DNA of 32,850 nt, taken from Demequinaceae bacterium. GTDB lineage: Bacteria; Actinomycetota; Actinomycetes; Actinomycetales; Demequinaceae. Where the stretch lies: assembly GCA_017882825.1 (NCBI GenBank), contig JADGOS010000005.1, positions 1 through 32,850 of the forward strand, given 5' to 3'. Made by a program: the position numbers and the translations under genes. The notes below the pieces were generated by a model. That model searched no databases, was not told the DNA's origin, and worked only from the letters and a program-made list of their open reading frames with translations. Positions 1 through 32,850 of this stretch are shown in pieces (the stretch's first letter is position 1; every line of letters begins with the position of its first letter).

Positions 1-2
1 TT

Positions 3-542
3 TTGGACCGCGTGCTGGGCGGTCGCGTGTCCCCCCTGTTCATGAACTTTTTGAAAGTCGTGTCGCGGCACAACAGCCCTGAGCGCTGGAGTCCGGAGGC
101 GGTGGCTCGGCTCAATGACGCGGGCGTGACACCGTGGGCCCTGGAGATCGACCGCGAGTACACCGTCTTCGCAATGATGTTGGACCGGCATGGCCTCTCC
201 GTGCTCATCCTCGCGGGGGAAGTTCGCCCGCGTCCAAGTTTCGTCTCGATCGAACTTTTCGAAATCAGTGATCCGGCCCTCGGCACGGACTGGCTCTTCG
301 ATCATGGACACGAGCCGGGAAGCACCGTGCACGCGCTGTGGGGTTATCCCGCACTCGTGCAGGACGCGGTGAACTTCGACGGGTTGTTCTCCACCCCGCG
401 TGTCAGCGCGCACGAGGCGTTCGCGGCCGCGGCACGTCGCGAAGATCTCAGCGACCGCGAACGCGCGGAACTGGAAGGGCACGAAGCCTACGTCAAGCGT
501 CGCGCCCTCCCGCGACAACCCCCCGCCGAAGCGCAGACCTGA
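3..542 (+). CDS. hypothetical protein, possibly 5'-truncated
   Basis: I do not recognise this protein and assign no function. The frame is open from the left edge, so the true start may lie outside the window. An internal ATG at position 42 is the alternative start, but no Shine-Dalgarno sequence precedes it. The product looks soluble: no membrane segment or signal peptide, mixed hydrophobic and acidic composition, and a charged C-terminal third rich in Arg, Glu and Ala that reads as helical. Codon usage fits the GC-rich background, which supports it being real. It converges on the nucleotidyltransferase gene to its right, with about 120 bp and one hairpin between them. It could belong to the same accessory block as that module, but nothing in the sequence links the two. 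Confidence 0.55.
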   Translation: MDRVLGGRVSPLFMNFLKVVSRHNSPERWSPEAVARLNDAGVTPWALEIDREYTVFAMMLDRHGLSVLILAGEVRPRPSFVSIELFEISDPALGTDWLFDHGHEPGSTVHALWGYPALVQDAVNFDGLFSTPRVSAHEAFAAAARREDLSDRERAELEGHEAYVKRRALPRQPPAEAQT

Positions 543-582
543 GCCACACGCCCACCATGTTTCCCCGCGTCGTAGACCCGCC

Positions 583-598
583 GGCGCTACGAAGCGCC
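583..598. terminator. hairpin between convergent genes
   Basis: A perfect 6-bp stem (GGCGCT / AGCGCC) closes a 4-nt ACGA loop in the roughly 120-bp gap between the convergent ORF at the left edge and the nucleotidyltransferase gene. Its position suits a bidirectional terminator. There is no clear T-tract on either side, so this call is weak. Confidence 0.35.
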
Positions 599-665
599 AC
601 GGGGCCGGGAGACGACGTTGACGCGGCTCGGTTCTGACGGACTGCGCCTGCAATTCTTGAACTCG

Positions 666-1568
666 CTACACCGACGAGTGGGGCTCTCTCGGATCGTGGC
701 CTCGAGGCTTAAGGCATGGGCCCGACATGTGCCGGGTGCGCACGCCGCAGTATGTCCGTTGGCGCAACACTTCTTTCCGCGCCACTCGCCGTAGTTTCCG
801 ATCGGACCCCGACTCGGCGAGGTCTCGTTGCCCGGATGCGTCGATCTCGTCGATGAGCCTCTCAAGACCGAGTTCGGCGTCTGGGATTCCGTAAGCGTCG
901 AGTCGAGGCTTGAGGTGGCCCACCGCGGGAACGAGATACTTGCGGTCTCCCCTAGTGATCATCGAGAAATCGTCGCGCGCAGCGATCAGACCGCACAGGA
1001 TGGCGAGGTCATGCAGGTGCCGTTCGCGGTTGGGGTCCTGCATGATGCCGTATGCGGCTGCTTTGCTCACTATCGCGCCTAAGAGATTGGGGCGGGAGAT
1101 ACGGGCCTCCCTGCCGCCGACCAACACGTCAACGGGCTCGGCTCGTTCGAGAGCCTGGATCCCTCCGGGACTTTGGATCGTGGTGCCGCCGTCCACCCCT
1201 TTCCTTGCCGCCAAACGCGGGCCGATGCCGCGAGGGATGAGCAAGTCGACCTGGGCACCGTCGTGCACCCAGCGGTGGTGGTGCCCTTCCATCGACGCCC
1301 CTGCAGCGGATGCGAAGCCGTCGTCCTTCAGGGCCGTCGTGACGTCCATGAGGATGTTGGGAAACTCGCGGGCGTTCAGCATCGCGTCGACGTCGGTCGT
1401 TTCACGCGGCGACGTCTTGTCCCGCTCGGCGCAATGCAGGTAGACCATTGAGCCGCCTACCACTGTCCAAGAGTTCGGCGGCATGACCCGTGCGAAGTCC
1501 ATGACGGCGTGCCAGGCGCGAATGTGCTCTGGGTTCGAGATCGCGAGGGTCACGATCGGCGCGCTCAC
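666..1568 (-). CDS. nucleotidyltransferase-fold protein, AbiEii-like candidate toxin
   Basis: Likely a nucleotidyltransferase acting as the toxin half of a two-gene module. All three NTase-fold motifs are visible: a GGS turn near residue 38, the acidic pair in TTDVDA near residue 58, and a third carboxylate in QVDLLIP near residue 106. A helix with K...R.RHLHDLA (about residues 168-188) matches the Lys/Arg and DL pattern of AbiEii/MNT proteins. In that family such proteins can transfer NMP to tRNA or to a partner, but the substrate here is unknown. The last 50 or so residues are basic, resemble no domain I know, and may be a tail or the product of an old frameshift. The ATG overlaps the stop of the upstream HTH gene by 4 bp, implying translational coupling. 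It could also be a non-toxic solitary NTase. Confidence 0.75.
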   Translation of the reverse strand: MSAPIVTLAISNPEHIRAWHAVMDFARVMPPNSWTVVGGSMVYLHCAERDKTSPRETTDVDAMLNAREFPNILMDVTTALKDDGFASAAGASMEGHHHRWVHDGAQVDLLIPRGIGPRLAARKGVDGGTTIQSPGGIQALERAEPVDVLVGGREARISRPNLLGAIVSKAAAYGIMQDPNRERHLHDLAILCGLIAARDDFSMITRGDRKYLVPAVGHLKPRLDAYGIPDAELGLERLIDEIDASGQRDLAESGSDRKLRRVARKEVLRQRTYCGVRTRHMSGPCLKPRGHDPREPHSSV

Positions 1569-2215
1569 GGCAGCGATCTCAACAGTTCTACGACGCGCGC
1601 ATCCTCTCGGAAGCTGCGGTTGTCGTGTCCGGCAAGATCGGCCGCTAGTCGTAACGGAGCACTGGGATCCAGGGGGATCTCTTCAACTACGTGCAGCACA
1701 ACGTTCGCCCGGGCCGGAGACGCTTCGCGCATCATGTGTCGGCGCATCAGCGGTGCCATGTCTTCGCTGTGGACGTAGGCCTCAAGGAATCCGGCTGAGT
1801 TCAGCCCCGATTGGGGTAGCGAGACTCCCGCGAGGACGATACGTTCGTCGGCCCGCAGAAAATCGAGGTCTTCGACTTCGAGGCAGAGCCTTCGTTCTCG
1901 CGAAGCCAGCCAGGCTCGCAGGAGCGACGCGGGGTCGTCGTCGTTTCGCAATTGTTCGAGCCTGGAGCGCAGTCGCGATGCTTCCTTGGGCGAAAATTGA
2001 GCGGGTACCAGACCCGAGCCGGTCGCGATGAACGCGCCTGCCATGCGTGGCGACATGGGCCTCGATCGCCTGACTTCACGTGGGAGGTCGGCCGGATCGA
2101 TATCCCAGTCGCGACCGTGCCGTTCGGCGCGCAGGCGGCCGCCCCTAATCTGAGCGCGCACGCGCTGTGCGGACACGCCTTGGCGTCGCGCCGCTTCGTT
2201 TACCGAGATACCCAT
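1565..2215 (-). CDS. HTH (excisionase-type) DNA-binding protein, candidate antitoxin/autorepressor
   Basis: A 216-residue protein with an N-terminal excisionase-type helix-turn-helix (residues 1-45: SVNEAARRQGVSAQRVR, then a GGRLRAER wing and a WDIDPADL end). About 170 residues follow that I cannot assign, including a helical segment near 60-95. I chose the ATG at 2215 rather than the ORF-track start at 2290 because the HTH fold begins right there and a promoter-like TTGACA with a palindrome occupies the added stretch. The stop overlaps the start of the nucleotidyltransferase gene (ATGA). Context suggests an antitoxin that binds its own promoter. Classical AbiEi antitoxins have a winged-helix N-terminus and a different C-terminal domain, so this is an atypical partner. 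Confidence 0.75.
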   Translation of the reverse strand: MGISVNEAARRQGVSAQRVRAQIRGGRLRAERHGRDWDIDPADLPREVRRSRPMSPRMAGAFIATGSGLVPAQFSPKEASRLRSRLEQLRNDDDPASLLRAWLASRERRLCLEVEDLDFLRADERIVLAGVSLPQSGLNSAGFLEAYVHSEDMAPLMRRHMMREASPARANVVLHVVEEIPLDPSAPLRLAADLAGHDNRSFREDARVVELLRSLP

Positions 2216-2251
2216 GACACAAGCATTGCGCGTGCGCAATAGAAGTGTCAA
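2216..2251 (-). promoter_or_regulatory. promoter with palindromic operator for the HTH/NTase module; probably leaderless
   Basis: On the minus strand a consensus -35 (TTGACA, 2251-2246) stands 17 bp from a weak -10 (CAATGC, 2228-2223). That puts transcription initiation at or next to the ATG at 2215, so the mRNA is probably leaderless. A perfect inverted repeat, ATTGCGC-AC-GCGCAAT (2225-2240), covers the spacer and the -10. It is a natural operator for the HTH protein encoded just downstream. The promoter elements are read by eye. Confidence 0.55.
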
Positions 2252-2411
2252 GGCCCCGTTGCGCACCGTGGAGGACAATAAGGCCACCACGGTCGTGACG
2301 GACTACGCCTACGACGCTGCTGACGGGACTGCCCCCGGTTTGATTGACTCCTGAGATGGGGCCAGCAGGGCTAGTCCCGGAAGGATGCCGCAAGGAACAG
2401 CCCCTGTACGG

Positions 2412-3629
2412 CTAGTACCGGATGGCGTCGATGACCTTGACGCGCAACGCGACCACGGCGGGGAGCAGCCCACCGATCGCGCCGACGGCCACCGAGGCGG
2501 CTATGCCGATCAGGGCCGCGCTGACCGGGAAGGGCGGGACGTCAATGACGCCATCGCCGATCTGCGCCTGGACCCACGGACTCTGGACGAACATGATCGC
2601 GACGGCAACACCCGCGATGCCCGCCACGAGGGTCGCGACGACCGACTCCATCATGACCGCGAAGAAGACCCGCGCCGCGGTCGCGCCGAAACTCCGCCGG
2701 ATGCCAATCTCCCTGATCCGCTGCCGCACCGTCACGAGCGAGATGTTGACGAGCCCGAGGCCGCCGAGCCCAAGCACCAGCACCGCGACGCCGCCGATCA
2801 GGAGCTTGATTTGCTTGTAGGGGTCTTCTCCGGCCCCCAACTGCGCCTCGTAGTCGGCGCGGCTCACGTCGACCTGATACGCGTCTCCCAGCGCCGCCGC
2901 CACGTCGCGCTTGATGCGGCCCGATAACTCCTCGGAGAGCTCCGGCGGAACCCAGTACTCGTAGTTCGGCTGTTGCTGGGCCTGCAGGACGGGGTTCGTC
3001 GTGCGCGCGTACGCCGAGTAGAGCATGTACATCGACTGGCTTTGGTCCCCGGTGGGCGAGGGCGTTACCCCAATGATGACGGCCGTCACGTCGTCGCCGC
3101 CGAGCAACACGACGGTCGGATGCGTGGCGAGATCCGGCGAGCCCATTTGCTTCCAAAAGAACTCGTTGATGATGATCGCGGGCGCGAGGCGGTCATTGTC
3201 CGCCGTCGTGAACCATCTGCCCTCCATCACCCTTACCCGGTGCATCGTTCCGTACGAGGCGTCGACCGCCTGGCCCCCGAAGAAGATGACACCCGCGCCG
3301 GGCAATTGCACGCTCGGGTTGAGCCATGTGCTTCGGCTCGAGTACGTGATGGCATACCTTTGGGCGGTCGCCTCGTACGCCGCATTGACGGCGGCCACGT
3401 CCGCCGGACTTCCGTCCGTTGTCCACGCGCCGAGCACGAGCATGGCGGGCCGCCCGCCCCAACGCTCGTTCTGCTCCTGCGAGGCCTGCTGCGCGACCTG
3501 GCCAAGCGCGACGACCGTCGTGATAGAGGCGACGGCGACGGCCACACCCACGAGGCTCAGCAGAACCCGCGTTCGGTGGATGCGCAGTTCCATCCACGCC
3601 TCGACGATGGCGCCCCAGAGGCCCGTCAC
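2412..3629 (-). CDS. MacB/FtsX-type ABC transporter permease
   Basis: Membrane subunit of a MacAB-like exporter. The order of parts fits the family: one N-terminal membrane helix (about residues 20-45), a large extracytoplasmic domain of some 220 residues (MacB periplasmic core type), then three C-terminal helices near 275-300, 325-350 and 370-395. The cytoplasmic loop IREIGIRRSFGATAARV is the family signature that contacts the ATPase. Length (405) is typical. It starts 7 bp after the ATPase stop and is the last gene of an adaptor-ATPase-permease operon. MacB-type pumps transmit conformational change across the membrane rather than moving substrate through it. The substrate here (peptide, lipid, antibiotic) cannot be told. 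Confidence 0.9.
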   Translation of the reverse strand: MTGLWGAIVEAWMELRIHRTRVLLSLVGVAVAVASITTVVALGQVAQQASQEQNERWGGRPAMLVLGAWTTDGSPADVAAVNAAYEATAQRYAITYSSRSTWLNPSVQLPGAGVIFFGGQAVDASYGTMHRVRVMEGRWFTTADNDRLAPAIIINEFFWKQMGSPDLATHPTVVLLGGDDVTAVIIGVTPSPTGDQSQSMYMLYSAYARTTNPVLQAQQQPNYEYWVPPELSEELSGRIKRDVAAALGDAYQVDVSRADYEAQLGAGEDPYKQIKLLIGGVAVLVLGLGGLGLVNISLVTVRQRIREIGIRRSFGATAARVFFAVMMESVVATLVAGIAGVAVAIMFVQSPWVQAQIGDGVIDVPPFPVSAALIGIAASVAVGAIGGLLPAVVALRVKVIDAIRY

Positions 3630-3636
3630 GCGGTCC

Positions 3637-4362
3637 TCACAGCGTCACGTCGGCGGCCGCGGCCGCAACTACTCGGCGAATGTCGATGGGCTCCAAGACG
3701 CCGCGGTCGAGGCGGTAATGGCGCCGCGCGAGGGCCGCGATATTCGCGTCGTGGGTGATGGTGATGAGCGCCGCGCCGGACCGCTCGGCGACCTGGTCGA
3801 GCAGGACCATGATCGCCTTGCCGGTCTCGATGTCGAGTGCGCCGGTGGGCTCGTCGGCCAGGATGAGCCGGGGTCCGCGAACGAGCGAGCGCGCGATCGC
3901 GACGCGCTGCTGCTCTCCCCCCGAGAGCCGCTCCGGCATGTAGTCGAGCCGCTCGCCGAGGCCGATGTCCTCAAGGATCCGCGTGGCGATGCGCCTCCGA
4001 TTGAGGAACATCCGCCCCGACGCGTAGAACAGCGGCATCATGACGTTCTCCAGCGCCGTGCGGCCGCTCAGCAGGTTGAACTGCTGGAAGATGAAGCCGA
4101 TGTCCCTGCCCCGCTTGCGGTCGCGCGCTCCCCTTCGGTAGGAACTCAGCGCGCGATCGTCGAAGAAGATGCTGCCGCTCGTCGGATTGTCGAGCATTCC
4201 GAGGAGGTTCAGGAGGGTCGTCTTGCCGGACCCGCTCCTCCCGACGACGCTCACATGGTCGCCGACCTCCACCTCGAGGTCCACGCCGTTGAGGATGTGG
4301 AGCGGGGTCTCGTCGGGCAACTCCACCGTGCGGGTGACCTTCTCGAGCCGCAAGAAGGTCAC
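3637..4362 (-). CDS. ABC transporter ATP-binding protein (MacB/LolD-type)
   Basis: ATPase of the export cassette. Visible motifs in order: Walker A GRSGSGKTT, a Q-loop in FIFQQFNLL, signature LSGGEQQR, Walker B LILADEPTGALD, and the H-loop in TITHD. I prefer the GTG at 4362 over the ATG at 4395 given by the longest ORF. A strong GGAGGG sits 4 nt upstream of that GTG, on the last codons of the adaptor gene, and the protein then begins directly with the conserved first strand (TFLRLEKVTR). The shorter form is 241 residues, normal for the family. The start directly follows the adaptor stop (TGA-C-GTG), so translation is probably coupled. The substrate is unknown. Confidence 0.9.
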   Translation of the reverse strand: MTFLRLEKVTRTVELPDETPLHILNGVDLEVEVGDHVSVVGRSGSGKTTLLNLLGMLDNPTSGSIFFDDRALSSYRRGARDRKRGRDIGFIFQQFNLLSGRTALENVMMPLFYASGRMFLNRRRIATRILEDIGLGERLDYMPERLSGGEQQRVAIARSLVRGPRLILADEPTGALDIETGKAIMVLLDQVAERSGAALITITHDANIAALARRHYRLDRGVLEPIDIRRVVAAAAADVTL

Positions 4363-4363
4363 G

Positions 4364-5371
4364 TCACCCTCCGCATACGGTGTTGCCGTTGGCATCGGTG
4401 AAGCACTTCACGCCCGACGGCATCGGGCCGCTGAACCCCGGGTCCATGATGCCTGGGTCGGGCGCGATCGCCCCCGGGACGTACTGAAGGACCATGTCCC
4501 CCTCGGCCAGGCCACCGGTGATCTGAACGTTCATGCCGTCGTTGATGCCGAGGGTGACCGGTCGCGTCTCGGTGGAGCCGTCGGGCAGAACGAAGTACAC
4601 GTTGCCGGTCTCGGCGATGCCCTCAACAGCCGTCGTCGGCAGGATCAGCACGTTCTCGGCGCCCCCGCCGGAAATGACGGCCTGGGCGGTGAGGCCCGCG
4701 AACACCGTCACGCCCGCCGGAACCGCGCACGTGACCGTCGGGCCCGCGGTCCCGTCGGACCCCTGCTGGCCAGCGAGCGGCGTCGAGATGACGAGCCCGG
4801 TGCACGTGAAGGGCGCCGGGCCGCCCGTGATGGTCACCTCCGCCTCGGTGGGCTGAGCCTTGAGTCGGTAGAGCTGCTCGGGCGGCAGCGACCCGCTGAC
4901 GTGGAAGCTCGGCGGCGCGACTTGACCGACCGTGTCCCCGACGGAGAAGACCTGGCCGACGAGCGCGGGGAAGTCGGACAGGATGCCCGCCGCGGGCGAG
5001 GTCACGGTCGTCGTCTTGGTGTATGTGCTGAGGCCGTCTGCGGTAGGCAAGGTGGCGCGAAGGGTGAGGATCGGCGTCCCGACGTCTACCTGCTGGCCCT
5101 GGGAGACGAGCACCTTGCGCACCTCGCCCGCGAGGGTCGCCTTGATCGGCACCGCCGCGTCGGCGGACACGGTCACGGTGAGCGTGACGTTGTTCTCGAT
5201 GCTGCCCAGGGCGACGGCGACCTGGGGCTCAACGATCTGCGCGCCGGGGACGTCGGGGTTCGGGGTCTCGGCGACGGTCGGGAAGAACGCGATCTTGATG
5301 AGCGCGGCCGCTATCGCCCCGAAGACGATCAGCCGAAGGCTCGGAAAGACCCACTTACGCACGACGCCCAC
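4364..5371 (-). CDS. periplasmic-adaptor/membrane-fusion protein (MacA/HlyD-like)
   Basis: Extracytoplasmic adaptor of the ABC exporter. An N-terminal membrane anchor (residues 8-28) is followed by a lipoyl/biotinyl-like hairpin (GEVRKVLVSQGQQVDVGTPI and a second half near 125-150). A beta-barrel and membrane-proximal region follow (ILPTTAVEG, VTLGINDGMNVQITGGLAEGD), the usual HlyD/MacA layout. The long coiled-coil hairpin of Gram-negative MacA is absent, as expected in a monoderm. Two cysteines in the middle (TCTG, VTCAV) and two at the extreme C-terminus (residues 322 and 333) could form disulfides outside the cell. The start is a GTG with GGGGAG 4 nt upstream. It is first of three genes and is separated from nadB by about 210 bp containing tandem repeats. 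Confidence 0.85.
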   Translation of the reverse strand: MGVVRKWVFPSLRLIVFGAIAAALIKIAFFPTVAETPNPDVPGAQIVEPQVAVALGSIENNVTLTVTVSADAAVPIKATLAGEVRKVLVSQGQQVDVGTPILTLRATLPTADGLSTYTKTTTVTSPAAGILSDFPALVGQVFSVGDTVGQVAPPSFHVSGSLPPEQLYRLKAQPTEAEVTITGGPAPFTCTGLVISTPLAGQQGSDGTAGPTVTCAVPAGVTVFAGLTAQAVISGGGAENVLILPTTAVEGIAETGNVYFVLPDGSTETRPVTLGINDGMNVQITGGLAEGDMVLQYVPGAIAPDPGIMDPGFSGPMPSGVKCFTDANGNTVCGG

Positions 5372-5398
5372 GATGCTCCCCTGGAGTAAGCAGATCCC

Positions 5399-5415
5399 GC
5401 TCCCCCCGTGGGAGC
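5399..5415 (-). terminator. hairpin between nadB and the MacA-like gene
   Basis: A perfect 6-bp stem (GCTCCC / GGGAGC) with a 5-nt loop lies downstream of nadB and just before the adaptor gene. It could end the long core transcript. There is no U-tract and the stem is short, so it may be fortuitous. Confidence 0.3.
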
Positions 5416-5469
5416 CAGGCTCAAGACAACCACCTGAGTCCTAGCGCCGCAACCCAACGATTCGGGCGC

Positions 5470-5571
5470 GCCGGGCGTTGTACCTGGCCGGGCGCTGAAT
5501 CTGGCCGGGCGTTGTACCTGGCCGGGCGCGGAATCTGGCCGGGCGCTGAATCTGGCCGGGCGTTGAATTTG
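5470..5571. repeat. six tandem copies of a 17-bp repeat abutting the nadB stop
   Basis: Six contiguous 17-bp units fit the consensus GCCGGGCGYTGWAYCTG and start at 5470, 5487, 5504, 5521, 5538 and 5555. Two variants, one with TTGTACCTG and one with CTGAATCTG, are intermixed, so the array has diverged in places and been copied in others. A degenerate half-unit precedes it. The array ends 11 bp before the nadB stop codon and fills half the gap to the next gene. Unit length is not a multiple of 3 and the region is not coding. Confidence 0.9.
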
Positions 5572-5582
5572 GTAGAGGGCCG

Positions 5583-7277
5583 CTAGTTCCTGTCGAGCGG
5601 TACGCGCTCGAGGTGGAGCTTGTGATCCGCGTCGTACGTGACCGACAGGCGGACCTTCCAGTCGGCATCGTCGACCTCGGGGAAGTCCCTGCGGAAGTGC
5701 CCGCCGCGGCTCTCCGACCGCTCCCTCGCCGTGGCGATCAGTGCGCCCGCCGTCTGGGCGACGTTGGTCGTCTCCCATTCCGCCGTCTGCGGCGTGACAC
5801 CGACGTTCGGGTCGGCGAAGCGCCCCGGTCGCCGGATCTCCCCCAGTTCCTTCCACGCCGCCGCGAGCCCGTCGGCGTCGCGGACGGGCCCCGCGCCCGC
5901 GTGCGCGATGCGCTGGATCGCGACGCGTTGGGTCGCCGGAAGGAGCCCGGCGGAGCCCGGGCGCTGCACAGGCTCCCGCTGGACGAGGTCGCCGCCTCGC
6001 ACCCGATCCGCCGAATCGTGCGCCGCGCGGTGAGCAAAGACGAGCCCCTCAAGCAACGAGTTCGACGCCAGGCGGTTCGCGCCGTGCACCCCCGTGCACG
6101 CGGCCTCGCCCGCCGCGTAGAGGCCGTCGAGCGACGAGCGGCCCACCAGATCCGTCAGCACACCCCCCGAGTGAAAGTGCTGCGCGGGGGCGACGGGGAT
6201 GAGGTCGTAGGCGAGGCTCAATCCGTGCTGCGCGAGCGCCTCTTGAATGGTCGGGAAGCGAGCGGCGACAAACTCCTCACTCATCGCGCGGGCGTCGAGG
6301 TAGACGTGGTCGACGCCGGTGGCCTCGATCTGCTCGACGATCGCGTGGGAGACGACGTCGCGAGGCGCGAGTTCCGCCATCGGATGGACGTCCGGCATGA
6401 AGCGGCGCCCGTCCGAGTTGAGCAGGAGCGCGCCCTCGCCGCGCACGGCCTCCGAGATCAGAGGAAGCTGGCCGCGCGTGCCGGCACCGAGCCACAGGAC
6501 CGTCGGGTGGAATTGGACGAACTCCATGTCCCCGACCGCGGCACCCGCGCGCAACGCCATCGCGATGCCGTCGCCCGTGGCCGACGGCGGGTTGGTCGAA
6601 GACATGAACACCTGCCCGATGCCGCCGGTCGCGACGATCACGGCCTTGGCGAGCGCGGCGCCGATGCCGTCGCGGCTGCCCTGGCCGATGACGTGGAGCG
6701 TCGCGCCGCACACGGGGCCGGGTCGACCGTCCGCGTCGGGAGCCGAGGTCAGGAGATCGACGACGAGTGCGTGCTCGATGACCTCGATGCCCGGGTCATT
6801 GCGCACGGCCTCGAGCTGCGCCACGAGCGCTCGCGAGACCTCAGCCCCGGTAGCGTCTCCGCCTGCGTGAACGATGCGGTCCGCGTGGTGCCCGCCCTCG
6901 CGCGTGAGGGAGATGTCCCCGTTCGACGCTCGGTCGAACTTCGCGCCGAGGGTCATCAGCTCGCGGACCCGGCCCGGGCCCTCGGTGACGAGGACCTCGA
7001 CCGCGGGAACGCTGCACAGGCCCGCGCCCGCCACGAGCGTGTCGCGAAGGTGGGCTCCGGGGGTGTCGCTCGGGTCGAGCGCAGCCGCGATGCCGCCTTG
7101 CGCCCAGACGGTGGAACCCGACGCAAGGACGCCCTTGGTGACGATGAGGACGCGGTCAACCTTGGATCGCAGTTCGAGCGCCGCGGAGAGGCCAGCGACG
7201 CCGGAACCGACGACCACCACGTCCGCCTCGGTGAACCACCCCGGCTCAGGCGCGATGAGGCGCCGCGCGAAGCTCAT
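5583..7277 (-). CDS. nadB: L-aspartate oxidase
   Basis: Oxidises L-aspartate to iminoaspartate, the first step of bacterial de novo NAD synthesis, in the cytoplasm. The N-terminal dinucleotide fold is clear ([14 protein letters not shown] near residue 20), followed by the family segments [31 protein letters not shown], the active-site FHPTVLW region near 258 and HFHSGGV near 367. FAD contacts appear at [29 protein letters not shown]-terminal three-helix region completes 564 residues, slightly above the usual 530-550. The start overlaps the panD stop by 4 bp. Quinolinate synthase (nadA) and nadC, often adjacent in actinobacteria, are absent from this window. A MacAB cassette follows instead. 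Confidence 0.95.
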
Positions 7278-7741
7278 GCGTGATACGCCGACCAGCCGGA
7301 GTTGCGGAACGCCGCGATCCCCAGGCCCGACCGCTCCAGCGGCCCCCCCGGCGGGACGTCGCCCGGCTCGCAGCCGACGGAAACGATCGCGTTGTGCTCG
7401 TCCACGAACACGACCGCGGGCTCATAGGTGCGGGCCTCGGCGTCGGCCATCAACCCGTACGCCATGATGATCACCATGTCGCCGGGGTGCACCAGGTGGG
7501 CCGCCGCGCCGTTGATGCAAACCTGGCCCGAGCCCGCCGCGCCGGGGATCGCGTATGTGGTCAGGCGCGCGCCGTTGGTGACGTCCACGACATCCACCTG
7601 CTGGCCGGGGAGCAGGTCCGCCGCTTCCATGAGTGCGGCGTCGACCGTAATCGAGCCGACGTAGTGGAGGTCGGCCTGGGTCACGGTGGCGCGGTGAATC
7701 TTGGCAATCATCATGGGGCGAAGCAGAGACGTTGCGCTCAT
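7274..7741 (-). CDS. panD: aspartate 1-decarboxylase precursor (pyruvoyl enzyme)
   Basis: Decarboxylates L-aspartate to beta-alanine for pantothenate and CoA. The family core is unmistakable: [17 protein letters not shown], with self-cleavage expected between Gly and Ser of YVGS to make the pyruvoyl group, then [13 protein letters not shown] and [10 protein letters not shown] place the start at the ATG at 7741, which overlaps the panC stop as ATGA. The ORF-track start at 7975 only adds panC shadow sequence. At 155 residues it is longer than the roughly 126-140 typical of the family, with about 10 extra residues at the N-terminus and a C-terminal extension ending NSGWSAYHA. Its stop overlaps the nadB start. 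Confidence 0.95.
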
Positions 7742-8586
7742 GGCCTGCCTCCCTTGATCGTCGCGGGCATGTTGTCGATGAGCCTCGTCGCGCCGACCTT
7801 GGCCGCCACGGCGATGACTACATCTCCACGGTAGTCGTTTGGCACTACCTCGCACGACGCCGGATCGACCACGGCGAGGTAGTCGAGGACGACGCCGTCG
7901 GCCCTCGCCAGGACGTCGTAACCCGCGGCAAGGACGCCGTCGGGAGCGTCCCCGTGGTCGGCGCGCTCCACGCACGCAAGGAGCGCCTCGCTCAGCGCTA
8001 GGGCACGCTTGCGGTCGCCGCGGCCGAGGAACCGATTGCGGCTCGAGAGCGCGAGCCCGTCGGTCTCGCGCACCGTGGGGACCGCGACCACGTCAACCGG
8101 GATGTTGAAGTCGCGGCACATGCGACGGATCGCGATCAACTGCTGGGCGTCCTTCTGCCCAAAGAGCGCGACGTCGGAGTCCGCAAGGACGAGGAGTTTA
8201 AGCACCACCGTGAGCATCCCATCGAAGTGGCCGGGCCGGTGCGCGCCCTCGAGGACCTCGCCGATTCGGCCGGCGCTCACCGTGACCATGGGCTCACCGT
8301 CGGGGTAGAGGTCGCTCGCGTCCGGGGCGTAGACCAGGTCCACCCCCTCGCTCGCGAGGAGCGCGCAATCCGCATCGAGGGTGCGGGGGTAACGCTCAAG
8401 GTCAACGGGGTCGTTGAACTGCAGCGGGTTGACGAAGATCGTGACGAGGACCTGCTCCGCGAGTTCCCTCGCCTCCCGCACGAGCGCGAGGTGCCCCTCG
8501 TGGAGCGCACCCATCGTCATCACGACGGCCCGCGTGTCCGGCCTCTCGGCCAGCGCGAGGTCGGCGTAACTTCTGAGGACCCTCAT
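7738..8586 (-). CDS. panC: pantoate--beta-alanine ligase (pantothenate synthetase)
   Basis: Joins pantoate and beta-alanine with ATP to give pantothenate. Nucleotidyltransferase-type motifs are present: MGALHEGH (HIGH-like, residues 25-32), IFVNPLQF (pantoate site), GQKDAQQL near 145, and LALSSRN (KMSKS-like) near 180. Length (282) is normal. It overlaps the upstream DUF2520 gene by 4 bp and the downstream panD by 4 bp, so all three should be translated in series. PanD makes the beta-alanine that PanC consumes. Confidence 0.96.
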
Positions 8587-9464
8587 CGCTCCGCCTCGAG
8601 AACACCGACGAGTCCCGCAAACTGCGCCGCGTCTATTCGTCCCGCCTCCAGCGCGATCTCCGCCGTCGCGCGCGCGAGGGCCCGGTAGGTCGCGAGGGTG
8701 CCCGGGTGCGACCGGAGCGCGACGAGGTGCGCCGAGACCGTGCCGACGTCGCCCCGGACGACGGGCCCCGTCAAGCTCGTCGCGGCGCCGGGCGCCTCCG
8801 AGAGCGCCCCGTCGATCGACGCGCGCACCAGGGGCCCGAGGAGCCTTCCGGGGTCCTCCACGCCAGCCGCGCGGAGCGCATCCATCGCCTGCGTGACAAG
8901 GGCGACCACGTGGTTCGCGCCGTGCACGACCCCCGCGTGATACAGCGCGCGGTCCTCGTCGGCGACCACGACGGGCTCGCCACCTAACTCGACGACCAGC
9001 GCCATCGCGATGGGCAGGACCGGCGCAGGCGCCGTGACAGCGAAGACCGCCTCGCGAATGCGCGCAAGGTCCATCGAGGTTCCCGTAAAGGTCATAGCCG
9101 GGTGGATCGCGAGCGCCGTGACGCCGAGGAGCGCGGCCGGTTCGAGGACCGCCAGGCCGTGCAGCCCCGACGTGTGGACCGCGATCTGCCCCGGCCGCCA
9201 GGCCCCAACCGACGCGAGGCCCGCGACCACGGTGGCGAGGGCGTCGTCGGGAACGGTGAGGAGGACGAGGTCGGCGGCGCGGACCACCGCCTCGGGATCG
9301 AGCCGTGGCGTTCCCGGCAGGAGGGCGTCGATGCGAGTGGCGCTCGACTCCGAGATGCCCGAGGCACCGACGACGCGGTGCTCCGCGAGCCGAAGCGCCG
9401 CCCCGAGGACGGCGCCGACCCGACCCCCGCCAACGACCCCGACGTCGAGGCGCCCCGGCCTCAC
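8583..9464 (-). CDS. Rossmann-like/DUF2520 oxidoreductase, candidate ketopantoate reductase
   Basis: A 293-residue protein with an N-terminal NAD(P)-binding fold (VGVVGGGRVGAVLGAAL at residues 8-24; LLTVPDDAL near 88) and a C-terminal helical DUF2520 domain (HPAMTFTG near 140, DEDRALYHAGVVHGANHVVAL near 190, LTGPVVRGD near 247). Proteins of this type are NAD(P)H-dependent reductases. As I recall, the PanG ketopantoate reductase described in Francisella has a similar architecture. Direct coupling to panC (4-bp overlap) and the absence of any panE in the window make ketopantoate reduction the best guess, though unproven. The GTG start at 9464 abuts a 17-bp repeat array. Confidence 0.85.
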   Translation of the reverse strand: MRPGRLDVGVVGGGRVGAVLGAALRLAEHRVVGASGISESSATRIDALLPGTPRLDPEAVVRAADLVLLTVPDDALATVVAGLASVGAWRPGQIAVHTSGLHGLAVLEPAALLGVTALAIHPAMTFTGTSMDLARIREAVFAVTAPAPVLPIAMALVVELGGEPVVVADEDRALYHAGVVHGANHVVALVTQAMDALRAAGVEDPGRLLGPLVRASIDGALSEAPGAATSLTGPVVRGDVGTVSAHLVALRSHPGTLATYRALARATAEIALEAGRIDAAQFAGLVGVLEAER

Positions 9465-9532
9465 CGCTGCCCTGATTTCATCGCTGCACCGGTTTCATTG
9501 CTGCACCGGTTTCATTGCTGCACCGTCGCCAT
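9465..9532. repeat. 17-bp tandem repeats spanning the end of the PH-domain gene
   Basis: Four imperfect 17-bp units, beginning at 9465, 9482, 9499 and 9516, lie between the DUF2520 start codon and the end of the PH-domain gene. The two central units are nearly identical (GCTGCACCGGTTTCAT core) and the outer two diverge. The stop codon of the PH-domain gene lies in the third unit. Read on the minus strand, each unit repeats a GCAGCRRTGA-like string, so the gene's last codons and stop context have been duplicated into the gap. Confidence 0.85.
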
Positions 9533-11122
9533 CCACTGCTCGGGGCTCTGCCTGCCTCGCGCCTCGCGCGCCCTGTCCGCCTGGGCGTCCACCAGCGCAA
9601 CAGCGTCCGCGAGGCCAAGGTGGCGCGCGACGGGGCTGATGGAACCCTTGGTCGAATGGACCTCGACGGTCGCCAGGGACAAGAGACGCTGGAGGGGGCC
9701 CTGACGGATCGACAGTGACTGGGTCTTCTCGTGGGGCACGACGGTCAGGTGGCGAGCGAAGAGCCCATGCCGGATGAGTAGCGCTCGGCCCGTCGCGAGC
9801 ACGCCGCGCCGACGCCACTGCCAGGGATCGACGAGCCACGCGCGCCGGGGCGTCGCGGTGAACCCGTTGTCCGCCCCCACTCCCGAGAGGGCCGCCGACA
9901 CCGTACCGGCCGGGTCGGGATCACCGAGGTCGGGGAGCACCAGCCACAGAGCGTATAGGGCGTCGCGCCGCGGGCCGACGGGAAGGAGCGTCGTCTCGGC
10001 CTGCTCCTCGTCTTGGTAACCCGCGACGTTGATGGTGATGCGCCACCAATCGAAGTGCCGCCACGGGAGGGGCTGGTGCAGCTGGACCGCCTGCACCCTA
10101 CCGGGAGGTACGGTCTGGCGGCGCGTGTCGAGCAGTCCATGTTGCAGCCGAATGCCGTCGGCGGAAATCGCCGCTGTGAAGCCGAAGCCGGAGGAGAAGC
10201 GGGCCCACCCGATCGCGAAGAACGCGAACAGGCCAGAGATCACGCCGTAGGCGCTGCCGCCGAAGAAGCCCGCAATGCCCCCGCCGCCAGAGACCGCGTC
10301 TCCGGCGACCTTCTCGACCGCGACCGCGCCCAGCACGACGACGACCACGATGGCGATCACGACGAAGCCGACGATCATGAGCGTCCACCACGAGGCCACG
10401 ATCGACCCGAGGAGTCGCCCGGGAGGCACGGCGTAGACCTCGCGCTGGGGCGCCGCGACGACGGGCGCGCGCCGCACGGGTTGTTGCAGCACGGGCGCCT
10501 CCAGCACGGGCGCCTGCGACACGGGCGCCTGCGACACGGGAGCCAGCGACACGGGAGCGTCAAGCCGCTCGCCGGAAGGCGCGAGACCCGCGTGCTCGAG
10601 CGAGGACGCCGTCGCGGCCGGCACGCCTGCGTGCGCGCGCCCGACCCCCGCCGCAAGGGCGACGATCTCGTTGCGCAGGGCCTCCGCGTCGTCCAGGCGC
10701 AAGTACTGGAGGCGGACGCTAGACGCCTTGCCTCCAGCGACATCGATCTTCACCTCGGCGAACCCGAACACCCTCGCCAGAAGCGGCTGAACCACGTCCA
10801 CCGCCTGGAGGCGGTCGAGCCTCGCCTGCCGGTACTGCCGAAAGAGAATGCCCTTGCGCTGGTGAACCGCATCGTCGTCCACGCGGAACTGGTTCATCCA
10901 CCACTCGCCGAAGGCGATCGCCAATGCCACCACGATGGCGATCATGATCCCGGCGAGGGGAACCCATGCCGGCGCACTCTTCGCCGCGAACAGGCCTCCC
11001 TGGCCGCCCTGCGCCAGGGCGATGGCGACGAAGACCCCCACGACCTTTCCGCCCAACAGGAGGGGCGTCACGATGTGCAGGCGCGTCCACTCCTCCCGAG
11101 GCGCGAACGGGTGGGACGTCAC
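9512..11122 (-). CDS. PH-domain (DUF304/YdbT-like) membrane protein
   Basis: A 536-residue membrane protein with repeated bacterial PH-like (bPH2/DUF304) segments. Two N-terminal membrane helices (about 20-40 and 50-70) are followed by a PH-like domain (RQYRQARLDRLQAVDVVQPL). A Pro/Ala/Val pentapeptide-repeat linker lies near residues 188-212. Two more helix pairs (about 240-270 and 285-310) precede further PH-like segments (VPPGRVQAVQLHQPLPWR; VVPHEKTQSLSIRQGPLQR). YdbS/YdbT proteins come as such small-plus-large pairs. YdbST is reported in Bacillus to affect resistance to the bacteriocin amylocyclicin, but the molecular role is not settled. The start overlaps the small PH gene by 4 bp. Confidence 0.85.
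   Translation of the reverse strand: MTSHPFAPREEWTRLHIVTPLLLGGKVVGVFVAIALAQGGQGGLFAAKSAPAWVPLAGIMIAIVVALAIAFGEWWMNQFRVDDDAVHQRKGILFRQYRQARLDRLQAVDVVQPLLARVFGFAEVKIDVAGGKASSVRLQYLRLDDAEALRNEIVALAAGVGRAHAGVPAATASSLEHAGLAPSGERLDAPVSLAPVSQAPVSQAPVLEAPVLQQPVRRAPVVAAPQREVYAVPPGRLLGSIVASWWTLMIVGFVVIAIVVVVVLGAVAVEKVAGDAVSGGGGIAGFFGGSAYGVISGLFAFFAIGWARFSSGFGFTAAISADGIRLQHGLLDTRRQTVPPGRVQAVQLHQPLPWRHFDWWRITINVAGYQDEEQAETTLLPVGPRRDALYALWLVLPDLGDPDPAGTVSAALSGVGADNGFTATPRRAWLVDPWQWRRRGVLATGRALLIRHGLFARHLTVVPHEKTQSLSIRQGPLQRLLSLATVEVHSTKGSISPVARHLGLADAVALVDAQADRAREARGRQSPEQWMATVQQ
10486..10560 (-). repeat. five 15-bp in-frame repeats encoding a pentapeptide linker
   Basis: Five contiguous 15-bp units (consensus GCGACACGGGCGCCT) code for repeats of the type APVSQ/APVLE in the PH-domain protein. 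They form a flexible Pro/Ala-rich linker between the first PH-like domain and the next membrane segment. Copy number is likely to vary between strains. Confidence 0.85.
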
Positions 11123-11598
11123 AGGCCCGCCAAACGCGCCTCGCCGCGGGCCGTCAGCCGATCCCGCAAGCGCGCGGCCTCCTCTGTGAGAACCCCCGAC
11201 AGGTGGGCGTCGGTCCCCGGAGAGGCCGTGTGGAGCTGGACCCTCGCGAGAGAGAATGCCCGCGCCACGGGTCCGGCGTTCACCTCGACGTACTGCATGC
11301 GACCGTAGGGAACGACGGTCACGCGCCGGAAGATGCGGCCGCGCTTGACCATCAGGTCATCCTGACGCTCGACCCACCCGTGCGCCGTGACCTGGCGAAT
11401 CACCACCCACGCCCACCACGCGACGACGGCGAGGCCACAACCGACCGAGGCCGCCGGATGCGCGCCAAGGAGCCACGCCGCGGCGCCGACGGCCGCTCCG
11501 AGAACGGCAACGGGAACGATGCCGATAAGGAGGCGCGCGGCGATCAAACGTCGCGACGCGTAGGTCCACGTGACACCCGCAGGATCAAACCAAGACAT
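11119..11598 (-). CDS. small PH-domain (YdbS-like) membrane protein
   Basis: A 159-residue protein with two membrane helices near residues 18-45 and 50-75 (IAARLLIGIVPVAVLGAAV and the following segment), then one PH-like/DUF304 domain (VTVVPYGRMQYVEVNAGP, followed by VQLHTASPGTDAHLSGV). This VPYxRMQ...G motif is typical of YdbS-type proteins. It starts 12 bp after the DUF3180 gene and its stop overlaps the larger PH protein by 4 bp, so the two are made together and probably interact. The function is unknown. The link to the folate cluster is positional and recurs in related actinobacteria as I remember it. Confidence 0.85.
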   Translation of the reverse strand: MSWFDPAGVTWTYASRRLIAARLLIGIVPVAVLGAAVGAAAWLLGAHPAASVGCGLAVVAWWAWVVIRQVTAHGWVERQDDLMVKRGRIFRRVTVVPYGRMQYVEVNAGPVARAFSLARVQLHTASPGTDAHLSGVLTEEAARLRDRLTARGEARLAGL

Positions 11599-11610
11599 GG
11601 CGCTAGTCTG

Positions 11611-12096
11611 TCACCCCGGAGCAATTCCGGCCGTCGAACCGGACGGCTTCGGTGGCTTGTCATCGCCGCCCGCGGCGCACCAGTGCTCCGCGAGCCACCC
11701 TGCGGCGCATAGGAGGGCGGCGGCCGCCATCGCGATGAGCGCCGCGATGATGACCTCGCGCCGGGGCGGATGCGACCAGTCTGGCAGGAGCGCAACGGCG
11801 TAGCCGAGGTATGCCCCGGCGAGCGCCGCCCCGGCGTAGGCGGAGGCCTGAGCGAACATCGCCGTGCGCGCGGCCTGAAGGGGGTCAAGGCTGGGACGCT
11901 TGCCGTCGACGAATTGCTTCACCCTCCAGCCGAGCCGAAGCGCGAGAGCGCCCGCCACGAGAAGCACCGGCGGCACGGTCCAGGGCACGGGCGCGGGCGA
12001 GGAGCCGGATCGAAGAATCTGCGTCGCCACGAGCCACCCGATGACCGAGACGGCCGCGGCAACGAACGTGACGCGCCGCCAGGTGAGGCGCGCCAC
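11611..12096 (-). CDS. DUF3180 family membrane protein
   Basis: A small membrane protein of 161 residues with four predicted helices (about residues 8-28, 38-57, 80-100 and 110-132) and a Lys/Pro-rich cytosolic tail. It matches the DUF3180 proteins that follow folK in many actinobacteria, and no biochemical role is known to me. I chose the GTG at 12096, which follows the folBK stop by 2 nt and begins right at the first conserved segment (RLTWRR then a helix). The longer ORF to 12189 adds only low-complexity Ala/Arg sequence encoded opposite the folK tail. Neither start has a good Shine-Dalgarno, so reinitiation after folBK is the likely mode. Confidence 0.8.
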   Translation of the reverse strand: MARLTWRRVTFVAAAVSVIGWLVATQILRSGSSPAPVPWTVPPVLLVAGALALRLGWRVKQFVDGKRPSLDPLQAARTAMFAQASAYAGAALAGAYLGYAVALLPDWSHPPRREVIIAALIAMAAAALLCAAGWLAEHWCAAGGDDKPPKPSGSTAGIAPG

Positions 12097-12098
12097 CG

Positions 12099-13214
12099 CT
12101 ATCCCGTTGGCGGCAAGGGCGGAGGCGGCACGGGCGGAGGCGGCGGCGCGCCAGCGGCGCGCGACCGGATCGTCGCGATCGGATCCCACGGGCTCGCGAC
12201 GACCATCGTTCCCGCAGCGTCCGGCGCCAGGACGGCGAGTTCGACGACCCTTCCTCCTCGGGTGGGATTGCGGCCGGGGCCCGCGAGAAGCACGGCATCC
12301 GGCTCAAGGGCCCCCCACGGGGTAAGCACGAACGAACGCTCGTGGGCTCGCGGGTGCGGAATGACCAGGTCGTCGGCGGCGGCGACGACGTCGTCGTAGG
12401 TGATGATGTCAAGGTCCAGGGTGCGGGGCCCGTTGATGGCGGCGTGCTCGCGCCCGTGGACCATCTCGATCCCCTGCGCGACGTGAAGGAGGGAGCGCGC
12501 CGACAGGGTGGTCTCGATCCGTACGACCGCGTTGAGGAAGTCCGCTTGGTCGGGCCCGCCCACGGGCTTGGTGGCGAGCAAGGGGGACACCGCGACGATG
12601 CGGATGCCCGCCACTCGGTCGAGGTCCTCTATCGCGCGCGCCAGCGTGAATTCGATGTCGCCGACGTTGCCCCCCAGCGCGATGAGAGCGGGAACGGCCG
12701 CGCCGGGGCGTTCATCGAGCTCATCCTTGGGTTCCGGGACCGCCCCGGGCGCCTGCGGGTCGTCGGCAAGGCCGGCCGCCGATCCGATGCGCTTGTCCGC
12801 CCACAGGTCGCCGCCGCGCACGTCGCGTCGAATCACCACGTAGGCGTCCGCCACGGGAACCCCGATCGGTGCCTCGGGCTTGTGAACAATCACGTCGACC
12901 GCATACACCGTGTCGATCTCCAGCACCGCGAACGCAATGCGCTCCGCGAGCGTCTCGATCAAATCGACATGATCTCCCGCAAGGTGGCCGACGGCGAGCG
13001 CAGCGACCTTCGCATAGTTCACGGTCTTGCTCAGTTCGTCCTCGCGCCCCGCGAGTCGCGTGTCGAGGTGCGCGATCACGTCGGCGACGAACGGCTGGCC
13101 CTGTTCCCGCTCGGAGGGCGCCACGCCGTGACGCCCGACGGCCGTGATCCCCTCGACCACGACCGTGTCGAGTTGGACGCCATTCCTGAAATAGGGCGAG
13201 ACAGTAATGGTCAT
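12099..13214 (-). CDS. folBK: fused dihydroneopterin aldolase / HPPK (FolB-FolK)
   Basis: A bifunctional folate enzyme. Residues 1-125 are FolB: TAVGRHGV, a conserved Lys/Tyr stretch KTVNYAKVA, ETLAERIA and VIVHKPEAPIGVP. It cleaves dihydroneopterin to 6-hydroxymethyl-dihydropterin. Residues about 175-330 are FolK: ALGGNVGD, FLNAVVRIET, NGPRTLDLDIITYDD and PHPRAHERSFVL. It pyrophosphorylates that product using ATP. A 45-residue acidic/Pro linker joins the domains. The protein ends in an unusual polyproline run (APPPPPVPPPPLPPTG). The start is the ATG at 13214 with GGAGG 8 nt upstream, 4 nt after the folP stop, not the ORF-track start inside folP. Confidence 0.95.
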   Translation of the reverse strand: MTITVSPYFRNGVQLDTVVVEGITAVGRHGVAPSEREQGQPFVADVIAHLDTRLAGREDELSKTVNYAKVAALAVGHLAGDHVDLIETLAERIAFAVLEIDTVYAVDVIVHKPEAPIGVPVADAYVVIRRDVRGGDLWADKRIGSAAGLADDPQAPGAVPEPKDELDERPGAAVPALIALGGNVGDIEFTLARAIEDLDRVAGIRIVAVSPLLATKPVGGPDQADFLNAVVRIETTLSARSLLHVAQGIEMVHGREHAAINGPRTLDLDIITYDDVVAAADDLVIPHPRAHERSFVLTPWGALEPDAVLLAGPGRNPTRGGRVVELAVLAPDAAGTMVVASPWDPIATIRSRAAGAPPPPPVPPPPLPPTG

Positions 13215-13218
13215 GTCC

Positions 13219-14040
13219 TCATCCTCCCCCGCGTCGGGCACCGTGCCAAGCAGACACCACGCCAAGTGCGTCACGTGCCGCCCTGGCGTCGTGCACCCGA
13301 ACGGCCCACGCCCCGGCGTCAGCAGCGAGCGTTGTCACCGCCGTCGTCGCGTCGTCACGGGCGAGCGGACCGTCGTCGCGGGTGATCACCCCGCCCAAGA
13401 AGCGCTTCCGGGACGCGCCCACGGCGACGCGATGCCCGAGACTTATGAGGGCGTCCAGGTTCGCGAGCAGCGGCCAGTTGTTCTGGCCGACCTTGGAGAA
13501 GCCAAGGCCGGGGTCGAGGATGATTCGCGCGGGGTCGATCCCCGCCGCAGTCAGCGCGGCGACCCGTGCCTCGAGTTCGCCCCTGACCTCGGCCACGACG
13601 TCGCCGTAGGCGTCGAGGTCGTCCATGCGGTCCGAGTGCGCCCGCCAGTGCATCGCAATGTAGTCCACCCCAGTCGCGGCGATCACGCTCGCCATTGCGG
13701 AATCCGCCAGCCCGCCCGAAACGTCGTTGACGAGGCCCGCGCCTACCTCGATCGCGGCGGCCGCAGTCTCCGCGCGAGTGGTGTCAACGCTCACGCGGAT
13801 GCCCTCGGATACCAGAGCCGCGACCACGGGACGGATCCGCTGGCGCTCCACGGCTGGCTCGACGCGCTCGGCACCCGGCCGGGTCGACTCGCCGCCAACG
13901 TCAACGATGTCGGCGCCGTCGTCGCGTAGCTGGAGGCCCCACGCGATCGCGTCGTCCACCGCCTCGAACCGCCCGCCGTCCGAGAAGGAGTCGGGGGTGA
14001 CGTTGAGGACGCCGATCACGAGGCAGCGGGGGTCGGGCAT
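13219..14040 (-). CDS. folP: dihydropteroate synthase
   Basis: Condenses 6-hydroxymethyl-dihydropterin pyrophosphate with p-aminobenzoate. It is the sulfonamide target in the folate pathway. A TIM-barrel family signature is complete: GVLNVTPDSFSDGG at residues 9-22, DVGGESTRPGAE near 50, DTTRAE near 85, NDVSGG near 105 and DPGLGFSK near 190. The ATG at 14040 (MPDPRCLVIG) gives a normal 273 residues and follows the folE stop by 5 nt with AGGGG upstream. The ORF-track extension to 14385 is folE shadow sequence. Confidence 0.96.
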   Translation of the reverse strand: MPDPRCLVIGVLNVTPDSFSDGGRFEAVDDAIAWGLQLRDDGADIVDVGGESTRPGAERVEPAVERQRIRPVVAALVSEGIRVSVDTTRAETAAAAIEVGAGLVNDVSGGLADSAMASVIAATGVDYIAMHWRAHSDRMDDLDAYGDVVAEVRGELEARVAALTAAGIDPARIILDPGLGFSKVGQNNWPLLANLDALISLGHRVAVGASRKRFLGGVITRDDGPLARDDATTAVTTLAADAGAWAVRVHDARAARDALGVVSAWHGARRGGG

Positions 14041-14045
14041 CGCCC

Positions 14046-14639
14046 CTACCGACCGACGATGAGGCTCATCGCCTCTGCCCTGGTCGCGGCGTCTCGCATC
14101 ACGCCTCGGACGGCGGAGGTGACCGTTCGCGCCCCGGGCTTGCGGACGCCACGCATGGACATGCAGAGGTGCTCGCACTCGAGAACGACGATCACGCCGC
14201 GGGCGCCGACGTGCTCGACGAGCGCGTCCGCGATCTGGCTCGCTAGCCGCTCCTGAACCTGTGGGCGGCGAGCGTAGACATCCACCAGGCGAGCCAGTTT
14301 GCTCAGTCCGGTGATGCGTCCGTGCTCGCCGGGGATGTACGCGACGTGGGCGACGCCGTGGAAGGGCAGGAGGTGATGCTCGCAAATCGAATAGACCTCG
14401 ATGTCCTTGACAAGGATCATCTCGTGGTGGCCGAGGTCGAACACGGCGGAGACGGTGTCGGCCGGGTCCTGCGCGAGGCCGGCGAAGAGTTCGTCGTACG
14501 AGCGCGCGACGCGGCCGGGGGTCTCCCTCAGGCCTTCACGATCGGGGTCCTCGCCTATGGCAATCAGGATTTCCCGAACCGCCGCCTCGATGCGCGGCCG
14601 ATCCACCGAACCGCGCTCTCCGTCGTCCACAGGAGCCAC
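14046..14639 (-). CDS. folE: GTP cyclohydrolase I
   Basis: Opens GTP to dihydroneopterin triphosphate, the first step of folate synthesis. Zinc and active-site motifs are visible: [11 protein letters not shown] with Cys and His ligands near residue 84, and the second Cys in [13 protein letters not shown] near 155. [14 protein letters not shown] is the usual family segment. Length 197 is typical. The start is a GTG one base after the ftsH stop, implying coupled translation. A second GTG three codons in is a near alternative. The decameric cytoplasmic enzyme feeds FolB through a dephosphorylation step not encoded here. Confidence 0.96.
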
Positions 14640-14640
14640 C

Positions 14641-16524
14641 CTAAGCCCGCTTGGGCCGAATCGCCTTGGGGTGCCCGGAATCCCAGATCTTGCGTTCCGG
14701 CATCTTCTTGACGGCCTTGAATATCGAAACGAGGTCCTCCTGAAGCAGCGTCTCCTTCTCCAGGAGTTCGCTCGCGAGGGTGTCCAGAACCTTCTTGTTG
14801 GTGCGCAAGACGTCCGCGGCCTCGCGGGCCGCGCCGTCCATCAGCGCGCGAACCTCGGAGTCGATGACCGCGGCGAGTTCCTCCGAGTAGTCCCGGTTGT
14901 GGCCGATGTCCCGACCGAGGAAGACCTCGCCGGAGCCGCCCGAGAGGTGCACGGCGCCGACCTTCGCGCTCATGCCGAACTCGGTCACCATCTGGCGCGC
15001 GATCTCGGTGGCCTGCAAGATGTCGCTCGAGGCTCCGGTGGACGGGTCGCCGAAGATCAACTCCTCGGCCATGCGACCGCCCATGGAATAGGCGAGGTTG
15101 TCGAGCAGCTGGTTGCGTCCCTTCGAGTAGCGGTCCTCGGTCGGCATGACCATCGTGTACCCGAGCGCGCGGCCGCGCGGCAGGATCGTCACCTTGGTGA
15201 CCGGATCCGTGTGGAGCATCGCCGTCGCCACGAGCGCGTGGCCCGCCTCGTGGTATGCGGTCACGCTCTTGTCATGGTCGTTCATGACGCGCGTGCGCTT
15301 CTGGGGCCCGGCGACGACGCGGTCGATCGCCTCGTCGAGCGCCGACGAGTCGAGGAGCTTCTTGTCGCGACGCGCCGTAAGCAGGGCCGCCTCATTGAGC
15401 ACGTTGGCGAGGTCAGCTCCCGTGAACCCCGGGGTCCGCCGCGCGATTCCCTCCAGGTCGACGTCCGGCGAAATGGGCTTGCCCTTCGCGTGAACCTCAA
15501 GGATGCGGAGTCGGCCCTTGAGGTCGGGGGCGTCGACCGGAACCTGGCGGTCAAATCGACCGGGCCGCAGAAGCGCGGGGTCGAGGATGTCGGGCCGGTT
15601 CGTCGCCGCGATCAGAATGACGTTCGTCCTGACGTCGAAACCGTCCATCTCGACAAGCATCTGGTTGAGGGTCTGCTCCCGCTCGTCGTGACCGCCGCCT
15701 AGTCCCGCGCCGCGGTGGCGCCCAACGGCGTCGATTTCGTCCACAAAGATGATGGCGGGCGAGTTCTTCTTCGCCTGCTCGAACAGGTCGCGGACACGGC
15801 TCGCGCCAACCCCCACGAACATCTCGACGAAGTCCGAGCCCGAGATCGAGAAGAACGGCACGCCCGCCTCGCCCGCGACGGCGCGCGCCAGGAGGGTCTT
15901 GCCCGTTCCGGGTGCGCCGTAGAGGAGCACGCCCTTGGGGATCTTGGCGCCCACGGCCTGGAACTTCTCCGGGGTCTGAAGGAACTCCTGGATCTCGCGG
16001 AGCTCCTCGACAGCCTCGTCCACGCCGGCCACGTCGGCGAAGGTCACCGAGGGGGTGTCGGCGGTGACGAGTTTCGCGCGCGAGCGTCCGAAACTCATGA
16101 TCTTCCCGCCGCCGCCCTGCATGTTCGACATCAACATCCAGAACAGCCCGACCAGAAGCAGGATGGGGACGAAGGTGAAGAGGATCGTGCCCCAGATGCT
16201 GCTCTGCGGAACCTCGGCGTTGTATCCGCTCGGAGGGTCGGCCTTCTCGATCGCGGCGATGATCGCCGCGCCCTGCTGGGAAATGTAGAAGAACTGCACG
16301 CGCTTGCCGTATTCCGGATCCGCAACCTTGAGGGTCAGTTCGACCCTCTGGTCGCCGTCGACGATCTTGGCCTGGTCGACGTTCCCGGCCGCGAGAATCG
16401 CCAGGCCCTTGGAGGTGTCGATGCGGCTCACCTGGGGCGTGGAAAGCCCGAGGACGATCCAGGTCAGGACCGCACCGCCTATGATCCAGGGCGCAAAACT
16501 GCGCAGGAAGCGACGGGCGTTCAT
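14641..16524 (-). CDS. ftsH: ATP-dependent zinc metalloprotease FtsH
   Basis: A membrane-bound hexameric AAA+ protease for quality control. Order of parts: membrane helix 1 (residues 10-28), a short extracytoplasmic domain, helix 2 (about 112-130), an AAA domain with Walker A GAPGTGKT, pore loop near FVEMFVG, Walker [10 protein letters not shown], and a second-region [20 protein letters not shown]. The zinc site is HEAGH near residue 424. At 627 residues it lacks the long Gly/Pro tail seen in many actinobacterial FtsH proteins and ends soon after the protease domain with a basic [11 protein letters not shown]. The start is an ATG with GGAGG 4 nt upstream, 60 bp after hpt. Order hpt-ftsH-folE is the conserved actinobacterial one. 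Confidence 0.97.
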
Positions 16525-16584
16525 AGTGCCTCCGACTCTAACCTGTGATGTCCCAAGCGCCGGACGGATGCGCGCAGGGCGAAA

Positions 16585-17145
16585 CTATGAAGGTGCCCCG
16601 CCGTACACGTGCGGCGCGAGTGCGGCAACGAAGGGCAGGCCGCGGTAGCGCTCCGCGTAGTCGAGCCCGAATCCGACGACGAACTCATTGGGAATCTCGA
16701 TCCCGACGTAGCGCACGTCCGTCTTGATGACGGCGGCGTCCGGCTTGCGGAACATCGCGGCGACCTCGACCGAAGCCGCCCCACGGGAGCGAAGGTTTGC
16801 GACGAGCCACGCGAGCGTGCGGCCGGAGTCGACGATGTCCTCCACGATGAGGACGTTGCGTCCCGTAACGTCGGCGTCGAGGTCCTTGAGGATGCGCACG
16901 ACGCCGGAGGATCGGGTCCCCGCACCGTACGAGGAGACGGCCATCCAGTCCATCGGCACGGTCGCCGGAAGCCGCCGCGCGAGATCGGCCATCGTCATGA
17001 CCGCGCCCTTGAGGACCCCAACAAGAAGGAGGTCCCGGTCGGCGTAGTCCGCGCGTATCGCCGCGGCCAGGCGGTCGAGCGCGAGGCGGATGTCCTCCTC
17101 CGTGGCAACGACCCTCAGAAAGTCGCTCGAGTCCTCGTCCGTCAC
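16585..17145 (-). CDS. hpt: hypoxanthine phosphoribosyltransferase
   Basis: A purine-salvage enzyme that joins PRPP to hypoxanthine or guanine. The PRPP-binding signature VLIVEDIVDSGRT is exact (about residues 104-116). The flexible-loop segment SSYGAGTRSSGVV and the base-binding end region (EFVVGFGLDY) are present. The GTG at 17145 gives 186 residues, normal for the family, and overlaps the tilS stop as GTGA. The long ORF to 17904 is an artefact of the tilS antisense-frame composition. tilS-hpt-ftsH is a widely conserved trio. Confidence 0.96.
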   Translation of the reverse strand: MTDEDSSDFLRVVATEEDIRLALDRLAAAIRADYADRDLLLVGVLKGAVMTMADLARRLPATVPMDWMAVSSYGAGTRSSGVVRILKDLDADVTGRNVLIVEDIVDSGRTLAWLVANLRSRGAASVEVAAMFRKPDAAVIKTDVRYVGIEIPNEFVVGFGLDYAERYRGLPFVAALAPHVYGGAPS

Positions 17146-18140
17146 GCGTCCGCCTCTCCGGGTTCCGGGGTATCCGTCACGATGAGCCTGCCATATTCGC
17201 GGCGCGCCTCGAATCCACCGGGAAGGGCGACGGCGCCCTGACCGCGGTAGTTCGTCACCAACTGGTCCATCGCCTTGACGTGACTCGCGGTCAGCGGGCC
17301 CGCGCCGCGCTTCTCCGCGAGCATCTTGAGCATCCGGCCCCGGATCGCCTCCGGCAGGGCGAGGAGCACGTCCACCGAGTAGGCGTCCGCGGCGCCATGG
17401 GCACCCAAAACCGCTCGCGCCTGGCGCTCCAACTCGTCGGCGTCGGCCTGGAGGAGCGCGGCCGAACGCGCGAGGCCGGGCACGACGCCAGGTCCGAGGA
17501 TCTCTACCAGCGCGGGCATCACCGTCCCCCGAAGCGCGGATCGCCGCGGTCCCCCGTCCGGGTCGTTCGATGGGTCTCTCCACGGCTTCAGGCCGAGCGC
17601 CACGCAGGCCGCGAGCGTCTCGCTCCGCCGGAGCCCGAGAAACGGACGTACAAGGTTTCCGCGCCGGGGAGGCATTGCGGCGAGCGTCCGAGCCCCCGAT
17701 CCCCGCGCGAGGCCGAGCAGGACGGTCTCGGCCTGGTCGTCCATCGTGTGGCCGGTCAGGAGTTGCGGATTCATCCCCCCCTCCGCCTCCATGCGGTGGC
17801 CGATCGCCTCGTAGCGCGCGGTGCGCGCCGCCGCCTCGAGGCCGCCGTCGCGGCCCACCTTGACCCTCTCCACGTGGACCACGGCCATCCCGGCGAGTCG
17901 GCATTGATCCTGGGCGTCGAGCGCGACCCTGCCGCTGCCAGGGAAGAGCCCGTGATCGACGACGATCGCCCCACCGACGAAGCCCAACTTGCGCGCCACG
18001 AAGGCCGTCGCCGCGGTGAGCGCGAGGGAGTCAGGGCCTCCCGAGCACGCGACCCACACCCTGGTCCCCGGCTCAAGGCCCTCAAGCGCCTCGCGAACCG
18101 CGCTTCGGGTCGCGGCGACCGCGGGATGCGGCCCGGTCAC
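17142..18140 (-). CDS. tilS: tRNA(Ile)-lysidine synthetase
   Basis: Converts C34 of the tRNA-Ile CAU anticodon to lysidine so it reads AUA. The PP-loop ATP site SGGPDS (about residues 34-39) is intact, with VDHGLF near 80, GHTMDDQAETVLLGL near 130 and PPRRGNLVRPFLGLRR near 160. A C-terminal substrate-binding region follows. Length 332 is usual for actinobacterial TilS, which is shorter than the E. coli enzyme. The start is a GTG with GGAGAG 4 nt upstream, 24 bp after the dacB stop. Confidence 0.95.
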   Translation of the reverse strand: MTGPHPAVAATRSAVREALEGLEPGTRVWVACSGGPDSLALTAATAFVARKLGFVGGAIVVDHGLFPGSGRVALDAQDQCRLAGMAVVHVERVKVGRDGGLEAAARTARYEAIGHRMEAEGGMNPQLLTGHTMDDQAETVLLGLARGSGARTLAAMPPRRGNLVRPFLGLRRSETLAACVALGLKPWRDPSNDPDGGPRRSALRGTVMPALVEILGPGVVPGLARSAALLQADADELERQARAVLGAHGAADAYSVDVLLALPEAIRGRMLKMLAEKRGAGPLTASHVKAMDQLVTNYRGQGAVALPGGFEARREYGRLIVTDTPEPGEADA

Positions 18141-18164
18141 GACGCTCTCCGGCTCATGCCTCCA

Positions 18165-19562
18165 TTATCCGCATCCGCACGACGCAAGCGATGCCACGAA
18201 CTGGTCCATCGCCCCGAGAGCGGGCGTGGCGTTGATGGGAATGCCGTTGAGAATGATCGAGAATCCGAGCCACGAGCCATCATCGGTGACGACCGTCCCC
18301 GAAAGGGCGCTCGCACCGTTCAGCGTCCCTGTCTTCGCCCGCACCGTCCCCGCGCCCTCGGTCCCGCCGAATCGAGAGGCGAGCGTGCCGGAGAGGTTCG
18401 CCACCGGCAAATCGCGCAGGACATCGCCCGCGACGGGGTCCGCGGCCAGAAGCACCAGCAGGTCCGTGAACGCCTTGGCGGAGATTCGGGAGTTGCGATC
18501 GAGTCCCGATCCGTCCGCCATCACGATCCCCGCGGTGTCAAGGCCAAACGCGGAGTCGGCCGCAAGGACCGCCTTCGTCGCCTCGGCCGTCGTGCCTGGC
18601 AGACCCGCGTTGAGCGCGACCACCCGTGCGAGATCTTCCGCGATGGTGTTCTCCGAGTAGGTGAGCATGTACCCGACGACGTCGAGCATCGGAGCGCCCT
18701 GGACCACGCCGACCTGGACGGCGCCCGCTGGCGCCGAGCCTCCCCCCACCGCCGTCACCGCGACTCCGCGCGCCACCAGCGCATCGCCGAACAGCTGCGC
18801 GGTCCGCAGGCTGGGATCGTCGTAGCGCTTGTAGTCCGGGTTGCCCGTCCAGCCGACGTCGACGGCGAGCCCCGTGATCGGCGCCGAGTAGCCTCGCTTG
18901 ACGGGGTTCGCTGGCCAGTTCGGATTGACCCGAGGGGCTCCGAACGCCGAGTCATCGTAGGCGACGGAGACGCTCGTGACCCCCTTCGCCTTGAGTGCGG
19001 TGGCCACTTGATCCGCGAGTTCCGCAAGGCCCGCCCACCCGTTGGCCCAGGGCTTCTCGCCGTAGTGCCCGTAGCCCTCCGCGAGCATCATGTCCCCGCC
19101 CGCCACAATCGTGACGTCGCTCGCACCATCCCACACGACCGAGGTGGTGAGCCGCAGATTGGGTCCCAACACATGGAGCGCCGCGGCCGCCGTCAGTAAC
19201 TTGACGTTCGAGGCGGGAATCCGCGGGACGTCTGCGCTCGCGGACGCAAGGGTCTGGCCCGTTCCCAGATCCACGACCGAGACCCCCGTCGATGTCCCGA
19301 CGCGCCGGTCGGCAAGGAACGCGGCGACGAGCGCCTGGATCGCCGCGGCTGACGGCGGGGCGTGGTTCGAGAGCAGCGGGGCAGGCTCGTCGGGAGCCTC
19401 GAAGGGAGACGCGGCGGCGGCCGAAGGGAAGGGCTCCGGCGAGGGCGAGGGCGGCGCCAGGGTCAGTACCCCCGGCGCCACGTCGGCCGCGTCGGCCACC
19501 GCGTAGGCCCCGAGCCCCACGACGACGATCGCCAGGAGGGCCAGGCGGGTACTCGTCTTCAT
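18165..19562 (-). CDS. dacB: D-alanyl-D-alanine carboxypeptidase (peptidase S13, PBP4-type)
   Basis: A secreted or membrane-anchored enzyme that trims the terminal D-Ala of peptidoglycan stem peptides. An N-terminal hydrophobic signal or anchor (residues 4-25) is followed by a Pro/Ser/Ala-rich spacer. The three penicillin-binding motifs come next: SxxK in PASNVKLLT near residue 120, SxN in YSENTIAED near 302, and KTG in VRAKTGTLNGAS near 415. The large insertion between the first two motifs is typical of S13 enzymes. I use the ATG at 19562. A GTG two codons upstream lies closer to GGAGG (4 nt) and is equally possible. It heads the long minus-strand run and is divergent from ppa. Confidence 0.92.
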   Translation of the reverse strand: MKTSTRLALLAIVVVGLGAYAVADAADVAPGVLTLAPPSPSPEPFPSAAAASPFEAPDEPAPLLSNHAPPSAAAIQALVAAFLADRRVGTSTGVSVVDLGTGQTLASASADVPRIPASNVKLLTAAAALHVLGPNLRLTTSVVWDGASDVTIVAGGDMMLAEGYGHYGEKPWANGWAGLAELADQVATALKAKGVTSVSVAYDDSAFGAPRVNPNWPANPVKRGYSAPITGLAVDVGWTGNPDYKRYDDPSLRTAQLFGDALVARGVAVTAVGGGSAPAGAVQVGVVQGAPMLDVVGYMLTYSENTIAEDLARVVALNAGLPGTTAEATKAVLAADSAFGLDTAGIVMADGSGLDRNSRISAKAFTDLLVLLAADPVAGDVLRDLPVANLSGTLASRFGGTEGAGTVRAKTGTLNGASALSGTVVTDDGSWLGFSIILNGIPINATPALGAMDQFVASLASCGCG

Positions 19563-19584
19563 TGCCACCGTGCCTCCTCTATAC

Positions 19585-19598
19585 GTCACACTAGTGAC
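19585..19598. promoter_or_regulatory. inverted repeat in the dacB/ppa divergent region
   Basis: GTCAC-ACTA-GTGAC lies in the 62-bp gap between the divergent dacB and ppa genes, next to a TATACG string. In so short a gap it could be an operator shared by both promoters. No promoter pair can be assigned confidently. Confidence 0.3.
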
Positions 19599-19624
19599 CA
19601 GACCCCGAGACGGTTGGAAGGTAC

Positions 19625-20137
19625 ATGGAGTTCGACGTCATCATTGAGATCCCCAAGGGGAGCCGCAACAAGTACGAGGTCGACCACAAAACGGGGAAGA
19701 TCCGGCTGGACCGGATGCTCTTCACATCGACGCGCTATCCCGACGACTACGGGTTCATCGATGGGACCCTCGGGCAGGATGGCGACCCCCTCGACGCGCT
19801 GGTGCTCCTCGAGGAGCCCACCTTCCCCGGCTGCATCATCCGCTGCAGGGCGCTCGGGATGTTCCGCATGCGGGACGAGGCCGGGCCGGACGACAAGGTG
19901 CTCTGCGTTCCCATGGCCGATCAGCGGGCCGCGTGGAGGCGCGAACTCAGCGACGTGAGCGACTACCACCGCCTAGAGGTCCAGCACTTCTTCGAGGTCT
20001 ACAAGGACCTGGAGCCCGGCAAGTCCGTCGAGGGCGCGACGTGGGTGGGCCGCCCAGAGGCGGAGGCGGAGGTCACGGCCTCCTACGCGCGCGCCAAGGG
20101 AACCCACTTCGAGTTGATCGAGCCGCCCGAGCACTAG
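19625..20137 (+). CDS. ppa: inorganic pyrophosphatase (family I)
   Basis: Hydrolyses pyrophosphate and so pulls biosynthetic reactions forward, in the cytoplasm. Family I signature [10 protein letters not shown] (about residues 52-61) carries the metal-binding aspartates. [12 protein letters not shown] at the N-terminus, YPDDYGFI and [13 protein letters not shown] near 120 are the other conserved blocks. Length 170 is standard. An AAGG-type Shine-Dalgarno precedes the ATG. Its location beside dacB-tilS-hpt is the common actinobacterial arrangement. Confidence 0.97.
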
Positions 20138-20141
20138 CGTT

Positions 20142-20154
20142 CGGTCCGAGACCG
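20142..20154. terminator. short hairpin between convergent ppa and NlpC/P60 genes
   Basis: CGGTC-CGA-GACCG fills most of the 24-bp gap between these convergent genes. A bidirectional terminator is plausible by position, but the stem is only 5 bp and has no T-tract. Confidence 0.35.
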
Positions 20155-20161
20155 GGAGCGA

Positions 20162-21415
20162 CTATGGGCGCCCGGCGTACGCCATGAGGTCCCCCGCCGC
20201 CCAGTTCCGGTAGTCCCGGGTCTTGACCGGATACCCCGTCTTGGTCGCCTCGACGATGATGTTATCTCTCACGTAGATCGCGACGTGGTAGACCGAGCCC
20301 GAGTTCCCGCCCGAGCCCCAGAAGATCAAATCACCCGCCCGAAGCTCCGAGTACGTGACCTTCGCGACGTACCCGTACTGGGACTTTGACGAGCGCGGGA
20401 GGTAGACGCCCTGGCTGCCCCACGCCCCCATGGCCAGTCCCGAGCAGTCCCATCGGTCGGGGCCAGCGGCACCGTAACTGTACATATCCCCAAGTTGAGC
20501 GAGGCCGAAGTTCGCCGCCCCCTCGCCCTTGTCACTCGTCCCGACGGAGTAGCCTCCCACCGGCGCGGGGCCCGCAGCGGCGGCGCGCGCGGCGGCCTTC
20601 TTGCTCGCAGAGGAGGAGCGCGATGCCGCGAGTCCCGCTTGTCGCTGGCGCTCGAGCGCGGCCGACGTGTTCTGCAGGGCGGCGAGCCGCGCCACCGCCT
20701 CGTCGTGGGCAACCTGGGTCTCCGCGAGAGCCTGCTTGGCCTGAGCGGACGCCTCGACCGCCGCCTGAAGAGCGCCCTCGGCCGCCTTTTCGGTCACGAT
20801 CGCCTTCTCCGAGGCCTGGGCCGCGAAGTCACGCAGGGTCTGCTGGACGAGCTCCGCCGCGCGGACGCGGTCAATAGCAATCGCCGCGGTGTCGCTCGCT
20901 CGCTTGAGGGCTTCCGTCCTCGCGATCACATCCTCGAATCCCGTCGAGGTCGCGACCGCCTCGAGCGCCCCGAATTGGCCGCCTGAGCGGTACTGGGCAC
21001 GCGCAACACCAGCAAGGTCGGCCCTGGCGGTCACGAGCGCCCGGTCCGCCTCGTCGGCGCGCGCGTTCGCCAGGAACAGTTGGAGCTGCGACTGCTCGTT
21101 GGCCTGTCGCGCCGCCGCGTACACATCGTCGGCGACCAACACGGCGACGTCCGCCTGGTGAAGCGCGTCGCTCAACTGAACTACGGCCGCGTCCAACTGG
21201 GCCACGGTGGCATTCGCATCGCTCACGGCGGCCTTCGCGGCCTGAACCTGCGCGTAGCCGGGGTAGTTTGCCGCCTCGGCGCGGGGCGCGATGACGAGGA
21301 TCGTCACGAAGGCGAGGAGAAGGGCCGAACAGGCATACATCACCCGCGGCGCGACGCGCGCCGCAATGGCGGCTCCTTGGCCCCCGGCGGCCCTCTGCGT
21401 ATCCCTGCCCCGCAT
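20162..21415 (-). CDS. secreted NlpC/P60 peptidoglycan hydrolase with coiled coil
   Basis: A cell-wall endopeptidase of the RipA/P60 type. With the ATG at 21415 it has a basic start, a signal helix (about residues 25-45, ending APRAEAA) and a long Ala/Gln/Glu-rich coiled coil (about 50-250). A Ser/Ala/Lys linker comes next, then the NlpC/P60 domain in the last 120 residues. The catalytic Cys is in WDCSGLA and the His in YHVAIYV, with GDLIFWG between them. The coiled coil probably holds the enzyme inactive or links it to the divisome, as in related proteins. Starts at 21550 and 21466 are possible, but they add residues before a normal signal peptide. It converges on ppa and diverges from metX. 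Confidence 0.9.
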   Translation of the reverse strand: MRGRDTQRAAGGQGAAIAARVAPRVMYACSALLLAFVTILVIAPRAEAANYPGYAQVQAAKAAVSDANATVAQLDAAVVQLSDALHQADVAVLVADDVYAAARQANEQSQLQLFLANARADEADRALVTARADLAGVARAQYRSGGQFGALEAVATSTGFEDVIARTEALKRASDTAAIAIDRVRAAELVQQTLRDFAAQASEKAIVTEKAAEGALQAAVEASAQAKQALAETQVAHDEAVARLAALQNTSAALERQRQAGLAASRSSSASKKAAARAAAAGPAPVGGYSVGTSDKGEGAANFGLAQLGDMYSYGAAGPDRWDCSGLAMGAWGSQGVYLPRSSKSQYGYVAKVTYSELRAGDLIFWGSGGNSGSVYHVAIYVRDNIIVEATKTGYPVKTRDYRNWAAGDLMAYAGRP

Positions 21416-21635
21416 GTCCCTGCCCCGTTCCGTTGTGCCGCAAGGCGAGACTCGCCCTTCGGCCATGCCGGACTCTACTCTCCCGAAAGCGCATCCCTTA
21501 TGTCCGATGGTAAGCAGGGCGGAGTGCCTGAGGGATGTGAGATTCATCACCCTTGTCCGTCACGACCGCTTCGCCGCTCTTGCGGGGCGCGCGCGTCGCT
21601 TGTCCCGGCCCCATTCCCCTAGGGTGGTGATCGGC
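21416..21635. promoter_or_regulatory. 220-bp divergent intergenic region, structured on the minus strand
   Basis: This gap separates the NlpC/P60 and metX starts and must hold both promoters. On the minus strand it can form a bulged hairpin (AAGGGCGA-GTC-TCGCCTT) beside other GC-rich pairings, which suggests a structured leader for the hydrolase. I tried glycine, SAM and ydaO (c-di-AMP) riboswitch consensus elements. Only fragments resemble them, so no riboswitch is called. metX has AGGGTGG about 8 nt before its ATG. Confidence 0.35.
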
Positions 21636-22835
21636 ATGGATGACGACATTATCGAATCGGATCCGTGGGCCTCTGACGTGGGCCCGCGCGCGGACGCACC
21701 CCCGCCCGCCTCCGCGGCGTGGCGCGAGGGCGATCCGCCCGGTCACCGTTCCTTCCTTGACATCGGCGACCTCGCCCTGGAAGCTGACCCGCTCGGCACG
21801 TTGCCGGGCGTGCGCCTCGCATACGAGACGTGGGGCGAACTGAGCGCCGCTGGCGACAACGCGATCTACGTCGCCCACGCGCTGACGGGCGATTCCCACG
21901 TCACCGGACCCGCGGAGGAGGGCCACCACACCGGCGGCTGGTGGAACTCGATGGTCGGCCCCGGCCGCCCCATCGACACGGACCGCTACTTCGTCGTCTG
22001 CGCGAACGTCGTCGGCGGATGCCAAGGCTCGACCGGTCCCGCGTCCCCGCACCCGTCGGACGGCAAGCCGTGGGGATCACGCTTCCCCTACCTGACCCTG
22101 CGGGACATGGTGCGTGCGGAGATCGCGCTCACCGATTCCCTCGGCGTATCGTCGTGGAAGCTCATCGCCGGTCCCTCGATGGGCGGCATGCGCGCCATCG
22201 AATGGTCGATCATGGCGCCCGGGCGCGTTCGCGCCATCGCCCCCGTCGGCGCGACCGCGGCCACGACCGCCGACCAGATTGCGTGGTCGACGTCCCAGCT
22301 GGCCGCGATCCGGGCGGACCCCAAGTTCCGCGGCGGCGACTTCTACGACGCGACCGACGGCGACGGGCCCCACGTGGGAATGGGCGTCGCGCGGATGATC
22401 GCGCACACGACCTACCGCTCCGAGGGCGAACTCGGGGCGCGCTTCGGGCGCGCCTACCAGGGAGCCTCCGACCCGATCGGCAGGGGCGGGAAGTTCGCGG
22501 TTCAGTCCTACCTCGAACACCACGCCCGCAAACTCGCGCTTCGCTTCGACGCGAACACCTACATCGCGCTCGTCGAGGCGATCCAGTCGCACGACGTGGG
22601 GCGCGACAGGGGCGGAATTGAGGCCGCGCTCGCGGGGGTGGACATCCCCGCCCTCATCGTCGCCGTGGACTCCGACCGCCTCTACCCCGTCAACAATTCC
22701 GAGCTCCTGGACGCGTGCCTCCGCGGTTCGCACGGCGTAAAGATGGTCCACTCGGACGTGGGCCACGACGGGTTCCTGGTGGAGTCGGGCCAACTGAACG
22801 CGCACATGGCTACGTTCCTCGCCTCGCTCGACTAG
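21636..22835 (+). CDS. metX: homoserine O-acetyltransferase
   Basis: Acetylates L-homoserine from acetyl-CoA to commit it to methionine. It has an alpha/beta-hydrolase fold with nucleophile Ser in GPSMGGM (about residue 186). The catalytic Asp is in VAVDSDRLYP near 348 and the His in SDVGHDGFLVESG near 381. NVVGGCQGSTGP and HALTGDSHVTG are the conserved oxyanion and substrate segments. From the ATG at 21636 it has 399 residues, slightly above average because of an acidic and Pro-rich N-terminal 40. The ORF-track start at 21291 runs through the divergent promoter region and is rejected. metY, often adjacent, is not here. Confidence 0.94.
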   Translation: MDDDIIESDPWASDVGPRADAPPPASAAWREGDPPGHRSFLDIGDLALEADPLGTLPGVRLAYETWGELSAAGDNAIYVAHALTGDSHVTGPAEEGHHTGGWWNSMVGPGRPIDTDRYFVVCANVVGGCQGSTGPASPHPSDGKPWGSRFPYLTLRDMVRAEIALTDSLGVSSWKLIAGPSMGGMRAIEWSIMAPGRVRAIAPVGATAATTADQIAWSTSQLAAIRADPKFRGGDFYDATDGDGPHVGMGVARMIAHTTYRSEGELGARFGRAYQGASDPIGRGGKFAVQSYLEHHARKLALRFDANTYIALVEAIQSHDVGRDRGGIEAALAGVDIPALIVAVDSDRLYPVNNSELLDACLRGSHGVKMVHSDVGHDGFLVESGQLNAHMATFLASLD

Positions 22836-22861
22836 GCGCGCGCGCCCACCCGCCGCGCGCC
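22835..22861. terminator. GC hairpin between convergent metX and FAD-oxidase genes
   Basis: An 8-bp stem (GGCGCGCG / CGCGCGCC) with an 11-nt loop starts at the last base of the metX stop codon and fills the gap to the convergent FAD-oxidase gene. Position and stability suit a bidirectional terminator, although there is no T-tract. Confidence 0.45.
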
Positions 22862-22873
22862 CGCCCAGCCCAA

Positions 22874-25741
22874 CTACCGCGCGGCGCGCTCCGCGAGGAG
22901 TTGGGCTAGGTGCCGCCCGGTGACTCCCGCGAGGTCGTCCGCCTGCGTGCGGCACGAGTAACCGTCCGCCAGGTAGATCGAACCCTTCGGCGCGTTCGCG
23001 AGGGCGGGAAGAAGCGACGTGCCCGCGACGGTCGCCGCGAGGTCGTAGTGGTCCGCCGTCGTGCCCCACATCCCGGCCATGCCGCAGCACCCCGACGCCT
23101 CGATGACGGTCGCTCCGGCGGAGGCGAGAAGCTCGCGGTCGGCGCCGAAGCCCATGACCGAGTGGTGGTGGCAGTGCGGCTGGACGACGGCGGTAACGTC
23201 CGAGAGGTCGGGCACCTTCCAGCCGTCGCGGGGCTTGATAGGGCCGCGTCCGGTGAGCATCTCGGCGAGCGTGAACACGCCGCGCGAGACGGCGTGGGCG
23301 CGGGGGTCTTCCGGCAGCAGCTCCGTGAGGTCGGAGCGCAGCGCGGCCATGCACGAGGGCTCGACGCCGATGATCGGCACCCCGTTGACGGCGAAGGGGC
23401 CAAGCACGCCTAGGAGCTTCTCCATGCGCCTCCGGGCGCCCTCGAGTTGGCCCGTCGTGATCCACGTGATCCCGCAGCACGCGTCGCCGGCCGAGACGGC
23501 CACGTCGAAGCCCGCGTCCTCCAGCACCGCGACGAGCGCCTCGGGGATGGCGGGGTCTAGCCCGTCGGTGAAGGAGTCGGCCCACAAGACGACGAGTCGC
23601 CCCTTGGCGGTGGTTGCCTGCAAGCCCGCGGCCTTGCGCCGCGACGCGGCGCTCCTCGACTTCGCCGTCTTGCTGTTCCGGAAGGGCGTCGCGGCGAAGC
23701 GCGGCATGTGGCGGCGCGTGTCGAGCCCCGCGAGCTTCACGACGATGCGCTCGATCCAGCGCGGCTTCAACAGGGCGTTGATGAGGCGCGGCGCGATGGC
23801 GACGAGCTTGAGCCAGCGCGGGAGCCACCCGAGCGAGTAGTGCATGATCGGGCGGACCTTGCCCTTGTAGCGACGGTTCAAGACCTCGGCCTTGTACGCG
23901 GCCATGTCCACGCCGGACGGACAGTCGGATGAGCACGCCTTGCACGCGAGGCACAGGTCGAGCGATTCGATGACCTCCGGGGCCGTGAGCCCGCCGATGA
24001 GGGAGCCGTTGATCGCGTCCTGGAGCACACGCGCGCGACCGCGCGTCACGTCCTTCTCGTCCTTGGTCGCGGCGTAGCTCGGGCACATGAAGCCGGTGCC
24101 CTCCTCGATCGCGTCGCCTCGGCACTTGCCGACGCCCGTGCACCGGTGGACCGCCTCGGACAGGTCGCCGTGGTCGTGCTCGAACGCCCACCCGCCCCTG
24201 CGCTTGACGGCGGGCGCGGCGGGCCTGCGCAGGTCCGCGTCCAGGGGGCGCGGGTCAACGATGATGCCGGGGTTGAGGAGGTTCTCCGGGTCGAACAGAC
24301 CCTTGATTTCGCCGAAGGCACGGATCGCGTCGGGACTGTACATCGCGGCGAGGAGCTCGGAGCGCGCGCGGCCGTCCCCGTGCTCGCCCGAGAGCGAGCC
24401 ACCGTGCCGGGCGACGAGCGCCGCAGCCTCCTCCATGAAGGCGCGCAGGGCGGAGCCGTCGGTCCCGAGCGGGATGTCGAGGCGGACGTGGACGCACCCG
24501 TCGCCGAAGTGTCCGTAGGGCTGCCCGTGGAGCCCGTGTCGATCCATGAGGACGTCGAAGTCGCGCAGGTACGCGCCGAGGTTGGCCGGCGGAACGGCGG
24601 CGTCCTCCCAGCCCGGCCACGCCTCGTTGTTGTCCTCCGTGCGCCCCGCGAGCCCCGCGCCGTCGGCTCGGATGGCCCACAGTGCCGTCGCCTCGCGCGG
24701 GTCCTCAACGATGCGCCGGGCGATCGCGCCGGTGTCGGCGGCGAGGGCTGCCATCGCGCGCCTCGCCTCCTCCGGCGTGTCCCCCCCGACCTCGACGAAG
24801 AGCCAGCCGGCGCCGGCGGGAAGCTCGGGGATGCCCCGGCCGCCCTTGGCCTTGCGGACCCGCTCGACAATGCGGGCGTCGAGGCCCTCGATCGCCTGCG
24901 GGCCGTGGGGCAGGAGCGCGACGACGGCGTCGGCGGCCGACGGCATGTCGTCGTAGCCGAAGACGCCCATAAGCGTGGCCTTGGGGCTCGTGACGAGTTT
25001 GACCTCCGCCTCGAGGACGGTCGCGAGGGTGCCCTCGGTCCCGACGAGGAAGCGCGCGAGGCTATGGCCGTTCTCGGGAAGCAGGTGCTCGAGCGAGTAC
25101 CCGGACACCTGGCGAGAGAAGCGACCGAACTCCGGCCGAATCATGGACAGGTTCTTGGCGACCCACTCCTCCAGCCCGTCGACGGCGGAAAGGTCGTCCG
25201 AGGCGATGAATCGCGTGCCCATCCCGTCCGCCACGTCGAGCGACACGATGTTGTCCGACGTCCGGCCGAACGCGACGGCATGGGGGCCGCAGGCGTTGTT
25301 GCCGATCATGCCGCCGAGGGTCGCGCGGGTGAGGGTGGAGGGGTCGGGGCCGAAGCGAAGGCCGTGCAGGGCGGCCGCGCGCTGAAGCGTCGCCAGAATC
25401 GCGCCGGGCTGGACCCTGGCCGTTCGCGCCTCGGCATCGACCGAGATCACGGCGTTCATGTGGCGCGACGTGTCGAGCACGAGGCCCGTCCCGATCGCGT
25501 TGCCAGCTACCGACGTGCCGCCCCCGCGCATCGTCACCGGAAGCCCCATGTCGCCCGCGAGGGCGAGCGCACACAGAAGGTCGTCTACGTCGAGGGGGAA
25601 GGCGACGATCTGGGGCACGACGCGGTAGTTGGAGGCGTCGGACGAGTACTCGGCCCTGCGCCGCGACGAGGAATCGACCTCGCCCCGAATCACCTTCCGC
25701 AACGCGGTCGCGAAGGTGGCGACGGGGGGGGCGGTGGTCAC
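22874..25741 (-). CDS. FAD/Fe-S D-2-hydroxyacid dehydrogenase (GlcD-GlcF type fusion, YdiJ-like)
   Basis: A 955-residue multidomain oxidoreductase. Order: PCMH-type FAD domain (about 35-260: MRGGGTSVAGNA, GMIGNNACGPHAVAFGRT) and FAD-oxidase C-terminal domain (to about 510: GHFGDGCVHVR, SGEHGDGRARSELL). Next is a ferredoxin-like region with CTGVGKCR...MCPSY and CLACKACSSDCPSGVD (about 535-610). Two CCG-type repeats follow (DACCGITW near 758, GCCGMAG near 890). This is the layout of D-lactate/D-2-hydroxyglutarate dehydrogenases such as E. coli YdiJ, which pass electrons through Fe-S centres, probably to the respiratory chain. The exact substrate cannot be read. The start is a GTG, as is usual in this window. 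It stands alone between metX and a DMT-like gene. Confidence 0.92.
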   Translation of the reverse strand: MTTAPPVATFATALRKVIRGEVDSSSRRRAEYSSDASNYRVVPQIVAFPLDVDDLLCALALAGDMGLPVTMRGGGTSVAGNAIGTGLVLDTSRHMNAVISVDAEARTARVQPGAILATLQRAAALHGLRFGPDPSTLTRATLGGMIGNNACGPHAVAFGRTSDNIVSLDVADGMGTRFIASDDLSAVDGLEEWVAKNLSMIRPEFGRFSRQVSGYSLEHLLPENGHSLARFLVGTEGTLATVLEAEVKLVTSPKATLMGVFGYDDMPSAADAVVALLPHGPQAIEGLDARIVERVRKAKGGRGIPELPAGAGWLFVEVGGDTPEEARRAMAALAADTGAIARRIVEDPREATALWAIRADGAGLAGRTEDNNEAWPGWEDAAVPPANLGAYLRDFDVLMDRHGLHGQPYGHFGDGCVHVRLDIPLGTDGSALRAFMEEAAALVARHGGSLSGEHGDGRARSELLAAMYSPDAIRAFGEIKGLFDPENLLNPGIIVDPRPLDADLRRPAAPAVKRRGGWAFEHDHGDLSEAVHRCTGVGKCRGDAIEEGTGFMCPSYAATKDEKDVTRGRARVLQDAINGSLIGGLTAPEVIESLDLCLACKACSSDCPSGVDMAAYKAEVLNRRYKGKVRPIMHYSLGWLPRWLKLVAIAPRLINALLKPRWIERIVVKLAGLDTRRHMPRFAATPFRNSKTAKSRSAASRRKAAGLQATTAKGRLVVLWADSFTDGLDPAIPEALVAVLEDAGFDVAVSAGDACCGITWITTGQLEGARRRMEKLLGVLGPFAVNGVPIIGVEPSCMAALRSDLTELLPEDPRAHAVSRGVFTLAEMLTGRGPIKPRDGWKVPDLSDVTAVVQPHCHHHSVMGFGADRELLASAGATVIEASGCCGMAGMWGTTADHYDLAATVAGTSLLPALANAPKGSIYLADGYSCRTQADDLAGVTGRHLAQLLAERAAR

Positions 25742-25838
25742 GGGCTCATTGTGCCAGAACCGAATCTCGTCGCTGCGAGACGTTGGCCCTACCTCGCAGA
25801 GGGTGGTGAGGCGGCCTGGGGGGAGTCCAGCCCCGGAC

Positions 25839-26675
25839 CTACCGTTTCCCGCGGGTCGCGACCGTCGCTGGGCTCATCGCGAGCACGACGCAGGCGGCGA
25901 GGGCCACCAAGGTGGCCGCCGCGGCGCCGAATGCCCAACCGGAGCGGATAACGTCGTGGAGCACGGCGAGCCCCACCGCGCCGGGGACGACCACGTCGAT
26001 CACCGACAGCACCGCGGTGGCCGGACCCACGGCGGCCCGTTCCAGCGCCCTCGCGTACGTCACCGCGGTGAGCGCCCCGAAGCCGATGACCGCCCACGCG
26101 AGCGGCTGCCGTGCCACATCGGCGAGGGCCAACGCACCCATTCGTGTGTCCACGTGTGTGGCGCGGACGGCGATGGCCGCGCCCGAGGACGCCAGGCCAC
26201 CCAGCACCGCGAACCACAGGCCAAGACCCCGCCGGTACGTCAGCGCCGTCGCCGCCGCGAGCACGGCAAGTCCCGCGAGCGTCGCGGCGGCGAACCACGC
26301 GGGGACCACCACTCCCCCCGCGCCCGACCCGTGCTCCGGCCCGGCGGCGAGCGCGAGCACCACGAGCGCCGCTACCACCACGCCAACGGCCACCCCGTCG
26401 ACGGGGCGAAGCGCCGCGCGCAGCACGAGCCGCGCGAGGACCACCGCAACGGCGAGGGAACCCGCGAGCACCGCCTGCACGGTGAAGAGCGGCAACGCGT
26501 GCAAGGCCACCAGCGACGCGAGCCATGCGCATCCGTCGCACGCGAGGCCCGCGAGGTAGAGCGGCTGCCTCAAGGCGCGGAGGCCCCCCGAGCGCCGCAC
26601 CGCCGCCGCCTGCACCACTGAGCCAATGCCATACAGCACGGCCCCGGCAACGGCCGCGATGAGCGACAGCGTCAC
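25839..26675 (-). CDS. EamA/DMT-like ten-helix membrane protein
   Basis: An integral membrane protein of 278 residues with about ten predicted helices and short loops. It has the two-halved pattern of the drug/metabolite-transporter superfamily: GIGSVVQAAAVRR in helix 1 and VLAGSLAVAVVLARLVLR in the first half, then AALERAAVGPATAVLSVIDVVVPG in the second. Similar actinobacterial proteins are annotated only as DMT or hypothetical, and the substrate is unknown. The GTG start has a TAGGA-type Shine-Dalgarno. It is divergent from the esterase gene, with a perfect inverted repeat about 20 bp upstream of its start. Confidence 0.8.
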   Translation of the reverse strand: MTLSLIAAVAGAVLYGIGSVVQAAAVRRSGGLRALRQPLYLAGLACDGCAWLASLVALHALPLFTVQAVLAGSLAVAVVLARLVLRAALRPVDGVAVGVVVAALVVLALAAGPEHGSGAGGVVVPAWFAAATLAGLAVLAAATALTYRRGLGLWFAVLGGLASSGAAIAVRATHVDTRMGALALADVARQPLAWAVIGFGALTAVTYARALERAAVGPATAVLSVIDVVVPGAVGLAVLHDVIRSGWAFGAAAATLVALAACVVLAMSPATVATRGKR

Positions 26676-26696
26676 GGGGTCCTACCGAAGAACCAC

Positions 26697-26715
26697 CCGA
26701 AATAGGGCATTTCGG
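26697..26715. promoter_or_regulatory. perfect inverted repeat in a divergent promoter region
   Basis: CCGAAAT-AGGGC-ATTTCGG, 7-bp arms with a 5-nt spacer, lies between the divergent DMT-like and esterase genes. It is AT-richer than its surroundings and positioned as an operator for one or both. No regulator gene is adjacent. Confidence 0.45.
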
Positions 26716-26798
26716 CGCCGCGCTCCGCCCCGACCGGAATCGCGACCAGTCTCCTGGCATGATCCGGGTGTCGCGTGGCGTTACCAAAGGGAGTACTC

Positions 26799-27968
26799 AT
26801 GTGGCCATTGTGTGTCACGCCCGGCGGAACCGGGGAGGACGTGCCGGGAGGCGACGTGAGGTCCGTGCTGAGAGCGACCGATGCGGACCCGCCCACGCTC
26901 TCTCCGCACGTGCAAGACCAGTTGGCCGCGGGCCGTGACCAGCTCACCACGTGGTGGCCCTCGGTGTTCGCGCTGGTGTTGGCCATCGCGTTGCTGGTTT
27001 GGGCGCTGAGGTCCCCCCGACGCAAGGCGCGGGCGTGGCTGGGCGTTCTCGGAGCGGTGCTGGTCGTCGCCGCCGGCGTCGCGCTGGGCATCAACACGTG
27101 GAGCGGGTACGCACCGTCCCTCGCCTCGGCGACGCGGCTCGTGAGCGCCCACGCCGTCGCCGCCACCGAGACGACGGGGGCGCTCACCCCCGTGTCGATC
27201 CCCGTGGCCGATGCACTGAAGATGCCGGAGTCGACCACCTGGATCTACACGCCGCCCGGCTACGACGCCTCGGCGGCCACGCGCTATCCGGTGGTGATGA
27301 TGATTCACGGCACCCCCGGACGCTCCGCGGACTGGACGGTGGGCGGGGACATGGCTCACACGATGGACGTGCTCATCGCGAACGGTCTCATTCAGCCAAT
27401 GATCGTCGTGATGCCGGAGGTCAACGGGTTTGGCCTCGACCAGCGCGACACCGAGTGTCTGAACTCGACGCGCGGGGGGCCGCAAGTGGAGACCTACCTT
27501 TCGAGCGTCGTGCTGCCGTGGGTCGACGCGCACTACGCGACGGCGGCAACGTGGCAGTCGCGCGCGATCGGCGGCGTGTCCGCGGGCGCGTTCTGCGCCA
27601 TGGACCAAGGCCTGCGGCATCCCGAACTCTACGGGGCAATCGCGTCGATCGAGGGCTACGACAACCCGGGCGACGGCGGCCGCGCGATGCTTGCCGCCGA
27701 CGCCGAGTACGCGGCGCACTCCCCGGGCGTCTACATCGGAACCATGACGTTTGAGCACCCCGTGCCCGCTTTCGTCGGCACCGCCGGCAAGGGGGACCCG
27801 AGTGACCGGCTCTCGAACGAGAAGATGGCCGCCGCGCTCGAAGCCCGCGGGCAGGAGGTCGAGTACCGGAGCGTCCCGAACGGCTATCACACCTGGATCA
27901 CCGCTCGGGAACTGCTCCCCTACGCGCTGATCTTCGTATCGGACCATCTGACCGTGGAGCGCGCGTAG
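26799..27968 (+). CDS. membrane-anchored alpha/beta-hydrolase (esterase D/antigen 85-like)
   Basis: A putative esterase displayed outside the cell. From the ATG at 26799 (AAAGGGAG upstream) it has two N-terminal membrane helices (about residues 50-70 and 80-100), then an extracytoplasmic hydrolase domain of about 270 residues. The nucleophile elbow is GGVSAGAFC (about residue 265) and the His is in NGYHTW near 364. The acid is probably an Asp in between. TWIYTPPGYDAS and VVMMIHGTPGRSADW are typical of the esterase D family, which includes mycolyltransferases and other acyl-transferring enzymes. The substrate is unknown. The gene ends 15 bp before the tRNA fragment that marks the right-hand junction. 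Confidence 0.85.
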   Translation: MWPLCVTPGGTGEDVPGGDVRSVLRATDADPPTLSPHVQDQLAAGRDQLTTWWPSVFALVLAIALLVWALRSPRRKARAWLGVLGAVLVVAAGVALGINTWSGYAPSLASATRLVSAHAVAATETTGALTPVSIPVADALKMPESTTWIYTPPGYDASAATRYPVVMMIHGTPGRSADWTVGGDMAHTMDVLIANGLIQPMIVVMPEVNGFGLDQRDTECLNSTRGGPQVETYLSSVVLPWVDAHYATAATWQSRAIGGVSAGAFCAMDQGLRHPELYGAIASIEGYDNPGDGGRAMLAADAEYAAHSPGVYIGTMTFEHPVPAFVGTAGKGDPSDRLSNEKMAAALEARGQEVEYRSVPNGYHTWITARELLPYALIFVSDHLTVERA

Positions 27969-27983
27969 CTCCCCGGGATCTCG

Positions 27984-28028
27984 TGGAGCCGCCTAAGAGA
28001 ATCGAACTCTTGACCTATTCATTGCGAG
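27984..28028 (-). other. 3' fragment of a tRNA gene (tRNA-Thr-like); candidate attachment-site scar
   Basis: On the minus strand this stretch has a complete T-arm (AAGAG-TTCGATT-CTCTT), the variable loop AGGTC, the 3' acceptor strand AGGCGGC, a T discriminator and an encoded CCA. The anticodon-loop region (CTCGCAA) and 3' stem strand TGAAT follow the pattern of actinobacterial tRNA-Thr(CGU) from memory. The 5' stem strand mispairs, and no D-arm or 5' acceptor strand follows, so this is not a working tRNA. Such 3' remnants form when an element integrates into a tRNA gene. The acceptor end faces left, so host DNA would be to the left and element DNA to the right. Confidence 0.75.
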
Positions 28029-28035
28029 TCAACGT

Positions 28036-28051
28036 CGCGGGCTTCCCCGCG
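28036..28051 (-). terminator. GC hairpin downstream of the aldolase gene
   Basis: CGCGGG-CTTC-CCCGCG, a 6-bp stem with a tetraloop, lies about 60 bp past the aldolase stop and next to the tRNA fragment. It may end the right-hand transcript. No T-tract follows. Confidence 0.4.
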
Positions 28052-28111
28052 GCTTCCGCATCAGGCCCGGTCGAACCACGTTCCCGCCGCCGACGCCGAG
28101 CATGGCGCGAG

Positions 28112-28999
28112 TCAGGTCGCCGATGCCCGGAAGATGCTCCCGATCGCCGCATCGAGGGCGGCGTCGAACTCGGTCTCGCTCTGCTGGGCGGACAGGCCGC
28201 CGGTGAGTGCCCGGGAGAAGCTCGCGACCACGCCGTGATTCCTGGCTAGGCGCGCGTTCGCCTCCTCGAGGGAGTAGCCGCCGGACAGCGCGACGACGCG
28301 CAGCACCCGCGGGTGCTTCACGAGATCGCCATAGAGTCCGTCCTCCTCGGGCAGCGTCAGTTTGAGCATCACCCGCTGGTCGTCCGGGAGCTTGTCGAGT
28401 TGCGCCGCGATCGCGGCCGTCACCAGGGCCTCCGCCCTGGCCTTCTGCGGACTGTGGATGTCCACCTCCGGCTCGATGATCGGCACCAGCCCCGCGTCGA
28501 GGATTCGCCGTCCGATCTCGAACTGCTGGGCCACGACGGCGTCGATCCCAGCCTCGTCGGCCAGCAGGACGACCGAGCGCATCTTGGTGCCGAACACCCC
28601 GTGGGTCTTCGCTCGGGCAAGGAGGTCGTCCAATCCGTCCATCGGCTTCATCAGGCGCACGCCGTCGGCCTGCTCCTCCAGCCCCTGGTCGACCTTCACG
28701 AACGGAACGACGTGCTTGTCCTCCCACAGGTACTCGGCGGCGCCCTTGCCGCCGACCCGGCGCTCCATGGTCATCTCGAACAGGATCGCGCCGAGGATCC
28801 GCTCACCCGTGAAGGCCCGGCTCGTCATGATCCTGCTGCGCATCTCGTGGATGAGGTCGAACATCTGCGCCTCGCTCGCGTACGAGGTCTCGTCGAGCCC
28901 GTATGCCGCCAGCGCCTTGGGCGTGCTGCCCCCGCTCTGATCCAGAGCCGCGATGAAGCCAGCCCCGCTCTCGATCTTCCGGAGCTGTTCGGCGTTCAT
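28112..28999 (-). CDS. fda: class I fructose-bisphosphate aldolase
   Basis: Cleaves fructose 1,6-bisphosphate to two triose phosphates through a Schiff-base lysine, with no metal needed. The 295-residue length and the sequence follow the bacterial class I type (FBA-I, as in Staphylococcus): ESGAGFIAALDQSGGSTPKAL at the start, VPFVKVDQGLE near 80, VPIIEPEVDIHS near 172, VMLKLTLPEEDGLY near 210 with the likely Schiff-base Lys, and ALSGGYS near 237. Most actinobacteria rely on a class II enzyme, so this may be a second aldolase. It lies downstream of etfA on the same strand, but 166 bp with two strong hairpins separate them, so it may be transcribed alone. Confidence 0.92.
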   Translation of the reverse strand: MNAEQLRKIESGAGFIAALDQSGGSTPKALAAYGLDETSYASEAQMFDLIHEMRSRIMTSRAFTGERILGAILFEMTMERRVGGKGAAEYLWEDKHVVPFVKVDQGLEEQADGVRLMKPMDGLDDLLARAKTHGVFGTKMRSVVLLADEAGIDAVVAQQFEIGRRILDAGLVPIIEPEVDIHSPQKARAEALVTAAIAAQLDKLPDDQRVMLKLTLPEEDGLYGDLVKHPRVLRVVALSGGYSLEEANARLARNHGVVASFSRALTGGLSAQQSETEFDAALDAAIGSIFRASAT

Positions 29000-29048
29000 G
29001 ACAGTCCTTCCGTCGAGACCGATCGCGCCGGTCGGTAGTGGGCGGAGA

Positions 29049-29059
29049 TGGTCCGACCA
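29049..29059. promoter_or_regulatory. short palindrome upstream of the aldolase gene
   Basis: TGGTC-C-GACCA is an 11-bp perfect palindrome with a single central base, about 50 bp upstream of the aldolase start. It could be an operator half of a GGTC-type site. This is weak, positional evidence. Confidence 0.25.
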
Positions 29060-29100
29060 CCGAGACTGTCCGCGCTCCGTCGGATTTCAACGGTAGTCCT

Positions 29101-29157
29101 CGCGATCGCGACAGGGGGCGATCGCGTGGTCATCGCGGCGGCGTTGGGCCGCCGCCG
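29101..29157 (-). terminator. two strong hairpins between etfA and the aldolase gene
   Basis: Two stems follow each other just after the etfA stop: CGGCGGC/GCCGCCG (29136-29157, 8-nt loop) and CGCGATCGC/GCGATCGCG (29101-29126, a perfect 9-bp stem with 8-nt loop). Together they could terminate or attenuate the fix/etf transcript, or protect its 3' end. There is no U-tract. Confidence 0.5.
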
Positions 29158-29165
29158 ACAACCGA

Positions 29166-30257
29166 TCAGGCGTCGGCCGCGAGCAACTCGTTGACCTTTG
29201 CCATGACCTCGAAGGCGTCGGCGACGTAGAGCACGTCGGCCTTGCCCTGGGCCCAGCCGCAGGTCTCGTCGAGGTTGATCGCCCGGCGCTCGGAGATAAA
29301 GCGCCAGCCGACGACGTGTGGCTCCTCACCGTGGCAGCAGGTCGCGAGACCCTTGCGGTGGCGCGGTGTCGAGCCGGTCTGGCCGACCTGGTTGAGGTGG
29401 CTCATGAACGACATGACCTCGGCGCCCTCGGAGCTCTGGTCGACGAGCGACTTGCTGCTACCGAGCGAGGCGCGGGCGAGCTCGAGGAAACCGAGGATCA
29501 GGCGCTCGGCGTCCTTGACGTGTGTCGCACCGTCCTTCTGCTTCTTGGTCCAGCCGGCGCCAGCGACCAGCAGGGTTTCGGCGTCGGGGCGGATGGTCTG
29601 GGCCTCGGTGGTGGCGGCCTCGATCCCCGTAACCCGCGTGCGAAGCTCCGCAACAGTGAGGTCAACCGCCACGTCCTCGAGACTGGCCTTGCCGGGCTCT
29701 GTCGTCGAGGGCTCGGTCGTCGAGGGCGCGGTCGACGCGGGCGCAGTCGGCGCGGGCGCAGTCGGCGCGGGCTCGAATGCGCCGGGGCTCGTGAGCAGGA
29801 ACCATGGGCGCTGGCTGCGGCTGAGCTTCGCCACCATGCGCTGCCGGTAGAACCAACGCTCGCCAACCACGGCGTCGCCCTCGGCAAAGAGCGCGGTGAC
29901 CTGCGTCTCGATCCGACCATCGAGCCGCGCGGCTGCGCCAGGTAGCGCCCGGCAGAACCGCGGAGTCGCCGGGGCAACGACGATCGTCGCCGCGGACTTC
30001 TCGACGAGGGTGGCGGCCGCGGCGACGTCACTGGCGTAGCGCGAAACGGCGAACTCGGCGCCGCTCACGCCCAGCACCCGCTCGATCCCGGTCAGGGTAT
30101 TCGCCGCCGCGGCGACATCCGCGCCGATCAAGCCAGCGGCAAGGGTCGCTCCCTTGAGGTCGCGGGCGAGGTTCTTCGCTGCGGTCAACGCTTCGTACGC
30201 GGCCTTGGGCAGGGTGCCGTCCGCCTCGGCGTGGGCCAGGAAGAGAATCTTGTCCAT
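29166..30257 (-). CDS. etfA: electron transfer flavoprotein alpha subunit (FixB-like), atypical
   Basis: Large subunit of an ETF that passes electrons from a dehydrogenase to FixC-type quinone oxidoreductase. Domain I is recognisable (MDKILFLAHAEADG start; LPGAAARLDGRIETQVTAL near 98; YRQRMVAKL near 130). A Pro/Thr/Ala pentapeptide-repeat linker (about residues 164-190) precedes the C-terminal FAD domain. There NQVGQTGSTP matches the conserved QVGQTG loop. The usual SGAIQH segment is replaced by CHGEEPHVVG, and the INKDP/APIF block is rewritten (AINLDETCGWAQGKADVLYVAD). Length 363 exceeds the usual 310-330. The start follows the etfB stop by 14 nt. The family call is safe, but electron partner and bifurcation ability are not readable. 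Confidence 0.87.
   Translation of the reverse strand: MDKILFLAHAEADGTLPKAAYEALTAAKNLARDLKGATLAAGLIGADVAAAANTLTGIERVLGVSGAEFAVSRYASDVAAAATLVEKSAATIVVAPATPRFCRALPGAAARLDGRIETQVTALFAEGDAVVGERWFYRQRMVAKLSRSQRPWFLLTSPGAFEPAPTAPAPTAPASTAPSTTEPSTTEPGKASLEDVAVDLTVAELRTRVTGIEAATTEAQTIRPDAETLLVAGAGWTKKQKDGATHVKDAERLILGFLELARASLGSSKSLVDQSSEGAEVMSFMSHLNQVGQTGSTPRHRKGLATCCHGEEPHVVGWRFISERRAINLDETCGWAQGKADVLYVADAFEVMAKVNELLAADA
29694..29768 (-). repeat. five 15-bp in-frame repeats in etfA (pentapeptide linker)
   Basis: Five 15-bp units starting GGGCTC or GGGCGC on the plus strand encode APTAP, APTAP, ASTAP, STTEP, STTEP in the EtfA hinge between domain I and the FAD domain. The copies are close enough to be recent expansions. 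Confidence 0.85.
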
Positions 30258-30271
30258 GGTTCGTAGCCTCC

Positions 30272-31081
30272 TCAGCCCTTGATCCAGGTGACGATCTCCT
30301 GCGCGATCTCGTCCGCGGAGGAGTCCTTCACGACACGCGTCTCACGCCGCTGCTGCGGCACCTCGGCCGCCCACCAGGTTGTGCCTACCCCACCGAGCGG
30401 TGCCGACTTGGCCTGCGCCAGCGCCGGCATGATCGTCCGCATGTTCTGCATGCCGACCTGCGGGCTGTTGGGCGGTTCGGGCAGCGAGCCGGTCGCCCAG
30501 GCCGCGACGAGCGGCGGCCCCTCGCAGACCGAGGCGAGGTAACGACCGCCCTCGACACGCTCGAGGACTCGGATCGAACCGTCGTCCAGCACCTTCAACT
30601 CGTCGACACCGAAGAACTGGTCGTGGATGCCGAGCCGCTCGCCGACCATCTGCACCGTGACGCCGGCATCGCGAGAGGCCGAAGCACAGCCGCCGAAGAG
30701 CAGGAGCCGGGACCGATCGAGGCCGTCGATCGCCTCGATCGCCGCAGCGAGCGCCGCGGCGACCTCGAAGGAGTCGGTGAAGCCGCTGGCAGAGCCATCG
30801 AGGGCAACGAGTTCGAGCGGCACCTTCTGCGCCACCCGCATCATGAGCTGCTGTAGCTGGGCCTTGGGCCCGAGGCTGACCAGCCACACCTTGCTGCCTG
30901 GGGTCTGCGCCGCGAGGTGTGCGGCCTCGTAGAGCGCATGCCCGGCCCACGGGTCGAGCACCGAGGGCAGCATCGCCTCGTTCTTCAGCGCGGGCCGGTC
31001 GCCACCGAGCACCGGCTCCAGGGTCTGGATCGGGTCGGGCACGAGGCTGCCACACACGACGATATGGAATCCGTCAGTCAT
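30272..31081 (-). CDS. etfB: electron transfer flavoprotein beta subunit (FixA-like)
   Basis: Small ETF subunit, 269 residues. Family features: a VVCGSLVPDP opening in place of the common VKQVPD, NEAMLPSVLDPWAGHALYEAAHLA matching the usual NPFDEIALEEALRLKE segment, LLLFGGCASASRDAGVTVQMVGERLG in the AMP-site region near 127-152, and a C-terminal arm (MQNMRTIMPALAQAKSAP) that reaches over EtfA. The AMP-site consensus DGDTAQVGP is altered here (RDAGVTVQMVG), so the bound cofactor (AMP or FAD) is uncertain. It lies between fixCX and etfA on the same strand. Upstream there is a duplicated 16-bp block that carries its Shine-Dalgarno. Confidence 0.87.
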   Translation of the reverse strand: MTDGFHIVVCGSLVPDPIQTLEPVLGGDRPALKNEAMLPSVLDPWAGHALYEAAHLAAQTPGSKVWLVSLGPKAQLQQLMMRVAQKVPLELVALDGSASGFTDSFEVAAALAAAIEAIDGLDRSRLLLFGGCASASRDAGVTVQMVGERLGIHDQFFGVDELKVLDDGSIRVLERVEGGRYLASVCEGPPLVAAWATGSLPEPPNSPQVGMQNMRTIMPALAQAKSAPLGGVGTTWWAAEVPQQRRETRVVKDSSADEIAQEIVTWIKG

Positions 31082-31085
31082 CAGT

Positions 31086-31117
31086 CATCTCCAAGATCGG
31101 TAATCTCCTAGATCGGT
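31086..31117 (-). repeat. 16-bp tandem duplication carrying the etfB Shine-Dalgarno
   Basis: Minus strand: ACCGATCTAGGAGATT followed directly by ACCGATCTTGGAGATG, so the GGAG ribosome-binding core occurs twice. The proximal copy is 7 nt from the etfB ATG. The duplication fills nearly all of the 39-bp gap after fixCX. Confidence 0.8.
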
Positions 31118-31120
31118 GGC

Positions 31121-32850
31121 TCAGTTTTCGGCGGAATGCAGTCCTCCGGCGCCCGCCTGCAAGGCGATGGCCGCGGCGTCGTGACCCGGTTCGCGTGGCG
31201 CTGGACAGCTCCACTGGCAGGCGCCGCAGTGTACGCACTTCTCGCGGTCGAAGAGGGGAACACCGCCCTCCCCGCCCAGCGTCAACGCCTGCCCGGAGCA
31301 GATGGCGATGCACGGCTTGGTCTCACAGGCCGCGCACTCCGCTGGGGCGAGGAACACGACATGGTCGGCGTAGCCCGGCGGTGCCTGGACCTTGCCGCCA
31401 ATCAGCAATGCGTCTTGCTGAGAGACCAGGAGTTCGCCGTCGAACGGAATGCTCGGCCAGCCAGCTCGGTCCATGTACACGTCCTGCAGCGGTCGCTGCG
31501 CCCCGCTCGCCTCGGCCTCGATGCGTTCGATCTCGCTGGCGGGGATCTTGCCCTTGAAATACTCGGCCAGGCTCCCCACCTCGCGGACCTTCGCCTTGCT
31601 TTCGTCGCGCGCGTTGAGCCGACCGCGCGTCAAACCGGTGAGACCCATGCCGATCAGGCCACGGACGAAACCACGCCGGAACCCGACCCGCGCCTTGGCC
31701 GCGACCCTGCTCTCCTTGTCGAGCGCGCTCTCCCGGCGGCGCGCGACGTAGGTCCTCTCGAGGTTGTCGCGGGTGAACGGCTGCTTGCCCCGGAGCAACT
31801 CAAGCACCGCCTCGGCGAGCTGCACGCCGGTCGTCCAGGCCTCGTCGACACCGGAGTTGGTCAGAACATTCGTGCTGCCCGAGCCCTCGCCGATCCGTGC
31901 GTAGCCGTCGCCGCACAGGTGGGGCTCACCCTCGCGACCGGACTCCTGCAACGATTTGGCCCCCCATGAGCGCAGCTTGCCGCCCTTCAGGTGCCGCCAG
32001 AGGTACGGGTGCTGCATCCAGTGCTGCAGGTAGCGGTAGCTGCCGCGCACCGGACTGTCGAGGGACGACGGCACGAAGATCCCGAGCGAGGCAAGACCCG
32101 GCTGGTGGACGTACAGGAAGCCGAAGATCTCTGGTTCGGGGTAGCCCATCGTGTGCAGCACGGTGCCCGGTTCGAGCGCACAATCCTCGGGCAGGTCCAC
32201 GACCATCTTCATTCCGATCGCCCAGTCGCGCCGCACATGGCCCTCAGGCAATCCGAAATGCTCGTCGAGCCTCCGGCCGATCGGGCCGACGGGGCCATCG
32301 GCGACGACGGTCAGCGCCGCCTTGATGTCCAAGCCGGGGAGGTAGCCGGCCTCGGGCTCGCCCCTCAGATCCGTGCCCTGGTCGACAAGTCGCACACCGA
32401 CGACGGCGTCGTCTTCGATCAGCGGCTCGGCGACTGGGGTGCCCGGCCAGAGTTGGACCTGCGCTTCGGCCATCAGCTGGCCGGCGACCCACTGGTTGAA
32501 CTGGCCGATGCCGAGCACCAGCCCGCCGTCCTTGCGCAGGAACCTGGGGATGTAGGGGAGGGTGAAGGCTTCATCACGCACCGGAAGCATGAAGCGCAGT
32601 CCGCGCAACATCGTGTCGGCGCAACGCACCGCGAAGCCGCGCCGGCTAGCGCCGATCGGGTCGAGCAGGTAGACGACCTTCTCGCTCGTGACCGGCGCGG
32701 TCATCGGGATCCCTGCCGGATCGAGGTCGGGGTACGTCTGGCGGATTGATGTAGCCCGCGTGACGACACCGGACACACCGAAGCCGAGGTCGTCGGCCCG
32801 CTCGTAGCAGACGACCTGCGGCGGCATGCCTGGCATCGCGCCACTCTCGA
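31121..32850 (-). CDS. fixCX: FixC-FixX fusion: FAD ETF-quinone oxidoreductase-like protein with Fe-S domain (5' end cut)
   Basis: Probably accepts electrons from EtfAB and passes them to the quinone pool. The frame stays open to the right edge, so the N-terminal FAD GxGxxG lies outside the window. The visible part begins near the acidic end of that fold (VVCYERADDLGFG). FixC features follow: YIPRFLRKDGGLVLGIGQFNQWVAGQL, the second FAD segment at LTVVADGPVGPIGRRLDEHFGLPEGHV, and GSTNVLTNSGVDEAWTTGVQLAEAVL near residue 320. The last 90 residues form a FixX-type ferredoxin with CAACETKPCIAIC and CVHCGACQWSCP, enough cysteines for two 4Fe-4S clusters. FixC and FixX are normally separate genes, so this fusion and the second cluster are notable. 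The ORF-track Met at 32836 is unlikely to be the start. Confidence 0.88.
   Translation of the reverse strand, partial: ESGAMPGMPPQVVCYERADDLGFGVSGVVTRATSIRQTYPDLDPAGIPMTAPVTSEKVVYLLDPIGASRRGFAVRCADTMLRGLRFMLPVRDEAFTLPYIPRFLRKDGGLVLGIGQFNQWVAGQLMAEAQVQLWPGTPVAEPLIEDDAVVGVRLVDQGTDLRGEPEAGYLPGLDIKAALTVVADGPVGPIGRRLDEHFGLPEGHVRRDWAIGMKMVVDLPEDCALEPGTVLHTMGYPEPEIFGFLYVHQPGLASLGIFVPSSLDSPVRGSYRYLQHWMQHPYLWRHLKGGKLRSWGAKSLQESGREGEPHLCGDGYARIGEGSGSTNVLTNSGVDEAWTTGVQLAEAVLELLRGKQPFTRDNLERTYVARRRESALDKESRVAAKARVGFRRGFVRGLIGMGLTGLTRGRLNARDESKAKVREVGSLAEYFKGKIPASEIERIEAEASGAQRPLQDVYMDRAGWPSIPFDGELLVSQQDALLIGGKVQAPPGYADHVVFLAPAECAACETKPCIAICSGQALTLGGEGGVPLFDREKCVHCGACQWSCPAPREPGHDAAAIALQAGAGGLHSAEN

Follow-up and report, generated by a model that had tools for sequence, protein, structure and literature searches.

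A tRNA-Thr 3′ remnant as the probable far end of an integrase-less island in a Demequinaceae genome

Between a putative esterase gene and an aldolase gene of a Demequinaceae bacterium lies what appears to be the back half of a tRNA gene. How did it come to lie there, and does it mark the boundary of acquired DNA? The stretch analysed here, called the window, is 32,850 nucleotides long and constitutes contig C96 of a metagenome-assembled genome (MAG) of 1.81 Mb in 177 contigs (G000). A preliminary description of the window took the fragment for a scar of tyrosine-recombinase integration. We consider it highly probable that positions 27984-28032 are the displaced 3′ fragment of an island at the anticodon-loop site of tRNA-Thr(CGT). 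The comparison genome used throughout is a Demequinaceae MAG of the same genus (JAFGBM01, G001), hereafter the sister species. Features of the window are collected in Table 1.

Table 1. Features of the window around the tRNA-Thr remnant
Feature	Position	Strand	Basis
FAD-linked oxidase / Fe-S protein, backbone landmark	22874..25741	-	same side and strand of tRNA-Thr in G032, G023 and G001
Putative esterase, first gene on chromosome side of remnant	26775..27968	+	PF00756
tRNA-Thr(CGT) 3′ remnant, probable distal att scar	27984..28032	-	47/49 identity to intact gene
Spacer with 6-bp hairpin CGCGGG-GAAG-CCCGCG, remnant to TauE scrap	28033..28054	.	read from sequence
TauE/SafE (PF01925) scrap, 48 bp	28055..28102	-	91.7% identity to L046:18738-18785, inside G001 TauE
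fda, class I fructose-bisphosphate aldolase, module 1	28112..28999	-	PF00274
Junction between modules	29014..29146	.	G001:C3 homology ends 29013; G001:C1 homology begins 29147
etfA, electron transfer flavoprotein alpha, module 2	29166..30257	-	PF01012
etfB, electron transfer flavoprotein beta, module 2	30272..31081	-	PF01012
fixCX-type ETF:quinone oxidoreductase with fused C-terminal 4Fe-4S domain, module 2	31121..32850	-	PF21162, Fer4, PDB 2gmh ETF-QO

Over 49 nt with two mismatches (E = 1e-16, C74 against the window), the fragment aligns to an intact tRNA-Thr(CGT) gene at C74:136-211 on the minus strand, called as tRNA-Thr(cgt) by ARAGORN and the single intact copy in the assembly. It spans tRNA positions 28-76 and includes the T arm, variable loop, acceptor 3′ strand and CCA recognised in the preliminary description, together with the anticodon loop and the 3′ strand of the anticodon stem; the limits proposed there, 27984-28028, were right at the start and slightly short at the end. 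From CCA to anticodon loop, 40 nt are exact. The outer edge of the match falls exactly at the CCA and the inner edge within the anticodon stem. The name tRNA-Thr(CGU) suits the parent gene, while the remnant itself reads CGC, a substitution within the anticodon triplet. As expected for a half gene, ARAGORN and Rfam called no tRNA at the remnant. The whole assembly contains this stretch in two copies only, with none for a reversed-pattern control. Because the anticodon loop is kept in the remnant, the crossover is of the anticodon-loop class. The spacer that follows had no match in the sister species, and its hairpin is possibly the fda transcription terminator or the element end. The junction region of the window had no match among plasmid or phage records.

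The genes to the right of the remnant are related to the sister species differently from those of the backbone. Identity at four-fold sites was 0.737 for fda, 0.778 for etfA, 0.779 for etfB and 0.769 for fixC, whereas 23 backbone genes taken from C74, C170 and the left of the window gave 0.321-0.610 (median 0.443). The two ranges do not overlap, giving an exact one-sided p = 5.7e-5, which is a guide only, since genes that share a locus do not count as fully independent; an ORF antisense to a real gene (16591-17238, plus strand, 0.848) was left out of the statistic. Backbone proteins that are 86-88% conserved still show a four-fold identity of about 0.485, so constraint at the protein level does not account for the contrast. 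The distribution of the cargo is likewise restricted. Of 396 genomes sampled in the order, two, both of this genus, have a strong fixC homologue, and a sample of 397 from the phylum yielded none outside this genome; a search of both samples for an etf/fix donor returned none outside this genus. All 11 genomes tested of Demequina (g3, another genus of the family, so called here by kinship) lack etfA, and the ETF:QO homologues in plasmid records are distant without exception, with identities under 60%. Across 80 public genomes, the surroundings of fda gave no recurring fda-etf linkage, and its flanking context was shared by the sister species only, apart from two weak matches to the esterase in Mycolicibacterium/Mycobacterium. 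We rejected a G+C shift as an island marker, there being no difference across the boundary (0.687 vs 0.696). The four-fold identities and restricted distribution indicate that the DNA between the ends was horizontally acquired; the segment right of the remnant was gained, or exchanged, later than the split between the two species.

On the left, the gene order resembles that expected downstream of an uninterrupted tRNA-Thr. The FAD-linked oxidase gene lies 5.7-5.8 kb downstream of tRNA-Thr, on the tRNA strand, in Demequina G032 and G023. In the window it lies 2.2 kb past the remnant on the same strand, with a backbone-like four-fold identity to the sister species (0.487). This placement identifies the left part of the window as the flank that ancestrally lay downstream of tRNA-Thr, with the remnant in the expected place of the tRNA. 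The order tmk-holB-hydrolase-tRNA-Thr, which leads up to the intact gene, is conserved. The polarity deduced earlier, with element to the right and backbone to the left, agrees with both the four-fold identities and the position of the oxidase. The esterase has no close homologue in the sister species and a 69% homologue elsewhere in G035. None of the relatives compared had the esterase-fragment-fda order and no island. In the sister species, two ferredoxin-containing MinD/ParA-type ATPase genes with NifX-like and PadR-like genes (L046:14654-16440) sit between tRNA-Thr/fda/TauE and the FAD oxidase; they are missing there in the window.

The remnant and the intact tRNA sit on different contigs, and the fixCX gene is cut by the contig end. 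In the sister species, the next gene past fixC encodes a 688-aa acyl-CoA dehydrogenase (acdh) and adjoins fixCX-etfBA. The 52 bp upstream of that acdh (L173:15747-15798) match C74:44-95 at 87% (E = 2e-11 in G001), a stretch 40 bp from the CCA of the intact tRNA, between the tRNA and the end of C74. This stretch had no second match below E = 0.01 in G000 or G001, and its next best match in any searched genome had E = 0.002. The orientation of the match agrees with C96 facing C74. Since C74:44-95 matches the region upstream of acdh and acdh adjoins fixCX-etfBA, both contig ends point into one operon. The acdh gene itself was not found elsewhere in the assembly. C96 and C74 would face each other over about 2.2 kb that lie outside the assembly and are expected to hold acdh, as the corresponding stretch does in the sister species. 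The predicted map runs from backbone through the remnant, the TauE scrap, fda, etfA, etfB, fixCX, the gap of about 2.2 kb and the intact tRNA-Thr to backbone again. The island would then comprise 135 bp of C74, the gap and 4.8 kb of the window, or about 7.1 kb, a length that assumes the sister-species spacing in the gap. An intact tRNA-Thr beyond the right edge had been predicted, and the gene on C74 fits that prediction by way of the C74:44-95 match, through which we infer the linkage; the accompanying expectation of a large element fails, as some 7 kb is small.

The island genes seen are fda, etfA, etfB and fixCX only, with no int, rep or tra. No integrase is present in 28033-32850, consistent with the earlier remark that none was in view, or in C74:1-135, so that the search proposed for an intact tRNA-Thr(CGU) with an integrase near it yielded the gene alone. 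The assembly encodes two PF00589 proteins, both Xer-like with Phage_int_SAM_1 N-terminal domains, and no other integrase. Within etfA, a Pro/Ala/Thr-rich repeated insertion (TAPAPTAPASTAPSTTEPSTTEP; 29714-29763) is not found in the sister species, and the DNA alignment to that genome breaks there.

Relatives provide direct evidence that tyrosine-integrase elements use the tRNA-Thr(CGT) site with this crossover. Extra 3′ copies of the gene were found in G006 (one), G007 (two) and G035 (three), with one degenerate copy in G025. Their cores begin within tRNA positions 27-36 and run to the CCA, with 4 mismatches in one of the G007 copies. Each copy in G007 has a tyrosine integrase directly beside it, in a tandem array at tRNA-Thr(CGT) (L083, G007:C10:1-20000). 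One element of the array encodes an integrase, an FtsK/HerA-like ATPase and a RepSA of the pSAM2 type; a second carries a type II restriction-modification pair, with a GmrSD/HNH nuclease and an EcoRI-type methylase. In G006, a tyrosine integrase adjoins the remnant, at a distance of about 37 kb from the tRNA. Two further copies deserve mention. A perfect 40-nt copy in G035 (L079:7237, G035:C1:2619197) is inverted and 2.2 Mb from the tRNA. Its 3′ flank resembles the one beside the intact tRNA, which suggests either a large inversion or insertion of an element at another place. The degenerate copy in G025 (L174:8559, G025:C1; 34/40), 1.6 kb downstream of the intact tRNA-Thr, is probably an old scar.

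We propose that a tyrosine recombinase recombined an attB in the tRNA gene with an element attP that included a copy of the 3′ half of the tRNA. The intact tRNA of C74 would have been rebuilt at the proximal end and the old 3′ half left at the far end of the window island. The cargo remaining would be about 7 kb, with acdh (in the gap), fixCX, etfB, etfA, fda and the tauE scrap. As no integrase is seen, the island would be degraded, or mobilised by an integrase encoded elsewhere. Both the physical linkage across the gap and a tyrosine integrase as the agent are deduced here from sequence comparison.

The cargo may have been gathered in two steps, a variant history of the proposed integration that is not exclusive of it. 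An fda-TauE island would first have entered at tRNA-Thr, leaving the remnant; acdh-fixCX-etfBA would have followed, between the tRNA and fda, without a Thr remnant and possibly with a tRNA-Met end. In the sister species, fda lies about 200 bp 3′ of tRNA-Thr, a complete TauE gene comes after it and no remnant is present, where the window has the TauE scrap between fda and the remnant; acdh-fixCX-etfBA lies on another contig, near tRNA-Met. Since fda and the etf module occupy separate loci there, the island was not passed down as a single unit, and homology to the sister species switches sharply between the modules at 29014-29146. The claim that everything to the right of the remnant is element DNA therefore stands as regards foreign origin, but must allow for two modules with separate locations in the sister species. 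Similar four-fold identities for fda (0.737) and the etf module (0.77-0.78), as if they had moved together, speak against two steps, as does the outcome of a search for a tRNA remnant at the junction, where none was found. We rate this history somewhat below even odds; a single integration event for both modules is not proven.

A possible trace of the second step lies beside the intact tRNA. Positions C74:99-125 (L048), 11-37 bp past the tRNA-Thr CCA, are T-arm-like and match the tRNA-Met 3′ end (C170:8513-8586), in the same orientation, at 22 of 27 positions. Their score of 14.5 was exceeded by none of 100 simulated flanks (mean 9.0, sd 0.96) and tops all non-cluster tRNA flanks of the assembly. 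The tRNA-Asn flank comes near at 14.0, so the Met scrap is not unique; this flank, on C170 (L020), scores 14 against the tRNA-Phe 3′ end and is possibly another old tRNA remnant. C170 is also the counterpart of the sister-species etf-module locus, and the module is missing from it. Together with the position of the module by tRNA-Met in the sister species, the C74 stretch is suggestive only of a module that came from, or shared, a tRNA-Met site. That the acdh-ETF:QO-ETF cargo moved between tRNA genes in sister species, with the tRNA-Met scrap carried along, seems unlikely; if true, it would represent an integrase-less mobile module re-targeted between tRNA attachment sites.

Allelic exchange, in which homologous recombination at the tRNA and its flanks brought in the segment with its remnant, would account for a cargo closer to the sister species than the backbone is, and for an island without an integrase. 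We regard it as improbable, as homology ends exactly at the CCA and the anticodon stem, the geometry of site-specific recombination, and the left flanks differ between the two species. A misjoin in assembly or binning at the 40-nt tRNA repeat is a natural concern in a MAG of 177 contigs with a repeat at the junction. However, an ordinary read is longer than the repeat, whose copies differ at two sites; C96 and C74 independently point to the same operon and each have homologues in the same-genus sister species; and a swap at the repeat would simply yield the same element in its excised form. An artefact is thus very improbable. Partial tRNA genes can result from duplication, but a decayed duplicate or chance tRNA-like sequence is scarcely credible given the 47/49 match, foreign DNA on exactly one side and an anticodon-loop cut point common to element ends in three other genomes.

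The preferred reading, a displaced fragment at the far end of an island, places the locus in a known class. The Islander signature is a tDNA and a displaced fragment with the island between them, and 2083 of 3919 Islander islands have anticodon-centred sites (PMC4383910). As in these anticodon-loop ("A") islands, an intact tRNA-Thr is present in the genome, and a fragment of it, an end rather than an internal piece, runs from the anticodon region to the CCA. Foreign DNA would lie between the two, and placement of the fragment downstream in the same orientation is consistent with the inferred map, on which the homologue-based match bridges the gap, and the island would exceed the 2-kb minimum of the 2-200 kb range (PMC4383910) if the sister-species spacing holds. 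Unlike Islander islands, it has no tyrosine integrase in its assembled part, so that the Islander filter would reject it, and its ends lie on two contigs. Among actinomycete integrative and conjugative elements (AICEs), tRNA-Thr is the target of pSE211-type integrases, and relatives of these enzymes can use other tRNA genes, tRNA-Met among them (PMC3218068). The pSAM2-like AICEs are known by an integrase, a replication initiator and an FtsK-type Tra. The G007 array occupies the same tRNA-Thr(CGT) site, whereas the window island is cargo only and has none of the three. The G006 island and G035 remnants share the same tRNA gene and att core; the G006 island differs in being larger, with an integrase adjoining its remnant. 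Among the results listed in a literature search, none concerned Demequinaceae islands.

Islands of this kind at tRNA genes, including the tRNA-Thr site in Actinobacteria, are already known, and the present one appears to be an integrase-less anticodon-loop case. A bare tRNA 3′ scrap without an integrase can mark the boundary of acquired DNA in a fragmented MAG, here with the other island end hidden by a contig edge; a case like this would escape island finders whose criteria include an integrase. The cargo is respiratory (ETF and ETF:quinone oxidoreductase) together with an aldolase, and tRNA-Thr(CGT) emerges as a repeated integration target in the Demequinaceae.
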